A stretch of 64,000 bases of DNA from Bacteroidales bacterium (GTDB lineage: Bacteria; Bacteroidota; Bacteroidia; Bacteroidales; P3), in assembly GCA_017449975.1 (NCBI GenBank), contig JAFSYK010000084.1, positions 1 to 64,000 of the forward strand, in the 5' to 3' direction. Positions 1 through 64,000 of this stretch are shown one piece after another. Both the position numbers and the translations under genes were made by a program. The notes beneath the pieces were generated by a model, which was given only the letters and a program-made list of their open reading frames with translations, did no database searches and was not told where the DNA came from. Each line of letters begins with the position of its first letter. Position 1 is the stretch's first letter.

Positions 1-1203
1 CAGGCGGCAGCACGATGAGAGCGAGTCGGCGTTGTCGCTCAGGTAGGTGAAGAAGGAGTGGCCCTCGGCGTACATCTGGGCGGTGAAGTCGGCCCACTCG
101 GCATCGCGGCATTCGCCGTTCTCGGACAGCAGCGCCATCGTCTCGACGGGGAAGGTGAGCACCGACTTGGTGCGCTCGGTGTTGAACCAGGTCATGAAAC
201 GTTTCTGCAGCCAGGAGAGGCCGTTCCAGTCGGGTGCGCTGCCGTCGGGGAAGCGGAACTCGCCAAAGAGGCTCTCGAAATAGAAACGGTCATAATAGGC
301 GATGTTCCAGAACACAGCTTGGTAGTTGCGGGCACCAGTAGGCTGGTTGAGCGTGTAGACGATCTGCTCGAAGCAGTCGGTGATGACCTTGTCGATGCTG
401 CGCTGCTTGACCGACAGATCCACCACCTTCTCGGGGTGCTGCCAATAGTCGCTGCCGTACTCCTGACCGATGAAATAGTTGAGGTACATCAGGAACTCGG
501 GCGTGGCGCAGGCACCGCTCAGCATGCTGGAGACCATGAAGACCATGTTGACAAAGCCGCCGCAGAAGCTCTTCAGGTTCGTCGGTGCCTTGCTGTTGCC
601 GCCGATGGAGGCTGTGCCACCCAGCAGCCAGGGGTACATGGTGATGCTGGCGCAATAGTTGGCCAGCGAAGTCTCGTCGTTCTTATATATATAATGATGT
701 GTGAGCAGGTAGATATAACGTTCCGACAGCTCCTTGCCGTACATCTTCTTGATGCGGTCGGTCAGCAGTCGACGGTTCAGGCGGATGAAGCTCGACTTGG
801 GCAGCTCGCCAATCAGCGTGGCAATGTTCTTGTGCTCCACATTGGCGTTGGCGTCGTACTTGCTGCCGGTGGCGGCGTTGGAAGCCTTGCAGTAGTCCAC
901 CAAGAAGTTGAGTTTCTCCAATGTCTCACGATCCTCGAAATGTTTCTGGCGATACAGCATGAACGATTTGGCCACGCGGTAGTAGCCCTCGCGCATCAGC
1001 GCCTCCTCCACCTGGTTCTGGATGTCCTCGACGGTGATACCCTCGTGGATGTCCAGATGTGCAATGATACGGCTGATGTTCGACAGGTCCAGCGGCTCGT
1101 CCACCGACTGGAATGCCTTCACGATGGCATTCATGATTTTGTCCAGAGAGAACGGCACCTGCTGTCCGTCACGCTTCGTAATGCTGAAAGGAACGTGATC
1201 CAT
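1..1203 (-). CDS. nrdD: Anaerobic (class III) ribonucleoside-triphosphate reductase, partial
   Basis: This is the glycyl-radical enzyme that reduces ribonucleoside triphosphates to deoxynucleotides without oxygen. The N-terminal 401 codons are present and the gene runs off the left edge; class III enzymes are usually about 700-750 residues. Residues about 5-90 form an ATP-cone allosteric domain (ITKRDGQQVPF at the start). The visible fragment ends in NADSLSSCCRL, a motif typical of NrdD. The ATG at 1203 is chosen because the ATP cone begins right after it. A cobalamin riboswitch lies about 180 nt upstream, so expression is probably repressed when B12 is plentiful. The activase nrdG would be expected beyond the left edge. 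Confidence 0.93.
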   Translation of the reverse strand, partial: MDHVPFSITKRDGQQVPFSLDKIMNAIVKAFQSVDEPLDLSNISRIIAHLDIHEGITVEDIQNQVEEALMREGYYRVAKSFMLYRQKHFEDRETLEKLNFLVDYCKASNAATGSKYDANANVEHKNIATLIGELPKSSFIRLNRRLLTDRIKKMYGKELSERYIYLLTHHYIYKNDETSLANYCASITMYPWLLGGTASIGGNSKAPTNLKSFCGGFVNMVFMVSSMLSGACATPEFLMYLNYFIGQEYGSDYWQHPEKVVDLSVKQRSIDKVITDCFEQIVYTLNQPTGARNYQAVFWNIAYYDRFYFESLFGEFRFPDGSAPDWNGLSWLQKRFMTWFNTERTKSVLTFPVETMALLSENGECRDAEWADFTAQMYAEGHSFFTYLSDNADSLSSCCRL

Positions 1204-1208
1204 GATTT

Positions 1209-1298
1209 TATTGCTTGAGTGCTTGAATGTTTGAATGCTTGAGTGTTTGTGTTTTATTGGTTCGATTGGTCTAATTAGACTAATTAGCCTAATTAGAA
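1209..1298. repeat. Short tandem repeats in the nrdD leader
   Basis: Between riboswitch and start codon lie two repeat families: about five degenerate octamers of the GA(T/A/G)TGCTT type at 1209-1248, and nonamers of the CTAATTAGA type at 1266-1298. The same families recur in other spacers, and the octamer recurs inside several genes. Confidence 0.75.
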
Positions 1299-1374
1299 TT
1301 TATTGACACAGAGGGAAGGCGTAGTGTGGGCCGTAAGCCCAAGCCTGTCTATCCGCCTTTTCCTCGAAAGCGTC

Positions 1375-1545
1375 AACAGTTGATTTGGCAGGTCTTCTGA
1401 CTATGCTTGTCGCCAGCTTCACCTTCCCATGCCGCTATAGCGCGACACAGTGGTCTGTCTGAAACTGCGATGTTCTCCAAGCTCACAGCAGCGGGACTGT
1501 CCAGGAATTGCACCTGATTCCCTTTTGACTCCCTCAATGTCAATC
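1375..1545 (-). promoter_or_regulatory. Cobalamin (AdoCbl-type) riboswitch upstream of nrdD
   Basis: Read on the minus strand, the conserved core GCAATTCCTGGACAGTCCC is at 1511-1493, followed by GCTGCTGTGAGC, and the B12 box AGTCAGAAGACCTGCC is at 1402-1387. Order and spacing match the cobalamin riboswitch. Downstream of the aptamer a hairpin with arms AAGGCG/CGCCTT (1316-1359) may be the expression platform; it lacks a U-run, so translational or Rho-dependent control is as likely as intrinsic termination. The next gene in this orientation is nrdD. Confidence 0.93.
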
Positions 1546-1559
1546 AAATAATCGACATA

Positions 1560-1571
1560 TTGGTCGACCAA
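1560..1571. promoter_or_regulatory. Perfect 12-bp palindrome at the start of the nrdD transcription unit
   Basis: TTGGTCGACCAA is a perfect palindrome lying just upstream of the riboswitch aptamer, where the nrdD promoter must be. It could be an operator. It does not resemble the AT-rich NrdR box, and no cognate regulator can be named. Confidence 0.35.
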
Positions 1572-1647
1572 ATCGGATGCTAAATTAGTACAAATAAACG
1601 ATGTTGAAAAATGAAGATATTAGACTTTTTCAACAAGGAAATGGTGA

Positions 1648-2127
1648 TTAGTTCTTCTTCTCATACGGGTCGGCGAAGGGGTCTTCTTTCGAGTGGTCTT
1701 CGATGCGGTGTTCCACCCATTTCAAAATCCAGTTGATAAACAGGATAAAACAGACGGCAATGGCCGCTTCTTTCCAATAGCCGTAACCACACATGCACCC
1801 CATCGCCGCCGAACACCAGAGCGTGGCCGCCGAATTAAGACCGTGAATCGTGAATCCATCGCGCATGATGACACCGGCGCCCAAGAAACCAATACCTGTG
1901 ACCACCTGTGCCAAAACACGCAGATTGTCGTTGTTGACTGGGCCGCCGGCTGCAATGGCATTGGCTATGACCGTCTCGGAAATAAGGATAAAGATGCAGG
2001 CTCCCACCGCCACCAGACTGTTGGTGGTTAGACCGGCACTGCGTTGCCTCAACTGACGTTCCAATCCAATGAGAATGCCGCACAACAGTGCCAGCGTCAA
2101 ACGGAAAGCAAAAATGGTAAGGGACAT
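1648..2127 (-). CDS. MgtC/SapB family inner-membrane protein
   Basis: A 159-residue membrane protein with about four to five hydrophobic segments. It carries the family's N-terminal signature (LLCGILIGLERQLRQRSAGL, residues about 15-34) and the conserved GIGFLGAGVIMRDG segment, followed by a helix-rich end. It corresponds to the transmembrane domain of MgtC without the soluble C-terminal domain of the Salmonella virulence protein. Family members are linked to Mg2+ homeostasis and modulation of the F-ATPase or membrane potential, but the exact role of such short homologues is unknown. Downstream (lower coordinates) is the nrdD riboswitch, so it is probably a separate transcription unit. Confidence 0.85.
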   Translation of the reverse strand: MSLTIFAFRLTLALLCGILIGLERQLRQRSAGLTTNSLVAVGACIFILISETVIANAIAAGGPVNNDNLRVLAQVVTGIGFLGAGVIMRDGFTIHGLNSAATLWCSAAMGCMCGYGYWKEAAIAVCFILFINWILKWVEHRIEDHSKEDPFADPYEKKN

Positions 2128-2213
2128 GGGAAATTGAAATTGAAAATTGAAAATTGAAACTATTGCTAATAGCTTCTTAGTTCTTAACTTTTAGCTTTTA
2201 CTTCAGTTAACTG

Positions 2214-4001
2214 CTAACTGCCCAGAAGTTTTCCAATATAATGTTCCAGGTGGTTTTTGCGGAGTGTCTGTCTGATTTGCGGCTGCATCTCCCGCTTGTA
2301 ATAGAAGAAGAGCATGCGCTGCTGCTGTTTGTCATCGGGACGCGTGGCCACATAGACCGGTTCCATCGTGTCGGGGTCGATGCCGGTGTAGTACATCTCC
2401 GTCGACCGCGTCATGGGTGTCGGCGTGAAATCCTGCACCTGTTCCAGTCTGTAGCCCATCCGCTTCATCGTCACCGCCAGCTGTGCCATATCCTTCAGCC
2501 GACAGCCCGGATGCGACGAGATAAAGTAGGGTATCAGCTGATAGCGCAGCCCCGCCCGTCGGCATATCTCGTCGAAACGCCGCTTGGATTCCACAAAGTT
2601 TTCAAAACCAGGCTTGCGCATCTGCTTCAGCACCTCCCCTTCCGTATGCTCCGGCGCCACCTTCAGTCGACCGCTCACATGTTTCAGCACCACCTCCTCA
2701 AAGTAGTCCCATCCGTGGTTGCATTCCGTGAAGAGGTCGGGACGGATGCCGCTGCCGATATAGAGATGTCGCACCCCCTTCATCTGTCGCACCTGCCGAT
2801 ATAGCTCTATTATGGGCTGGTGGTCCGACAGCAGGTTGTCGCAGTGCGACGGCTGTATGCAGCTGTAGCGACTGCATTTGGCACACCGTTTCAGGTCGCG
2901 GCCGTGCATGCCGTACATGTTGGCCGACGGTCCGCCCAAGTCGGTGAGCGTGCCGTGGAAGTCCTCCATCGCCGTCACAAGCTCCACCTCGCGAAGAATC
3001 GACTGTCGACTGCGCGACACCACGAATTTGCCTTGGTGTGCCGAGATGGTGCAGAACGAGCAGCCGCCAAAGCAGCCACGATGGCTGTTTACCGAGTGCT
3101 TGATCATCTCGTAGGCAGGCACGGTGCCACGCTTGCGGTATTTCGGGTGTGGCACCCGCATATAGGGCAGGTCGAATGAAGCGTCCAGTTCGTCGGCGGT
3201 CATCGGCGGCTCGGGCGGATTGACCACCACAGCCATACCCGTTGCATCGTACTCCTGCACCAAGGCGGCGGGACGCATTTTGTTGCTCTCGCGCTCTATG
3301 ATATGAAAGTTCGAGGCCTGCGCCCGTTTCGACCGCAGACACTCTTCATAGCTTTTCAGCTTTATCACCGGTATGTGCAGCGATGGATTCTTGCAGCGGT
3401 AGGCTACCTGCGGCAAGTCCCACAGCTCCTCCATTCCCGCGCCGCTGGCCAGCAGCTCGGCAATCTTGACCATGGTCTTCTCCGCCATGCCGTAGGCCAG
3501 CAGGTCGGCGGGACATTCGGCCAGGATGGAGGGCTTCAAGGAGTCGCTCCAGTAGTCGTAGTGCGCCAACCGACGCATCGACGCCTCCACCCCACCGATG
3601 ACAACGGGCACCTCGGGGTACTGCTCTTTAAGGATACGCGCGTAGACATAGGTGGCGTAGTCGGGACGGAACCCTGCCCCACCCCCCGGCGTATAGGCGT
3701 CGTCGTGGCGCAGCCGGCGCGCAGCAGTATAGTGGTTGACCATCGAGTCCATCACGCCGCTGGTGACTCCGAAGAATAGGCGCGGCGCGCCGAACTTGCG
3801 GAAGTCGCGCAGGTCGTCGCGCCAGTTGGGCTGCGGGATGATGGCCACCTTGAAACCAACGGCCTCCAGCACACGCCCGATGACGGCGGTACCAAACGAC
3901 GGATGGTCGACGTAGGCGTCGCCGCTGACAACAACGACATCCACCTGCGACCATCCCAGTCGCTTCACCTCGTCCAATGTTATGGGAAGGAAATGACTCA
4001 T
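2214..4001 (-). CDS. ygiQ: YgiQ family radical SAM protein
   Basis: A 595-residue radical S-adenosylmethionine protein. The iron-sulfur motif is CFGGCSFC, with Cys310, Cys314 and Cys317 (CX3CX2C), preceded by the conserved HSVNSHRG. The N-terminal half contains the YgiQ-specific region (VVVVSGDAYVDHPSFG, VIGGVEASMRRLAHYD). The length is slightly short for the family because the variable C-terminal tail is missing. The reaction catalysed by YgiQ is not established. It ends 86 nt before mgtC and starts 68 nt from the end of pgk in the same direction. Confidence 0.95.
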   Translation of the reverse strand: MSHFLPITLDEVKRLGWSQVDVVVVSGDAYVDHPSFGTAVIGRVLEAVGFKVAIIPQPNWRDDLRDFRKFGAPRLFFGVTSGVMDSMVNHYTAARRLRHDDAYTPGGGAGFRPDYATYVYARILKEQYPEVPVVIGGVEASMRRLAHYDYWSDSLKPSILAECPADLLAYGMAEKTMVKIAELLASGAGMEELWDLPQVAYRCKNPSLHIPVIKLKSYEECLRSKRAQASNFHIIERESNKMRPAALVQEYDATGMAVVVNPPEPPMTADELDASFDLPYMRVPHPKYRKRGTVPAYEMIKHSVNSHRGCFGGCSFCTISAHQGKFVVSRSRQSILREVELVTAMEDFHGTLTDLGGPSANMYGMHGRDLKRCAKCSRYSCIQPSHCDNLLSDHQPIIELYRQVRQMKGVRHLYIGSGIRPDLFTECNHGWDYFEEVVLKHVSGRLKVAPEHTEGEVLKQMRKPGFENFVESKRRFDEICRRAGLRYQLIPYFISSHPGCRLKDMAQLAVTMKRMGYRLEQVQDFTPTPMTRSTEMYYTGIDPDTMEPVYVATRPDDKQQQRMLFFYYKREMQPQIRQTLRKNHLEHYIGKLLGS

Positions 4002-4004
4002 TAA

Positions 4005-4062
4005 TCACAAGTAAAGGCCCTTAAAGTCCCTAAAGACCTTAAGGACCTTTACGGTCTAATCG
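4005..4062. repeat. Low-complexity spacer repeat (CTTAAAGTCC type)
   Basis: The ygiQ-pgk spacer is made of several degenerate units of about nine bases, such as CCCTTAAAGTCC and CCTTAAGGACC, with internal dyad symmetry. It is one of several spacer repeat families in the window. Confidence 0.55.
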
Positions 4063-4069
4063 GAACAGA

Positions 4070-5266
4070 TTATTCCTGAACGGCTTTGATGCCGGGGAGC
4101 ACCTTGCCTTCGAGGTACTCGAGCATGGCACCACCGCCAGTGGAGACGTAGCTCATCTGGTCGGCGAGACCCATCTGCTTGACGGCAGCCACGCTGTCGC
4201 CACCGCCCACGGCGGCAAAGCAACCCTGCTTGCAGCTCTCTGCCACGCTCTGCGCAATGGCCTTGGTGCCCTTGGCAAAGGTCTCCAGCTCGAAGACACC
4301 GGCGGGACCGTTCCAGAGGATGGTCTTGCTCTGCATGATGATGTCGTGGATGGCTTTGCAGCTCTCGGGACCGCAGTCCATGCTCTCCCAGCCGTCGGGC
4401 ACCTCGCCCGAGGCCACGATCTGCGTGTTGGCGTCGTTGCCGAATTTGTCACCAATGACGCTGTCGACCGGCAGGTAGTATTTCACACCTTTCTCTTTCA
4501 TGCGGCGCATCAGGTCGAGGGCCAGATCCATCTTGTCGTCCTCGCAGATGCTGTTGCCAATCTTGCCACCCATGGCTTTGGTGAAGGTGTAACGCATGCC
4601 GCCGATGATGATCATGTTGTCCACCTTGTCGATGAGGTTCTCCAAGATGCCGATCTTGCTACTCACCTTCGAGCCGCCGATGATGGCGGTGAAGGGACGC
4701 GGTGCGTCGTGCATCAGCTTCTCCAGGTTGCGCACCTCGTTCTCCATCAGGAAACCGAAATACTTGTCATTGGGGAAGAAGCGGGCCACCACCGCCGTCG
4801 AGCAATGCTCGCGGTGTGCGGCACCGAAGGCGTCGTTGACGTAGCAGTCGCCCAGCTTCGACAGCCGTTCGGCAAACTGCACATCACCCTTGGTCTCCTC
4901 GGGATAGAAGCGGATGTTCTCCATCAGCATCACCTCGCCACCTTTCAGGTTCTGTGCCATCTGCTCCACCTCGCCGCTGCCCAGCAGCGCCTGGGTGAAG
5001 TGGACGGGACGACCCACGATGGTCTCCAAATATTTGGCCACAGGCTGCAAGGTGAACTCAGCTTCGAAGCCGCCTTTCTTCGGACGGCCGAAGTGGGCCA
5101 TGATGATGACGGCGGCACCGTCGGCCAGCAGTTTCTCGATGGTGGGCATCGACTCACGGATACGCGTGTCGTCGGTGATCTGCTTCTGGTCGTTCATCGG
5201 GACATTGAAGTCCACACGCAACAAGACCTTGCGTCCTGCAAAATTGATGTCTTTGATACTTTTCAT
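4070..5266 (-). CDS. pgk: Phosphoglycerate kinase
   Basis: Catalyses ADP + 1,3-bisphosphoglycerate = ATP + 3-phosphoglycerate in glycolysis. The 398-residue length is typical for bacteria. Characteristic segments are RVDFNVPM near residue 17 (substrate binding), AHFGRPKKG, MENIRFYPEE, GGSKVSSKIGILENLI, the ATP-site GPAGVFE, and the C-terminal GGGDSVAA glycine-rich loop. The N-terminus (MKSIKDINFAGRKVLLRVDFNVP) aligns with the family start. It lies alone, separated by 205 nt of low-complexity DNA from atpB upstream. Confidence 0.98.
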   Translation of the reverse strand: MKSIKDINFAGRKVLLRVDFNVPMNDQKQITDDTRIRESMPTIEKLLADGAAVIIMAHFGRPKKGGFEAEFTLQPVAKYLETIVGRPVHFTQALLGSGEVEQMAQNLKGGEVMLMENIRFYPEETKGDVQFAERLSKLGDCYVNDAFGAAHREHCSTAVVARFFPNDKYFGFLMENEVRNLEKLMHDAPRPFTAIIGGSKVSSKIGILENLIDKVDNMIIIGGMRYTFTKAMGGKIGNSICEDDKMDLALDLMRRMKEKGVKYYLPVDSVIGDKFGNDANTQIVASGEVPDGWESMDCGPESCKAIHDIIMQSKTILWNGPAGVFELETFAKGTKAIAQSVAESCKQGCFAAVGGGDSVAAVKQMGLADQMSYVSTGGGAMLEYLEGKVLPGIKAVQE

Positions 5267-5283
5267 GGGGTATGTGGGGTTTA

Positions 5284-5430
5284 AGGGTTGGAGGTTTGTT
5301 TATTTGTTTAGTTGTTGATTTGTTTAGTTGTTGAATTGTTGAATTGATCTAATCACCATTCACTATTTCACATCTTCACAAATTCATATCTTCACTATTT
5401 CACAACTTCGCAATTATACTTCTTAGTTCT
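5284..5430. repeat. Low-complexity spacer between atpB and pgk
   Basis: Tandem GTTGATTTGTTTA/GTTGAATT units are followed by TTCACTATTTCAC/CATCTTCACA units. No coding potential is visible; in particular there is no atpE reading frame in this spacer. Confidence 0.6.
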
Positions 5431-5471
5431 TACTTCCGTCACGCTTCCGCATGATGGGGTTGTTCGCACAT

Positions 5472-6623
5472 TTATTTTTTTTCAGCGGTGTTCACGACCT
5501 CATGATTCGGTTCGGCAACGGCCATACCGATATACAGGGCCGTCAGCATGGTGAACACGAAAGCTTGGATGTAGGCCACCAGGCATTCCAGCACACTGAT
5601 GAAGACACTGAACAGTACGGACAGCACACTCACCGCGCCGCCGACATAGTTGCCAAACAGGTTGCTGAGGATGAAGATGATGACTACAAAGCCCAAGATG
5701 ACGATGTGGCCCGCCGTCATGTTGGCGAAGAGTCGCACCATCAGCACGATGGGTTTGGTGAAGACACCCACCAGCTCCACCACCGGCATCAACGGGAAAA
5801 TCTTGAGCCACGCCGGCACGCCGGGTGTGTTAAAAATGTCCACCCAATAGTGCTTGTTGCCACTGATATTGGTGATGAAGAAGGTGATTACCGCCAGTAT
5901 GCCCGTCACGGCGATGTTGCCCGTGATGTTGGCACCGGCCGGGAAGAAGGGTATCAGACCCAAGATGTTGCACAAGAAGATGAAGAAGAACAGCGTGAGC
6001 AGATACGGCAGGTAGCGCTCATATTTCTTCTCCCCTATCATCGGTCGCGCGATGCTGTCGCGCACAAACACCACCAGCATCTCCACCAGCGACTGCAGTC
6101 CGTGTGGCGCGGCAGTGCCACGTTTCTTGTAGCCCGCTCGGGCCACAAAGACGATGATCGTCAGCAGCAACGCCGCTATCACGATAGCCGTCGCCGTCTT
6201 GGTCATCGAGAAATCCAGCGGCTTCACCACGGCACCCGTCTCATCCGTCAGCACCGCGCCCTGCTCGTCGACACAGACCACCTCCTCTTTCTCCAGACCG
6301 CCGCCCACCAGGCGGAAGCCTTTGTAGTCTTTGTGTCCGTGCTCGAAACGCGACGAGGAGAAACAGACCAGGTGACCGTCATGCCACAGGATGATGGGCA
6401 GCGGGATGGCCACAGCATGTTCATGGCCCTGCTTGTCGCAGTAGTCGAACAGATGCCACGAATGTGCATCGGTGACGTGACCGATGATCACGTCGCCCGC
6501 ATTGAATTCCTCCGCTGTCGCCGCCGTGTCCGAAGGCGCTGCACTCACCGTGTCAGCGGCACGGGCGCCCCAGGTGGTGGCAACCAGCAAGAAGGTCAGT
6601 ATTGTATGAAAAAGTGATTTCAT
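5472..6623 (-). CDS. atpB: F0F1 ATP synthase subunit a
   Basis: The membrane stator subunit that forms the proton half-channels with the c-ring. It is 383 residues, long as in other Bacteroidetes, with an N-terminal signal-like hydrophobic segment and an extra domain of about 130 residues before the family's membrane helices. The essential arginine lies in VRLFANM (Arg297), and the later AYIQAFVF helix carries the conserved Gln. The start overlaps the stop of the upstream small gene by four bases (ATGA), implying translational coupling. Oddly, no other atp gene is nearby: pgk follows, whereas Bacteroidetes usually have atpB-E-F-H-A-G together. Confidence 0.96.
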   Translation of the reverse strand: MKSLFHTILTFLLVATTWGARAADTVSAAPSDTAATAEEFNAGDVIIGHVTDAHSWHLFDYCDKQGHEHAVAIPLPIILWHDGHLVCFSSSRFEHGHKDYKGFRLVGGGLEKEEVVCVDEQGAVLTDETGAVVKPLDFSMTKTATAIVIAALLLTIIVFVARAGYKKRGTAAPHGLQSLVEMLVVFVRDSIARPMIGEKKYERYLPYLLTLFFFIFLCNILGLIPFFPAGANITGNIAVTGILAVITFFITNISGNKHYWVDIFNTPGVPAWLKIFPLMPVVELVGVFTKPIVLMVRLFANMTAGHIVILGFVVIIFILSNLFGNYVGGAVSVLSVLFSVFISVLECLVAYIQAFVFTMLTALYIGMAVAEPNHEVVNTAEKK

Positions 6624-6862
6624 AACGTTTTGGAGGTGTTGTTGAAGATGTCTATCTGCACCGAGTCAAAGATGTCCAGCTGGTTGGCGGGTGTCGCCGG
6701 TGCGGTGGCGTGGTTGCACAGAAAGGCTTTCAGCTCCTGCTTCACGATGCGGCGCAGCGCCACTCCGCGGGTCACACCCTGCTCTGACGCATACAAGGCG
6801 AGCACCTCTTTCTCCTTCGCGGAGAGAGAGATGCTCATCTTGTATCGTTTCGGAGTTTTCAT
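6620..6862 (-). CDS. Small ribbon-helix-helix-like protein
   Basis: An 80-residue basic protein. Residues about 6-45 (KMSISLSAKEKEVLALYASE, then GVTRGVALRRIVKQELK) have the pattern of a short strand followed by two helices seen in ribbon-helix-helix (Arc/CopG-like) DNA-binding proteins. The C-terminal 25 residues are acidic and hydrophobic (NQLDIFDSVQIDIFN). The stop codon overlaps the atpB start, so the two genes are co-transcribed. Whether it is a regulator of the unit or an unrelated passenger cannot be said. Confidence 0.7.
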   Translation of the reverse strand: MKTPKRYKMSISLSAKEKEVLALYASEQGVTRGVALRRIVKQELKAFLCNHATAPATPANQLDIFDSVQIDIFNNTSKTL

Positions 6863-6918
6863 GAATTATTCTCAATGTTCGGGGCGTACACGTGGGTACG
6901 CCCCTACGAATTCAACTT

Positions 6919-9900
6919 TTAATTCATCGCAATACCATACTGGGTCATGAACGACGCCACCTTGTCGGTAGTCTCGCCGCCGCCGAGGTTGTAGTGCGGG
7001 TCATAGCCCATGGCGCGGATGATGTTCAACGCCTCGTCCAGACGACCACGCACACCCTGTGCCTTGTCGCCGTGGAACTGCAGAAGGTAGATGGCATCCT
7101 GCATGTAGTACTCATAGATGTCGTTCCACAGCTCCAGGGCTTTCTCTCTGCCATAGGCACCCATGTAGGTCTCCAGCGACGACAGGCAGTATTTGTCGCG
7201 GGCAAAGTTCTTCTTCGGGAAGGCCTCTTCCGCAAGGTCTATCATCTTTCTGGCACGCACCGTGTCGCCCTGATCCAGCAGACAGGAGGCAGCGATGGTG
7301 AAGTTCTGACGCTGCACGTTGCCCATGTTCAGACTGACGGGGTCGACATAGATGTCGGCGTTCAGATTGCCCCACTGCAGCGGCTCGCCGTCGACACCCT
7401 CGAGGAAGTAGTCGTAGGTGCGATCCGTGTACTGCTTCATGGAGATGGTACGGGTCTCGTGGTTGACCTCGGTAGGCATATAGGGCAGCAGCTTGTAGTT
7501 CATACCGTCCTGGATGCAGTAGCGGTCCACAATGGGGTACACATCCTTGATGTAGTTGGGGTTCATGATGTTGATGTCGCGCTCAAAGCGGTTCGTACCC
7601 AGAATATCGAGCATCATCAACTGGTGACGCAAGAGCGAACCACGGCTGATTTCGAAACGGATGACCGAGTCGACTTCGGCGGCCTTGTCGGCGGGAATGA
7701 CACCCAGACTTACCAGCTTGGGAATATCCAGCGTAATCTTGAACCGCTTGGTCGGCAGTATCAGCACCGATCCCTCGCGGGTGGGCTGGGTGAAACGCTC
7801 CGGATGGTCGCGCAAGAGCGACAGCACCTCGGTGACTTCCAGGTATTCGCTACTGCGACCGTCCACAAAGACCATGTCTTTGCCCAGTCCGTAGTATTCC
7901 TTCGGCAGCGTGAACGGCAGCGCTTCCGACTCATAGAGCTTGTTGTAGAGCTGCTCCACATACCAGTGCATACCCGACAGCGTGTAGTTCAGTATGCGCA
8001 CATCGGTACGCACACCCTCCACCTCCTGCACGTACCACAGGGGGAATGTGTCGTTGTCGCCAAAGGTGATGAGCACACCGTTCTCTTTGACCGATTTGAT
8101 GTAATTCTCAGCAAAGTCGCGGGCGGCATATTTCTCACTGCGGTCGTGGTCGTCCCAGTTCTGTGCCGCCATCAGCAGGGGCACACCCATGCAGACGACA
8201 AACACCACCGGCACCAGCACCTTGCGCAGCGACTCGTTCTTCAGCAGCTTCGTGAACCAGTCCACCAGCGCCATCACGCCGAGTCCGACCCAGATGGCGA
8301 AGAAGCAGAACGAACCGACAAAAGCGTAGTCACGTTCACGCGGCTGACGCGGCGGCATGTTCAGGTAGACTGCAATAGCGATACCCGTCATGAGGAACAT
8401 GATGAGCACGATGAAGGCGTCTTTGCGGTGACGGGTCACATGATAGACCAGTCCGAGGACACCCAGCAGCAACGGCAGCAGGTAGTAGACATTGCGGGCC
8501 TTGTTGTTGCGCATCTCGTCGGGCAGATTGTCCTGCGGTCCCAGACGGGCTTCGTCGATGGCCTTGATGCCGCAGATCCAGTTGCCGTTCAGGTAGTCGC
8601 GCGTACCATTGTCGTTGAAATAGTGACCCTGCACATCGTTCTGCCGTCCGGCAAAGTTCCACATGAAATAGCGCCAGTACATCCAGCCCATCTGATAGCC
8701 GTGGAAATACTTGAGGTTCTGTGCCGACGACGGTTTGCGGTCGCCCTTCACCTTACCGGCCCAGTACTCGTAGAATTTCGGATGCTGACGGGAGTTGTCG
8801 TTGCTATACATTCTCGGGAACAGTCCTGTGTGGTTCTGACGATAGATATATTTCTGTGCGTGTGCGGCGGCGATGTAGCAGTCGCGACCCTTCTCGTCTT
8901 TTCCTCTCACATATTTCGTGTAGCCGGGTTCGGCGGCAATGGGGTCGCCCGCCGTGTAGTACTGACCTTTGAACAGCGGTGTGTCGCCATACTGCTCACG
9001 ACCCAGATAGGCGCGCAGCGCCACAGCGTCCTTCGGAGCGTTCTCGTTCAGCGGCGTGTTGGTGTTGGCGCGGATGATGAGCATGAAGAAAGTCGAGTAG
9101 CCCACCAGCAGCATCAAGAACGACAGGATGCTGGCATTCACGATAGGTTTGTTGTGCTTCTTGGAAGAGGTGTACCACAGACCCCACACGATGGCGGCTG
9201 CCAGTACGGCAAAGAAGAAGATGGTGCCGCTGTTGAAAGGCAGATGCAGCGTGTTGACGAAGAAGACGTCAAAGGCCGAGTCCACATTGACGATGCCCGG
9301 AATGACACCCCAGAGGATGATGGCCAGCAGCACCAGCGAAATCAGACCGCTGTAGATGAAACCCTTGGCGGTGGTCTTCGGCCACTTCTTGAAGTAGACC
9401 ACATAGACGATGGCCGGCAGGGTCAGCAAGTTCAACAGGTGGACGCCGATGGCGATACCCACCAACAGCGAGATCAGCACCAACCAACGCATGGAGTGCG
9501 GGTCGTCGGCCTGCTCCTCCCATTTCAGGATGGCCCAGAACACCAGCGAGGTGAAGAACGACGACATGGCGTAGACCTCACCCTCGACAGCCGAGAACCA
9601 GAAGGTGTCGCTGAAGGTATAGACCAGCGCACCCACGATACCGGCGGCAAAGACCGCCCATGTGCGAGGATCCTTGATGTCCGGGTTCTTCGGGTCGGGC
9701 AGCAGATGCTTGCCCAGCAGGGTGATACCCCAATAGAGGAAGAGAATGGTGAAACCACTGCACAGCGCCGACATGACGTTCACGGCATGAGCGGCAGTGG
9801 CAGGGTCGGAAAACATCGTAAACAGGCGGCCAAACAGCTGGAACGACGGTGCTCCCGGAGGGTGACCCACTTGCAGTTTAAAGGCGGTAGCGATGTACTC

Positions 9901-10011
9901 GCCACAATCCCACCACGAGGCCGTAGCCTCAGCGGTCAAAACGTACACTGCACAGGCGACGATGCAAACCAGCCAGCCAATGACGTTGTTTAGTCGATGG
10001 TATTGTTTCAT
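6919..10011 (-). CDS. DUF2723 (TMEM260-like) polytopic membrane protein
   Basis: A 1030-residue protein with the DUF2723 signature at its N-terminus (TASWWDCGEYIATAFKLQVG, then HPPGAPSF, residues about 30-56) and about a dozen membrane helices over the first 580 residues. A soluble C-terminal region of about 430 residues follows, ending in helical TPR-like sequence. DUF2723 proteins are related to GT-C glycosyltransferases; human TMEM260 is an O-mannosyltransferase. A role in glycosylating exported proteins is an inference. It is a single-gene unit, 89 nt downstream of the repeat-bracketed four-helix-bundle gene. Confidence 0.9.
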   Translation of the reverse strand: MKQYHRLNNVIGWLVCIVACAVYVLTAEATASWWDCGEYIATAFKLQVGHPPGAPSFQLFGRLFTMFSDPATAAHAVNVMSALCSGFTILFLYWGITLLGKHLLPDPKNPDIKDPRTWAVFAAGIVGALVYTFSDTFWFSAVEGEVYAMSSFFTSLVFWAILKWEEQADDPHSMRWLVLISLLVGIAIGVHLLNLLTLPAIVYVVYFKKWPKTTAKGFIYSGLISLVLLAIILWGVIPGIVNVDSAFDVFFVNTLHLPFNSGTIFFFAVLAAAIVWGLWYTSSKKHNKPIVNASILSFLMLLVGYSTFFMLIIRANTNTPLNENAPKDAVALRAYLGREQYGDTPLFKGQYYTAGDPIAAEPGYTKYVRGKDEKGRDCYIAAAHAQKYIYRQNHTGLFPRMYSNDNSRQHPKFYEYWAGKVKGDRKPSSAQNLKYFHGYQMGWMYWRYFMWNFAGRQNDVQGHYFNDNGTRDYLNGNWICGIKAIDEARLGPQDNLPDEMRNNKARNVYYLLPLLLGVLGLVYHVTRHRKDAFIVLIMFLMTGIAIAVYLNMPPRQPRERDYAFVGSFCFFAIWVGLGVMALVDWFTKLLKNESLRKVLVPVVFVVCMGVPLLMAAQNWDDHDRSEKYAARDFAENYIKSVKENGVLITFGDNDTFPLWYVQEVEGVRTDVRILNYTLSGMHWYVEQLYNKLYESEALPFTLPKEYYGLGKDMVFVDGRSSEYLEVTEVLSLLRDHPERFTQPTREGSVLILPTKRFKITLDIPKLVSLGVIPADKAAEVDSVIRFEISRGSLLRHQLMMLDILGTNRFERDINIMNPNYIKDVYPIVDRYCIQDGMNYKLLPYMPTEVNHETRTISMKQYTDRTYDYFLEGVDGEPLQWGNLNADIYVDPVSLNMGNVQRQNFTIAASCLLDQGDTVRARKMIDLAEEAFPKKNFARDKYCLSSLETYMGAYGREKALELWNDIYEYYMQDAIYLLQFHGDKAQGVRGRLDEALNIIRAMGYDPHYNLGGGETTDKVASFMTQYGIAMN

Positions 10012-10017
10012 TTTTTT

Positions 10018-10047
10018 CGTTTAACGTTTAAAGTTTAACGTTTAATG
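10018..10047. repeat. Left inverted repeat bracketing the four-helix-bundle gene
   Basis: A 30-bp sequence of GTTTAAC units that matches the reverse complement of 10472-10501 at 29 of 30 positions. A second shorter copy of the same units occurs at 10061-10078. Confidence 0.85.
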
Positions 10048-10100
10048 ATTTGTTTTATTTTCGTTTAACGTTTAACGTTGTATAATTCGTTTAATTATAA

Positions 10101-10460
10101 TTATTCCTTGCATGATTTTCGCAATCCCGATAGAACAGACGCCAACCTCGTAAACTGCGGTCTAATAGAATCAAGTTCCTGTTCTGAAATATAACCCAAG
10201 TCCAATGCTGTCAATAATTCGCTATATACTTCAGTTAAAGAACCGAAAGCTATTTCGAAGAAATGTCCTTTTTCCTTTATTGAATTTCTACCACATCCCT
10301 CTGCAATATTCGCAGTGATAGACACAGCGGCACGTCGAATTTGGTTTCCCAATCCAAACATCTCCTCTTTTGGAAAATTTTGCTGCAATTCATATACACT
10401 TTTCACCAGTGTGCGAGCGTGAATGTAAGCATCCAAATTTTCAAATGAAAAAGTAGCCAT
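10101..10460 (-). CDS. Four-helix bundle protein (23S rRNA intervening-sequence protein family)
   Basis: A 119-residue all-helical protein with the hallmark FENLDAYIHARTLVKSVYEL start, QIRRAAVSITANIAEGCGR (residues about 41-59) and a C-terminal LGYISEQELDSI segment. The family includes proteins encoded in 23S rRNA intervening sequences and the Avd protein of diversity-generating retroelements. This copy stands alone between housekeeping genes, is AT-richer than its neighbours, and is bracketed by near-perfect 30-bp inverted repeats, the organisation of an IVS-like insertion. No reverse transcriptase is nearby. Function is unknown. Confidence 0.9.
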   Translation of the reverse strand: MATFSFENLDAYIHARTLVKSVYELQQNFPKEEMFGLGNQIRRAAVSITANIAEGCGRNSIKEKGHFFEIAFGSLTEVYSELLTALDLGYISEQELDSIRPQFTRLASVLSGLRKSCKE

Positions 10461-10471
10461 ATCACCAGTCT

Positions 10472-10501
10472 CATTAAACGTTAAACATTAAACGTTAAAC
10501 G
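10472..10501. repeat. Right inverted repeat, supplying the arginine deiminase stop codon
   Basis: The reverse complement of 10018-10047 with one mismatch. Read on the minus strand, its first bases encode the last residues of arginine deiminase (TFNV) and its TAA stop codon, so the repeat has been joined to the 3' end of that gene. Confidence 0.85.
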
Positions 10502-11753
10502 TATCTCGCATGATGGGCATTGTCATGCAGCGGGCGCCGCCACCGGCACGGGGCAGTTCGCCTGCTTGGAAGGCCGCCACGAAACGCTCATACTGGTGCA
10601 TGTCCACCTTGCCGCTGCAGATATCTTCGGCCGGCAGGATGGCGTAGCCCGCTTTGTCCAGCGCCTCGATGGTTCTGGTGTTCCGGCGGTAACCCACCAC
10701 CTTGTCCGGTCCCAGCGCGAAGAAGTTGGCACCGCTGTGCCACTGCTCACGCAGCTGTTCCCACTCGTCGTTGCCGCCACACAGCAGGGGTTCCAGCTCC
10801 ATACCCACCGCCGCAAGGGCCTGCAGTATGTTGCCATATTCCTGCTGTCGCACGCGTCCACCCTCCACGGTGAACAGCGTGGTGCGACAGTCTGAGAAGA
10901 GTCCCGTCTTCTTCAGCATCGGCTCGAAAGCCATGCAGCGGTGCGGTCCCAGGAAGGTGAACACCATGTCGAGGTGGATGAACGATTCGGGGCTGTGGGG
11001 CAGCTCCTGTGCAATGACGTGGAAGCGCTCGTGATCCCGACCCATTGTCTCCACCAGGTAGTCGATGCCGCGTGCATTGGTGCGGATGCCGCAACCGACA
11101 CAGAGCACATCGCCTCGCGCCACCTGGACGTCGCCGCCCTCGGTGCGTGCCGATGCATCCCACTCCATGGCGTTCAAGGTCTGCGCGCCAAAGTAGTGCT
11201 CGAAGATAGCTTTGTAAATCAGCGTCTCACGCTGACGCACATCGAACGACATCGAGTTGATCAGCACACGGTTGTAGACCGACGACGAAGCGTCGCGCGT
11301 GAAGAACAGGTTGTAGAGCGGTCGCAGAATGTAGCGCTGCGCTGCGTAACGGTCGGGATCCACCCCCTTGCGGTAGGCAAAGCCCTCAATCAACTCACGT
11401 GCCAGCGTCTTGCTGTCGTGAGCCATCAGCTCGTCCATCAGGAACGGGCAGCCGTCCTGACGGCAGCTCTCTTCCACCAAATGGCGACGCACAGCGGCGT
11501 CGTCCAGCAGTGTCTCCAGCAGATCGGAAACATAGAACACCTTGGTCCAGCGTTCGAAAACACCGCAGAAGTTGGCATACTCCGCATCCACAAGTGGCTT
11601 GCTCAAAATGTCGCTGTACAGTGCCTCGTGGGCGTTCAGCGGCGTCATACGCTCGATTTCCGGACCGGGACGATGCAGCAGCACCGCCTTCAGCAGTCCA
11701 TACTCCGAGCCTACATTTACCTGTATATCTGTCTTTTTATCAGTAGATAACAT
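10488..11753 (-). CDS. arcA: Arginine deiminase
   Basis: Hydrolyses L-arginine to citrulline and ammonia. The 421-residue length fits the family. The guanidine-modifying fold is shown by the N-terminal VNVGSEYGLLKAVLLHRPG, the FTRDASSSV segment, EGGDVQVARGDVLCVG, HLDMVFTFLG and the C-terminal GGGARCMTMPIMRD with nucleophile Cys409. Family members usually end a few residues after this Cys loop; here the final TFNV and the stop come from an inverted repeat. Other arginine deiminase pathway genes (ornithine carbamoyltransferase, carbamate kinase) are absent here, although a YfcC-type transporter lies at 55.7 kb. Confidence 0.95.
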   Translation of the reverse strand: MLSTDKKTDIQVNVGSEYGLLKAVLLHRPGPEIERMTPLNAHEALYSDILSKPLVDAEYANFCGVFERWTKVFYVSDLLETLLDDAAVRRHLVEESCRQDGCPFLMDELMAHDSKTLARELIEGFAYRKGVDPDRYAAQRYILRPLYNLFFTRDASSSVYNRVLINSMSFDVRQRETLIYKAIFEHYFGAQTLNAMEWDASARTEGGDVQVARGDVLCVGCGIRTNARGIDYLVETMGRDHERFHVIAQELPHSPESFIHLDMVFTFLGPHRCMAFEPMLKKTGLFSDCRTTLFTVEGGRVRQQEYGNILQALAAVGMELEPLLCGGNDEWEQLREQWHSGANFFALGPDKVVGYRRNTRTIEALDKAGYAILPAEDICSGKVDMHQYERFVAAFQAGELPRAGGGARCMTMPIMRDTFNV

Positions 11754-11786
11754 ATATCATGCTTTGGTCATACCTATACAAAAGTG

Positions 11787-11794
11787 CAAATTTA
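11787..11794 (-). promoter_or_regulatory. Bacteroidetes -7 element for arcA
   Basis: TAAATTTG on the minus strand fits TAnnTTTG and lies 33 nt before the arcA start codon. A good -33 TTTG is not seen. Confidence 0.5.
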
Positions 11795-11809
11795 CGATTT
11801 TTTTGGAGA

Positions 11810-11935
11810 TTTGTGAAATTGTGAAGATGTGAAATTGTGAAGATGTGAAATTGTGAAGATATTAACATCTAAACATCTTAACACCTCAACACCTCAACAC
11901 CTCAACACCTCAATTCTCAACTCTCAACTCCCTCA
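11810..11935. repeat. Tandem repeats downstream of ctpA
   Basis: Two families occur side by side: about three units of GTGAAATTGTGAAGAT (11811-11860) and four to five units of CTCAACAC (11880-11915), followed by CTCAACTCTCAACTC. The last part overlaps the 3' end of ctpA. No gene is contained. Confidence 0.7.
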
Positions 11936-13517
11936 CAGCTCTCTGGTACCCTTCGTCAATGGCACACATGATGCGGTAGTAGTACTCCGTGCCGAACAGG
12001 TTGCGTGCCACCTGAGCCTTCAGCACCAGGTGCAGGTAGTCGTCGCTGTGACGTGTGCGCTCCGGCTGTTTGGCCTCCAGCGCCGTGTCGCGTACAATAT
12101 TCTTCTCTGCAGCATACTTGGCGAAAGCGGCGTCCACGTCAAACTCGTCGTAGTGCTGGAGGAAGCTGTCGAAATCCCTCAGCCGTGGGTCGTCGCGGTG
12201 ACTGTCGGCCCACGTCAGCGGGAAGCCGTTGACGAGCCCCTTGGAGCGCAGCGCGATGTAGTAGTCGGAGAGCCGCATCGTGTCCATCGGGACGAAGATG
12301 TCCGGCATGATACCGCCACCGCCATAGACCGTTCTGCCGCCCACCGTGCTGAATTTCAGCGAATCGGGCAAATGTACCGAATCCAGGTTCACCAGCTCGC
12401 CCGACGAATAGCGTCGCGCGATGTCACCGTTGTAATCCTCCGACCCCTTGTCGTAAGGCTTCTGTATGCAGCGTCCCGACGGCGTATAGTAGCGCGCCGT
12501 CGTCAGTCGTACCTGCGACCCGTCGCTCAGCGTGAACATACGCTGTACCAAGCCCTTGCCAAAGGTGCGACGGCCAATCAGTGTGCCGCGGTCCCAGTCC
12601 TGCACCGCGCCCGACACAATCTCCGACGCCGATGCCGAATTTTCATCGATGAGCACCACCAGCGCACCCTCACGGAACGAGCCCGAGCCGCGTGTGTGGA
12701 AATCCTGTCGCGCCGCCAGGCGTCCCTCGGTGTAGACGATGAGACGACCCTTGGGCAGCAGCTCGTTCACCAGACCGCAGGCGATGTCCAGATAGCCGCC
12801 CGAATTGCCACGCAGGTCCAGTATCAAGTTCTGCATACCCTGCTTCTGCAGCTGCTTCTGGGCCTTGCGGAACTCGTCGACACTGGTGCGTGCAAAGCGT
12901 GCCAGACGGATATAGCCCGTCTTGTCGTCGGCCATAAACCAGGTGTCGACCGAATAGAGGGGTATCTTGTCGCGTGTGATGTGGAAACTCAACTCTTGTC
13001 CTTCGCGGAGGATGTCGACCACCACCACGGTGCCCTTCTTGCCACGCAGGTGGGAGGTCACATAGCTGTTGGTGATGCTGTCGCCCGTTGCGGGCTGACC
13101 GTCGATGCGAATGATGCGGTCGCCCCGCTGCAGACCCACCTTCTCCGACGGGCCGCCGTCGATGACATCGCCCACGAAGATGGTGTCGTTGTTGATTTGG
13201 AACGTGATGCCCACGCCCTCGAAATTGCCCACCAGACCTTCGTTGGCGCGTTGCACATCCTTTGCTGCGATGAACACGCTATGCGGGTCCAGTGCCTTCA
13301 ACATGGCCCGCACCGCCTCGTCGCTCATCCGGCTCATGTCGGGGGTGGTCACATAATTCTTGTCAATCAGCCCGAACACCTCGTTCAGACGTTGCCGGGC
13401 CACCGCCGTGCTGTCGTCCTCGGCACGCACCACGCCGCCACACATCAGCTGCATCGACAATGGCAAAGAAATACAAAGCATTGCGGTTTTCAACCGCACT
13501 CGATTAATTACACTCAT
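11910..13517 (-). CDS. ctpA: S41 family carboxy-terminal processing protease
   Basis: A periplasmic serine protease that trims protein C-termini. It has an N-terminal signal segment, a PDZ domain at residues about 95-165 (GVGITFQINND, GPSEKVGLQRGDRIIRIDG), and the S41 catalytic domain. Spacing identifies Ser296 (ENSASASEI), Lys321 (TFGKG) and Gln325 as the catalytic set, with the same separations as in Bacillus CtpB. The start at 13517 is used; a second Met at 13481 would also leave a signal peptide, and the nearby promoter element would make the mRNA nearly leaderless with the longer start. It is divergent from sppA. Confidence 0.93.
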   Translation of the reverse strand: MSVINRVRLKTAMLCISLPLSMQLMCGGVVRAEDDSTAVARQRLNEVFGLIDKNYVTTPDMSRMSDEAVRAMLKALDPHSVFIAAKDVQRANEGLVGNFEGVGITFQINNDTIFVGDVIDGGPSEKVGLQRGDRIIRIDGQPATGDSITNSYVTSHLRGKKGTVVVVDILREGQELSFHITRDKIPLYSVDTWFMADDKTGYIRLARFARTSVDEFRKAQKQLQKQGMQNLILDLRGNSGGYLDIACGLVNELLPKGRLIVYTEGRLAARQDFHTRGSGSFREGALVVLIDENSASASEIVSGAVQDWDRGTLIGRRTFGKGLVQRMFTLSDGSQVRLTTARYYTPSGRCIQKPYDKGSEDYNGDIARRYSSGELVNLDSVHLPDSLKFSTVGGRTVYGGGGIMPDIFVPMDTMRLSDYYIALRSKGLVNGFPLTWADSHRDDPRLRDFDSFLQHYDEFDVDAAFAKYAAEKNIVRDTALEAKQPERTRHSDDYLHLVLKAQVARNLFGTEYYYRIMCAIDEGYQRAVRELRVEN

Positions 13518-13522
13518 AAATG

Positions 13523-13530
13523 CAAAAATA
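13523..13530 (-). promoter_or_regulatory. Bacteroidetes -7 element for ctpA
   Basis: TATTTTTG on the minus strand fits TAnnTTTG and lies only 5 nt before the first ATG of ctpA. Either the transcript is leaderless or translation begins at the second Met (13481). Confidence 0.5.
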
Positions 13531-13541
13531 CATTTTTTTTG

Positions 13542-13549
13542 TAATTTTG
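13542..13549 (+). promoter_or_regulatory. Bacteroidetes -7 element for sppA
   Basis: TAATTTTG fits TAnnTTTG, 74 nt before the sppA start. It is back to back with the ctpA element, so the two protease genes share a compact divergent promoter. Confidence 0.55.
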
Positions 13550-13623
13550 CACATCATCCTGTCAAATATGGGATGTTGAAACAAACTAACGAAATAACAA
13601 AATTCCAATAACGCACCCTCATT

Positions 13624-15405
13624 ATGGAAAACAACGAAAAGAAGCCGATGGGCTTTGGCAAAACCATGCTGGCATCCGCCACAGGATTTCTTATTGCATT
13701 TGTGGTCATACGTATCATTGGATTCTTTATAGTAGTCGGTCTCATCGTCGCGCTGGCGGCGAGTGCGAGCACGGAGACTCCGACGGTGGTCACGGGCGAC
13801 CATCTGTTTTTGAAAGTCGACCTCTCGCAAAGCATCGTGGAACGCACACCCGACAAAATGACGTCGCTGATTAGCGAGAACAAGTCGCAGGGACTCTGCG
13901 ACCTGCTGCAAGCCATCGAGCGTGCCAAGAGCGACGAGCGTGTCAAAGGCATCTACCTCTATTGCAACAACGGCGCTGTGGCCTGGGCGCAGTGCGACGA
14001 GCTGCGTGACGCGCTGGCCGACTATCGCGAAGCCACGGGCAACCCCATCGTGGCCTATGCCGACAACTATTCGCAGACGGGCTACTATCTGGCCTCCATG
14101 AGTGACTGTGTGGGACTGCATCCCGCCGGCATCGTGGACCTGCGCGGCATCGGTGCCGAAGTCATCTTCTACAAAGACCTGCTCGACAAGTTAGGTGTGC
14201 GGATGGAATTGATTAGACCCAAGAGCAACGCCTATAAGAGTGCCGGCGAGACCTACACCCGCAGCAGCATGAGTGACGCCAACCGCGAGCAGGTGCGCTC
14301 CTATGTGCGCAGCATCTGGCAGCATGTGGCCGACAACCTAGCGCAAAGCCGTCACACCTCGGCCGACAGCATCAACCTGATGGCCGACCAGCTGACGGGC
14401 TATGTGGCACAGCGTGCCCACGACAGCCGACTGGTCGACACGCTGCTGTTTGAGCGCGACATGCGCGACCTGCTGAAAGAGACTTATGGCTGCAGCCGAT
14501 TGGTCGACGCGAACAAATATGTACACAGCTTTTCCAATAAGACGGCGGAAGACAAGATCGCCCTCATCTATGCCGAAGGCAACGTCGTTGACGGAACTAG
14601 CGAAGGGTATGCCACGGCCGTCTATGGCGACGACATCGTCGAGGCGCTGCGCGCCGCCAGCAAGGACGACGACGTGAAAGCCATCGTGCTGCGTATCAAC
14701 TCGCCCGGTGGCTCGGCCACCGCTTCCGAGGCGATGACCCACGCCGTCATCGAGGCCAAGAATCAGAAGCCCGTCATCGTCTCGATGAGTGCGTTGGCCG
14801 CCAGCGCGGGCTATGAGATGGCTTGCAACGCCACCACTATCGTGGCACAGCCCACCACGCTGACTGGTAGCATCGGTGTTTTTGCCGCCATACCTGAAGT
14901 GGGCACCCTGTTGAAGAAGAAGCTGGGCATCGGTGTCGACACTGTCAACACCAACAAGAACTCGACGGGGCTGAGCCTGATGCGTCCCCTCTCCCCCACC
15001 GCCCGCGCCACCATGCAGTATCATGTTGAAGAATTCTACAAGACCTTCTGCCAGCGTGTGGCCGACGGTCGCGGCATGAGCACCGAGGCCGTCAACGAGA
15101 TCGGTCGCGGCCGTGTGTGGACAGGTCAGCAGGCTGTGGCCAACGGGCTGGTGGACACGCTGGGCGGCCTCTCGCTGGCGCTGAAAATCGCTGCTGCCGA
15201 AGCGGGCATTGAAGATTACAGCACCGTTGACTATCCCAAAGAGAAAGACCTCTTCACGCGACTGATGGCGGCAGCCAACGACAAAGAGGACATCGTGCTG
15301 AGACAGCGGATTCAGACGGTGGTCCCCTTCTATCAGGACTTGGTGGACTGGAGCAGCATGGCACCCGTACAGGCGCGGTTGCCGTATATTCTGAGAATGG
15401 AATAA
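13624..15405 (+). CDS. sppA: Signal peptide peptidase SppA, 67-kDa type
   Basis: A membrane-anchored serine protease that degrades cleaved signal peptides. It is 593 residues, the long tandem-domain form, with one N-terminal transmembrane helix (residues about 14-46) and two ClpP-like S49 domains. The catalytic dyad is predicted as Lys205 (NAYKSAGE) in the N-terminal repeat and Ser394 (LAASAGYEMA) in the C-terminal repeat, matching the E. coli arrangement. The oxyanion-region motif NSPGGSATASEA is at 359-370. It is the first gene of a rightward run and is divergent from ctpA. Confidence 0.95.
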   Translation: MENNEKKPMGFGKTMLASATGFLIAFVVIRIIGFFIVVGLIVALAASASTETPTVVTGDHLFLKVDLSQSIVERTPDKMTSLISENKSQGLCDLLQAIERAKSDERVKGIYLYCNNGAVAWAQCDELRDALADYREATGNPIVAYADNYSQTGYYLASMSDCVGLHPAGIVDLRGIGAEVIFYKDLLDKLGVRMELIRPKSNAYKSAGETYTRSSMSDANREQVRSYVRSIWQHVADNLAQSRHTSADSINLMADQLTGYVAQRAHDSRLVDTLLFERDMRDLLKETYGCSRLVDANKYVHSFSNKTAEDKIALIYAEGNVVDGTSEGYATAVYGDDIVEALRAASKDDDVKAIVLRINSPGGSATASEAMTHAVIEAKNQKPVIVSMSALAASAGYEMACNATTIVAQPTTLTGSIGVFAAIPEVGTLLKKKLGIGVDTVNTNKNSTGLSLMRPLSPTARATMQYHVEEFYKTFCQRVADGRGMSTEAVNEIGRGRVWTGQQAVANGLVDTLGGLSLALKIAAAEAGIEDYSTVDYPKEKDLFTRLMAAANDKEDIVLRQRIQTVVPFYQDLVDWSSMAPVQARLPYILRME

Positions 15406-15450
15406 AAAATGTTGAACTGTTGAACTGTTAAATTCTTGAACTGTTGAACT
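15406..15450. repeat. TTGAACTG octamer repeats
   Basis: Four to five copies of a TTGAACTG-type octamer fill the sppA to hydrolase spacer. It is the same class of unit as the TTGAATTG repeats inside the murD2-like gene. Confidence 0.65.
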
Positions 15451-15454
15451 GAGC

Positions 15455-16459
15455 ATGAAGAAGATTGCGGCTTACTTTTTAGTTTTTAGTTTTTACTATT
15501 TACTTTTTCCTGCAAATGGGCTGGCGCAGACGATGACCTCCCACCGGCAGGTGGTGGCCGACGGCTATGACTTCTGGACCTATACCGCTGTCGACACCGC
15601 CAGCGAGCCGCAGCCGCTGATACTCTTTCTGCATGGCGCCAGCCTTTGTGGGAAGAATCTGGAGAGGGTACGTCGCTACGGTCCTTTGCACGCCTTGCAG
15701 ATGGGCTTGGAGATACCTGCCACCATTGTGGCGCCCCAGAATCCGGGTGGCGCCTGGAAACCGGAACGGCTGATGCATGTGCTGGAGTGGGTGAAAGCGC
15801 ATTATCCGGTCGACACCAACCGCATCTATGTCTTTGGCATGAGTCTGGGCGGCTACGGCACCTTCGACTTTGTTGGCACCTATCCCGACAAGGTGGCTGC
15901 CGCCATCGCCATGTGCGGCGGCAGTCAGCTGCGTGACTTCTGCGGGCTGAACGAGGTGCCGCTGTGGATTATCCACGGCACCGCCGACCGACAGGTGCCC
16001 ATCAGCCAGTCGCAACGCATTATCAACGCCATGGAACGTTGTGGCAGCACCAATCGCATGCAATTCACCAAATTGCAGGGTTCCAACCACGGGGCGCCGG
16101 CACGCGCATTCTATCTGTCGTCACCCTACGAATGGCTGCTGTCGCACCGGCTCGACACGCCCTTGCGCCCCATCACGCCAGGCTACAGCATCACCCCCAC
16201 CGACCTGAAGAAAGCCTATAATCATCTTCGACATGGAAGTGGAAACATCAAAATTGAAAAAGGCGACAACAGCCCGATGATGGAACAGGAAGCCTCGGAG
16301 GAGAACACCACGGAGACCACCTATTATACTGTACGCAAAGGTGACACGTTAGAGAAGATTGCCAAACGGCATCACACCACGGTGAGCAAACTCTGCGAAT
16401 TGAACAAAATGCAAAGAACAAGCATCATCCGTCCCGGCCAGAAATTGCAGGTTCGGTAA
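15455..16459 (+). CDS. Secreted alpha/beta-hydrolase (esterase-like) with C-terminal LysM domain
   Basis: A 334-residue exported protein with a signal peptide (residues 1-25, ending NGLAQ). An alpha/beta-hydrolase domain of the phospholipase/carboxylesterase type spans about 40-240, with nucleophile elbow GMSLGG (Ser130), LFLHGASLCG as oxyanion region, an Asp in HGTADRQVP and a His in GSNHGAPA. After a linker, residues about 288-333 form one LysM module (YTVRKGDTLEKIAKRHHTTV, then IIRPGQKLQV), which binds peptidoglycan GlcNAc. The domains suggest a wall-associated esterase, but the substrate is unknown. It lies 49 nt after sppA. Confidence 0.85.
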   Translation: MKKIAAYFLVFSFYYLLFPANGLAQTMTSHRQVVADGYDFWTYTAVDTASEPQPLILFLHGASLCGKNLERVRRYGPLHALQMGLEIPATIVAPQNPGGAWKPERLMHVLEWVKAHYPVDTNRIYVFGMSLGGYGTFDFVGTYPDKVAAAIAMCGGSQLRDFCGLNEVPLWIIHGTADRQVPISQSQRIINAMERCGSTNRMQFTKLQGSNHGAPARAFYLSSPYEWLLSHRLDTPLRPITPGYSITPTDLKKAYNHLRHGSGNIKIEKGDNSPMMEQEASEENTTETTYYTVRKGDTLEKIAKRHHTTVSKLCELNKMQRTSIIRPGQKLQVR

Positions 16460-16500
16460 ATTTTTTTTCTTCATTTTGACAGATGTATGATAATTATTCG

Positions 16501-16508
16501 TACATTTG
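16501..16508 (+). promoter_or_regulatory. Bacteroidetes promoter of the receptor/ABC/GntR cluster
   Basis: TACATTTG matches TAnnTTTG and a TTTG is at 16475-16478, 22 nt before it, close to the usual 19-21 nt. Transcription should start near 16514, inside the palindrome described next. Confidence 0.65.
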
Positions 16509-16512
16509 CAGT

Positions 16513-16530
16513 GTATTAGTTGACTAATAC
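16513..16530. promoter_or_regulatory. Operator candidate: 18-bp palindrome at the transcription start
   Basis: GTATTAGTTGACTAATAC has perfect 8-bp arms around a 2-bp spacer and overlaps the predicted +1 of the receptor gene. It is a plausible site for the YtrA-type GntR regulator encoded at the end of the cluster; binding is inferred from position only. Confidence 0.55.
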
Positions 16531-16573
16531 AGACAAACGACACCAATTTAAATCCTATAAATCAATCATCTAT

Positions 16574-19018
16574 ATGAAAAAACTTGGTTTTTTAATGCTG
16601 ACATTGGTCGCATTGATGACGGTTGCCCAAGCACAAGGGACCTCGAACAGTAGCTCCAAGAAAGTATCGATCAGTGGAACGGTACGAGATGCAAAAACAA
16701 AAGAGGCATTGCCGTTTGTGAACGTAGGTTTGATGCGAGAGACGGACACGGTGTTCATGCGTGGCGGCGCCTCGGATTTCGAGGGTCGTTTTTCGATTGG
16801 CGACATCAAGCCTGGCAAATACCTGTTGCAGGCAAGCTGTGTAGGTTATGAGAATTATACTGAGACGATAGAAATCAATAAATCATTAGATAAATTAGAA
16901 ATCAATTTAACAGGCGGCACGATGTTGCAAGAGGTGCAGGTTACGGCGAAGCGTCCGCTCTATTTGATGGATGGCGAAAAGAACATGTATAACACCAAAG
17001 AGGACCCCTCCATCCAGACCGGTACGGCCAGCGACGCCCTGCAGAATGCCCCGGGCGTGGAGGTGGATGCCGAAGGCAACATCACGCTGCGCGGTGTGTC
17101 GAGTGTGGAAATTTGGGTGAACGACCGTCCCTCGCACATGAACGAGGAAGCCTTGAAGCAGTACATCAAGCAGTTGCCCGCCAACGCCATCGAACGCATC
17201 GAGGTCATCACCAACCCGTCGGCACGCTATTCTACAAGTGGCGGCGTCATCAACATCGTAACCAACCAGACCATCACCCGCAACGAGCTGCTTTGTGTCG
17301 GACTGCAGGCCACCACCACACCGATGCTGTCCCCGTGGATCAGCTATGTGTGGGCGAATGAGAAGGTGGACTTCAACCTCTATCTGAATGGTCGATACGG
17401 CACCCATGAGTATGGTTCCGACGGCACAAACACCCTCCTCGATGCCAACGGCGACACGAGTCGATACCAGTCTTTCAACACCGAGAGCAACAATCCGAAT
17501 ATCGGCGGCTATGTGGGTTTCAACATCAACTGGAATATCGACAGCATGACCCACCTGTCGGCCTGGATGGGTGCCTATCCGGGATGGAGCCACGGAGAGG
17601 GCTACAGCGACTATACCTACCGCGAATTCCAGCCCACTTTGTCCGACCTGAGCTACACCGATTCGGCGAAAAGCCATAACTTCTGGGGTGGCGGCTATGC
17701 CGGCGTATGGTACGAGCACCGCTACGATACCACAGGACGCAAACTGAGCCTGAACTTCAACGGCAGCCTGTGGAGCAACAACAGCAGCGAAGACCAGTGG
17801 CGACGCTACAGCGCGGCCACAGCACGAGACTTCGACCGGCAATGTACGTCCGACCAGTTCTCTCCCAGTGCCAGAATTAGCGCGGACTACACGCTGCCGT
17901 TGAAACACGACATCACCATTGAGTTTGGAGGCGAGCTGAATGTTGACTATTCCAGTCGCAGCGAAACGATAGACAGCCTGCTGCCTACCGGCGAATGGAA
18001 CAATATGCAATACCGCTCGTATATGTCGAAGGGTCGGAGCATCGCACCCAACCTCTATGCAACCGCACAAAAACGCTGGGGCGGCTTCACCGCCAAGCTG
18101 GGCCTGCGTTATTACAACAACTTCAAGAGCGGAACGATAGAGCATACCGCAGTCGGCGACAAGATGCGTATCGACACCCTCTTCTCCGGACTGATACCCA
18201 CCATCCACTTCAGCTACCAAACCAAGACCTTCGAGAGCTACAGCATCAGCTACACCCGCCGCTTCGCACATAGCGGGGATTTGTCCAACTACATGCCTTT
18301 CCGCATCTACAGCGACTACAGCTTCCGAACCGGCAACCCCAACCTGCTGATGTGCTACACGCACAATCTCGAAGCTGCATTCAACAAGTACGTCATGGGC
18401 TTCGGAAACGTCGGCCTCAACGCCTACTGGCGAGTCAACACCGACGAGCAAGGAAGCATGGTGGGAAGCACCACCGATGCTGTCATAAGCCCCTATCTGG
18501 TGAACTACACCTATCCCGTCAACATCGGTTCCAGCCACACCGAGGGAGTGGAGGCCAGCATTACCTACCGTCCTACAGGTTTCCTCAACGTGCGACTGAA
18601 CGCCTCGCTGTTCAACTATGGCTTCGACTACGACGGCTACAAGGAGAGCAAGGTAAGCTACAGCTTCCGTCTGAACATCTGGACGAAGTTGTGGCAGAAA
18701 CTGGAGCTGTTTGCCAACGCGCACTACACCTCACCGAGGCTGAGTCTCTACCGCATGAGCGTGGCCAACAAAGGTGTGGACTTCGGCGTAAGCAGCGACT
18801 TCTTCAACCGCAAGCTGAGTGTCTACCTCAACGTCAACGACATCTTCGGCATGGCGGAATGGGGCGAGAACACCACTGCACCCAACTACCAGACCACCGG
18901 CAGCCAGCACTTCAACTCGCGCTTCGTGAGCGTGGGTCTCACCTGGCGCATCGGCAAAATGGAGCTCGAAAACAAAGCCCGACAGGGAGCCACCGACAAC
19001 ACTCCCCGGGGGAATTAA
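16574..19018 (+). CDS. TonB-dependent-receptor-like outer membrane beta-barrel protein
   Basis: An 814-residue outer-membrane protein. The signal peptide is MKKLGFLMLTLVALMTVAQA; this ATG is chosen over one 54 nt upstream because it starts the signal peptide and lies well inside the transcript. A carboxypeptidase-regulatory-like beta-sandwich follows (residues about 30-110, SGTVRDAKTKEALPFVNV), then a plug-like domain (ASDALQNAPGVEVDAEGNIT, IERIEVITNPSARYSTSGG) and a large C-terminal barrel rich in aromatic strands, as in OMP_b-brl_3 proteins. It is the first gene of a cluster with an ABC pair and a GntR regulator, which suggests an inducible envelope function rather than a SusCD pair. Confidence 0.9.
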   Translation: MKKLGFLMLTLVALMTVAQAQGTSNSSSKKVSISGTVRDAKTKEALPFVNVGLMRETDTVFMRGGASDFEGRFSIGDIKPGKYLLQASCVGYENYTETIEINKSLDKLEINLTGGTMLQEVQVTAKRPLYLMDGEKNMYNTKEDPSIQTGTASDALQNAPGVEVDAEGNITLRGVSSVEIWVNDRPSHMNEEALKQYIKQLPANAIERIEVITNPSARYSTSGGVINIVTNQTITRNELLCVGLQATTTPMLSPWISYVWANEKVDFNLYLNGRYGTHEYGSDGTNTLLDANGDTSRYQSFNTESNNPNIGGYVGFNINWNIDSMTHLSAWMGAYPGWSHGEGYSDYTYREFQPTLSDLSYTDSAKSHNFWGGGYAGVWYEHRYDTTGRKLSLNFNGSLWSNNSSEDQWRRYSAATARDFDRQCTSDQFSPSARISADYTLPLKHDITIEFGGELNVDYSSRSETIDSLLPTGEWNNMQYRSYMSKGRSIAPNLYATAQKRWGGFTAKLGLRYYNNFKSGTIEHTAVGDKMRIDTLFSGLIPTIHFSYQTKTFESYSISYTRRFAHSGDLSNYMPFRIYSDYSFRTGNPNLLMCYTHNLEAAFNKYVMGFGNVGLNAYWRVNTDEQGSMVGSTTDAVISPYLVNYTYPVNIGSSHTEGVEASITYRPTGFLNVRLNASLFNYGFDYDGYKESKVSYSFRLNIWTKLWQKLELFANAHYTSPRLSLYRMSVANKGVDFGVSSDFFNRKLSVYLNVNDIFGMAEWGENTTAPNYQTTGSQHFNSRFVSVGLTWRIGKMELENKARQGATDNTPRGN

Positions 19019-19024
19019 ATTGAA

Positions 19025-19080
19025 GAAATGGGGCTGATTAGTCCAATTGGTCTAATTAGTTTAATTAGTCCAATAATAAC
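19025..19080. repeat. CTAATTGG nonamer repeats
   Basis: Five degenerate units of the (T/G)CTAATTAGT / CCAATTGGT type lie between the receptor gene and the ABC ATPase gene. No gene is present in the 85-nt spacer. Confidence 0.6.
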
Positions 19081-19103
19081 TTAGTAATCAAAGAAAAAAA
19101 ACT

Positions 19104-19958
19104 ATGATAGAAATCAAGAATCTTAGCTTCAGCTATAAGAAGATGCCGGTGTTCACGAACATCGACCTCACATTTGACGGCAAAGTCGACAGCAACGACG
19201 AGCAACGCGGCCATATCTACGGCCTGCTGGGCGAAAACGGCGTGGGCAAGACCACCCTGTTGAAACTTATCTGCGGACTGCTGCGTCCGAAAGAAGGCTG
19301 TTGCAGCGTAGACGGGTTCACCAGCCAGGAGCGGCTGCCCGAGATGTTGCAACACATCGTGTTCCTGCCCGACGAGGTGAAGATACCGGACGGCGCCACC
19401 CCGCAGCAATTTGTCGACGAGCTGCTCCCGTTCTATCCCGAATTTGCACAGGGAACGTTCCTGCACCTGATGCAGGAGCTGGAGGTGGAGCCCGACCGTA
19501 AATTCAAGGAGATGAGTTTCGGTCAGCAGAAAAAAAGTCTCATCGCCGCCAGTCTGTCGCTGGGAACCGATTATGTGCTCTTTGACGAACCCACCAACGG
19601 ACTGGACATCCCCAGCAAGGCACAGTTCCGCTCGATCTTGAGCAAAAGAGCCGACGAGCGCAGCACCATCATCATCTCGACCCATCAGGTGAAAGATGTG
19701 GAAAACCTCATCGACCCCATTGTCATACTGAGCAACAATGCCGTGATGCTTGACGCCAGCGTGCAACGCATCACGGAAAAGCTCTACTTTGAATATGGCG
19801 GAGAGAAGCGCGACGACGCACTGTACAGCGAGATGCAACCCGGAGGCTATCTGAATGTCCTGTCCAACGCCACCGGCGAGGAGAGTCAGATCAATATCGA
19901 GGCCCTGTTCAACGCCGTGCTGAAAAACAAGAGTGTTTTTAAAGAAATGTTTAAATAA
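19104..19958 (+). CDS. ABC transporter ATP-binding protein
   Basis: A 284-residue ABC ATPase. Walker A is GENGVGKTT (residues 43-51) and Walker B plus the catalytic Glu are YVLFDEPTNGLD (about 157-168); the switch His is in STHQVKD. The signature is degenerate, MSFGQQKK instead of LSGGQ, as in several exporters coupled to YtrA regulators. It begins 12 nt before the membrane-protein gene and forms its ATPase partner. By analogy with Bacillus YtrABCDEF, the system may respond to cell-envelope stress, which is an inference. Confidence 0.93.
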   Translation: MIEIKNLSFSYKKMPVFTNIDLTFDGKVDSNDEQRGHIYGLLGENGVGKTTLLKLICGLLRPKEGCCSVDGFTSQERLPEMLQHIVFLPDEVKIPDGATPQQFVDELLPFYPEFAQGTFLHLMQELEVEPDRKFKEMSFGQQKKSLIAASLSLGTDYVLFDEPTNGLDIPSKAQFRSILSKRADERSTIIISTHQVKDVENLIDPIVILSNNAVMLDASVQRITEKLYFEYGGEKRDDALYSEMQPGGYLNVLSNATGEESQINIEALFNAVLKNKSVFKEMFK

Positions 19959-19970
19959 GGAGGAAAGGAT

Positions 19971-20789
19971 ATGAACAACAAGTTTGAATGGAACCGTTTT
20001 TGCAACGTCGTTAAGAAAGACTTCCGCAATATGTGGCCGACCTTCGGCACCACCGCCATCGTGCTGGCATCGCTGCCTTTCACCGTATGGCTGCTGGGAC
20101 TGGTCATCGACCGTACGGCAGTGATTGACCCTTATTGGCGCGTGGTGATGATTATGCTCGTCTCTTCGCTTGCGGCGATTATGCTGCCGTCGCGTCTCTA
20201 CCGCACCATGAACCTCCGCAACGAGGGCATATACTACGCCATGCTGCCGGCCTCCAAGCTGGAGAAATACCTGAGCATGCTATTCTTCACCTTCATCGTG
20301 GCTCCTGCGGTTGTTTACCTGGGTAGCATGGTGCTTGACATCATCCTGCGTCTCCTGCCTGCGGGCCCGTACCATCATTGGCTCTGGCAGAGCAAGGGAG
20401 GCTTCCCCCTGATCACCTCTTTCTCGGCTGACGACAACTTCATGTCAGGCTTCCACAGCTGGCTCCTGACCGCCGCCACATGGACGAGCCTCTTCGCCAC
20501 ACCGGCCATATTCCTCTATGCTGCCACGCTGTTCAAGAAACACAAAGTGCTCTACACCTTTCTCATCCTCTACCTGTTGGAGTTCGTGCTCACCGTCGTT
20601 GCCATTCCCATCGTTGTGGCGCTCATCAAAAACGCCGATTTCTTGGAGTGGTTCTATGACACAATATTTCAATATGGACCTGAGAATCTGATGAACTGGG
20701 TGATGGGCATTATCGCTGTGTTTAATTTCATGATTTTCGTCCTCTTCACCTGGTTGACTTGGCGTCGCTTGAAAAAGATGCCATACTGA
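19971..20789 (+). CDS. ABC-2-like membrane protein, partner of the ABC ATPase
   Basis: A 272-residue protein with about six hydrophobic segments (around residues 25-50, 55-75, 100-130, 165-190, 195-225 and 240-265) and no recognisable enzymatic motif. It follows the ATPase by 12 nt behind a GGAGG-like sequence. Position and topology make it the permease of the ABC pair; the substrate is unknown. Confidence 0.8.
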   Translation: MNNKFEWNRFCNVVKKDFRNMWPTFGTTAIVLASLPFTVWLLGLVIDRTAVIDPYWRVVMIMLVSSLAAIMLPSRLYRTMNLRNEGIYYAMLPASKLEKYLSMLFFTFIVAPAVVYLGSMVLDIILRLLPAGPYHHWLWQSKGGFPLITSFSADDNFMSGFHSWLLTAATWTSLFATPAIFLYAATLFKKHKVLYTFLILYLLEFVLTVVAIPIVVALIKNADFLEWFYDTIFQYGPENLMNWVMGIIAVFNFMIFVLFTWLTWRRLKKMPY

Positions 20790-20794
20790 TAGAG

Positions 20795-20942
20795 TAGTTA
20801 AGTAGTTAAGAAGTTAAGAAGTTAAGGCAAATGTACTGGCTGCTGTGCTTTCTTTAGAAGTTAAGTAGTTAAGAAGTTAAGTAGTTAAGGCAAATGTACT
20901 GGCTGCTGGTGCTTTCTTTAGTTGTTAAGTAATTAAGTAGTT
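20795..20942. repeat. Tandem duplication with GTAGTTAA repeats
   Basis: A 63-bp period is present twice: the core GTTAAGGCAAATGTACTGGC plus the following TGCTG(G)TGCTTTCTTTAG occurs at 20821-20857 and 20884-20921, each copy flanked by octamers of the AGTAGTTA type. The AAGGCAAATG core recurs in spacers near 38.6 kb and 48.0 kb. No gene is contained. Confidence 0.8.
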
Positions 20943-21695
20943 ATGAAAAAGACTTTTTTTATTGCCCTTGCGGTATGTATAACGCTCACGGGTTGCTATT
21001 TCAACCGTAACGTCGACGAGACCATTGAGACCGAGCGCTTCACGATGCGTATGGTGTCGTGGGATATGGACGTGGACAATGTGATAAAACACGGGAAGGC
21101 TGTCCGGGATTTTAAGGGACCTGACACTGTGGTGCAGAGTGGCACAGTGCCTGAGCTCGCTTACCTCTTGGCCTATTCATCGGATTCGATCAATTCAACT
21201 ACCCTGTATTGGTATGACAATAAAAAGCAAAATTTCCTCCCGGGATATACCTACCTAATTGTCGACCGCGACACCGCGCAGCCCTTGGACTACACACCCC
21301 TGCTGCATGCCATGATGAAGAAAGGCTTACTGCGTGCCGACACCACCTATGAGCCTATGCGTATCCTCGAAATCTTCGATAGGGCACGCTATGAGGCTCC
21401 GGTGGATACTATTGAAACATTTGTAATTAGTGATGATGGCGATACCCATTACGGTATTGAGATCAATACCATTAGTGCTTTCTCCATCGTCATGCGTATG
21501 AGGGAGCGGTACCGCATGCCTGTCAACCTTGCCCCCGGGGTGGACCCCTACTCGCAGACCGAGGAACGTTGGAGTAACGGCGACTGGAAAGCCGACAGCC
21601 TGTGGCTCGACAGCAGAGGCATGCGTATCGTCCCCGACCCACAGGGCCGCCAGATGCGCGTCATCGAGTTCAACCGGTGTAAGGGAAAGATATAG
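20943..21695 (+). CDS. Lipoprotein of unknown function
   Basis: A 250-residue protein with a lipoprotein signal peptide; the lipobox is TLTGC (Cys18). The mature part is hydrophilic and mixed alpha/beta with no family I can name. It lies between the ABC membrane protein and the GntR gene in the same orientation, so it may be an accessory surface component of that cluster. The spacer before it holds a tandem duplication. Confidence 0.75.
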   Translation: MKKTFFIALAVCITLTGCYFNRNVDETIETERFTMRMVSWDMDVDNVIKHGKAVRDFKGPDTVVQSGTVPELAYLLAYSSDSINSTTLYWYDNKKQNFLPGYTYLIVDRDTAQPLDYTPLLHAMMKKGLLRADTTYEPMRILEIFDRARYEAPVDTIETFVISDDGDTHYGIEINTISAFSIVMRMRERYRMPVNLAPGVDPYSQTEERWSNGDWKADSLWLDSRGMRIVPDPQGRQMRVIEFNRCKGKI

Positions 21696-21731
21696 AATGC
21701 TTGAATGCCTGATTGAATGATTGTGAGAGTA

Positions 21732-21745
21732 ATACGACATCGTAT
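21732..21745. promoter_or_regulatory. Palindrome upstream of the GntR gene
   Basis: ATACGACATCGTAT has 6-bp arms with a CA spacer and lies 46 nt before the gntR-like start. It differs from the 16513-16530 palindrome, so a shared operator is not demonstrated. Confidence 0.3.
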
Positions 21746-21791
21746 ATTATGTCTACCACTCAAACAGTCAAACATTTAAACAATCATTAAA

Positions 21792-22163
21792 ATGGAATTT
21801 CAAAAGCAAAAACCGATATATCTGCAGATAGCCGACCGACTGATGGAGCAGATACTCAACGGCGAGCCCGCCGCTGAGGAACGCATGCCGTCGGTGCGCG
21901 ACGTGGCGGCCTCGATGGGCGTGAATCCCAATACCGTGATGCGTACCTTCGACTTTCTGCAAGGTGAGGAGATTATCTACAACCGACGAGGTGTGGGCTA
22001 CTATGTGACTACCGACGCCAAAAAGAAAATTCTCGCCGAACAACGACGAGAATTTATTGAGGTGGAGTTGCCACTCATCCGAAAAAAGATGCAACTCCTC
22101 GGAATAGACTGTGAGGATATAATAGGTAAAAATCAGAAACCCAATCCGAACATCTGCCAATAG
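21792..22163 (+). CDS. GntR family transcriptional regulator, YtrA type
   Basis: A 123-residue regulator with a winged-helix domain at residues about 5-75 (PIYLQIADRLMEQILNGEPA, ERMPSVRDVAASMGVNPNTV, GVGYYVT) and only a short helical dimerisation tail, the arrangement of the YtrA subfamily. These repressors usually control the adjacent ABC operon, here the genes from 16.5 kb. Its last 31 nt overlap the convergent C69 peptidase gene. Confidence 0.93.
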   Translation: MEFQKQKPIYLQIADRLMEQILNGEPAAEERMPSVRDVAASMGVNPNTVMRTFDFLQGEEIIYNRRGVGYYVTTDAKKKILAEQRREFIEVELPLIRKKMQLLGIDCEDIIGKNQKPNPNICQ

Positions 22164-23734
22164 CGGGCCTCGAGTGTCGACCAAGCCTCGCGGCTGTTGT
22201 CGTACACCCGACGCGTATAGTCGTTGAGCAGACGCGAAGTTTTCTTCGTTTTTCCTTTCTCTGCATATTGTCGCACCTCGGCTTCCAGCTCAGGCAGACC
22301 ATCAAAGGCCTGTTGCTGCTGCGACATAATCGAGTCGTTCATCTCTTTCTTGGTGCGCTGCCACGCCAAGGTGGCCAGTTTGTTGGCCCTGCGGTACTGC
22401 CAGACCAAGGCCGTCGGGTCGTAGCCTTTCTGACCACAGAGACCGAAGCTTGCGGGCAGCTCCGTGTTACCGGAAAAGATGGGGATGCGCGGCGACTGAC
22501 CCGGGTTGTCGACCGAGAACCAGCAGACGCCACCCACGGCGTCGGGCAGCCAGCCACGCAGCTGCGCCACCCAGCTGTAGGAACACCAGGCCACACTGAC
22601 CGTGCGGCGGAACTCGACGGCACCGGGATGCAGGTGGTTCAGCGTGTTCTGCATGGCCGTGGTCATCCACGGGTTGGCCAACGGGCTCACCGCCGTGTCC
22701 ATATAGTAGTTGCCGTCAGCCGCTTTGCGACGCACAGGCATCTTTATGTTCTGGCACATATCCATATCGGTACCCTCGTAGGTGCTGCGAAACAGGGCAA
22801 TGACCTGCTCCACCGAGACCGCCGAGTCGGGCTGCACGCTGAAGGGCAGCTCCGCCATGTCGAAGGTGAAGTGCTGCGACGGAGCCAAGGAATTGAAGAT
22901 AAAGTATTCCCGCTCGCGGAAGTTACGACCGTTGGCGTACTCGGGAGCGTAGGCTTTCCAAAACAGGAATTCCCCTTCGCCGTCCCACAAGCCATGCGCA
23001 CGGGCCACCGACTCCACATTATCCGAGCAGAGGAATTCGGCGGGACGGTCACGGTACAGACGGCCGATGCGCGGGATGTTGGCACTGACAGCCACATGAT
23101 GGTCGGGCACACGCTGCGCTACCCACACGCCGCCAATCGTATGCCGGCCGGCACCGATGATCTCCATCTGCCACACTTCGTGCGGGTCGGCGATGGTGAT
23201 ACACTCGCCCCCGTCGCCATAGCCGTATTTGTCGACCAGCGAGCCGATAAGCAGCACCGCCTCGCGTGCCGTGGTGCAGCGCTGCAGCGCCACACGTTGC
23301 AGCTCCTCGATGAGGAACAGCCCCTCGGGGTTGCGCAGCGTGTCGGGTCCGCCAAAGGTGGTCTCCCCTATCGCCAGCTGCTTCTCGTTCATACTGGGAT
23401 AGGCGGTGTTCAGATAGGCATAGGTGTGGCGCACTTGCGGGATGTAGCCGGCGATACGCACACCCGTGGTGTCGTCGCGCGACACGGTGTGGGCCGTGCC
23501 CTTGCGGATGGCCATCGTAGCACCCGCCCTGTGGTCGGCCGCCGGCTCCACAGAGAGCCATGTGCGGTAGCGACCGTCGCAGGTGTGCGAGGTGATGACG
23601 CTGCCGTCCGTCGAGGCACGTTGTCCTACCATGATGGAGGTGCAGGACTGGCCGTCAAAAACCTCCTCCTGGGCAAAGGAAAGCGAGAAGAAAGGTAAAA
23701 GGTAAAAACTAAAAACGAGAAGGCGATGGAACAT
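22133..23734 (-). CDS. C69 family dipeptidase
   Basis: A 533-residue exported Ntn-type dipeptidase (PepD/U34 family). A signal peptide (residues 1-21) is followed by the conserved start of the mature domain with nucleophile Cys31 (GQSCTSIMVG). Family motifs follow: GETTFGGPDTL, ATTREAV-like CTTAREAVLLIGSLVDKYGY, and GECITIADPHEVWQMEIIG. It cleaves dipeptides in the periplasm or outside the cell. It is convergent with the GntR gene, with 31 nt shared by the 3' ends. Confidence 0.93.
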   Translation of the reverse strand: MFHRLLVFSFYLLPFFSLSFAQEEVFDGQSCTSIMVGQRASTDGSVITSHTCDGRYRTWLSVEPAADHRAGATMAIRKGTAHTVSRDDTTGVRIAGYIPQVRHTYAYLNTAYPSMNEKQLAIGETTFGGPDTLRNPEGLFLIEELQRVALQRCTTAREAVLLIGSLVDKYGYGDGGECITIADPHEVWQMEIIGAGRHTIGGVWVAQRVPDHHVAVSANIPRIGRLYRDRPAEFLCSDNVESVARAHGLWDGEGEFLFWKAYAPEYANGRNFREREYFIFNSLAPSQHFTFDMAELPFSVQPDSAVSVEQVIALFRSTYEGTDMDMCQNIKMPVRRKAADGNYYMDTAVSPLANPWMTTAMQNTLNHLHPGAVEFRRTVSVAWCSYSWVAQLRGWLPDAVGGVCWFSVDNPGQSPRIPIFSGNTELPASFGLCGQKGYDPTALVWQYRRANKLATLAWQRTKKEMNDSIMSQQQQAFDGLPELEAEVRQYAEKGKTKKTSRLLNDYTRRVYDNSREAWSTLEARYWQMFGLGF

Positions 23735-23744
23735 AGGATGGATG

Positions 23745-23886
23745 GTTTAAGGGTTTAAGGGTTGGAGGGGTTTAAGAGGTTTAAGAGGTTTAAGGGGTTT
23801 GATGGGGTTATGGGGCTAATTGGACTAATGGGACTAATTGGGCTAATAAGACTAATTGGACTAATTGGACTAATTAGGCTAATTGG
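23745..23886. repeat. GGACTAATT and GGTTTAAGG tandem repeats
   Basis: The spacer upstream of the C69 gene contains about six GGTTTAAG(A/G)-type units (23750-23805) and about eight GGACTAATT-type nonamers (23813-23886). The nonamers overlap the 3' end of the M20 gene and encode its last residues. Confidence 0.75.
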
Positions 23887-25076
23887 ATTTCTTTGGCGAA
23901 GTTGTAGAGGAGGTTGGCGGTGGGTTCGATGATTTCGTCGGGAAAGTCGTAGTCGGGGTGGTGCAGCTCGACATGGTTTTCGCCGGCGCCGATGCCCAGC
24001 AGCGCGCCAGGGTAATGGACAAGGTAGTTGGAAAAGTCTTCGGACCAGCGGAAGGGCTGCGGCAGATGGGTGACGTGTCGCTGCTCGCGTTCGGCTATGG
24101 CCTGCAGCTGGGCGACGACGTGGGGTGTGTTCTCTGTGGCACGGAAGGGCTCCACCAGTTCGTGACACTCCTGTAGGCCATAGCGCTGCGCCACCTCAGC
24201 CACCAAGCCGTGGGCATCGTCGAGCAGCCGCTGCATGGTGTCGTTGGTGAAAGCACGCAGGGTAAACATCACTTCAGCGTCGCCCGCCGAGGTGCCGAAG
24301 GCAGGCTGTCCCAGCCGGATGGCGATGAGAGTGGACTGCTTGAATGCTTGATTGCCGGATTGCTTGAATGCTTGATTACTTGGATTGTTGAACTGATGCA
24401 TCCGCTGGACGATTTCCGCAACAGCCAGTCCCGGGTTGAGTCCGAGCTCGGGGGTCGAGGCGTGGGTGGGACGACCCGTCAAGCGATACACCACTCCGGA
24501 CGAGGCGGCAGCGAAGGTGCTATTGCTGAGCAGCACCTGGTTCAGCGGATAGTCCGGTATGTTGTGTACCGCCAGGATGCAACGGATGTCGTAGTGCTGC
24601 AGCACCCCGCTGTCGATGATTTTCTGCGCGCCGAGTCCCGTTTCCTCCTCGGGCTGGAAAATCAAGACAACGCCGCGGTGGGACAGCCGCTGTTGTGAGA
24701 GCAGCTGCGCGAGGCGCAGCAGTGTGGCGGTGTGGCCGTCGTGGCCGCAGCGGTGGCCGATGGGCAGCGCGTCGATGTCGGCGCGGAGGGCGATTGCTTG
24801 ATTGCTTGAATGCTTGATTGCTTGATTGCTTGAATGCTTGATTGCTTGATTGCTTGATTGCTTGATTGCTTGAATGCTTGATTGCTTGAATGCTTGATTG
24901 CTTGATTGCTTGAATTGTTGAGTGGCGAAGTAGGCCACGACGCCGTAGCCGCCGACGTGGGTGTGCAGCGCGTCGGGCGAGAGGGACTGCAGCTGTTCGA
25001 CGATGCGGTCGTGGGCATAGTGCTCATCGCCCGAGACGCCGGGATGGTTGTGGAGATCTTTTCGAAGAGAGGACAC
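23874..25076 (-). CDS. M20 family amidohydrolase with in-frame octamer-repeat insert
   Basis: A 400-residue metal-dependent amidohydrolase of the N-acyl-amino-acid/hippurate hydrolase group. The N-terminus has LRKDLHNHPGVSGDE, the metal site is GHRCGHDGHTATLL (residues about 107-120), and EEETGLGAQKII and the C-terminal SEDFSNY are also present. Between VVAYFAT and ALRADIDALP, where relatives have a short loop, residues about 53-95 are a repeat of the KQSSNQAI type encoded by 15 octamers. A second, shorter repeat is in the dimerisation domain (NQAFKQSGNQAFKQS). The reading frame is open in this sequence. The natural substrate is unknown. Confidence 0.9.
   Translation of the reverse strand: MSSLRKDLHNHPGVSGDEHYAHDRIVEQLQSLSPDALHTHVGGYGVVAYFATQQFKQSSNQAFKQSSIQAIKQSSNQAIKHSSNQAIKHSSNQAIALRADIDALPIGHRCGHDGHTATLLRLAQLLSQQRLSHRGVVLIFQPEEETGLGAQKIIDSGVLQHYDIRCILAVHNIPDYPLNQVLLSNSTFAAASSGVVYRLTGRPTHASTPELGLNPGLAVAEIVQRMHQFNNPSNQAFKQSGNQAFKQSTLIAIRLGQPAFGTSAGDAEVMFTLRAFTNDTMQRLLDDAHGLVAEVAQRYGLQECHELVEPFRATENTPHVVAQLQAIAEREQRHVTHLPQPFRWSEDFSNYLVHYPGALLGIGAGENHVELHHPDYDFPDEIIEPTANLLYNFAKEIQLA
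24334..24381. repeat. Intragenic octamer repeat, six units
   Basis: Six degenerate octamers (GACTGCTT, GAATGCTT, GATTGCCG, GATTGCTT, GAATGCTT, GATTACTT) lie in frame in the M20 gene, within its dimerisation domain. Confidence 0.85.
24792..24919. repeat. Intragenic octanucleotide repeat, 15 units plus one degenerate
   Basis: Fifteen consecutive GATTGCTT or GAATGCTT octamers (24792-24911) plus GAATTGTT lie inside the M20 gene. On the coding strand three octamers encode eight residues (KQSSNQAI). Gain or loss of one unit would shift the frame, and of three units would keep it. Confidence 0.97.
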
Positions 25077-25083
25077 GGGAGTG

Positions 25084-25146
25084 CGTTATTGAGTTAGTGG
25101 GGAACTATGGGGCTAATTGGACCAATTGGACTAATTGGACCGATGG
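25084..25146. repeat. GGACTAATT nonamer repeats
   Basis: The 54-nt spacer between the M20 gene and the murD2-like gene consists of GGGGCTAATT, GGACCAATT and GGACTAATT units that run into the last codons of the latter. Confidence 0.65.
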
Positions 25147-26522
25147 GGCAAATATGTTTTCACCAACTGGCAGAAGGTTTCGCCGCGGTGTTCGAAGTTT
25201 TTGAAGGCGTCGTAGGAGGCGGCAGCGGGCGAAAGGAGACAGACACCGCCGGCGGGGGTGTGACGAAAGCACCAGTCGACCAGCGTCGGGTAGTCGTCGC
25301 AGAGAAAAGTGTTGAATTGTTGAGTTGTTGAATTGTTGAATTGTTGTTTTTGTTTGGTGTTGAGGAGCTTGGAGATCCGGTGGCCAGCGGCGCCGACAAA
25401 GACGATGTTGCGCAAGGCGGTGTCGGCAGCCAGGAAGGAGACCAGCGGGCTGTAGTCGATGCCGCGGTCGAAGCCGCCGAGGATGAGGGTGTCGACACGT
25501 GGTAGCGCCTTCAGCGCGGCGACGGTGGCTTCGGGGATGGTGGAGATACTGTCGTTGTAGAAGGTGACGCCGCCATAGGTACCCACGCGTTGCAGGCGGT
25601 GCGGCAAAGCCTCGAAGGTGGCGACGGCGGCGGCACAGTCGGCATCGCTGACGCCGAGACGGCGGGCCACCTGACGGGCGACATAGATATTGCTCCGGTT
25701 GTGGGCGCCCACGAGGTTCGACGGCCAGCGCGCGGAGTCGTCGGCCGAGACATCGTCGGCGGAGTAGGCACAGACCTCGGCGGGGAGGACGGGTCGCAGC
25801 TCGGCGACCCGCGCCGCGAGATCGGGCGAGTCGGCACAATAGAAGCAGAGGTCGCCCGGCTGCTGGCGCAACATGAGCTGCATCTTGGCCATCTGGTAGT
25901 CGAGATAGGAGTCGTAGTGGTCGAGGTGTTCCTGGTAGAGGTTGAGTAGCACGCCGATATGGGGTGCGCGACGGATGCCCTGCAGCTGGTGACAGGAGAG
26001 TTCAGCCACGATGAGGGTATCGGCGTCGATTTGCGGAATGATGTCGAACAGGGGGATGCCCATGTTGCCCGCAAGGAGGACCGAGAATTGCTTGATTGCT
26101 TGATTGCTTGATTGCTTGAGTTGAAAGTTATTCTGTAGGGGCAAATCACCATTTGAGAATTGCTTGATTGCTTGATTGCTTGATTGCTTGAGGATGTGGG
26201 CGATGAGGGCGGCGGTGGTGCTTTTGCCTTTGGTGCCGGTGACACCGATGGTCTGGGGGGCGTAGCGCTGGAGGAAGAGGTCGGTCTGCGAGGTGATATG
26301 CTCTTCGTCGACATAGGGACGCAGGCGCGACAGCGGGATGCCGGGCGACTTGACGACCCAGTCGAAGGCCGGCCCTTGCTGCAAGAGAGCGACCATCTCG
26401 TTGTCGTCGTGGGCGACGGTCACCTCGCAATGGGGACAATGGCGGTCGAGAAAACGATGGGTGCTCTGCCCTTCCCGACCGTAGCCGGCGATGAGGATTC
26501 GGGAATTGGATAGGTCTTTCAT
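25131..26522 (-). CDS. murD2: Mur ligase, probable MurD2 (UDP-MurNAc-L-Ala:L-Glu ligase)
   Basis: A 463-residue Mur ligase of the MurD family. It has a Rossmann-like N-terminus (ILIAGYGREGQSTHRFL), the ATP P-loop GVTGTKGKSTT (93-103), a central-domain ELSCHQL motif, and AHNRSNIYVARQVARRLGV linking to the C-terminal domain (LILGGFDRGIDY). MurL lies directly upstream in the same direction; in Xanthomonas the MurL partner MurD2 adds L-Glu rather than D-Glu, so MurD2 is preferred over MurD. Just after the P-loop helix, residues about 112-147 are repeat-encoded (KQSSNQAIKQ twice), and a third repeat near residues 395-407 gives QKQQFNNSTTQQF. Confidence 0.85.
   Translation of the reverse strand: MKDLSNSRILIAGYGREGQSTHRFLDRHCPHCEVTVAHDDNEMVALLQQGPAFDWVVKSPGIPLSRLRPYVDEEHITSQTDLFLQRYAPQTIGVTGTKGKSTTAALIAHILKQSSNQAIKQFSNGDLPLQNNFQLKQSSNQAIKQFSVLLAGNMGIPLFDIIPQIDADTLIVAELSCHQLQGIRRAPHIGVLLNLYQEHLDHYDSYLDYQMAKMQLMLRQQPGDLCFYCADSPDLAARVAELRPVLPAEVCAYSADDVSADDSARWPSNLVGAHNRSNIYVARQVARRLGVSDADCAAAVATFEALPHRLQRVGTYGGVTFYNDSISTIPEATVAALKALPRVDTLILGGFDRGIDYSPLVSFLAADTALRNIVFVGAAGHRISKLLNTKQKQQFNNSTTQQFNTFLCDDYPTLVDWCFRHTPAGGVCLLSPAAASYDAFKNFEHRGETFCQLVKTYLPHRSN
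25312..25346. repeat. Intragenic TTGAATTG octamers in murD2
   Basis: Four octamers of the TTGA(A/G)TTG type, followed by TTG, lie in frame in the C-terminal domain of the Mur ligase and encode a Gln/Asn/Ser-rich loop. Confidence 0.85.
26086..26189. repeat. Composite intragenic repeat in murD2
   Basis: Four (A/G)ATTGCTT octamers at 26086-26117 and four at 26158-26189 flank a 40-nt segment that contains TGTAGGGGCAAATCACC, a relative of the GTAGGGGCGTAC spacer element. The whole remains in frame within the Mur ligase. Confidence 0.9.
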
Positions 26523-26527
26523 TGGGG

Positions 26528-26605
26528 GGGGACTAGATTTTCTAGATTGGCTAGATTTTCTAGATTAACTAGATTTTCTAGATTGGCTAGATTATTCTAG
26601 ATTTT
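26528..26605. repeat. TCTAGATT tandem repeats
   Basis: About eight units of the CTAGATTTT / CTAGATTGG type fill the spacer between the MurL and MurD2 genes and overlap the last codons of murL. The same family recurs at 58981-59045. Confidence 0.8.
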
Positions 26606-28019
26606 TTAGGAAATTTTGGGTGGCGGTGGTGAGGGCGGCGGTGAGGGTGTTGGTCAGCTTGTCGCTGAGGAAATGGTCGGGGGCGAAGGTGGCGAGCAGC
26701 GCAGCGGCCTCGGACGGAGCAGGCAGCGGAATGTCGGTGTCGAGCAACGGCGGCAGCGGTGCCGACCGATACCAGCGGTGACGGGTGAGCGACAAGGCGG
26801 CACGCACCTCCTGGACGGTGCCCACACACTCGAAGGGTTTGGCGTCGGTGCAGCCCGCCAGCTCCTGCAGCAGCGGCAGCATAGAACTGTCGGACAGCAG
26901 ATTGCGCCCAAAGATGGCGGCCAGTCTTTGCGGCTCGATGAAGGGCGACAGGATGATGAAGGCGAAGAGACACTTGGCACAGTGGCCACACCAGATGTCC
27001 TGCTTGCTGCCCACATTGCAGCTGCGGAAGATGTCGAAATAGCGCTCCGTGCGGGCGAAGAGCAGCGCTATCTGCAGCTCGCAGAGCGGACGCAGGAGGC
27101 TGAAATAGTTGTAGCCGCCCAGATAGGCGTCCACGTAGTTGCGGAAGTCGCGCTCGAACTCCACAGATTTGGAATACTGGTGGTTGACGGCGGTGCCGGC
27201 AACGGTGCTCTCGTTGGCGCTGTTCTCGTTGGAGAGGGCGATGGAGGGGATGCCCGAGAGCTGTGCCGCCAAGAGGGAGTAGAAGGCCAGCAGGGCGCTG
27301 AAGGGGGTGTGACCGTTGAGGGCACCTTGACTGTTGAGCTGCAGCATGGTAGGGTCGAGGGTACGCTGGATGACCAGTGTGTCGTCGACGCCGAAGCCGG
27401 CAGCCGCTGCACAGTTGGTGGTGGCACCCCGCGGATTGAGAATCAACGGTCGGATGTCGGCGCCCGAAGAGCGCAACAGCTCGAGCGACACCACCGAATC
27501 CTTGCCGCCACCGATGGGGAGGAGAAAGGAATTTGTTAAATTGAGACTTGAGAATTGAGAATTGAGAATTGAGCTTGTAGGGGCATAATCCCGTGTACTC
27601 CCACTGACTATTGTCATGAAATCGGATTCGGAGACGCTTAAACCGTTGGTGTAGAAGAATTCGCCTAATCCGTAGTAATACAGTTTTTTCCAGAACGCTA
27701 TCTGCTGTGCGTCCAGCGCACCGCAACGGACAGACACCGTGGGCGGACAGAAGCATTTCCAGTAGCTGACCAGCTCGGCCATGCCGATATGGAAGACCAG
27801 CGCGTCGAGGGTGGCGGCCTCCTGATTGAACGAGAGGAACGAGCGCGTGGGGACAAATGCCGTGGGGGCAAAGGTGACGGGATGCCTGCCACTGCGGTCC
27901 TCGACACGGAAAGAAAAAGCGATGTGCAACCCATCGGGTCGCACATCATATTGATAACTATCGTAGACAAAGGTCGGGTAGGTCTGGCGATAGGTGTTAT
28001 ACGTTTTCTGTCGGTTCAT
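26592..28019 (-). CDS. murL: UDP-MurNAc-L-Ala-L-Glu epimerase
   Basis: A 475-residue protein matching the MurL epimerase, which inverts the terminal L-Glu of UDP-MurNAc-L-Ala-L-Glu to D-Glu using ATP and Mg2+. It has a PP-loop-like nucleotide motif GGGKDS (170-175), then NGHTPFSALLAFYSLLAA, LSNENSANE, VNHQYSKS, CNVGSKQDIWCGHCAKCLFA with its Cys cluster, and KPFECVGTVQEVR near the end, all in family order. Residues about 141-162, just before the PP-loop, are encoded by repeat DNA (ILNSQFSSLN). The companion Mur ligase is 69 nt downstream, forming the alternative D-Glu route to peptidoglycan. The call is from motif recall, not alignment. Confidence 0.85.
   Translation of the reverse strand: MNRQKTYNTYRQTYPTFVYDSYQYDVRPDGLHIAFSFRVEDRSGRHPVTFAPTAFVPTRSFLSFNQEAATLDALVFHIGMAELVSYWKCFCPPTVSVRCGALDAQQIAFWKKLYYYGLGEFFYTNGLSVSESDFMTIVSGSTRDYAPTSSILNSQFSSLNLTNSFLLPIGGGKDSVVSLELLRSSGADIRPLILNPRGATTNCAAAAGFGVDDTLVIQRTLDPTMLQLNSQGALNGHTPFSALLAFYSLLAAQLSGIPSIALSNENSANESTVAGTAVNHQYSKSVEFERDFRNYVDAYLGGYNYFSLLRPLCELQIALLFARTERYFDIFRSCNVGSKQDIWCGHCAKCLFAFIILSPFIEPQRLAAIFGRNLLSDSSMLPLLQELAGCTDAKPFECVGTVQEVRAALSLTRHRWYRSAPLPPLLDTDIPLPAPSEAAALLATFAPDHFLSDKLTNTLTAALTTATQNFLKNLE
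27540..27603. repeat. Intragenic heptamer and GTAGGGGC element in murL
   Basis: TTGAGAA heptamers (about four, 27541-27572) are followed by TTGTAGGGGCATAATCCCGT, a member of the GTAGGGGCGTAC family. Both are translated in frame within murL immediately before the PP-loop. Confidence 0.85.
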
Positions 28020-28064
28020 CGCTGGAAATGGAACGGAGGGACATGGGGAGTGGGGTTCGGCCTT

Positions 28065-28247
28065 TAGGGTTGAGGGCGTACACGGGGGTACGCCCGTACG
28101 GGGAAGGGGGGTGTTAATTGCTGAAAAAGGAACGGTGGGACATGGGTTAGGGCATTAGACCATTAGGGCTGAGGTTGAGGGCGTACACGGGGGTACGCCC
28201 GTACGGGGAAGAGGTTGAGGGTTGGGCGTACAGGAGTACGCCCATAC
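28065..28247. repeat. GGGCGTAC hairpin elements, three copies
   Basis: GAGGGCGTACACGGGGGTAC followed by GCCCGTACGGGGA occurs at 28072-28104 and 28176-28208, with a shorter GGGCGTACAGGAGTACGCCC at 28226-28245. Each can fold with arms GGCGTAC/GTACGCC. The flanking GGAACGG(A/T)GGGACATGGG is also duplicated (28030 and 28130). They lie between the coiled-coil lipoprotein gene and murL; no gene is present. Confidence 0.85.
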
Positions 28248-28249
28248 CT

Positions 28250-29893
28250 TTATTTCAAGAGGAAGCTGGTTTTGCCGATTTCGTTGCCGTTGGCGTAGAG
28301 CGTGACCCAGTAGAGACCGGCGGCCATCTCGGTGGCGGGCAGTTTGCGCCACATCATGAGCACTTTGCGGCCGGCGCCGGTGAACTCGATATCCTGGCTC
28401 ATGGTGTACTGCATGGGGACGCCCTGCATGTCGAACGAATCGGGGGTGCCGTTGGCGACGATGCGGTTGTTGGCGCTGGCGATGCGGGCATAGAGGGTGA
28501 TGGTGCCCGGGTCGATGACATTGTTGTCGAGCAGACGCCCCTCGATGCGGACGCCCACCACCTGGGAAGCCTTCTCGGTGGACTTGACGGTGTTGCCGCT
28601 GATGCTCTTGGCCGGCGTGGCGGTGAGGTCGTCGGTGACCAGGATGCTGGCCATAGCCACCTTCTGGACCAGCTCGCTGTTGTCGGACAACGCCTTCTCA
28701 GCGTCGCGCTGCACCTGCGCCATATCGGTGCGCAGCTGCTCGTTCTCGCTGTGGAGGCGTGCGTTCTCGGCCCGCAGCTGTTCAATCTCCTGCGCATAGC
28801 TCTCGCACAAGGCCTGCAGCTCGCCCAGCTTCATATTGGCCGTTGCCACCGTGGCGGCGGGCTTGACCTGGGCGGAAGTGTTCTGTGCCTGCTGCAAAGC
28901 GGAAGCCTGGGCATTGAGCTCACCGTTGAGACGGTCGATTTCGGCCTGCTGCTGCGCCACCTGCTGCTGCAAGGAGAGGATTTGCTTGGAGGCGTCGACG
29001 CCGCTCTGGCTGGCGGTCAGCTGCTGCTGTTCGAGCGTGGACAGCTGGGCGTCCTTCTGGCTCAACTGCTGCTGCAGTTGCGACACCTGCAAGCGCAGGT
29101 CGGTCACCTGACGGTTGAGCTCGGCCGTCTGCTGCGCGTCGTTGCCGCTCTGACGGACTTGCTGCTGCAGTTGGTCGATTTGTGCACGCAGTCCGTCGGA
29201 CTCGCCCTGCAGCTGCGACACACGCTGCTGGCAGTCGTTGAGCTGCTGGATGTCGGCATTCCCTTTCGAGAGCGATGCCACCTGACCGTTGAGCTGCTCG
29301 GTCTGCTGACGCAGGTCGGCCACCTGCTGGGAGAGGGTGTTCTTCTCGTTCTGCAGCGACGAGATGGTGTTGTCGCGGGAGGCGATATTGCCATTGAGGC
29401 CGGAAATTTGGCGGTTGAGGTCGGCAATCTGACGTTCCTGCTGCGCCACCTGGTCTTTGTAGCGGTCTATCATCGCCTGCATCTCGGCCGACACCTTTCC
29501 ATCCGCATTCTTGGCGGCAGCCTCCATCTTCTTCAATTGTTTGTCCTGCACCTCCAACTGTTTGCGCATCTGAGCGATCTGTGCGTTCTTCTCGCGCAGC
29601 AGGTCGTCGTTGGCGGGAGCTGAGGCGGCGGCACGGGCGCGACGGAGCTGGAGAATGAGCGACTGGATTTCGTCGGACTGGGCCCGAATCATGCTGTCCT
29701 TCTCGGAGAGCTGTCCGGCATAGGCGTCGCCCGAAGCGCGGAGCTGCTCATAAGCGTTGTTGATACTGTCGAGACGTTGCTGCAGAGCGGCAATCTCGGA
29801 CTCGGAGACCGTTTCGTTGTGACAAGCGGAGAAGGCGAAGAGGGCCAGACCCGCAGCGAGTGTACACACAAAACGATAGCGCAACTTTTTCAT
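28250..29893 (-). CDS. Coiled-coil lipoprotein
   Basis: A 547-residue lipoprotein (lipobox AFSAC, Cys24). Residues about 32-400 are an almost continuous coiled coil rich in Gln, Leu and Ala, with NDD, QQQ and heptad patterns. The C-terminal 130 residues form a beta-rich domain (VVGVRIEGRLLDNNVIDPGT, GLYWVTLYANGNEIGKTSFL). It is probably anchored to a membrane and reaches into the periplasm. No enzymatic motif is seen and the function is unknown. Its promoter region is divergent from the outer-membrane protein gene. Confidence 0.85.
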   Translation of the reverse strand: MKKLRYRFVCTLAAGLALFAFSACHNETVSESEIAALQQRLDSINNAYEQLRASGDAYAGQLSEKDSMIRAQSDEIQSLILQLRRARAAASAPANDDLLREKNAQIAQMRKQLEVQDKQLKKMEAAAKNADGKVSAEMQAMIDRYKDQVAQQERQIADLNRQISGLNGNIASRDNTISSLQNEKNTLSQQVADLRQQTEQLNGQVASLSKGNADIQQLNDCQQRVSQLQGESDGLRAQIDQLQQQVRQSGNDAQQTAELNRQVTDLRLQVSQLQQQLSQKDAQLSTLEQQQLTASQSGVDASKQILSLQQQVAQQQAEIDRLNGELNAQASALQQAQNTSAQVKPAATVATANMKLGELQALCESYAQEIEQLRAENARLHSENEQLRTDMAQVQRDAEKALSDNSELVQKVAMASILVTDDLTATPAKSISGNTVKSTEKASQVVGVRIEGRLLDNNVIDPGTITLYARIASANNRIVANGTPDSFDMQGVPMQYTMSQDIEFTGAGRKVLMMWRKLPATEMAAGLYWVTLYANGNEIGKTSFLLK

Positions 29894-29939
29894 AGCGTAA
29901 CTAAGTAATAGATAAGGGTGAATAATTGAATTCTGACTG

Positions 29940-29947
29940 CAAAAATA
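29940..29947 (-). promoter_or_regulatory. Bacteroidetes -7 element for the coiled-coil lipoprotein gene
   Basis: TATTTTTG on the minus strand fits TAnnTTTG, 46 nt before the start codon. Confidence 0.5.
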
Positions 29948-30023
29948 GAAATAATATATAATAGGAGCGTCGGCAAGCCAACAAACTTATCAAACATATA
30001 ATGTGAATAGGGAGATTATTTCG

Positions 30024-30031
30024 TAATTTTG
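30024..30031 (+). promoter_or_regulatory. Bacteroidetes -7 element for the outer-membrane protein gene
   Basis: TAATTTTG fits TAnnTTTG, 29 nt before the chosen start at 30061. Confidence 0.5.
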
Positions 30032-30060
30032 CAAGTGATTGGCGATTCGTGATTAGACCG

Positions 30061-30867
30061 ATGAATAGGCGCATACTACTGGGAACGATGCTGATGGTGC
30101 TTGTCTGGACAGGACGGGCACAGGAGCCTGTTGCCGTATGCGACACCAACGACTGCCGTGCTTTTCTCACCCTGGGTGGAGGACCGAGCTACGGTGTGTC
30201 GCGCGACCAGGGGGTCTCCCCTATCGCCTACCAACTCATTGCCCTGGCGCCCTACACTGAGCTCTCGCTCGACTACGGACAATGGGGATTCAGGACAGAG
30301 CTGTCGCTGTCGCCCTATCTGCTGACCAAAAACTTCCAGCTGACGGAAGAGCTGTCGGCCCACGGCTATGGGGTCGACTTGATGCTGCTTTCAGGCTTTG
30401 AGCATCGGGTGCTGCACCGCGAGAAAATGCGCGTCAAGGTGGGTCTGGCCGGTGCGGGATGGCTGATTATGTCCTACAACAGCAGCTATATGAATGCCTG
30501 TGTCAGTCTGAGCAGCCTCGTCGCCCCGGTGATAAGCTGTCAGGGGGAATGGGATTTGTGGCGGTTCACCCTCTACGGCAGCGCAGGCGCCGCACCCGTA
30601 GGTGGCTGGTATCGTCCCGGATTTGCCTATATCAGCAACTATTCGTCGGGCGAAAGCGAGGTGGCGACCTTCAACGACGACTATAGCTGGAACACCACCC
30701 TGTTTCCGCTGCTGAAAACGGAGTTGGGCATTGACTATCGATTTAAAAAAGGTCACTCGCTGGGAGCCAGCTACCGCTGGTATTTCCTCACCACGCGGGA
30801 GAGCGGCAACTGGCCCTTCGAGGCGGCGCGCCACCACCTGCGGTTGGTGCTGCGGATAGCATTGTAA
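30061..30867 (+). CDS. Putative outer-membrane beta-barrel protein
   Basis: A 268-residue exported protein with signal peptide MNRRILLGTMLMVLVWTGRA. The rest alternates hydrophobic and polar residues with many aromatics and ends in HHLRLVLRIAL, a barrel-type final strand. The start at 30061 is preferred to an ATG 12 nt upstream because it fits the signal peptide. No specific family is recognised. It opens a rightward run with the S41 lipoprotein (46 nt gap) and the PPDK-like gene. Confidence 0.75.
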   Translation: MNRRILLGTMLMVLVWTGRAQEPVAVCDTNDCRAFLTLGGGPSYGVSRDQGVSPIAYQLIALAPYTELSLDYGQWGFRTELSLSPYLLTKNFQLTEELSAHGYGVDLMLLSGFEHRVLHREKMRVKVGLAGAGWLIMSYNSSYMNACVSLSSLVAPVISCQGEWDLWRFTLYGSAGAAPVGGWYRPGFAYISNYSSGESEVATFNDDYSWNTTLFPLLKTELGIDYRFKKGHSLGASYRWYFLTTRESGNWPFEAARHHLRLVLRIAL

Positions 30868-30902
30868 ATTGAGAATTGAGAATTGAGAATTGAAAATTGC
30901 TA
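30868..30902. repeat. TTGAGAA heptamer repeats
   Basis: Four TTGAGAA/TTGAAAA heptamers fill the 46-nt spacer between the outer-membrane protein gene and the S41 gene. This is the same unit as the one inside murL. Confidence 0.7.
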
Positions 30903-30913
30903 ACTGCTAACCA

Positions 30914-31960
30914 ATGTTTAAATTCAGGCTGACATATCTATTTATTGTTCTGGTGGCGCTGGCGGCATGCTGTCTCTCCTCGTGCGAGAAAATGCTGATG
31001 GAGGACCTGCAGGGTTACAGTGCCGAGAAGAATTTCGATTACCTCTGGCAGCGGGTGGACCAGCAATATGCGCTCTTCGACGTGAAGGAGGTGGACTGGC
31101 AGCGGGTGTATGACACCCTTCGAAACAAGGTGTACGACGACATGGAGGACGAGGAGCTGTTCCGCGTGATGGCCACGATGCTGAACACCTTGCAGGACGG
31201 ACACGTGAACCTCATCACCCCTTTCGACATGGCGCGCAGCGACAGCGTCTGGTACCGGCGGGTCTATCGCAACAATATCGACGAGCGGGTGGTGGACCTC
31301 TATTATCTGGGCATCGACCAGCACACCACCGGAAGCCTGCGCCACAACATCATAGCCGACAGCAGCGTCATCTACGTCCGCTACCGCTCCTTTGAAAGCT
31401 CCGTCGACGAGTCGCAGATGCACTACATTGCCGACCTCTACCCCAAGGCCAAGGGCATGATTCTCGACCTGCGGCAGAACGGCGGCGGCGCCATCCGCTA
31501 TATCTGGGAACTGCTGAAGGCGATGCCCGGTCACAATCAGACGCTGTACACGACGCAGCTGAAGAGCGGCCCCGGACACAACGATTTCGGTGCCGCCACA
31601 CCGGTCACCGCACCCACAGGGAAATACGAATCCTTCAAGAAGCCTGTTGTTGTCCTCACCGACCGTGGCTCCTACAGCGCCACCTCCATCTTTGCCATCA
31701 GCACCATGGCCTACGACAACATGTACCGCATGGGTGACACCACGGGTGGCGGACTGGGACTGCCCAACGGCGGCGAACTGCCCAACGGATGGATATACCG
31801 GTTCAGTGTCACCCGCACACTGGCCCTCGATGGCAAAAATTACGAAAACGGGGTTCCACCCGACCATACCGTCATACTTGACCCCGCCGCCACAGCCGTC
31901 GGACACGACAACGTAATCGACAGTGCGGCGACATTCATCAAAGCGCTATCAACCCTTTAG
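30914..31960 (+). CDS. S41 family peptidase lipoprotein
   Basis: A 348-residue lipoprotein (lipobox CLSSC, Cys24). It has the N-terminal helical S41 region (NFDYLWQRVDQQYALFDVKE), TLQDGHVNLITP, a short region in place of a PDZ domain, the conserved MILDLRQNGGGAIRYI, and TDRGSYSATSIFA with the predicted catalytic Ser. The Lys typical of Ctp proteases is not obvious in GDTTGGGLGLPNGG, so activity may be of the tricorn-like or tail-specific variant type or altered. It is 31 nt upstream of the PPDK-like gene. Confidence 0.85.
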   Translation: MFKFRLTYLFIVLVALAACCLSSCEKMLMEDLQGYSAEKNFDYLWQRVDQQYALFDVKEVDWQRVYDTLRNKVYDDMEDEELFRVMATMLNTLQDGHVNLITPFDMARSDSVWYRRVYRNNIDERVVDLYYLGIDQHTTGSLRHNIIADSSVIYVRYRSFESSVDESQMHYIADLYPKAKGMILDLRQNGGGAIRYIWELLKAMPGHNQTLYTTQLKSGPGHNDFGAATPVTAPTGKYESFKKPVVVLTDRGSYSATSIFAISTMAYDNMYRMGDTTGGGLGLPNGGELPNGWIYRFSVTRTLALDGKNYENGVPPDHTVILDPAATAVGHDNVIDSAATFIKALSTL

Positions 31961-31991
31961 TCCCATTGCTCCAATTTGTTCTAAAAAATAT

Positions 31992-34642
31992 ATGATAAAG
32001 AAATACCGCATCCGCGCCAGCTACCCCAACTACTACATGGTCAACCTTTATGCGCGGCAAGGAGAAGAGATATTCAACCACGACAGCGACGACCCCGCCA
32101 ACCAGCTGGAAGGCAACAAACCCGGCACCGTCATCTACTACTGTGACGACGACAAAGAACGGCACGAGCTGCCGCCACGCTGGTACGATATGTACAACCT
32201 GCTGAAGATGGGTGACCAGCAGCGCGAGAAATACCTGCAACTGCTCATCGCGGCGGCCAACAAAACCCTCAGCAGCGAACAAGCGCAACAGCTGCAGCAG
32301 CGTCGCAGCGACTTCCGCAACGAATGCAAGGCCTATGTGGAAGCCAACCCCCTCAGCGAGAGCGAATACCTCATTCACACACTCAGCGAGGGCACCTTCA
32401 CCGACGAAACCATCAGCCACAAGGGGCGCATGCTGCTCGACCTGACCCGCAACTGCTACCCTGTCCCCGACTTCTGCATCCTGACGGCGGCGGCATTTCA
32501 GCACAAAGAGCTGTTGCCGCAACTGCTGGAGAAAGCCATTGCCAATTTGGAGACAATGACCGTCTGCAAGCTGGGCGACAGCCATAAGCCCTTGGTTTTT
32601 GCCATCCGATGCGCGATGCCGCAATACATCCCCGGACTGATGCCCACGCTGCTCAACATCGGCGTGACACGTAGCGCCTACGAAGGACTGCGGGAAATCT
32701 ATGCCGAATCGATGGCCAACCGCGTCTATATGAGCACGCTGCACTCGCTGTGCGAGATGCTGGACATCCATCGGCGCTACGACCACAACGACATAGAGTT
32801 GGACTGCGACACCCAGCGTCAGCGTATCGCAGAGATGGAGAGTCTGATTGAAGACAAACGGCTGCTGACCGATGCACACTACCAGGCGTTGCGGCTGTTG
32901 GAATATGTGCGCGACTTCTACATCTCGAATCAAGACCTGATACTCACCTTCATGCAGGGAAAACAGGCCTTTCCGTCGTTCATCCTGCAACGTATGGTGT
33001 GGACCATCGGCAACAACGAGTCCTACCCGGGCGTACTCTACAGTCGGCACAGCCGCACCGGCATCGGCCGACAGATAGAGAGCTACCGAAATATCTTTGG
33101 CGAAGAGATTATGACGGGCGACGTCACCTCGGAAGACCGAGGCTACACCGACCGTGCCGACATCAAGGACGAGTTCCCCGCCGTGTACCACTTCGACCCG
33201 CTGCTGCCCAAGCTGGAGAACCGCTACAAATCGCCCGTCACCATTGAGTTTGCCGTTGAGTCGCGTCCCCGGCAGCTCAGCCTGTTCTCTGTATTACAGC
33301 TCAATATGTCGGAGATGACCGGACGTGCGGCACTGCTGGCATCGACAGAGATGTACAACGCTGGCCTGATTGACGCCGCCGCCGTCACCGACCTGGTGAA
33401 ACCCTATCATCTGCGTCAGATTGTGTCGGCCTCCATCGACGACAACTCGCTGCGCAAGCTGGAACTGTTCGGTCGCGGACTGAGTGTGTTGCCGCGCAGC
33501 GCCATCAGCGCCACCCTCTGTTTCTCCATCAACGAGGCGCGTCGGCACAAAGAGACGGGCGAGTATGTCTGTCTCTGTCAGGAACGCTTTGTGCCGGAAG
33601 ACACCATCACGCTCAACGAGGTGGATGCCATCATCAGTCTCACCCCCGCCGCCATCCATGTGGTGACCGCCTGTCGCGGATATGGAATACCCGCCATCAT
33701 GGACCTGCAGCACTACGGCATACGGATGCTGCCCGCCGCCGACGGACAGCCTGCCATGCTGTGCAACGAGCAGGGCTCACGGCTCGTCGAAGGAGAGAAA
33801 ATCACCCTATCGAGCCGTCGGAAGAACATCTACCGCGGTGTCGCCGATTTCCGTCCGGCCCGATTCACCAAGTATCTGCAAGGCAAGCCCGTCGAGTTGT
33901 CCGAGGAGGAAAAGGTCTTCTTTTCGGACATGAAAAAAGCCTACCAGCAATACCAAGACATCGTCACCTCGGAGCAGGTGAACTATATCACCGATGTCGA
34001 CAAACTGGCGCGGCTGATTCGCTGTGAGTTGCAGAACAAGCCCGACGTGGCGCGCAATATTGTGAACAGCTGGTATGAGGTCCATTCCGAACGGTATATC
34101 AGCCAGGTGCTCAACAGCCGTATGGGCGACCATCAGGATCAGTCGCGAGTGTTTGACCTGCTGAACATTACCAACAAGATTGAGTTCTTCAAGCAGTCGT
34201 CAGAGATTTGTCTTATGAATGGCTTGTCGGGATTGAAAGCCGGTTCATTCATGTTGGGGCGTTTTGTGGCGCGTCCGTTGTCCATCAAGATATGGCACAG
34301 CCTCAGCGACACGGTGGTGGCCTTTTTGCTCAACGAGTATGTGCTCTATGAAAAATACCTCCATGTGCTGGAGGAGGTTGGTGAAATCAAGCTGGCACGT
34401 GCCCACTCTCGCATCGAGACCGAAGGTATCGACAATATGACCATCAGCAATTTCGACCTCTACACTTTCGTGCCGCTGCTCTACTCGAGCCACGACTGGG
34501 GCGCGGTGGCCAGTTCGCTGGAAAACATTGAGCATCAGGACAACACGCACCTGCTCATCAACAAGTTGTCACAACCTGTCGAAATGATTTTCGACCTAAG
34601 CAAGCCGTGGACCAAGGCACGTGTAGAGGAGTTGCTCAAGAG

Positions 34643-34646
<4 letters not shown>
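31992..34646 (+). CDS. PPDK-like protein (degenerate pyruvate phosphate dikinase N-terminal and phosphohistidine domains)
   Basis: An 884-residue protein whose segments line up in order with pyruvate phosphate dikinase. SHKGRMLLDLTRNCYPVPDF resembles the GGKGANLAEM start. PLVFAIRCAMPQYIPGLMPT matches the RSGARASMPGMMDT region, and FILQRMVWTIGNNESYPGVL and FGEEIMTGDVTSED match the VQAMVFGN and NAQGEDVVAG regions. A phosphohistidine domain retains TPAAIHVVTACRGYGIPAI with His556 where PPDK has TSHAAVVARGMGKPC. ATP-binding residues look altered, and no PEP/pyruvate TIM barrel follows. It is probably a paralogue with a changed reaction. The ATG at 31992 is chosen because upstream codons overlap the S41 gene. 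Confidence 0.8.
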
Positions 34647-38580
<3,934 letters not shown>

Positions 38581-38589
38581 TGTTTTGAA

Positions 38590-38712
38590 TGTGTTAAGGA
38601 GTAGTTAAGGCAAATGAAAGGTTAGTGGTTATTGGTTATGGGTTATTGAGTTTGTTTGGGGTAATGTTCTGTTTATCTGTAGGGGCGTACCCTGTGTGTA
38701 CGCTCGCAATGT
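38590..38712. repeat. Spacer with GGTTATT heptamers and a GTAGGGGCGTAC element
   Basis: The dapF-dnaX spacer contains GTAGTTAAGGCAAATGAAAG, then GGTTATTGGTTATGGGTTAT heptamers (38630-38646), then GTAGGGGCGTACCCTGTGTG followed by TACGC, an imperfect hairpin. It is a mosaic of families seen elsewhere in the window. Confidence 0.75.
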
Positions 38713-39371
38713 CAATAATCCAATTCGGTAAACACCTTTCTCAGTTTTGCCAGCTCGGGATTGATTTGCAGCATGGTCTCGTATTTTTCATTGGGTTGGT
38801 AGACCTTGCTCTCACGCTGTTCCACACGTACCACCACACGACACTGCAATGCCGGGCACGATAGATGGGCACGCAAAAACTCCAACATCGAGGTCTGTAT
38901 GGGTCGCAGATCCCGCTCAAAGTTGCTGTTGGTGGCCTCTATCGTGAACATATTGTTCTCCGCCAGCTTCACCGTGCGACCGTTCAGCACACTGAACAGA
39001 TCGGGTTTCGTCATCTCCCATTCTTCCAGCAAGGCCTTCCATGCCTCCTGCAACCGCTCCTCTGTCAGCGGCAACGCATTCTCTTTGACGGAGGGACGCA
39101 CCGGCACCGCCACAGGCTTCATCTTGATGGAGATGGAGCCAGGCAGAACGCCCATTGGTGTCGACTTCTCTTCGGCAGGCTTGGGGGCTGCTGGTGTCGC
39201 TGCGGGCTCGGCTTTTGCCACCTCACGGACCGGTGGGGCCGGCTGACTGGGGGCCGCAGCAGCTGACACCGGCTTCTCGGTCGCCGGCTGTGCCGCGACG
39301 GGTGCGGGGGCTGCTGCCGCCGTGTTGGTCCCAGACGGCGGTGTGGGTGGTTTCTTGGGGGGTCTTGCAAT
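38712..39371 (-). pseudogene. dnaX: DnaX tau C-terminal region, in frame behind a UAG codon
   Basis: This stretch continues the dnaX reading frame without any shift after the UAG at 39374-39372. It first encodes a Pro/Ala/Lys-rich linker (from IARPPKKPPTPPSG) and then a folded domain of about 150 residues (LTEERLQEAWKALLEEWEMT, VVVRVEQRESKVYQPNEKYE) like the C-terminal part of Bacteroidetes DnaX. Translation could occur only by readthrough of the UAG or re-initiation, for example at a GTG at 39269. Nonsense mutation or a sequence error is equally possible. Confidence 0.7.
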
Positions 39372-40460
39372 CTAACCGGCGGCCATCTTCATCAACGCCA
39401 CCTCGACGAAGAGCCGTTTATTGCCCGCGTCGCGGTAACGATATTCATAGTCGCTGGAGATATCCAACCAGTAGAGCAGCCGTGGCAGACCACAGGCTGC
39501 CGCCTGCTCGCCCAGACGGGCCGCCATGCCCTCGCTCACCTCAAGCAAGCGATGGGTAGCGGGGTCGAGGGAGACCATCAGGTTGCGTAGATGTTCACTC
39601 AATCCCGTCAGGAAACGCTGACCATCAAAACCCTTGCCGAGAATCTCCTCATAGAGGAGCAGCGCGGCACTGACATTGTTGGTGCGGAACGCCTCCACCA
39701 GTCGCAGATAGTATTCACTGTCCAGCACGTTGAGCGTTTCTGCGCAACGGGCAGCCGTCAGGTTGCCTGCCGTGAAGCTCACCAGCTGGTCGAACGTCGA
39801 GAGGGCGTCACGCAGTCCGCCGTCGGCCTTCTTGGCGATGAGACGCAGGGCATCCTCCTCATACGTCACCCCTTCCTGCTGCGCCACCTTCTCCAGATGG
39901 TGCACGATATCGTCCATGCTGATACGCTTGAAGTCGAACACCTGGCAGCGTGACAGGATGGTCGGCAGCACCTTGTGTTTCTCGGTGGTGGCCAAGATGA
40001 ACTTGGCATGTGCCGGCGGCTCCTCCAACGTCTTCAGAAAAGCGTTGAAAGCAGCCGTGGAAAGCATGTGGACCTCATCGATGATATAGACCTTATATCG
40101 ACCCGTCTGCGGCGGGATGCGCACCTCGTCAATCAGACTGCGCATCGCATCGACACCGTTGTTCGAAGCGGCATCCAACTCAAAGATATTCATCGAGTTG
40201 GAATTATTGAAACTCAGACAGCTCTCACACTGTCCGCAGGCCTCCGTTTCGGGAGTCAGGTTTGTACAGTTGATGGTGCGTGCCAAAATACGCGCACAGG
40301 TGGTCTTACCCACACCGCGCGGGCCGCAGAACAGGAACGCCTGTGCCAGCTGGTTGTTGCGGATGGCGTTTTTCAACGTCGTGGTGATATGCTCCTGTCC
40401 CACCACACTGTCGAAAGTAATAGGACGATATTTGCGTGCCGAAACGATAAAGTCAGTCAT
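39372..40460 (-). CDS. dnaX: DNA polymerase III gamma subunit (DnaX, stops at an in-frame UAG)
   Basis: The clamp-loader ATPase. This 362-residue product has Walker A GPRGVGKTT (about 46-54), a zinc-binding cysteine set (CTNLTPETEACGQCESC), the DEVHMLS Walker B, the SRC sensor (LSRCQVFDF) and domain III up to RLFVEVALMKMAAG. It then meets UAG, while the frame continues for another 219 codons that encode the tau part. The product corresponds to a gamma-like form. In E. coli gamma arises by a -1 frameshift; here it would arise by plain termination. The start aligns with the family (MTDFIVSARKYRP). Confidence 0.93.
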   Translation of the reverse strand: MTDFIVSARKYRPITFDSVVGQEHITTTLKNAIRNNQLAQAFLFCGPRGVGKTTCARILARTINCTNLTPETEACGQCESCLSFNNSNSMNIFELDAASNNGVDAMRSLIDEVRIPPQTGRYKVYIIDEVHMLSTAAFNAFLKTLEEPPAHAKFILATTEKHKVLPTILSRCQVFDFKRISMDDIVHHLEKVAQQEGVTYEEDALRLIAKKADGGLRDALSTFDQLVSFTAGNLTAARCAETLNVLDSEYYLRLVEAFRTNNVSAALLLYEEILGKGFDGQRFLTGLSEHLRNLMVSLDPATHRLLEVSEGMAARLGEQAAACGLPRLLYWLDISSDYEYRYRDAGNKRLFVEVALMKMAAG

Positions 40461-40489
40461 ATTGTTACAGTTATAAGATAACAGATAAT

Positions 40490-41587
40490 CTATTGTTCAG
40501 ATTGGGGTTGTTGCTGGCTGAGACAATGGAAGCTGCCCAGACCCCAGACGATGTCGGTAGAATCGATGCCCACTACCTCGCGGTCGGGGAAAAGTGCCTC
40601 GAGAATATAGGCCGCCTCGTTGTCAGTAAGACAGCGATAGGTGGGGAAAATAACCTTGTTGTTGGCCAGATAGAAGTTGGCATAGCTGGCCGGCAGTCGC
40701 TGGTTGTCGTAGAAAACCATATCGGGCATGGGCAACTCGACCACGTTGAGCTGCTTACCCGAAGCCAGACGCGCTTTCTTCAACGCCTTCAAGTTTTGCT
40801 GCAGCGGCTCGTAGTTCTCATCCCACATATCCTCTTCAACGGCCGTCACCACCGTGTCGGGCGACACGAAGCGGGTCAGGTCGTCGACGTGACCATCGGT
40901 GTCGTCGCCGGCGATGCCGTCACCCAGCCAGATGACGTTGTCCACCCCATAGTAGTCGCAGAGGTACTGCTCGATCTGCTGCTGGTTGAGCTGCGGGTTA
41001 CGATTCGGGTTGAGCAGACAGGAGGTCGTGGTCAGCAGGTCGCCACAGCCGTTGACATCGATGCTGCCCCCCTCCATAACGATGCCCGGCTCAAACAATG
41101 AGAGTGCTTGATTGTTTGATTGTTTGATTGCTTGAGTACTTATTGCGTCAGCATTCAAGCATTCATAAATGCGCAGAGGTATCTGGGTGTCGAGTTCATA
41201 GGGGTATTTGCCACCCCAGGCGTTGTGGTTCCAGTTGACGATGGCCTGACGCTTTCCGTCACGGTTAAGCAGGAAAGCGGGACCGTGGTCGCGACACCAG
41301 GCGTCGTTGGTGGGGAACTGATGGAAGAAGACACGCTGCATATTGGCATCCATACTTTCCAACGCTTCGGCGACACGCTGCTGCATGGCGGCATCGAGGA
41401 CATTGATATGGACATCCTCCACTTCGGCCAACTCTTTGATGAAGAGATGGTATGAGGGAAAGATGGTCTCAATCTTTCCCGGCCAAGAGTCTTCGTTGTG
41501 GGGATAGCTGAGCCAGGTGGCTGCATGAGTCGCCCATTCAGCGGGCATATAAAAACCTTGTTCTTTCGGGGTCATTTCAATTTTCAC
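40490..41587 (-). CDS. aguA: Agmatine deiminase
   Basis: Converts agmatine to N-carbamoylputrescine. It is 365 residues with MPAEWATHAATWLSYPHNED, the catalytic region TNDAWCRDHGP, VMEGGSIDVNG, DTDGHVDD and the nucleophile Cys355 in GSFHCLSQQQP. Residues about 150-163 (DAISTQAIKQSNNQAL) are encoded by an octamer repeat that sits just before the conserved EGGSIDVNG motif. It is 10 nt downstream of aguB; together they make putrescine from agmatine. Confidence 0.97.
   Translation of the reverse strand: MKIEMTPKEQGFYMPAEWATHAATWLSYPHNEDSWPGKIETIFPSYHLFIKELAEVEDVHINVLDAAMQQRVAEALESMDANMQRVFFHQFPTNDAWCRDHGPAFLLNRDGKRQAIVNWNHNAWGGKYPYELDTQIPLRIYECLNADAISTQAIKQSNNQALSLFEPGIVMEGGSIDVNGCGDLLTTTSCLLNPNRNPQLNQQQIEQYLCDYYGVDNVIWLGDGIAGDDTDGHVDDLTRFVSPDTVVTAVEEDMWDENYEPLQQNLKALKKARLASGKQLNVVELPMPDMVFYDNQRLPASYANFYLANNKVIFPTYRCLTDNEAAYILEALFPDREVVGIDSTDIVWGLGSFHCLSQQQPQSEQ
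41102..41141. repeat. Intragenic octamer repeat in aguA, five units
   Basis: Five octamers (GAGTGCTT, GATTGTTT twice, GATTGCTT, GAGTACTT) lie in frame in aguA, followed by a related inverted piece, ATTCAAGCATTC, at 41153-41164. Confidence 0.9.
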
Positions 41588-41597
41588 TTTTCAATTT

Positions 41598-42464
41598 TCA
41601 CTCATCTATGTATCTTTTCAATATCGGGCTGTAGCTGTCGATGCGGCGGTCGCGGAGGTAGGGCCAGTGGCGACGGTAGTGGTCGCTCTGGTCGAGGTCG
41701 AGCTCTTGCACATGCAACGCCTCCTCCAGATGCGGCGCCTGATAGAGCAGCCGGCCAAAAGCGTTGGTAATGAAGCTGCCGCCCCAGAACTGCATGCCGC
41801 CTTCGAGACCGGTACGGTTGACGCTGACGACAGGCACGCCGTTGGCCACAGCATGACTGCGCTGGATGGTCTGCCACGCCTCGTACTGCTCACGGTTGTC
41901 CTCCTCACTCTGGCGCACATCCCAGCCGATAGCGGTGGGATAAAACAGTATCTGTGCACCCATCAGTGCCGTGATGCGGCTGGCTTCGGGGTACCACTGA
42001 TCCCAGCAAATCAGCACACCGATGGTGGCGAAACGGGTGTGGAACACCTTGTAACCCAGGTCGCCCGGCGTGAAATAGAATTTCTCATAATAGCCCGGGT
42101 CGTCGGGGATATGCATCTTGCGGTACTTGCCCAGATAGCTGCCGTCGGCGTCGATAACGGCCGTCGTGTTGTGGTAGAGACCTTCGGCACGTTTCTCAAA
42201 CATCGAGCAGACCAGCACCACCCCCAGCTCTTTGGCCAACGCCATGAAATGCTGCGTGGTGGGACCGTCGGGTATAGGTTCTGCCAATTGGAAGTTTTGA
42301 TAGCGTTCCTCGTCACAGAAATAGAGCGAGGCAAAAAGCTCCTGCAGACAGATAATCTGTGCACCGTCGGCGGCCAGCTGTCGCACCCGCTCGGTATATT
42401 TCTCAATGTTTTTCGCCTTGTCCGGACCACAGGACAACTGGGCAATACCAACTTTGACTTTCAT
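41598..42464 (-). CDS. aguB: N-carbamoylputrescine amidohydrolase
   Basis: A nitrilase-superfamily enzyme that hydrolyses N-carbamoylputrescine to putrescine, CO2 and ammonia. It is 288 residues. The catalytic triad is Glu42 (CLQELFASLYFC), Lys116 (KYRKMHIPDD) and Cys153 (VLICWDQWYPE). The 10-nt gap to aguA, which makes its substrate, supports an operon in the order aguB-aguA. Confidence 0.97.
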   Translation of the reverse strand: MKVKVGIAQLSCGPDKAKNIEKYTERVRQLAADGAQIICLQELFASLYFCDEERYQNFQLAEPIPDGPTTQHFMALAKELGVVLVCSMFEKRAEGLYHNTTAVIDADGSYLGKYRKMHIPDDPGYYEKFYFTPGDLGYKVFHTRFATIGVLICWDQWYPEASRITALMGAQILFYPTAIGWDVRQSEEDNREQYEAWQTIQRSHAVANGVPVVSVNRTGLEGGMQFWGGSFITNAFGRLLYQAPHLEEALHVQELDLDQSDHYRRHWPYLRDRRIDSYSPILKRYIDE

Positions 42465-42467
42465 GGT

Positions 42468-42586
42468 GAGGGAGGTAATGGTTATAGGTTATTGGTTATG
42501 GGTTATTGAGTTAATATTCTGTATTGTCTAATCAATATTCACTAATCATCAATTCAACAGTTCAACAATCAAAAATTCAACATCCC
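42468..42586. repeat. GGTTATT heptamers and AATTCAAC repeats
   Basis: The spacer between the DppB-like gene and aguB contains GGTTATAGGTTATTGGTTAT (42479-42498) and AATTCAACAGTTCAACAATC (42552-42571). No gene is present. Confidence 0.65.
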
Positions 42587-43669
42587 TCACCCTCCCAGTC
42601 TGACTCTTGGGTCGAGGAGGGCGTAGAGGATATCGGTGAGAATATTGATAAAGACCAGCAACACACAGATGAAGAGGATGACGCCCATGACCACGGGGAA
42701 GTCGTACTTCTCCAGTCCGTCGACGATAACAACACCCATCCCCTTCCAGTCGAAGACATACTCCACGAAGACGGCACCCGCCAACAAGCTGGCCAGCCAG
42801 CCCGATGCCGAGGTGACGACGGGGTTGAGGGCGTTGCGCAGCGCATGATGCAGCACAACACGGCGGTAGCTGAGCCCTTTGGCCCGCGCTGTGCGCACAT
42901 AGTCCTGCGACAAAGCGTCGAGCAACGAATTCTTGGTAAGCTGCGACAGGGTGGCCAACGGACGGATGCCGAGCGTGAAGGCCGGCAGTATGAGATTCTT
43001 CAATACCAGATGTCGACCGGTGCCGTAGTCGTCGACGGCATAGAGGTTGCCAAACATGTTGAGGTGTGTCCAGTCGGCCAACAGATAGGCAAAGAACCAG
43101 GCGATAAGGATGGCGGCGAAGAAGGAGGGCAACGACATGCCCAGCGTGGAGAGGAACAGCGACAGTCGGTCTATCCACGAATCCCTGTAGACAGCTGACA
43201 GCACCCCCAGTGTGATGCCCACCAGCAAGGCAAAAGCCATGGCAGTGAGTGCCAGGATAGCGGTCTGCGGGAAGGCGGAGGCGATAATCTCCGACACAGG
43301 TCGGCGACTCTGATAGGAACGGCGCAAATAGGGCTTCTTCAGCACCACCGAGGTGGAGCCAATCGAGAAGAGACGCACGGCAGAGCGATATTTCTCACGG
43401 TCGAGATAGAAATAATGGGTAGAATCGTTGTTGTTGTGAAACGAGACAGGTGCCAAATCATTGAGATAGGCGATGAACTGGGTGGACAGCGGTCGGTCGC
43501 GTCCCAAATCACGATTGATGATGGCAATGCTCTCCTCGTCGGCCTGCTGTCCCAACATCATGCGCGCAGGGTCGCCAGGCAACACGTTGAAGAGGAAAAA
43601 AACCAGCACCACCACACCCAACAGGACGAGGATACCATATAAAAGCCGTTTGATACTGTAGGAGAACAA
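42587..43669 (-). CDS. DppB/OppB-like ABC transporter permease
   Basis: A 360-residue permease of the dipeptide/oligopeptide group. The N-terminal helix and LPGDPARMMLG are typical of DppB, followed by an enlarged periplasmic loop (residues about 60-125), five helices, and the EAA-type loop DYVRTARAKGLSYRRVVLHH that contacts the ATPase. The second permease, ATPases and binding protein are not adjacent, so the gene is isolated; partners must be elsewhere if it works as a peptide importer. Confidence 0.93.
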   Translation of the reverse strand: MFSYSIKRLLYGILVLLGVVVLVFFLFNVLPGDPARMMLGQQADEESIAIINRDLGRDRPLSTQFIAYLNDLAPVSFHNNNDSTHYFYLDREKYRSAVRLFSIGSTSVVLKKPYLRRSYQSRRPVSEIIASAFPQTAILALTAMAFALLVGITLGVLSAVYRDSWIDRLSLFLSTLGMSLPSFFAAILIAWFFAYLLADWTHLNMFGNLYAVDDYGTGRHLVLKNLILPAFTLGIRPLATLSQLTKNSLLDALSQDYVRTARAKGLSYRRVVLHHALRNALNPVVTSASGWLASLLAGAVFVEYVFDWKGMGVVIVDGLEKYDFPVVMGVILFICVLLVFINILTDILYALLDPRVRLGG

Positions 43670-43671
43670 TG

Positions 43672-43842
43672 TTAAAGGTTATTGGTTATGGGTTATTGGT
43701 TATTGAGGGTTGAATGGGTTTAGGGTTAGAGGGGTTATTGGTTATTGAGGGGTGGAATGATTATTGGTTATGGGTTATTGAAGGTTGAATGGTTTGAGGG
43801 TTTGAGAGTTCAAGAATGCTCTTTTTTAGTTTTTACTTTTTA
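43672..43842. repeat. GGTTATTGGTTATG heptamer array
   Basis: The 175-nt spacer between tsaB and the DppB-like gene is almost wholly GGTTATT/GGTTATG heptamers in three blocks (43676-43706, 43733-43748, 43762-43780), separated by GGGTTGAATGGGTTTAGGG. No gene is present. Confidence 0.8.
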
Positions 43843-43844
43843 GT

Positions 43845-44558
43845 TTATCGAAGGCCTCTGACGACGGATTTCTTGGCCACAAAATCTTTCAGGTAGAAGG
43901 GTTCGTAGTATGCCACATCTTCTACCCTGCCCTGCTGCAGCTGACGGATGGCCACCGACCACAAGGCCACTGCACTTACCTCCACCGTCAAGTCGTAATG
44001 CGCATGGGGCTGCACCCCCAACAGGGGCTGCGTCTTGGCGGCGCCGTCACCGATAAAGACAACCGGACGTTCGTCAAGATAGCGGTCGTATATGCCCGGC
44101 TCAATGACATCGGCACTCACCGGTTTTATTTCTTCTACCCCGTCGGACGCACGACCATAAAGGGCGGTGTAGCATTCCATGCGCCGTGCATCGAGCATCG
44201 GACAGACCCATCCCTCATAGTCGGGATGCGTCAGCAGGTAGTATTCGCCCATAGCCTGCAGAGTGGGGACAGCCAGCAGGGGTTTCTGCAAAGCATAACA
44301 GACACCTTTGGCATACGACACGCCGATGCGAAGACCCGTATAGCTGCCTGGGCCACCCGACACACAGACTGCGTCGAGGTCGGAGGTTTGAAGGTTCAGC
44401 TGGCGCAACATCTCGTCGACAAACACCGCCATCTGCGCCGAATGGGCATTGGGTTCCATGCTGCGCCGCTCGGCCAGCACCACACCGTCGCGCACCACCG
44501 CCACTGAACAGACCGCCGTAGCCGTTTCCAGAAGCAATATGGTTGAACTATTGGTCAT
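43845..44558 (-). CDS. tsaB: tRNA threonylcarbamoyladenosine biosynthesis protein TsaB
   Basis: A 237-residue ASKHA-fold protein that supports TsaD in making t6A37 of tRNA. It has the N-terminal ILLLETATAVCSVAV, the H-S-A-Q motif (NAHSAQMAVFVDEML), VCVSGGPGSYTGLRIGVSYA and a C-terminal YYEPFYLKDF. It is a single-gene unit between repeat-filled spacers. Confidence 0.95.
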   Translation of the reverse strand: MTNSSTILLLETATAVCSVAVVRDGVVLAERRSMEPNAHSAQMAVFVDEMLRQLNLQTSDLDAVCVSGGPGSYTGLRIGVSYAKGVCYALQKPLLAVPTLQAMGEYYLLTHPDYEGWVCPMLDARRMECYTALYGRASDGVEEIKPVSADVIEPGIYDRYLDERPVVFIGDGAAKTQPLLGVQPHAHYDLTVEVSAVALWSVAIRQLQQGRVEDVAYYEPFYLKDFVAKKSVVRGLR

Positions 44559-44627
44559 TCTAGACTAATTGGACAAATAAGATATTATAATAATTTCAGA
44601 CTTCTATAACCTTTTAACTCTTCTCCC

Positions 44628-45281
44628 CTACCTCATATCAATCACTTCCACTCCTTTGTTGTTGGCAGCGTCGAAAACAAAATCTGCCTCTTTGCAAGGC
44701 ACACCCGTCTTGAAGGCCGACAGATGGTATTCTCCCCGCGAGCCGTCGTAGTTGTGGATTTCCATCCGCAGCAAGTGACCGTTCTTCTCGTTGAGAGCCA
44801 GACGCAGCTTGTGGTAGCTCTTGCCCTTCTTGGGCTGCAGGTCGACGATGGCGGTGCCATCCTCCTCGGTGCGGATATATTTGGGGCGGAAATTCTTGTC
44901 GTAGCTCTTCAGCAGATGGGCGGGGTTGACGAGGTTGTCGTCATCGTTCGTCAAGGGATTCACCACCACCTCATTGACCTCCTTGTTCCAATGCCACACA
45001 GCCTTGCCGTCGCTGTAAAGCACCTGCTTGGGAGCGGTGACACGGTAGCGTCCTTTGTTGTAGAGCACCTGTGCGGTGGCGCGCGCCGTCTCCTTCTTCT
45101 GGGTGTCGTAATTCACCATCGTCACAGTAAAACTCACCGACTTGCTTTCAAACACCTTGGCCGCTTTCTGCAAAAGGGACTGTGCTGTTTTGTCCACATC
45201 GCCCTTGGCGGTATGCGAAATCTGCGCCGACACCATGAATGCAAGCAAACAGAGGAGCATAAAGGAAAAAGAGCGTTTCAT
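44628..45281 (-). CDS. lolA: LolA-like outer-membrane lipoprotein carrier
   Basis: A 217-residue periplasmic protein with signal peptide (residues 1-19, ending MVSAQ). LolA hallmarks are the half-barrel strands YNKGRYRVTAPKQVLYSDGK and AVWHWNKEVNEVVVNPL, and a C-terminal helical/strand cap (GVPCKEADFVF). It ferries lipoproteins from the inner to the outer membrane. No LolB is expected in Bacteroidetes. Confidence 0.9.
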   Translation of the reverse strand: MKRSFSFMLLCLLAFMVSAQISHTAKGDVDKTAQSLLQKAAKVFESKSVSFTVTMVNYDTQKKETARATAQVLYNKGRYRVTAPKQVLYSDGKAVWHWNKEVNEVVVNPLTNDDDNLVNPAHLLKSYDKNFRPKYIRTEEDGTAIVDLQPKKGKSYHKLRLALNEKNGHLLRMEIHNYDGSRGEYHLSAFKTGVPCKEADFVFDAANNKGVEVIDMR

Positions 45282-45299
45282 AAATTGAAAAATTATTGA

Positions 45300-45400
45300 T
45301 AAGGAGTTAAGAGAATTGAGAGTTTTTTTTCGTTATTACGTAATCACGTTATAACGCTATTACGAAATTCACTAATCACTAATCACTATTCACTAATCAC
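45300..45400. repeat. CGTTATTACGTAAT palindromic and CACTAATCACTA repeats
   Basis: The folE-lolA spacer holds CGTTATTACGTAATCACGTT plus ATAACG (45331-45356), followed by about four ATTCACTAATCACTA units. The CGTTATTACG family recurs at 49.16, 57.36, 59.65 and 63.54 kb. Confidence 0.75.
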
Positions 45401-46008
45401 TATTTATGCAAATTCACTCCGATGATGTGCATGAACTCCTCGCGGGTTTTGGGGTCGTTGAGGAAGGCACCGGTGAAGTCGCTGGTGGTCGTCACCGAGT
45501 TCTGCTTCTGTACACCACGCATTGACATGCACATGTGCTGTGCCTCGATCACCACCGCCACACCGTAAGGGTTGAGGGTGCGCTGGATGCAGTCCTTGAT
45601 CTGCTTGGTGAGGCGTTCCTGCACCTGCAAGCGACGGGCGTAGGCGTCCACCACGCGCGGTATCTTGCTCAATCCCACGATGGTGCCGTTGGGTATATAG
45701 GCCACATGTGCCTTACCCACAAAGGGTACCATGTGGTGCTCACAGAGCGAATATAGCTCGATGTCTTTCACCACCACCATCTGCTTGTAGTCCTCGTGGA
45801 ACAGAGCGGAACGGATAATCTCCTCGGGGTCGAGGTCGTAGCCGTTGGTGAAGAAAAGCATCGCTTTGGCAATACGCTCGGGACTCTTCTGCAGCCCTTC
45901 ACGGTTGGGGTCTTCGCCCAACAGTCGCAGAATGGCTTTGTAGTGTTCCGCCATCTCGGTCACACAAGCCTCGTCGTATTGATCAATTTTCAGATAGCCT
46001 TTTTCCAT
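45400..46008 (-). CDS. folE: GTP cyclohydrolase I
   Basis: Converts GTP to 7,8-dihydroneopterin triphosphate, the first step toward folate (and queuosine). The 202-residue protein has zinc ligands Cys89, His92 ([12 protein letters not shown]) and Cys160 ([11 protein letters not shown]), with the same spacing as the E. coli enzyme, and [10 protein letters not shown]. It starts with ATG at 46008, 67 nt after rlmI-like. Confidence 0.97.
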
Positions 46009-46011
46009 TTT

Positions 46012-46060
46012 GAAGGGTTATGGGTTATTGGTTATGAGTTATTGAGTTAATTTTCTTATC
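46012..46060. repeat. GGTTATT heptamer repeats
   Basis: GGGTTATGGGTTATTGGTTA and following TGAGTTATTGAGTTA units fill the spacer upstream of folE. No gene is present. Confidence 0.65.
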
Positions 46061-46075
46061 GTTATAATAATTTTA

Positions 46076-47278
46076 CTATTCGACTTCCAGCAGCAGTCCT
46101 TTCAGGTATTCTCCTTCGGGGTGATGTATGCTAACGGGATGATCCATGGCGTGGGGCAGCTGACGGACGATGCGCACACGACGGTGGGCATTCATCGCTG
46201 CCGTGAACACCATGGTCTGGAAGTCCTCTTTGCTGACGGCCTGACTGCAGCTGAAAGTCATCAGCAGTCCACCGGACGGCAACGCCTCCAATGCCCGCTG
46301 ATTGATAGAACGATAGCCTTTCAGTCCCTGCTGCAGTGAACGGTGGTTCTTGGCAAAGGCCGGAGGGTCGAGGATAATAAAATCGAATGCTTGATTGCTT
46401 GATTGCTTAATTGTCTGAATGTATTGCAACACATCAGCGGCAGTGCCACTATGATTGCTGCAACCCGGGAAATTCAGCTCCACGTTGCGGTTGCAGAGTT
46501 CAATGGCTTTCTTGCTGATGTCGACCGTCTCCACATATTCGGCACCGCCACGCAATGCCGCCAGCGAGAAACCGCCGGTATAGCCGAAGCAGTTGAGGAG
46601 ACGATGTCCGCCAGCCAGCTCCTGCACCAAAGCTCGATTTTCGCGTTGGTCGACGAAGAAGCCCGTCTTCTGACCCTCGTAGAAGTTGATGAGCATCTTG
46701 ACACCATTCTCGACGATGTCATGCTCCTGGGGCTCGATACCCCAGCGGTAGCCATCCTGACAGCCCCCTGGCACCGTGGCACTGCTCTTGTCGAAGACCG
46801 CCAGCAGGCGGTCGCCGAGCAGTTCGCGGAAGATCTCAACGAACAGGTCAAACATGCGGTGCATACCCACCGAATGAGCTTGCATCACCAACACCCCGTT
46901 GTACCAATCGCACACCAACCCCGGCAGATAGTCGCCCTCGGCATGAACCAGACGAAACACATTGGTGGTCTGCGGGAGTGCCGAGTGGCAATAATCGAAG
47001 AATCCCAGTTGTTCGCGATAACGGATAGCCGAAGCCAGCCGTTCGCGGAAGAAGGCGTCATCCACATTCGGCGTGTCAAAACTCAGCACCTTGCAGATAA
47101 TGCTCTCGTTCTGGTAGTGCCCTGTGGCCATCCACTCTCCGTGGTTGTCGACGACATCCACCAGTTCACCCTCCTGCGGATCGCCATCGATACGCTTCAC
47201 CGCACCCGAGAATATCCAAGGGTGACGACGCAAGATGGCTTTCTCTTTGCCCGGAGCTATGATAAGACGAGAACGCAT
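46076..47278 (-). CDS. rlmI: Class I SAM-dependent rRNA methyltransferase, RlmI-like
   Basis: A 400-residue methyltransferase with an N-terminal PUA domain (IIAPGKEKAILRRHPWIFSG), a middle region EGQKTGFFVDQRENRA, and the Rossmann SAM domain (LLNCFGYTGGFSLAALRGGA, FIILDPPAFAKNH, FSCSQAVSKE), as in 23S rRNA m5C1962 methyltransferase. The residues TIKQSSNQAF just before the FIILDPP motif come from three octamer repeats. The ATG at 47278 is preferred; an in-frame GTG six bases upstream is possible. It is 7 nt downstream of rpe. Confidence 0.93.
   Translation of the reverse strand: MRSRLIIAPGKEKAILRRHPWIFSGAVKRIDGDPQEGELVDVVDNHGEWMATGHYQNESIICKVLSFDTPNVDDAFFRERLASAIRYREQLGFFDYCHSALPQTTNVFRLVHAEGDYLPGLVCDWYNGVLVMQAHSVGMHRMFDLFVEIFRELLGDRLLAVFDKSSATVPGGCQDGYRWGIEPQEHDIVENGVKMLINFYEGQKTGFFVDQRENRALVQELAGGHRLLNCFGYTGGFSLAALRGGAEYVETVDISKKAIELCNRNVELNFPGCSNHSGTAADVLQYIQTIKQSSNQAFDFIILDPPAFAKNHRSLQQGLKGYRSINQRALEALPSGGLLMTFSCSQAVSKEDFQTMVFTAAMNAHRRVRIVRQLPHAMDHPVSIHHPEGEYLKGLLLEVE
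46385..46408. repeat. Intragenic octamer repeat in the rlmI-like gene, three units
   Basis: GAATGCTT, GATTGCTT and GATTGCTT lie in frame directly before the FIILDPPAF catalytic motif region. Confidence 0.85.
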
Positions 47279-47285
47279 GAACACA

Positions 47286-47933
47286 TTAACGCATTTTTAT
47301 TTCTCTAATCGTGTTTTGGGGATTTTCACTTTTGAAGACGGCGTTGCCTGCCACCAGCACATCAGCACCGGCCTCATAGAGCAAGGGGGCGTTGGAGGTG
47401 TTGACACCGCCGTCCACCTCGATGAGGCACTGCGGGTTCTTGCGATTGCAGAGTTCCTTCAGCTGGCGCACCTTGTTGTAGGTATTCTCAATGAATTTCT
47501 GTCCACCAAATCCCGGATTGACACTCATCAGCAGCACCAGGTCGCACTCCTGGATGATGTCTTCCAACAGACAGACGGCGGTGTGCGGATTGAGCACCAC
47601 GCCTCCCTTCATGCCAGCGTCGTGTATGGCATGGAGCGTGCGATCGAGATGACGGCAGGCTTCGTAGTGGACAGTCAAGATATCAGCACCCGCAGCCTTG
47701 AAATCGGCGACATAGCGGTCGGGGTCGACAATCATCAGATGCACGTCGAGCGGCTTGGTGGCGTGCCGTTTGATGAATTTCACCACAGGCTGCCCAAACG
47801 AAATATTCGGCACAAAGACACCGTCCATCACATCCACATGCAGCCAGTCGCACTCGCTGTCATTGAGCATCTCAATGTCGCGTTGCAGGTTGCCAAAGTC
47901 AGCCGATAAAAGAGAAGGGGAAACTAATTTCAT
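47286..47933 (-). CDS. rpe: Ribulose-phosphate 3-epimerase
   Basis: Interconverts ribulose 5-phosphate and xylulose 5-phosphate in the pentose phosphate pathway. The 215-residue TIM barrel has the family motifs LSADFGNL, WLHVDVMDGVFVPNISFG, HLMIVDPDRY, LMSVNPGFGGQKFIE and EVDGGVNTSNAP. It is 7 nt upstream of the rlmI-like gene, so the two are probably co-transcribed. Confidence 0.98.
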   Translation of the reverse strand: MKLVSPSLLSADFGNLQRDIEMLNDSECDWLHVDVMDGVFVPNISFGQPVVKFIKRHATKPLDVHLMIVDPDRYVADFKAAGADILTVHYEACRHLDRTLHAIHDAGMKGGVVLNPHTAVCLLEDIIQECDLVLLMSVNPGFGGQKFIENTYNKVRQLKELCNRKNPQCLIEVDGGVNTSNAPLLYEAGADVLVAGNAVFKSENPQNTIREIKMR

Positions 47934-47939
47934 TGAATA

Positions 47940-48112
47940 AATAAATGGTTAGTGGTTATTGGTTAGTGGTTATTGAGTTAAGGCGAATGAAGGGTTATGG
48001 GTTATTTATTTTGAATTTAGTAGTTAAGTAGTAAAGTAGTTATGTAGTTAAGGCAAATGAAAGGTTATGGGTTGTTTTTCTGTAGGGGCGTACTCCTGTG
48101 TACGCCCGACAA
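47940..48112. repeat. Mosaic spacer: GGTTATT, GTAGTTAA and GTAGGGGCGTAC elements
   Basis: The yitT-rpe spacer combines GGTTAGTGGTTATTGGTTAG heptamers, AGTAGTTAAGTAGTAAAGTA octamers, two AAGGC(A/G)AATGAA(A/G)GGTTATGG segments, and GTAGGGGCGTACTCCTGTGT followed by ACGCCC, which can form a hairpin. No gene is present. Confidence 0.8.
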
Positions 48113-48114
48113 AA

Positions 48115-48999
48115 TCAGATCTTCATTTTTTCGAAATTCTTTCCGTAGACGCCTTGGACTTTGCTGACGGAGACAAAGGCGTTGGTGTCGATACGGTGGA
48201 TGATGCGCATCACGTGCGGTTTGTCGGTGCGGTGCACCATCATCAACAACACCTTCTGTCCGCGGTGCGTGTAGCAGCCTTCGCCGTCGAGCAGCGTGGC
48301 GCCGCGTCCCACCTCTTCAGACACCGTCTTGCCGATCTCCTCATTGAGGGCCGAGAAAACCATGATCTGGTACGACTGGCGGTTGCCGTCGACAACCATA
48401 TCCAGCACGTAGGTCATCACCACCATCACGACATAGCCGTAGACGATATTCTCTATCTTGTAGGAGATAAAATAGGAGCAGCCCACAATCACCAAGTCAA
48501 TCAACATGATGACCTTACCCGGCGAGATGTTATAATACTTGCTGATGATAAGCGCTATGATATCTGTACCACCCGAGTTGCCACCCATCGAGAAGGTCAG
48601 TCCGATGCCCAGGCCACACAAGGCGCCACCGATGATGGCACACATGAAGCCACCGAAATCCGACACATCGAACAGCATATCCACATGCAGCACCTGCTGC
48701 CAGAGGATAAAGAAGAGCGACGAGCCGATTATGCCATAGATGGTGTTGGCACCGAACTTAGAGCCCAAGACCTTGAAGCCGATGGCCAGCAGGATGGCGT
48801 TGAACACAAAGTTCATCACACCGATGGGCAGATGAATGCCCACAGCGTAGTAGAGGATGGCCGACATACCGCTGACGCCACCACCCACAATCTGTGCCGG
48901 CAACATAAAGGCCGACCAAGCAAAGGTGTAGATGGCCAGTCCCAAAGTGATGACCACGTAGGAGAGGATGATGTTGCTACGTTTCTTGAAGATTTGCAT
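48115..48999 (-). CDS. YitT family membrane protein
   Basis: A 294-residue protein with five hydrophobic segments in the first 200 residues (VVITLGLAIYTFAWSAFMLP, then GGGVSGMSAILYY) and a C-terminal DUF2179 domain (about 205-290, ending GVYGKNFEKMKI) with MRIIHRIDTNAFVSVSKV. The family is widespread but its transport substrate is unknown. Confidence 0.92.
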   Translation of the reverse strand: MQIFKKRSNIILSYVVITLGLAIYTFAWSAFMLPAQIVGGGVSGMSAILYYAVGIHLPIGVMNFVFNAILLAIGFKVLGSKFGANTIYGIIGSSLFFILWQQVLHVDMLFDVSDFGGFMCAIIGGALCGLGIGLTFSMGGNSGGTDIIALIISKYYNISPGKVIMLIDLVIVGCSYFISYKIENIVYGYVVMVVMTYVLDMVVDGNRQSYQIMVFSALNEEIGKTVSEEVGRGATLLDGEGCYTHRGQKVLLMMVHRTDKPHVMRIIHRIDTNAFVSVSKVQGVYGKNFEKMKI

Positions 49000-49004
49000 G
49001 GGGA

Positions 49005-49198
49005 GATTGGTTATTGGTTATGGGTTATTGGTTATTGAGGGGTTAATGGTTATGGGTTATGGGTTATGGGTTATTGGTTATTGAAGGTTGGATGGGTTAA
49101 TGGTTATAGGTTATGGGTTATTGAGGGGTTAAGGGTTTCATGTTTCAGGTTTTTCGTAATTACGTTATAACGTTATAACGATAATTTCAACTCTCAAC
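49005..49198. repeat. Longest GGTTAT(T/G) array, plus CGTTATAACG repeats
   Basis: The 201-nt yggS-yitT spacer carries about fourteen GGTTATT/GGTTATG/GGTTAAT heptamers (49013-49125) and then GTAATTACGTTATAACGTTA (49158-49177) and AACTCTCAACTCTC. No gene is present. Confidence 0.85.
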
Positions 49199-49200
49199 TC

Positions 49201-49881
49201 TCAATTATTATAGTTTCTTGCTCCGAAGATGGCGCTGCCGACACGGATCAGCGTGGCGCCCTCTTCCATGGCAATGGGATAGTCGTGGCTCATGCCCATC
49301 GAGATTTCGCGGAACGAGTCAGCGTTGGCAAAATAGCGTTGCTTCAACTGGGTGAATAGGTTGCGAAGGTGGGCAAACTCGCTGCGGATCAGCTGCGTGT
49401 TCTCGGTGTTGGTAGCCATACCCATCACACCGACGATGCGCACATGTTGCATGGCACGGTATTCATCCGACTGCAGCAAGGCTTCCGCCTCCTGTTGATC
49501 CAAACCGAACTTCGTCTCCTCGGTGGCGATGTGGAACTGCAGCAGACAGTCGATGACACGGTTATGCTTGGCGGCCTCCTTGTCGACCACCTGCAATAAC
49601 GACAAGCTGTCGATGCTGTGTATCAACGAGACATATTCGGCGATGTACTTCACCTTGTTGCTCTGCAGATGACCAATGAAGTGCCACTCGATATCATTGG
49701 GCAGCACGGCATGCTTGTCGCGCATCTCCAGCGCGTGGTTCTCGCCGAACAGCCGTTGTCCAGCGTCGTAGGCCTGTTGCACATCCTCCACAGGCTTGGT
49801 CTTCGAAACAGCGATAAGGCGCACCCCCTCGCGCAGCGAGGCGCGCACCGTCGCCAAGTTCTCTTGAATGGAATGTTCCAT
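49201..49881 (-). CDS. YggS family PLP-binding protein
   Basis: A 226-residue TIM-barrel homologue of YggS/PROSC, which maintains pyridoxal phosphate and amino/keto acid homeostasis. The PLP lysine is Lys27 in LIAVSKTKPVE. Other family motifs are FGENHALEMRDK, WHFIGHLQSNKVKYIAE, GLDQQEAEAL and SMGMSHDYPIAMEEGATLIR with GSAIFG. Confidence 0.95.
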   Translation of the reverse strand: MEHSIQENLATVRASLREGVRLIAVSKTKPVEDVQQAYDAGQRLFGENHALEMRDKHAVLPNDIEWHFIGHLQSNKVKYIAEYVSLIHSIDSLSLLQVVDKEAAKHNRVIDCLLQFHIATEETKFGLDQQEAEALLQSDEYRAMQHVRIVGVMGMATNTENTQLIRSEFAHLRNLFTQLKQRYFANADSFREISMGMSHDYPIAMEEGATLIRVGSAIFGARNYNN

Positions 49882-49948
49882 AATATCAAACCAAATATTG
49901 ATACGTTGATATGTTTAATGTATTGTCTAATCACGAATCACTAAACTG

Positions 49949-49956
49949 CAAAGATA
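49949..49956 (-). promoter_or_regulatory. Bacteroidetes -7 element for the yggS-like gene
   Basis: TATCTTTG on the minus strand fits TAnnTTTG, 67 nt before the start codon; a TTTG lies 12 nt further upstream. Confidence 0.55.
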
Positions 49957-50119
49957 CATTTTTTCACGCAAACTCATCCGAAAAACAGATAAAAATACAC
50001 CATTCGCTCCATCGAAGTCCCCAAATAACAAAACAGAGGCAGCCTACCAAAGGTCGCCCCGCTTCAAATTGAACGATAACAAATTCGGCAAAAAATTATA
50101 ATATTTGCCAAATAAGTTA

Positions 50120-50127
50120 TATATTTG
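50120..50127 (+). promoter_or_regulatory. Bacteroidetes -7 element for the AbiEi-like gene
   Basis: TATATTTG fits TAnnTTTG. Transcription would begin near 50134, which excludes the upstream ATG at 50105 and supports the start at 50150. Confidence 0.55.
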
Positions 50128-50149
50128 CATCAAGATATTGGACAGGCAA

Positions 50150-50872
50150 ATGACGGTAATTAATCATATAATCAACTATGCATCAATATGCAACGCACCA
50201 TTCCGAAGATGTAATCTTATGCGGTATTTAGTCGCAAACGGTGTGTCGGAGGCATCAGCACATGTGATGTTGAACCGCCTGGTGAAGCAAGGAACGTTAC
50301 AGAAGACGGGTTACGGCCTGTACGCTCTTCCAGAAAAAAGCAAGATGCCATTCGTATACAAAGCATCCGAAGCAGAAAAGTCAGTGGCACAGCAGATTAG
50401 AAAGAAGTTCCTTTTCGCTGACTTCTGTGTCTGGAGCCCATCCGCTTTGGTACCCTATATGAACCACATTCCTGCCCTTCATATAACTTTTGTAGATATA
50501 GAACGTGTGGCGATGGAGTCAGCATTTCTCACCTTGCAGTCAAACAACCCGTCGATGCACATCCTGTTGAATCCCACCGCACAGGAGTGCGAGCGGTATA
50601 TCACCACCAAGGAACTCCTGATAGTACGTCCGCTCGTCAACGAAGCACCCATCACCGAAGTGGATGGAACCCCGGTGCCCACATTGGAGAAAATGCTGGT
50701 GGATGCAGCTGGCGACAAAGAGATGGCTTTTGCCCAAGGATCGGAACTCTACACGATATTTGAGACTGCTTTCCGTTCGCACACCGTGGGCAAAGCCCGT
50801 CTGCTTCGTTATGCCTCTCGACGTAACCGCAAGGAGCAAATCCTCAAAATACTCAAAACCATCGAATCATGA
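50150..50872 (+). CDS. AbiEi-like antitoxin (type IV toxin-antitoxin family)
   Basis: A 240-residue protein with an N-terminal winged-helix domain (residues about 5-60: VSEASAHVMLNRLVKQGTLQ, then KTGYGLYAL) and a C-terminal domain of the AbiEi/DUF6577 type (FCVWSPSALVPYMNHI, TFVDIERVAME, PTLEKMLVDAAGD). AbiEi antitoxins repress their own operon and counteract AbiEii nucleotidyltransferase toxins. Its last codons overlap the start of the toxin-like remnant (ATGA). Base composition is AT-richer than most neighbours. An upstream in-frame ATG at 50105 lies before the predicted transcription start. Confidence 0.8.
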   Translation: MTVINHIINYASICNAPFRRCNLMRYLVANGVSEASAHVMLNRLVKQGTLQKTGYGLYALPEKSKMPFVYKASEAEKSVAQQIRKKFLFADFCVWSPSALVPYMNHIPALHITFVDIERVAMESAFLTLQSNNPSMHILLNPTAQECERYITTKELLIVRPLVNEAPITEVDGTPVPTLEKMLVDAAGDKEMAFAQGSELYTIFETAFRSHTVGKARLLRYASRRNRKEQILKILKTIES

Positions 50873-51084
50873 TACATCATGACAGCAGGACATTGGCCTG
50901 GATTGAACAGGCTGCAAGCGACAACCATGTGAGAGATATCGCATTGGTGGAGAAGACTATCCGTGCCTTCTCGTTGCTCGAGGCACTGGTACGTTCAGGG
51001 TGTCCGTTGATTTTTAAAGGCGATACCGCCGAGATGCTGCACTTGAAGAGCGCCAAACGACTCTCCATAGGATACAGAAACTGA
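50869..51084 (+). pseudogene. Truncated AbiEii-like nucleotidyltransferase toxin
   Basis: A 71-residue reading frame that overlaps the antitoxin stop by four bases. It matches only the N-terminus of AbiEii toxins: helix DNHVRDIALVEKTIRAFSLL, then SGCPLIFKGDTAEMLHLKSA and KRLS. In complete toxins this is followed by the D-x-D metal site; here it ends as KRLSIGYRN. The first motif is also KGDT rather than KGGT. About 200 or more residues are missing, so the toxin should be inactive. Confidence 0.75.
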
Positions 51085-51268
51085 TGTAAGTAATGATTCC
51101 GTATAACAATACTATACCGAAGGCACCAAGTTCCAATAACCCAAGACAATGGTTTGGGGACTAAAAAAACAGCAATATATATGTATCTCGGAGAGAAGCG
51201 CTCTCGAAATATAATTTGCGTTTAAATAGATTTTAGAGAATAACTTCTGTTTTTTGTGAAAAAAACAT
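51085..51268. other. Spacer between the AbiE remnant and the structured RNA
   Basis: About 180 nt of AT-rich DNA with no recognisable gene. A small hairpin (GAGAGAAGCGCTCTC, 51191-51205) is the only structure seen. Residual toxin coding sequence was not found in any frame. Confidence 0.5.
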
Positions 51269-51276
51269 TATCTTTG
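51269..51276 (+). promoter_or_regulatory. Bacteroidetes -7 element for the structured RNA
   Basis: TATCTTTG fits TAnnTTTG; TTTG at 51253-51256 lies 12 nt before it. Transcription would begin near 51282. Confidence 0.6.
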
Positions 51277-51281
51277 CATCG

Positions 51282-51560
51282 TCGTTTCAAACATCTGACA
51301 CCCTATTATTAGGTAAAAGATTTTGCGGCAAAGACATATTAAAAGACGTGTACTACGCCTTATCTGCGGCTTCTAGAACTTCGCAAATTCTTTAATCACA
51401 CCGCGATAAAGCAATGGTCCGCGTCCATGTGGAAGATATATACTATTTGTATATATCACCAGCGTGGGCTTCGGTATTGCTTATCTTGTGTGATTGGGCA
51501 ATGCGAAGGCCTTAGAAGCGGGATAAGCAAGCATAGCAGGATCCCGCGCTTCTTTTTTTA
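51282..51560 (+). ncRNA. Structured noncoding RNA (6S-like rod or attenuator)
   Basis: A long rod of nested helices spans 51359-51527: CTTATC/GATAAG (51359/51522), GCTTCTA/TAGAAGC (51369/51513), CTTCGCA/TGCGAAG (51379/51502), AATCACAC/GTGTGATT (51394/51488), GATAAAGCAAT/ATTGCTTATC (51405/51476, one bulge), and apical GATATATAC/GTATATATC (51435/51449). Between the last two is a large asymmetric internal loop. The layout resembles 6S RNA (closing stem, bubble, terminal arm), but the sequence could not be matched to a family. The 3' closing strand also forms an intrinsic terminator, so switching is possible. The 5' end is predicted from the promoter. Confidence 0.65.
51515..51559 (+). terminator. 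Intrinsic terminator of the structured RNA
   Basis: GAAGCGGGAT (51515-51524) pairs with ATCCCGC-G-CTTC (51541-51552, one bulge), followed by seven T. The 5' arm is shared with the rod's closing helices, so rod and terminator are mutually exclusive. Confidence 0.85.
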
Positions 51561-51660
51561 TGTTTTTATGGTTATCAACGTCATCTGGCAGTTTCGGGGT
51601 CACTGCTAGGCCATAAGGTGTCTACCATCGTGTTTGATAGACCATTCTAAAACTATTAAA

Positions 51661-52248
51661 ATGAAAAAAAACAGAAGAACAATCCGCCTATTGACGGCTG
51701 TTTGCTTTGCGACGCTACTGGCATCGTGTGGTGCAAACAAAAAAATTTCACAAACCAAAGCCGATGATGCTTTTGAAATCAAAAACACACCCTGCGAATG
51801 CAAAGATACGCAGGAAATCATCCGTGCCCGTGGCATGCGTGAAAGTATGGACCAGCAGATGGCCCAACAGATGGCCCGCAGCAACGCACTCGATCAATTG
51901 GCCTCTAAAATCCGTACAGCCGTTAGATCGACAATCAACGACTACTTCCTTAACCGCAACGTGAACATGAACGAGGAATCGAAACGTAAATTCGAAGGTC
52001 AAATCATGCAAGATATCGACCTAACCATCTCGGGCTACCGAACCTTCTGCGAAAAATACACGCTAAGCAAACGTCCCGACGGATCAAAAGTGTATAAATG
52101 CTATTACGCAATTGAAATAGATAAAGAAGACATTGCCCGCTCGGTATACCACAGCCTCACGAAGGACGAAAAGAACGACCTGGACTACGACTACGAAAAA
52201 TTCAACGAGAGTTTTAACAAGGGTCTTCGTCGTGCCGCCAACAACTAA
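51661..52248 (+). CDS. Small lipoprotein, first gene of an LPP20/CsgG-like trio
   Basis: A 195-residue lipoprotein; the ATG at 51661 gives signal peptide and lipobox LLASC (Cys22), and an ATG 27 nt upstream is rejected. The mature part is mostly helical and charged (SMDQQMAQQMARSNALDQLA, KIRTAVRSTINDYF) and resembles the LPP20-type fold, in which an N-terminal helix packs on strands (YKCYYAIEIDKEDIARSVYH). It is 8 nt upstream of the next gene. Function is unknown. Confidence 0.75.
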   Translation: MKKNRRTIRLLTAVCFATLLASCGANKKISQTKADDAFEIKNTPCECKDTQEIIRARGMRESMDQQMAQQMARSNALDQLASKIRTAVRSTINDYFLNRNVNMNEESKRKFEGQIMQDIDLTISGYRTFCEKYTLSKRPDGSKVYKCYYAIEIDKEDIARSVYHSLTKDEKNDLDYDYEKFNESFNKGLRRAANN

Positions 52249-52256
52249 ATAGAACT

Positions 52257-53354
52257 ATGGTAAAACGTTTGATAGTTATTTGCATTGCATTGTTGCCATT
52301 ACTGGCAGCCGCGCAAGGGCAGAAACCCAAATGGTGTGACGCTGAGGCTCGGCGACAAATGTATCCAGAAGACGAATACTTTGTAGGCTACCAGTCTGGA
52401 TTTATCCGCAATGGGGAAAGTTTAGACGAGGCTGTTGCACGCATCAAGACCGAAGCACAGGGCGATGCGGCCCAACGAATCCAGGTCCACATACACAGTA
52501 CGACCGTTGATGCAGTACAAAGTGCACAGCAACAGACAGCAAAAGGCCTTGATGAAGACATCGTTCGGTTGTTTCGACAACAAACCAACACCACAGCGAC
52601 TCTCGACATCCCCAACTTGCAGGCTTTGACATGGAACAACCCTTCGACAAGAGAGGTGGCAGCCGTTGTATACACCCGCCGGAGTGACTTTGTCCGTTTC
52701 TATGATCGGCAAATCGAGTCGATACTTGGCAAAATGGAAGTAGCAATCGAATCAGCACTCGAATACGAGCGGCAAGGGTCGCAGATCAAAGGCCGTACCA
52801 CCGCTGAGGATGCTCTAAGGCTTGGTCCGCAGGTGGAGTATGCCCAACGGATGGTAGCACTGGCTGATGTCAACGCCACACTGAATGATCTGCAGATGTC
52901 CCGCTACACATCCGTAGTGAAGCAGTTGTCAGACATCGTGGCTCGCTTGCGACACGCCACGGCATTTTTCATCCAATGTTCGGCCACCACAATCGGCGAC
53001 AAAAAGTACCCTTTGCTTGACAAGGACGTACGTGGACAGCTATCGGCCCAAGGATGCCATTTCACCGATGACCGGCTATCGGCCGACTGGATTATTGAAA
53101 TCGATGCCAGCGTGATAGAAACCACTCATCAGGAGGGTATGATGTACTTCTCCTACGTCGACGGTTCCATTACCATATACAATGGAACAACCGGAAAAAA
53201 ACTAATCGACGACCGTCTCTCAACACTCGGCGACGGTGTCAACTACGATGGTATCAAAGGTGGCGACATCAGTTTTGAAAGGGCCGCCCGCATTGCCTAT
53301 CGCAATGCCGCACGCATCATTGCCGAATCCATTCTCGCACTTGTACTAGAATAA
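52257..53354 (+). CDS. LPP20-family-like exported protein
   Basis: A 365-residue exported protein with signal peptide (residues 1-19, ending LAAAQ). The N-terminal half has the LPP20-like pattern (YFVGYQSGFIRNGESLDEAV, ARIKTEAQGDAAQRIQVHIH, EVAAVVYTRRSDFVRFYDRQ), followed by a helix and a C-terminal alpha/beta domain (DDRLSADWIIEIDASVIETT, FERAARIAYRNAARIIAESI) like the FlgT/TolB-N type. It lies between a lipoprotein and a CsgG-like protein, suggesting an outer-membrane-associated complex, which is an inference. Confidence 0.7.
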   Translation: MVKRLIVICIALLPLLAAAQGQKPKWCDAEARRQMYPEDEYFVGYQSGFIRNGESLDEAVARIKTEAQGDAAQRIQVHIHSTTVDAVQSAQQQTAKGLDEDIVRLFRQQTNTTATLDIPNLQALTWNNPSTREVAAVVYTRRSDFVRFYDRQIESILGKMEVAIESALEYERQGSQIKGRTTAEDALRLGPQVEYAQRMVALADVNATLNDLQMSRYTSVVKQLSDIVARLRHATAFFIQCSATTIGDKKYPLLDKDVRGQLSAQGCHFTDDRLSADWIIEIDASVIETTHQEGMMYFSYVDGSITIYNGTTGKKLIDDRLSTLGDGVNYDGIKGGDISFERAARIAYRNAARIIAESILALVLE

Positions 53355-53385
53355 TCAATCTAACTAAACACCAATTTTATTTAAA

Positions 53386-54354
53386 ATGAAAAAAGTACTA
53401 TTTTTCTTTGCTGTTGTCGCAATGACGATGACAGCAATGGCACAGGAAAAAGTGGCCATCCTTGAAACGGTTGACAAATCCGGTACCCTTCCTTATGGCA
53501 TCAAGTTGCTACTGCGTAGCAGTCTCACCTCAGCCATCTCCAACACCCCTGGCTATGAGGGCTATGACCGTGTCGACATGGCTTCCATTGCCGGCGAGCA
53601 GGAATTTCAGCGCACCGGTAATGTCAGCGACAACCAAATCAAGCAACTCGGCGTAGCCGCAGGTGCCAGCTATGTGCTAGTGGCAGAGGCTGCCAATTAT
53701 GATGCCACCAACATCATCATCACAGCCAAACTGCTCGACGTGGAAACTTTTGGCGTGAAAAGCAGCGCAGTACAAATCTCTGGTACCTCCTCCAATGAAA
53801 TGGAGCGCGCGTGCGAGGCACTGGCCAAACAGCTACTGAAACCCGTTGTCATTTCCCCGAAGAAAACCAAGACACAATCGGAAGGTCCAATCGGAAAAGC
53901 GCAATTGCGTTATGACAATCGATTCAATTCCAAAGTGGCGATTCTTGAAGATGGGCGTTGGATAAAATGCCGTAAAAACGATGCGGTGGATATCTTGGCT
54001 GCAAATTCAAACCCAGAGGTTGTAGACCTGTATCTTCGCGGTTGGAAAATAAAACGTAGATGGAGAGTGTTTGAGCTCGTTACGATTCTTGGGACTGCAG
54101 GATTTGCTACATCCTTGGTAACAGGGGATTGGTTTTGGGATATGGAAGCGAATGAAAGAAACCCAATAGTTGCATCTGTTGGCGGTGCATGTATAGTCAG
54201 TGTATTACTGACAGAATGCATTGCAGTGCCAATTGGAAAACACAAGATGAAGAAAGCGCTCAAGATGTATAACACCCCCACAGTAGCAGCCGACAATGCG
54301 ACGCTCAGTTTCGGCCTTGCACCCAACGGAGTTGGCATGACATTGCATTTCTAA
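53386..54354 (+). CDS. CsgG/LpoB-like exported protein with C-terminal membrane segments
   Basis: A 322-residue protein with signal peptide MKKVLFFFAVVAMTMTAMAQ. Residues about 22-150 fit the CsgG/penicillin-binding-protein-activator fold (KVAILETVDKSGTLPYGIKL, LLRSSLTSAIS, LGVAAGASYVLVAEAANYDA, ACEALAKQLL). The C-terminal part has a basic stretch and two hydrophobic segments (about 228-250 and 265-285). It is not a lipoprotein, unlike CsgG. It ends the trio and is followed by an intrinsic terminator. Confidence 0.75.
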   Translation: MKKVLFFFAVVAMTMTAMAQEKVAILETVDKSGTLPYGIKLLLRSSLTSAISNTPGYEGYDRVDMASIAGEQEFQRTGNVSDNQIKQLGVAAGASYVLVAEAANYDATNIIITAKLLDVETFGVKSSAVQISGTSSNEMERACEALAKQLLKPVVISPKKTKTQSEGPIGKAQLRYDNRFNSKVAILEDGRWIKCRKNDAVDILAANSNPEVVDLYLRGWKIKRRWRVFELVTILGTAGFATSLVTGDWFWDMEANERNPIVASVGGACIVSVLLTECIAVPIGKHKMKKALKMYNTPTVAADNATLSFGLAPNGVGMTLHF

Positions 54355-54394
54355 GAGTCAAACATCCTCAAACAAGATAATAGTAACACATAAT

Positions 54395-54425
54395 GCCAGG
54401 TCTCATGAATGAGATCTGGCTTTTT
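54395..54425 (+). terminator. Intrinsic terminator after the CsgG-like gene
   Basis: A 12-bp stem, GCCAGGTCTCAT / ATGAGATCTGGC (one G-U pair), with a 2-nt GA centre, followed by TTTTTC. It lies 40 nt after the stop codon. Confidence 0.92.
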
Positions 54426-54662
54426 CTTCGTTCAAAAAATTGCAATACTTGAATTATTTCAAATTTCAAAGATACAACCTTTTTTGCATTCTCTATTTGT
54501 CGTTCTTGAAATTGCCTGCCGCATAGCGATGAATGTTCGTGCCACCAATACACTCATCTGTATGGCGCTGGGACTATGCAACACTGTGAAGAGCAGAGTT
54601 GCTTAGTCGTTACTAAATAAATTTCATCGATCAGATTTCGAAAACCTCCAATATTTTATCGT
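54426..54662. other. AT-rich spacer without recognised features
   Basis: About 240 nt between the terminator and the 60-bp repeats. I see no gene, RNA or clear regulatory site in it. Confidence 0.5.
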
Positions 54663-54722
54663 GAACACGAATCTATCGAATCTAACAAATTAAGATTCGT
54701 GTTATTCATGCAATTCGTGTTC
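54663..54722. repeat. 60-bp repeat, copy 1
   Basis: Begins GAACACGAATCTATCGAATC and ends ATTCGTGTTC, so the ends are inverted repeats. It differs from copy 2 (54764-54823) at only a few positions. Confidence 0.9.
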
Positions 54723-54763
54723 GAATAAGACGAATAAGTGGTAGCGGTGATAGGTAAAATTTT

Positions 54764-54823
54764 GAACACGAATCTATCGAATCTGACAAATCAATATTCG
54801 TGTAATTCGTGCAATTCGTGTTC
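54764..54823. repeat. 60-bp repeat, copy 2
   Basis: The second copy of the GAACACGAAT...ATTCGTGTTC element, exactly 101 bp after copy 1 and ending 20 bp before the 3' end of the HTH gene. Confidence 0.9.
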
Positions 54824-54843
54824 AAATATATTGGTGTTTGCCT

Positions 54844-55428
54844 TTAGCGATCAATTGCGGGGGATTCCAGTTTCACCAACGTCAGGCCTCCTTGGCGACC
54901 TATCTCGTAGAGTGGGAAGGAATGGTCGCCGTGGACCAGGTTGGACAGCATGGCGGCATGTCCCAAGGCGAAGAAGGAGGCCTGAAAGGTGTCGCCTGCT
55001 GAAAGCTTGGATCGCACGCTGCAGATGACACGGTAGGTGTCGTTGCTGAGATACTCCACCTGACACTCGCGCCCCGGATTCCAACGCAGCAACACCTGCT
55101 GCCCGGCCATAAGCTTGGCGGACTTGATGTGCGTCCCCAACACGATGTCGCTGGAGTCTCCCACCCCACCCTGATCCTGATAGTTGCAGAAGTCGCTATA
55201 GTCTCGGTAGCCAAGGCTGCGCGCCAGCACATTGAGCGTCTCTGTGCGCGGCACTGCAGTGGCACCCCCATAGTTGAAGAGGCGCTTGAGGGTGTTGACC
55301 CCCAAGATGTTGTGTGTGCGCAAACGCACGAATGCCGACAGGGTTTGTAAATCGGACGGATGTCTGGCTTCGCATTCCGCAGCCTCGCAAAGCAATTTCT
55401 TCAGAGTATCAAGATGGGGTGCCTGCAT
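54844..55428 (-). CDS. Putative HTH-type protein with beta-rich C-terminal domain
   Basis: A 194-residue protein from the ATG at 55428; upstream in-frame codons run through repeat DNA and are rejected. Residues about 1-85 resemble a helical domain common in Bacteroidales: LRTHNILGVNTLKRLFNYGG, then TETLNVLARSLGYRDYSDFC, reminiscent of TLKRLWGY-type helix-turn-helix proteins. The rest is beta-rich (LGTHIKSAKLMAGQQVLLRW, RVICSVRSKLSAGDTF). It is probably a regulator or nucleic-acid-binding protein, but no family is firmly recognised. Confidence 0.65.
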   Translation of the reverse strand: MQAPHLDTLKKLLCEAAECEARHPSDLQTLSAFVRLRTHNILGVNTLKRLFNYGGATAVPRTETLNVLARSLGYRDYSDFCNYQDQGGVGDSSDIVLGTHIKSAKLMAGQQVLLRWNPGRECQVEYLSNDTYRVICSVRSKLSAGDTFQASFFALGHAAMLSNLVHGDHSFPLYEIGRQGGLTLVKLESPAIDR

Positions 55429-55502
55429 TAGAATTGAGAATTGAAAATTGAAATTCGTGACCGGTGAACTGTGAACCGTGAACTGAGGTCGGAGACCTTG
55501 AG

Positions 55503-55700
55503 GAACCCCACACTGCGTACTTACGGACTTGTGCGGGGTTACAGAGATCCGTCCTCTCCGAGGCCAACCACATGAGGCACCAAAGCCCCAAAGGGGGCTG
55601 ACTCTCAACAACCCCGCACGCAGTGTGGGGCCAAGCAGTCAAATGGTGACAGCCCCAGAGGGGCTGACTCTCAATAACCCCGCACGCAGTGTGGGGGTGC
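55503..55700. repeat. CCCCGCAC hairpin repeats
   Basis: Two near-identical 46-47-bp units (55584-55630 and 55651-55696) each contain AGCCCC-GGGGCT hairpin arms and then AACCCCGCACGCAGTGTGGG. A third, partial palindromic copy is at 55504-55541. They fill the yfcC to HTH spacer and may act as terminators for yfcC. Confidence 0.85.
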
Positions 55701-55709
55701 TACGTACAC

Positions 55710-57320
<1,611 letters not shown>

Positions 57321-57329
57321 AGGGTTGGA

Positions 57330-57411
57330 GGTTAGAGGTTATAGGTTATAGAATATTCGTTATTACGTAATTACGTTATATCGTTATAACGAAAATTTCA
57401 ATTCTCAATTC
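57330..57411. repeat. GGTTATA and CGTTATTACG repeats
   Basis: GAGGTTATAGGTTATAG is followed by CGTTATTACGTAATTACGTT plus ATATCGTTATAACG. This spacer between the CYTH gene and yfcC has no gene. Confidence 0.7.
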
Positions 57412-57891
57412 TCAACTTGCCAGGTAGCTGTTTCGGTATCGGGGGTCTTGTGAGACGTCGGGGCCGAACCAGGCGGGCGGGACGAAGTCGTCGGCAGCGG
57501 CGGTGTCGGGGAACTCCACCTCGACGAGCAGCAGTCCTTCGTGGCGACCGTGAAAGATATCCAACTCGGCTACCAGCTCACCATGGTTGCCATCGGGGTG
57601 CAGCTGGGACAGCGGAATCTTGTAGCGTGTCTTGGCAATGATCCGTCCGTCGCACTTCTCGCGCAGATGTCGGTAGGAGTCGGGCGCCATGGCAAACTCC
57701 TCTTCCCTATTGACGATGGCACTGCTTTCGGTGCGCAGGTGTTCCTTGACCGTCAGCACATAGCGGTCGTCGATGCGACGGATGCGCAACGTGGGCTGCG
57801 TGCAGAGGTATCCCTGCTCAATCTCGCTACGCGGAAAGCGATCCAGACCATCCGGCAACGCCGAAACCAGATATTTACGCTCGATTTCCAA
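57412..57891 (-). CDS. CYTH domain protein (triphosphatase/adenylate-cyclase fold)
   Basis: A 159-residue single-domain CYTH protein beginning with the diagnostic ExExK motif (MEIERKYLV; Glu2, Glu4, Lys6). Alternating charged strands form the triphosphate tunnel (LRIRRIDDRYVLTVK, KTRYKIP, VAELDIF, EVEFPD). Such short bacterial members commonly hydrolyse inorganic triphosphate; class IV adenylate cyclase activity is less likely but cannot be excluded. Confidence 0.92.
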   Translation of the reverse strand: MEIERKYLVSALPDGLDRFPRSEIEQGYLCTQPTLRIRRIDDRYVLTVKEHLRTESSAIVNREEEFAMAPDSYRHLREKCDGRIIAKTRYKIPLSQLHPDGNHGELVAELDIFHGRHEGLLLVEVEFPDTAAADDFVPPAWFGPDVSQDPRYRNSYLAS

Positions 57892-57894
57892 AGA

Positions 57895-57993
57895 AGGGAA
57901 AGGTTGAAGGGTTGAAGGGACCTATTGGTCCTATTGGTCCTATTGGTCCTATTGGTCCAATTAGTCCTATTGGTCCAATTAGTCTAATTGGTC
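57895..57993. repeat. GGTCCTATT nonamer array
   Basis: About nine GGTCCTATT/GGTCCAATT/AGTCTAATT nonamers (57918-57993) lie upstream of the CYTH gene and run into the last codons of purC. It is the same family as the GGACTAATT repeats. Confidence 0.85.
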
Positions 57994-58929
57994 CAAATAT
58001 TCCTTCACGTTTTTCTCGATGCGGGCGGCGACATCGGTGCAGTCGTCGGCTTTCTGGAAAGGCTGACCGATGATGTGCTCGTAAAGTTCGATATAACGGT
58101 TGGTGATGCTCTCAACAATGGTGGGGGTCATTTCGGGCACCTGCTGTCCCTCTTTGCCTTGGAAGCCGTTCTCCATGAGCCATTCACGGACAAACTCCTT
58201 GGAGAGCTGACGCTGACGCTCACCTTTGGCCAAACGCTCCGCATAGCCGTCGGCATAGAAATAACGGCTGCTATCGGGGGTATGGATTTCGTCGATAAGA
58301 TAAATCTTGCCATCGCGCTTGCCAAACTCATACTTGGTGTCAACCAGTATGAGACCCTGGGCGGCAGCCATCTCGGTGCCACGCTGGAAGAGCGCCAACG
58401 AGATACGCTCCAACTCGTTGTAGTCGGCTTCGGAGACGAGACCCGTGCGGATAATCTCCTCGCGAGAGATGTTCTCATCGTGTCCTTCGTCGGCTTTGGT
58501 GGTGGGCGTCACGATGGGCGTGGGGAACTTCTGGTTCTCCACCATGCCTTCGGGCAGGGCGACACCGCAGAGGGTGCGGGCACCCGCCTTGTACTCACGC
58601 CAGGCGGAGCCAGCCAGGTAGCCACGGACGATCATCTCAACACGGAAACCTTCGCAACGGAGACCGACGGTGACCATCGGGTCGGGCGACGCCAGCTTCC
58701 AGTTGGGGACGATATCCTGCGTGGCATCCAGAAAACGCGAAGCTATCTGGTTCAACACCTGACCTTTGTAGGGGATACCTTTGGGCAGCACCACGTCGAA
58801 GGCGCTGATACGGTCAGTGACGACCATGGCGAGGTAGCGGTCATCGATGTTGTAGACGTCGCGCACTTTGCCAACATAGAGCGATTTCTGTTTCGGAAAA
58901 GAAAAATGGGTTTGGGTTATTGCGTTCAT
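57979..58929 (-). CDS. purC: Phosphoribosylaminoimidazole-succinocarboxamide synthase
   Basis: Makes SAICAR from CAIR, aspartate and ATP in purine synthesis. The 316-residue protein is the longer SAICAR-synthase form ([83 protein letters not shown]). The last codons (about six) derive from the nonamer repeat. It is not in a pur operon. Confidence 0.97.
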
Positions 58930-58934
58930 GATGG

Positions 58935-59050
58935 GATGGGTTTTAGGGTTGAAGGGGTTAAAGGTTGGAGGGTTTGAGGGTTCTAGATTTTCTAGATTAT
59001 CTAGATTTTCTAGAACTTCTAGAATATCTAGATTTTCTAGTCAATCTGGT
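58935..59050. repeat. TCTAGATT tandem repeats
   Basis: The rsmD-purC spacer holds GGTTGAAGGGGTTAAAGGTT and then about seven CTAGATTTT/CTAGAAT units (58981-59042), the same family as at 26528-26605. No gene is present. Confidence 0.85.
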
Positions 59051-59055
59051 TTATC

Positions 59056-59601
59056 TTATTCATCGAGTTTTTTGGCGAAGAAGGTGAAGTTGACTTTTCC
59101 GTAGATGCGATGTTGCCAGAAATGGGGATGATTGGCAAAATCGAACTCTTTGGGGTGTTCGAGGATGAAGATACCGTCGTCGGTCAGCAGGTCGTGTTCA
59201 AACACCATGTCGGGCAATTGGGGCAGGTCGGGTGCCGCATAGGGCGGATCGGCAAAGACGATGTCGAATTGACGGTTGGGACGACGCAGCAGCTCGAAGA
59301 CATCGGCACGCACCACCCGCAGATTGTCGAGGGCGAGATGCTTGGCGGTGTCCTTGATGAAATCGGTACAGCCTGCATGGATGTCGATGGCCGTCACCTC
59401 ACGCGCGCCCCGCGACACAAACTCCACCGACACGGCACCCGTGCCGGCGAAGAGATCCAACACCGAACACTCCTCGTAGTCGACGTAGTTGTTCAAGATG
59501 TTGAACAGACTCTCACGCGCCATATCGGTGGTAGGCCGCACCGGCAAATTGGCGGGCGGATTCAGTCGACGACCTCGTAATGTTCCGGAAATGATACGCA
59601 T
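59056..59601 (-). CDS. rsmD: 16S rRNA (guanine966-N2)-methyltransferase
   Basis: A 181-residue Rossmann-fold methyltransferase. It starts MRIISGTLRGRRLNPPANLP, has the SAM motif VLDLFAGTGAVSVEFVSRGA and the catalytic DPPY (FADPPYAAP). In many Bacteroidetes it neighbours a DUF3822 gene, as here (84 nt upstream). Confidence 0.97.
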   Translation of the reverse strand: MRIISGTLRGRRLNPPANLPVRPTTDMARESLFNILNNYVDYEECSVLDLFAGTGAVSVEFVSRGAREVTAIDIHAGCTDFIKDTAKHLALDNLRVVRADVFELLRRPNRQFDIVFADPPYAAPDLPQLPDMVFEHDLLTDDGIFILEHPKEFDFANHPHFWQHRIYGKVNFTFFAKKLDE

Positions 59602-59604
59602 AGG

Positions 59605-59697
59605 AAAGTTGAGAGTTGAGAATTGAGTGTTAAAAGTTTTTTTTCGTTATTACGTAATTACGTTATAACGTTATTACTAAATTCACTATTCACTCAA
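59605..59697. repeat. TTGAGAG and CGTTATTACG repeats
   Basis: GTTGAGAGTTGAGAATTGAG (59609-59628) is followed by CGTTATTACGTAATTACGTT plus ATAACGTTATTAC (59646-59678). The last part overlaps the 3' end of the DUF3822 gene. Confidence 0.75.
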
Positions 59698-60531
59698 CAC
59701 TGTGGCGTATTTGTAGGCGTGGAGGCGAGCCAGGTCGGGGTGCTGGGGTTTCAGCGGAGCACCGTTGTAGAGATCCAGGTGGGGGAAGTAGCCACGCAGC
59801 TGCATGAACAGCTCACGTTCCACGGCACCGCACAGCAGCATCTCCATGTCGGGAGTCTCCACCTCCATACGTTTCATTACATTCAGCGAAGCGTAGAGCA
59901 ACTGCTGCACGTCATCGACGCTGCGACGCGTGGAGAGCAGCAGCTGTCCGTCGCGCAGCACCAGATAGTCGACCAGCATCTGTCGGCGTGTGGCATCCTG
60001 GCTCAGCCATGCCACAACGACTGGATTACGCTTGGAGCGCTGCAGCAGCGCGTCGCCCAACAAGGCGTAAGGCTGCGCACAGCATTCGATACCGGGCAAC
60101 GCCACTTTGAACGCCGTCAGCAGCGTGGCGTCCGACGTGTAGACACAATGGGCGTTGAGGGCCGAATGGAAGGAGGAGGAAATCATTGCCATGGCAGGGA
60201 CTTCGGCCACCGTTTCCAGATAGCGGCGCTGCTGTGACGACTCGTAGAGCTCGGCAGGGATCCAGGTGTAGCAACCCGAGTCCACTACCAGCCGCATGGA
60301 CTGGAACTCCACGGGATAGATATGTTGCTCCGAGAAGAACGACTTGATGTCGGAGATGAGCGCCGACATGGGGCGCGTCAAATCCATCGTCACCTCGCCA
60401 AAGGTGAGCAACAAGCCAGAGGCGGTGGTCACTGAAAAAGAAAATCCATTTGACTGAAGGCAAATGGACATTCTTCTTTCGTATGACGCAACCTCTTTAT
60501 CTGTGTTGATAAAAGTGTTTACGTGATACAT
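59686..60531 (-). CDS. DUF3822 family protein
   Basis: A 281-residue protein of the Bacteroidetes-specific DUF3822 family, with an actin/ASKHA-like pattern (RRMSICLQSNGFSFSVT, LRDGQLLLSTRRSVDDVQQL, MEMLLCGAVER). The ATG at 60531 is used; an in-frame TTG lies 12 nt upstream and would overlap the previous gene. It is 4 nt downstream of the unknown membrane-anchored gene and upstream of rsmD. Function is unknown. Confidence 0.88.
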   Translation of the reverse strand: MYHVNTFINTDKEVASYERRMSICLQSNGFSFSVTTASGLLLTFGEVTMDLTRPMSALISDIKSFFSEQHIYPVEFQSMRLVVDSGCYTWIPAELYESSQQRRYLETVAEVPAMAMISSSFHSALNAHCVYTSDATLLTAFKVALPGIECCAQPYALLGDALLQRSKRNPVVVAWLSQDATRRQMLVDYLVLRDGQLLLSTRRSVDDVQQLLYASLNVMKRMEVETPDMEMLLCGAVERELFMQLRGYFPHLDLYNGAPLKPQHPDLARLHAYKYATVLSE

Positions 60532-60535
60532 AATA

Positions 60536-61237
60536 TTATTCAAAATTACCGTCGGTGATTGCCTGAGTCATATCGCCGACTTTCCAGCCCGGATAGCGGT
60601 GCATCTCATCCAACTCAGCCAGCTTGTTGACAACCAGCTGATGGTCGAGGTCGCTCAGCAGGTCGGTGAGTTCCACCTTGCACTCGAACACAGGCACCAA
60701 GTAGCCACCCTTGTCGATCTGGCCGGCCTGCAGCGTGAAGTCGTACTGGCGATCTTTGGGATAAGGCACATAGCGCAGGTTGAGAATCTCCTGGTCGGTC
60801 ATCGGATGGACAGAGCCATCGGCAGCCGTCACCATCAACTTCTTGTCGTCGCGCAGCTTGGTGACCGGATTGATGAAGACCTCTTTACGGGTGATATAAC
60901 CTTTCTTGACAGCCTCCAGCTCGGTCATCTCGTTGATGTCGACATCGGCGGGGATCAGCTCGTAGTTGATGACTTTGCTGACAACTTTCATGCTGTCCTC
61001 GTGCAACAGACGGTCGCACAACGTGTCGAAGCTGGCACAGTATTTGCCGTAGGTGAGTTTGTAGGCCTCCTCCAGCGTACGGATGGCTTTCAGTTTTTCG
61101 GCACAAGCATCGCGACGCTTTGTGTACTCGTTGTCGAATTTGATAGGCTTCATCATGCTCGAGGCAAGCAAATAGGCCAAACCGATAATGGCCACACCCA
61201 GCACGATGGCAATCAGGTTTTTCGTAGACTTTTTCAT
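60536..61237 (-). CDS. Membrane-anchored protein of unknown function
   Basis: A 233-residue protein with one N-terminal membrane helix (NLIAIVLGVAIIGLAYLLAS, residues about 7-26) and a soluble domain predicted to face the periplasm (KLKAIRTLEEAYKLTYGKYC, then INPVTKLRDDKKLM). The helix-then-soluble layout recalls pilin-like proteins but without a prepilin cleavage site. It is probably co-transcribed with DUF3822 (4-nt gap). I do not recognise the family. Confidence 0.8.
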   Translation of the reverse strand: MKKSTKNLIAIVLGVAIIGLAYLLASSMMKPIKFDNEYTKRRDACAEKLKAIRTLEEAYKLTYGKYCASFDTLCDRLLHEDSMKVVSKVINYELIPADVDINEMTELEAVKKGYITRKEVFINPVTKLRDDKKLMVTAADGSVHPMTDQEILNLRYVPYPKDRQYDFTLQAGQIDKGGYLVPVFECKVELTDLLSDLDHQLVVNKLAELDEMHRYPGWKVGDMTQAITDGNFE

Positions 61238-61298
61238 TGTTTTGTATATGAATGATTTTGTTTCTAATCGTTAGTAGGCATACTTCCTACCCATTGTG

Positions 61299-61306
61299 CA
61301 AAGATA
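61299..61306 (-). promoter_or_regulatory. Bacteroidetes -7 element upstream of the membrane-anchored protein gene
   Basis: TATCTTTG on the minus strand fits TAnnTTTG, 61 nt before the start codon, just outside the inverted-repeat element. Confidence 0.55.
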
Positions 61307-61355
61307 CAAAAAAAAGTAAAAAGCAAAAAACTAAAAATAAAATGTAGCCATTTTC

Positions 61356-61583
61356 AGAAGCTGTTTAAGTTTGATTGATGTATTTTATTATGGACATGGA
61401 CGAGCAGATTTTTTGCCTTTTCCGATGGAGCAATGGTGTGAACAAGTCCTGTGGACTTGTGAGCCGAGCCTCGAAAAGTTCCCACTTTTCGAAGAAGGCG
61501 AGGAAATTGTGACTGAGGAAAGGTGAAAAAGATGCCGTTCAGGTACTTTAAGAAAACCATTGAATTAAATTTAAACAGCTTCT
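61356..61583. mobile_element. MITE-like element with 19-bp inverted terminal repeats
   Basis: The ends AGAAGCTGTTTAAGTTTGA (61356-61374) and the reverse complement of 61565-61583 (AGAAGCTGTTTAAATTTAA) match at 17 of 19 positions and enclose 228 bp. Inside are two hairpins, CAAGTCC-TGT-GGACTTG (about 61444-61460) and CGAAAAGT-TCCC-ACTTTTCG (about 61472-61491). No transposase is encoded. The right end abuts the stop codon of the kinase/RapZ-C gene. No clear target duplication was identified. Confidence 0.7.
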
Positions 61584-63070
61584 CAATCCTCAATCCGAAT
61601 TTCCTGTTCACGGTGGATGAGCCGCACATGACAGGTGCCATCGCCCCGAAGCAGTGCGGCCATGCGCTCGGCACAATAGACGGAACGGTGCTGACCACCC
61701 GTGCAACCAAACGAGACCATCAGATGGGCAAAATGTCGTTCGTTGTACTGCTTCACAGACTGTCGAACCAGAGTGGCAGCCTGTTGCAGAAACGTTTCCA
61801 CCTCCACGTCGCCCTCCAGAAACTGGATGACGGCGGCATCACGACCCGTCAGCGTCTTGTACTGCGCATAGCGTCCCGGGTTGGGCAGCGCACGACAGTC
61901 GAAGACAAAGCCACCGCCATTGCCGCTGTCGTCGTCGGGATAGCCTTTTTTGTAGCTGAAACTCATCACCGTGACGGTGAGCATATCCGTCGGGAACACC
62001 GGCGGCGTGGCAACCACTCGATGCGACAAATCATTGAGCACCGCACGCAGATGCGGCAACTCGACAGCGGGCCAATGGTCTTCCACCACACGGCGCAGGT
62101 TGGCCAAAGCCAACGGCACACTCTGGAGGAAATAACTCTTGCGCTCGAAATAGCCACGGTAGCCGTAGGCGCCCAACGCCTGCATGATGCGTATCAGCAC
62201 ATAACCGTAGAAACAGTTGCGGAAGGCGTCGGACGAGAAGGCGGGACGACTGTCGGCAGGCATCTGGCCAATCTTTTCGGACAACGTGCGGATGTAGTGT
62301 TCCAGCAACTCGCGGCGCAGCGGATCCGGAAGGTCACTTTTGGCACTATAGAGCAGGCTGGCCACATCGTACTGCGCCGCACCGCGCCGACCACCCTGGT
62401 AGTCGATGTAATAGAGGCGACGGCCCGTCTCGTCGGGCGTGGGCAGCAGCATGATGTTGCGCGACTGGAAGTCTCGGTACATGAAGTAGCGACAATCCTC
62501 CTGCAGGAGATAGTCTATCAGCCGATTGAAGTCATCCTCCAGCAACTGCTCGTCAAAGGACACATGCAGCAGCTTCAAGAAGAAATATTTGAAATACTGC
62601 AAGTCCCACTGCATGGACTGGCGGTCGAAATCGGAGCGCGGATAGGCGTAGCTGAAATCGAGGTCGCGGCAACGGGTCTGAAAATCGGCCAAGTCGCCCA
62701 GTACCTGACGGTAGAGCGTCAGCATCTCGTCGTCGAATCCCCCACCCTGCTGCCGTTTGGCGTAAAGGTGAGCGTAGAGCGTTTCGTCGCCCAAGTCCTG
62801 TTGCAGATAGCAACGGTGGTCGTCGGAGACGGCATAGACCTCCGGCACCGGCAAGCCTCGCTTCCGCATCTCGCGACTATAGTAGACAAAGGCGTCGTTC
62901 TCACGCACATCGTCGTTGCAGGCGGCAATACAACACCGGTCGCCACCCTGTAAACGGAAATAGCGACGGTTGGAGCCATTGGCGCCCAACTCGGAAACAA
63001 CCGAAACCGGCACACCTGCCCACCGTTCGAACAGCGGCGAGAGGTCTGCCATCCTATCGGAGGAGGTCAC
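61583..63070 (-). CDS. Sugar-kinase-like phosphotransferase fused to RapZ C-terminal domain
   Basis: A 495-residue two-domain protein. Residues about 1-345 form an aminoglycoside-phosphotransferase-like kinase related to AmgK (SNRRYFRLQGGDRCCIAACN, catalytic FMYRDFQSRNIML, metal-binding YYIDYQGGRRGAAQYD). Residues about 365-495 match the RapZ C-terminal domain (SFSYKKGYP, DCRALPNPGRY, VSFGCTGGQHRSVYCAERMA), which in E. coli binds glucosamine-6-phosphate. AmgK phosphorylates MurNAc/GlcNAc in wall recycling, so the fusion may couple amino-sugar sensing to recycling. It follows bactofilin by 5 nt. Confidence 0.9.
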   Translation of the reverse strand: MTSSDRMADLSPLFERWAGVPVSVVSELGANGSNRRYFRLQGGDRCCIAACNDDVRENDAFVYYSREMRKRGLPVPEVYAVSDDHRCYLQQDLGDETLYAHLYAKRQQGGGFDDEMLTLYRQVLGDLADFQTRCRDLDFSYAYPRSDFDRQSMQWDLQYFKYFFLKLLHVSFDEQLLEDDFNRLIDYLLQEDCRYFMYRDFQSRNIMLLPTPDETGRRLYYIDYQGGRRGAAQYDVASLLYSAKSDLPDPLRRELLEHYIRTLSEKIGQMPADSRPAFSSDAFRNCFYGYVLIRIMQALGAYGYRGYFERKSYFLQSVPLALANLRRVVEDHWPAVELPHLRAVLNDLSHRVVATPPVFPTDMLTVTVMSFSYKKGYPDDDSGNGGGFVFDCRALPNPGRYAQYKTLTGRDAAVIQFLEGDVEVETFLQQAATLVRQSVKQYNERHFAHLMVSFGCTGGQHRSVYCAERMAALLRGDGTCHVRLIHREQEIRIED

Positions 63071-63075
63071 GACAC

Positions 63076-63477
63076 TTATGCTTTGTGCTCCGACTCAGCC
63101 TGTGCCTGGGCCTGTGCTTCATTCTCACGACGTACCTCGTCGAGCATCTTGCAGGTACCCGAGAAGACGGCACCCGGCTCGATGGAGAGCTTGTTGATAA
63201 GCAGGTCGCCCTTGACACGTGCGGTCGAATGCAGCGACAGCAGCTCCTTCACCGAGATGTTGCCCTCGATGGTGCCGATAATATTGGCATTCTGGCAGAC
63301 AGCGTTGCCATGAATAATACCGGTTTCACCGATAACCAGCTTGCCGTTGAGCTGGATGTTGCCCTGGAGAACACCGTCCAGACGAAAATCACCACTGGCC
63401 ACCACATTACCTTTGATGGTGCTACCATGAGTAATGGTATTGATCTGAGCAGGTTCCATTTCCATTAATTTTGCCAT
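63076..63477 (-). CDS. Bactofilin (polymer-forming cytoskeletal protein)
   Basis: A 133-residue bactofilin. The central beta-helix is shown by the recurring glycine/valine pattern (TITHGSTIKGNVVASGDFRL, DGVLQGNIQLNGKLVIGETG, IIHGNAVCQNANIIGTIEGN). The short termini are disordered, with an EAQAQAQAESE tail. Bactofilins polymerise without nucleotides and localise wall enzymes. It is 5 nt upstream of the kinase/RapZ-C gene, consistent with an envelope role. Confidence 0.96.
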   Translation of the reverse strand: MAKLMEMEPAQINTITHGSTIKGNVVASGDFRLDGVLQGNIQLNGKLVIGETGIIHGNAVCQNANIIGTIEGNISVKELLSLHSTARVKGDLLINKLSIEPGAVFSGTCKMLDEVRRENEAQAQAQAESEHKA

Positions 63478-63479
63478 AA

Positions 63480-63589
63480 TAAATTGAATGTGTTAATTTG
63501 TTAATTCTTAATTTCGTTAATCTGTTATTTTATCACGTAATTTCGTTATAACATTATCTCGTTATTCCGTTATAACAACAATTTTGATT
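63480..63589. repeat. TTGTTAAT and CGTTATAAC repeats
   Basis: TGTTAATTTGTTAATTCTTA (63490-63509) is followed by CACGTAATTTCGTTATAACA and TTATCTCGTTATTCCGTTAT. The spacer between the TPR gene and bactofilin has no gene. Confidence 0.7.
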
Positions 63590-64000
63590 TCATTTCTTAT
63601 AATACTTTTCGAAGAATTCGTTGTAGGCCTCCACATCCTTGCGGTTGTAGAAGGTGGCGTAGTTCTGTGTCGAGATGGGGAACACGCGGTAGTCGGCGGC
63701 ATTGAGCTGCGACAGCGGGCTCTCGGGACGGAACAGGTGGGTGTAGTAATCCATCGCCTCGGCGGCATCGACAAAACGATGGACCGTGAGCATCTGCACC
63801 GAGTCGGAGAAGAGCAACAGGTTGACCTTATAGCCCTTGTTGGAGTAGTAGTTCGTGTTGAAGTTGGCCATCTGGTAGCGCACATCCATCGAACGGACGT
63901 TGCGGTCTTTGAGCAGCACCACCACGTAATGCTGCATATTCTCGCGGTAGCGGAACAGCTGTGCTTCGGTAGAGAGCTGCTCCTCTTCGGCCGCGCCCTC
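63590..64000 (-). CDS. C-terminal end of a large TPR protein (SprE/PorW-like), partial
   Basis: The frame is open from the right edge to the stop at 63590, giving 136 codons. The end (HYVVVLLKDRNVRSMDVRYQ, ANFNTNYYSNKGYKVNLLLF, FVDAAEAMDYYTHLF, YRVFPISTQNYATFYNRKDV, NEFFEKYYK) fits the C-terminal domain of Bacteroidetes TPR-repeat lipoproteins of the SprE/PorW kind, linked to type IX secretion and gliding. The TPR part lies outside the window, so the identification is tentative. Confidence 0.7.
   Translation of the reverse strand, partial: EGAAEEEQLSTEAQLFRYRENMQHYVVVLLKDRNVRSMDVRYQMANFNTNYYSNKGYKVNLLLFSDSVQMLTVHRFVDAAEAMDYYTHLFRPESPLSQLNAADYRVFPISTQNYATFYNRKDVEAYNEFFEKYYKK

Follow-up and report, generated by a model that had tools for sequence, protein, structure and literature searches.

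An octamer array in an M20 amidohydrolase gene as a probable member of a genus-wide class of short tandem repeats

Introduction

A gene for an M20-family amidohydrolase from a Bacteroidales bacterium contains a long run of octanucleotide units within its coding sequence. It lies in the window, by which we mean the whole stretch of 64,000 nucleotides of DNA that was analyzed. Tandem repeats whose unit is not divisible by three can shift the reading frame of a gene when units are gained or lost, and the original prediction, made from the sequence alone, was of a possible phase-variable locus, with a protein loop that tolerates in-frame changes as the alternative. This raises the question of whether the array acts as a switch for one enzyme, or whether it represents something more general in the genomes of this group of bacteria.

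The M20 gene and its octamer array

The product of the array-containing gene belongs to the M20 family by both sequence profile and fold. Profile searches matched it to Peptidase_M20 of Pfam (PF01546, E 9.5e-22) and, above the cut-off, to the NCBIfam amidohydrolase profile TIGR01891, and the closest solved fold is that of YxeP (PDB 1ysj; TM 0.74/0.82, 21% identity). Among named records the closest match is from ‘bacterium P3’ (62%; Candidatus Hemicellulosilyticus sp. P3, Bacteroidales, at NCBI), and the remaining matches are largely to rumen and gut Bacteroidales bins. The gene reads from a GTG start to a TAA stop, and its surroundings are as follows.

23744..23887, no strand assigned: two 9-nt arrays between the M20 gene and a C69 peptidase gene, the second of which extends over the M20 stop codon (Tandem Repeats Finder, ORF list)
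23874..25076, minus strand: M20-family amidohydrolase gene, 400 aa, host of the array (ORF list, PF01546, TIGR01891)
24333..24392, minus strand: second octamer array in the M20 gene, degenerate, in another loop (linker 2) (Tandem Repeats Finder, linker alignment, pLDDT)
24792..24911, minus strand: octamer array, 15 units GA(T/A)TGCTT, coding strand AAGCA(A/T)TC, codons 56-95 (Tandem Repeats Finder and unit-by-unit reading)

Tandem Repeats Finder describes the main array as period 8 with 15.2 copies and 92% matches at 24792-24913. Reading it unit by unit gives 11 copies of GATTGCTT and four of GAATGCTT, uninterrupted over 24792-24911, and a degenerate 16th unit (GAATTGTT, 24912-24919). The 15 uninterrupted, in-frame octamers on which the original prediction was built are therefore confirmed, and on the sequence they could disrupt the gene: a change of one unit would lead to a stop codon 42 or 89 codons downstream of the array. 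The coding strand of the array is open in all three frames, and the other strand has 4-5 stops per frame. The encoded sequence, KQSSNQAF...SSNQAI, stands directly ahead of ALRADIDALP. An AlphaFold model of the protein (30 sequences) has a mean pLDDT of 85.9, and its segments of at least three residues under pLDDT 50 are residues 74-89, inside the first array, and 234-239, inside the array at 24333-24392. On this model, the main array codes for a 40-residue insert that is predicted to be partly disordered and to sit in a turn between two strands. No inverted match of at least 9 nt to the array was found within 300 nt of it.

Other features of the window include a cobalamin riboswitch at 1370-1587 on the minus strand (RF00174, 94.1 bits), which is its sole Rfam match, and two pairs of direct repeats, one of 66 nt at 54662-54828 that is quasi-palindrome-like, and one of 44 nt at 55587-55696 that ends in CCCCGCACGCAGTGTGGGG.

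A class of arrays with short periods

Tandem Repeats Finder returned 78 overlapping rows across the 64-kb window. For counting, exact arrays were defined as at least 2.5 units and at least 18 nt with periods of 1-12, and the source genome was sampled as the window plus 20 stretches, of which 10 were picked for octamer matches, three lie on the same contigs and seven were unselected, a choice that biases densities. This 407.5 kb contains 97 exact arrays, with periods of 7 (41), 8 (35), 9 (16), 12 (4), and 6 (1), and none with periods of 1-5, 10, or 11; one first-order Markov resample of the same 407.5 kb contained no such array. The sample includes 50 distinct units, with the unit of the M20 array, AAGCAATC, present in 14 arrays. 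The units are A+T-rich within a genome of 55% GC.

Ten genomes of the same genus (744 kb) show a similar range, with periods of 7 (65), 8 (23), and 11 (13), and others of 6 (2), 9 (1), 10 (1), 12 (1), and 14 (3); the same-genus DNA comprises 40 stretches, 12 picked for the octamer, 14 for matches to M20 or M20-like genes and 14 unselected, so that densities are biased here too. The genome G016 is array-poor, with a single 6-nt array. Ten genomes from other families contain three arrays in total in 275 kb. The class is thus one of tandem periods almost only of 7-9 nt, with 11 nt also in relatives, and it extends across the genus.

Individual words are distributed in a patchy manner. The octamer, in three exact copies, was matched in 18 of 121 genomes of the genus, the source among them, compared with 0 of 121 for a reversed control; a draw of 148 further genomes from the order yielded none. 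Three copies of the heptamer AATTCTC are present in 16 of 295 genomes of the order, again including the source, and its reversed control matches 8 of 295, at up to 42 places in one genome; these control matches suggest that other lineages have arrays built of other words. The features typical of heptamer-class repeats, namely units of the 7-nt class, many dispersed arrays per genome, and a patchy distribution, are all present.

Arrays inside genes

Genes were called with a simple hexamer script and cover 74-92% of the DNA. Among exact arrays with periods of 7-11, 84 lie wholly in genes and 93 between genes, with 18 at gene edges left out of the count. Those in genes have periods of 7 (53), 8 (30), and 9 (1), and those between genes 7 (41), 8 (25), 9 (15), 10 (1), and 11 (11), the last being all of the exact period-11 arrays in the gene-call sample. 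Periods of 9-11 therefore make up 1 of 84 arrays in genes and 27 of 93 between genes (Fisher p 1e-7). Period 9, which is frame-neutral, is included in this difference (1/84 compared with 15/93), a result not predicted by selection for frame. Orientation also differs between the strands: the coding strand is stop-free in 73 of the 84 in-gene arrays, and where only one strand is stop-free (69 arrays), it is the coding strand in 62.

Host genes in the source genome that score above the NCBIfam cut-off are murD, leuS, murF, purL, and polA, and further hosts are a murC/mpl-like gene (below cut-off) and MATE, MBOAT, patatin, DsbD, and glycosyltransferase genes. Loss of murD, leuS, polA, purL, or murF is expected to be lethal or costly, and the arrays are thus not confined to genes that could safely be switched. 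Arrays and hosts in the window, in addition to those of the M20 gene, include the following.

15472..15508, plus strand: heptamer array (AGTTTTT) coding for part of the hydrophobic N-terminus of a 334-aa protein (Tandem Repeats Finder)
25131..26522, minus strand: murD (UDP-N-acetylmuramoyl-L-alanine--D-glutamate ligase), with three arrays (TIGR01087, 265.9 bits, cut-off 211.95)
25310..25346, minus strand: octamer array (TTGAATTG type) in murD linker 2, where other species have other arrays (Tandem Repeats Finder, linker alignments)
26087..26119, minus strand: octamer array in murD linker 1, second in the reading direction, with the same unit as the array at 26159..26191 (Tandem Repeats Finder, linker alignment)
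26159..26191, minus strand: octamer array in murD linker 1, first in the reading direction (Tandem Repeats Finder, linker alignment)
26533..26609, no strand assigned: 9-nt array (CTAGATTTT) at the gap that separates murD from the 475-aa gene (Tandem Repeats Finder)
26592..28019, minus strand: 475-aa gene without a Pfam match at E 0.001 (Pfam search, homologue alignment)
27539..27573, minus strand: heptamer array (AATTGAG) at site A of the 475-aa gene (Tandem Repeats Finder, homologue alignment)
41108..41135, minus strand: octamer array in a PAD_porph family gene at 40493-41548 (Tandem Repeats Finder, host-gene profile)
46388..46413, minus strand: octamer array in a SAM methyltransferase gene at 46079-47278 (Tandem Repeats Finder, host-gene profile)

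The two arrays of murD linker 1 are divided by a spacer containing TGTAGGGGC. Sequence of this type is found both there (26120-26158) and beside the heptamers of the 475-aa gene (27574-27595), and is perhaps another dispersed element. Heptamers of AGTTTTT encode part of hydrophobic, signal-peptide-like N-termini in three predicted proteins (window 15472-15508 and near 23702; L142 18877-18896), for example MKKIAAYFLVFSFYYLLF; three of 15 AGTTTTT sites are within the first 25 codons. In G014, octamer arrays spread over about 200 nt of a MutS-like ORF (L161 17829-19448, G014:C1), and a MutS-like match in contig 21 of G000, the source genome (G000:C21:32209-33117), has three internal stops.

Reading frame among homologous genes

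The frame of array-bearing genes was compared between species, using one genome per species. In the M20 gene, linkers could be measured in 95 of 103 rows, the other eight being without a flank. The linker at the first array is a multiple of three in all 95 (78 are of 33 nt or less and 17 are longer), as is the second linker in all 95, so that there is no out-of-frame (OFF) M20 allele at either site. Variation in multiples of three alone, the outcome that the original prediction named as counting against it, is thus what the M20 linkers show between species. Eight loci (L032, L033, L034, L047, L052, L057, L062, and L066) have M20 linkers of an identical length, 54 nt, in which different words form an octamer-like pattern. 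In three others (L051, L079, and L087) an unrelated G+C-rich palindromic element occupies the array point, and L069 has another at linker 2.

Other genes give a closely similar picture. The MurD linkers are in frame in 30/30 and 29/29 of the numbered genomes and in 77/77 and 77/78 of the contig-locus set, which amounts to 107/107 for linker 1 and 106/107 for linker 2 over these two overlapping sets. Homologues of the 475-aa gene, which have arrays and palindromic inserts at two linkers, are in frame at both sites in 74 of 74. When arrays were masked and called genes used as queries, all 45 in-gene arrays with a homologue on both sides proved to be in frame; the other 30 of the 75 merged in-gene arrays were without a homologue on both sides, as were 93 other merged arrays. 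The homologue counts are not fully independent of one another, as several loci of the two collections are the same genome (for example, L052 and L112). Matches with internal stops were seen in G009 and G029, and in G001 and G013, and long ORFs in L115, L275, and L284.

Reuse of sites and a frame-broken murD

Arrays of several different 7- and 8-nt units are found at MurD linker 2, in 11 of 29 rows above threshold in the first set (L279 is just below) and in 26 of 78 rows in the second. The units vary and include TTTTCAA, TTTCACC, TTTCCAC, TTCTCAA, CTCCTCA, CAGCCACT, and CACACATT, among others, and the linker measures 36-45 nt outside G000 and 72 nt in G000. On a tree of the first MurD set, the presence of an array needs at least two changes, with G000 apart from the other eleven, and at least two origins are therefore required. 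The M20 and MurD loops each hold differing arrays in differing species.

The only frame-broken linker that was found, one of 78 second linkers in its set and one of 107 over both sets, is in murD of L085. This locus is 93.8% identical to L094 over 10.4 kb. In L094, linker 2 is GAAGAACTTTCCACTTGCCACTTGCCACTTTCCACTTTAATAGAG, of 45 nt and in frame; in L085 it is 38 nt (about 4750-4818), one 7-nt unit short and out of frame, so that murD stops at the array and its C-terminal part runs on in another frame. Slippage may have disrupted an essential gene in the cells that were sequenced, or one unit may have been lost in assembly, as described for the repeats of Borgs (PMC9879509). This is the best evidence here for a single-unit change in coding arrays.

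Change between close relatives and inverted partners

Other arrays also differ by exactly 7 nt between L085 and L094. The expectation of the original prediction that coding arrays change copy number is thus borne out by whole-unit differences between relatives, one of which breaks the murD frame unless assembly lost the unit; among the M20 linkers compared, no allele is out of frame. Four close pairs have 30 indel clusters inside called genes, of which 25 are net multiples of three; the other five are the murD array and four clusters no more than a dozen codons from the end of a gene. In one of these four, an array that extends across the M20 stop differs by 7 nt and the protein is unchanged. 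The M20 loop that in L085 contains (AATGAAG)n, a core, and an inverted array has another heptamer and another core in L094. A comparison of L061 with L069 shows octamer or heptamer arrays within two inserts, of 27 and 69 nt, and three heptamers near a third insert of 21 nt. No target duplication was seen by eye in the alignments of close pairs.

Many arrays are accompanied by an inverted copy of themselves. An inverted match to the array itself, at least 10 nt long and no more than 90 nt away, accompanies 99 of 633 periodic segments (periods of 7, 8, 9, and 11 nt, from 141 stretches), compared with 5 of 633 when the flanks of a random other array are used. Direct matches in the same test number 49, compared with 6 in the control. 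Inverted partners are most frequent at a period of 11 nt (41/92), followed by 7 nt (44/340), 8 nt (10/109), and 9 nt (4/92). Period-11 arrays often pair with their inverted copies as long hairpins, such as those at L181 4158-4240, L182 10004-10088, and L047 1388-1468, among others. By script, 47 non-redundant composites of period 7 or 8 were collected, of which one is a masked-run artefact and a few are weak or have period 11; 19 composites lie in the sampled genome stretches, six in genes, three at edges, and 10 between genes.

Site A of the 475-aa gene shows an inverse match of at least 10 nt between its two halves in 8 of 74 rows, compared with 1.0% when halves are swapped between species, and 66 of 74 rows have no inverted match of 10 nt. 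From the sequences, the arms at this site tend to stay complementary while the unit changes, which is what template switching across a hairpin would produce. Palindromic in-frame inserts in protein genes are therefore seen for part of the class. The M20 array itself is without an inverted partner. A consensus shared by copies, of the kind known from Rickettsia-type elements, is not apparent, as the arms and most cores differ. One core, GGCTGNCGCRGNCA, was read from some composites and has 35 matches in 13 genomes, compared with 8 for its reversed control; in its strict form it occurs twice in the source genome and three times in a 2 Mb sample, all beside arrays (three being few). As a single hairpin core that would define an element, it is suggestive and too rare.

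Discussion

These observations make it likely, in our judgment, that the M20 octamers belong to a large class of short-period arrays that arise and turn over across the genomes of this genus of rumen-type Bacteroidales. Replication slippage would allow arrays to grow, shrink, and become uniform, and template switching, in which a strand is copied onto its neighbor through a hairpin, would give rise to the form of array, core, and inverted array. Selection would then keep arrays in tolerant loops, in frame and stop-free, by removal of frame-shifted variants. The M20 array resembles an insert that its protein loop can tolerate more than it does an on/off switch. Of the two proposals in the original prediction, it is the loop that tolerates in-frame change that fits the evidence best.

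Different models can be set against this account. An on/off switch in the M20 gene is unlikely, given that all M20 alleles compared are in frame and that the same arrays also lie in genes for which switching off is not an option. In its full form, as a contingency locus at which slipped-strand mispairing by single octamers switches the enzyme off and on to the benefit of the population, we hold phase variation to be distinctly improbable. The array does share with contingency loci an in-frame coding tandem repeat with a unit not divisible by three, a one-unit shift would bring in the downstream stops described above, and the sister pair in which murD has lost a 7-nt unit, with 7-nt differences in other arrays, indicates that such steps may happen. 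However, the M20 linkers at the array site and all of the testable in-gene arrays are in frame, the 54-nt length is shared by eight loci, and the sole broken case affects murD, an essential gene for which switching would be senseless, and may reflect assembly collapse. What stands of the predicted phase-variable locus is the ability of the array to shift the frame; its on/off function is weakened by the frame of all 95 M20 linkers and by the same arrays in murD, leuS, polA, purL, and murF. Selection of another kind could also be envisaged, in which arrays are recurrently favored for the flexible linkers, surface loops, or hydrophobic segments that they encode. The coincidence of array-coded stretches with low-confidence loops in the M20 model and the N-termini formed in part by AGTTTTT heptamers in three predicted proteins are consistent with such a use, but most relatives manage without it (78 of 95 M20 linkers are of 33 nt or less), and slightly more arrays lie between genes (93) than in them (84) although genes cover most of the DNA. 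This explanation has, in our view, little chance of being the main one.

A mobile palindromic element is somewhat more plausible, and still doubtful. Units of array, core, and inverted array would be copied to new sites in the manner of Rickettsia palindromic elements or REPs, with single arrays of the M20 type as half elements or remnants. Inverted pairing far above its control, the 47 composites, some with cores of the GGCTGNCGCRGNCA kind, the unlike composites in the same M20 loop of L085 and L094, and the other palindromic repeats that occupy M20 loops all point in this direction. Against it, the arms differ from copy to copy, the strict core is rare, with two in the source genome, and no target duplication was evident by eye. 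A REP/RAYT (Y1) transposase was considered as the driver and rejected: the family (PF01797) is present in G000 and missing in G014, which has 28 exact octamer matches, and in G019, which has five, and there is no correlation with octamer counts. That the arrays are artefacts of metagenome bins is hardly credible. Most of the records are metagenome assemblies, in which units can be lost, and L085 murD may be such a case; nevertheless, arrays appear in a large number of separate assemblies, where the frame is nearly always kept and relatives differ in an orderly way, and the M20 array, at 120 nt, is below common read lengths. For the class as a whole an artefact is already contradicted.

Several findings do not sit easily with the account based on slippage, template switching, and selection. 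A frame-broken coding array exists in L085 murD, selection for frame does not predict the near absence of 9-nt arrays in genes, and the M20 array has no inverted partner. Furthermore, slippage alone does not account for the recurrence of AAGCAATC at many unrelated loci in a minority of genomes. Loops of at least 7 nt escape mismatch repair, which acts on shorter ones, and this would explain the lower limit of the periods. Loss of MutS1 as a cause was rejected, as MutS1 is above cut-off in G000 and in 39 of 41 genomes, and G021, a member of the genus without MutS1, is not array-rich (6.2 per 100 kb). A telomerase-like, template-driven source was set aside because of the 50 different units in the sample from one genome. 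It is conceivable, if speculative, that arrays with 7-11-nt units and their inverted copies are continually seeded over the chromosome in this genus, in essential genes as well, by an unusual replication-linked process or by a hairpin-cored mobile element that changes its arms at every site, and that the lineage thereby gains new disordered protein loops and even hydrophobic N-termini.

If the account of slippage, template switching, and selection holds, phase variation should not be read from a tandem repeat merely because its unit length is no multiple of three: such repeats are common here in murD, leuS, polA, and purL, with the frame nearly always kept. The genus would provide a natural experiment on the birth, inverted copying, and absorption into protein loops of 7-11-nt repeats. 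The period class is narrow, at 7-11 nt with hardly any arrays of 6 nt and none below, and on the same account the reason why bacteria favor 7-nt repeats would become testable by comparing closely related genomes. Whether slippage disrupts essential genes in nature could be asked at the murD gene of L085.

Comparison with known systems

Palindromic inserts that are kept in frame inside protein genes are familiar from the Rickettsia palindromic elements, which form recognizable sequence families. In the arrays described here it is mainly the architecture that is common, and the arms differ between copies. Inverted repeats in coding genes with the protein kept are also described for nematomorph mitochondria, where both arms code for conserved protein regions (PMC6649704), whereas here the inserts are of short tandem units.

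There is also a likeness with heptamer repeats in bacteria, in which satellite families derived from heptamers and hexamers occur (PMC6749651). TAACTGA repeats are found in cyanobacteria, Beggiatoaceae, and some Bacteroidetes; like the arrays here they have 7-nt units at many loci and are patchy between genomes, and two Cyanothece strains differ mostly by 7-nt steps (PMC4679880). In BOGUAY, 11 ORFs contain stop-free ‘reverse’ repeats. Most of these ORFs encode short hypothetical proteins, and in those with an assigned function the repeat is, with one exception, peripheral (PMC4679880). These heptamers are a single studied unit and mostly intergenic near start codons; here there are many 7-9-nt units, dense in housekeeping genes, in internal loops and with inverted partners. 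Heptamers are also over-represented in bacteria, and the idea that a polymerase footprint favors a length of 7 nt is relayed in the same work (PMC4692102). The GGGAATC arrays of Xanthomonas are G-rich, quadruplex-forming, and described as intergenic (PMC4692102), in contrast with the A+T-rich arrays in coding DNA here.

The tandem repeats of Borgs are similar in that recent arrays lie both between genes and in ORFs, often code for disordered segments, and are rarely conserved between relatives; their unit counts vary within a population, and assemblers drop units (PMC9879509). In the cases considered, Borg units are 18-36 nt, in archaeal extrachromosomal elements (PMC9879509), compared with 7-8 nt in bacterial contigs here, and in contrast to Borg units the frame is kept here only by the total length of the array. 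Phase-variable contingency loci likewise have coding tandem units whose slippage shifts the frame, and the genes concerned are often non-essential (PMC11868660); the hosts here include genes held to be essential, with one broken allele among 107 MurD second linkers and none in M20. Among the titles and abstract openings returned by searches of open-license papers, none describes such arrays in genes of rumen Bacteroidales, and there is no occurrence of the strings KQSSNQAI, SSNQAIKQ, or NSQFSIL in the literature searched. Bacterial heptamer arrays (PMC4679880, PMC4692102), array-coded disorder in Borgs (PMC9879509), and coding palindromes (PMC6649704) are already in print, and what we take to be new is the density of the arrays in essential genes, the limits of their periods, their inverted pairing, and the reuse of sites.
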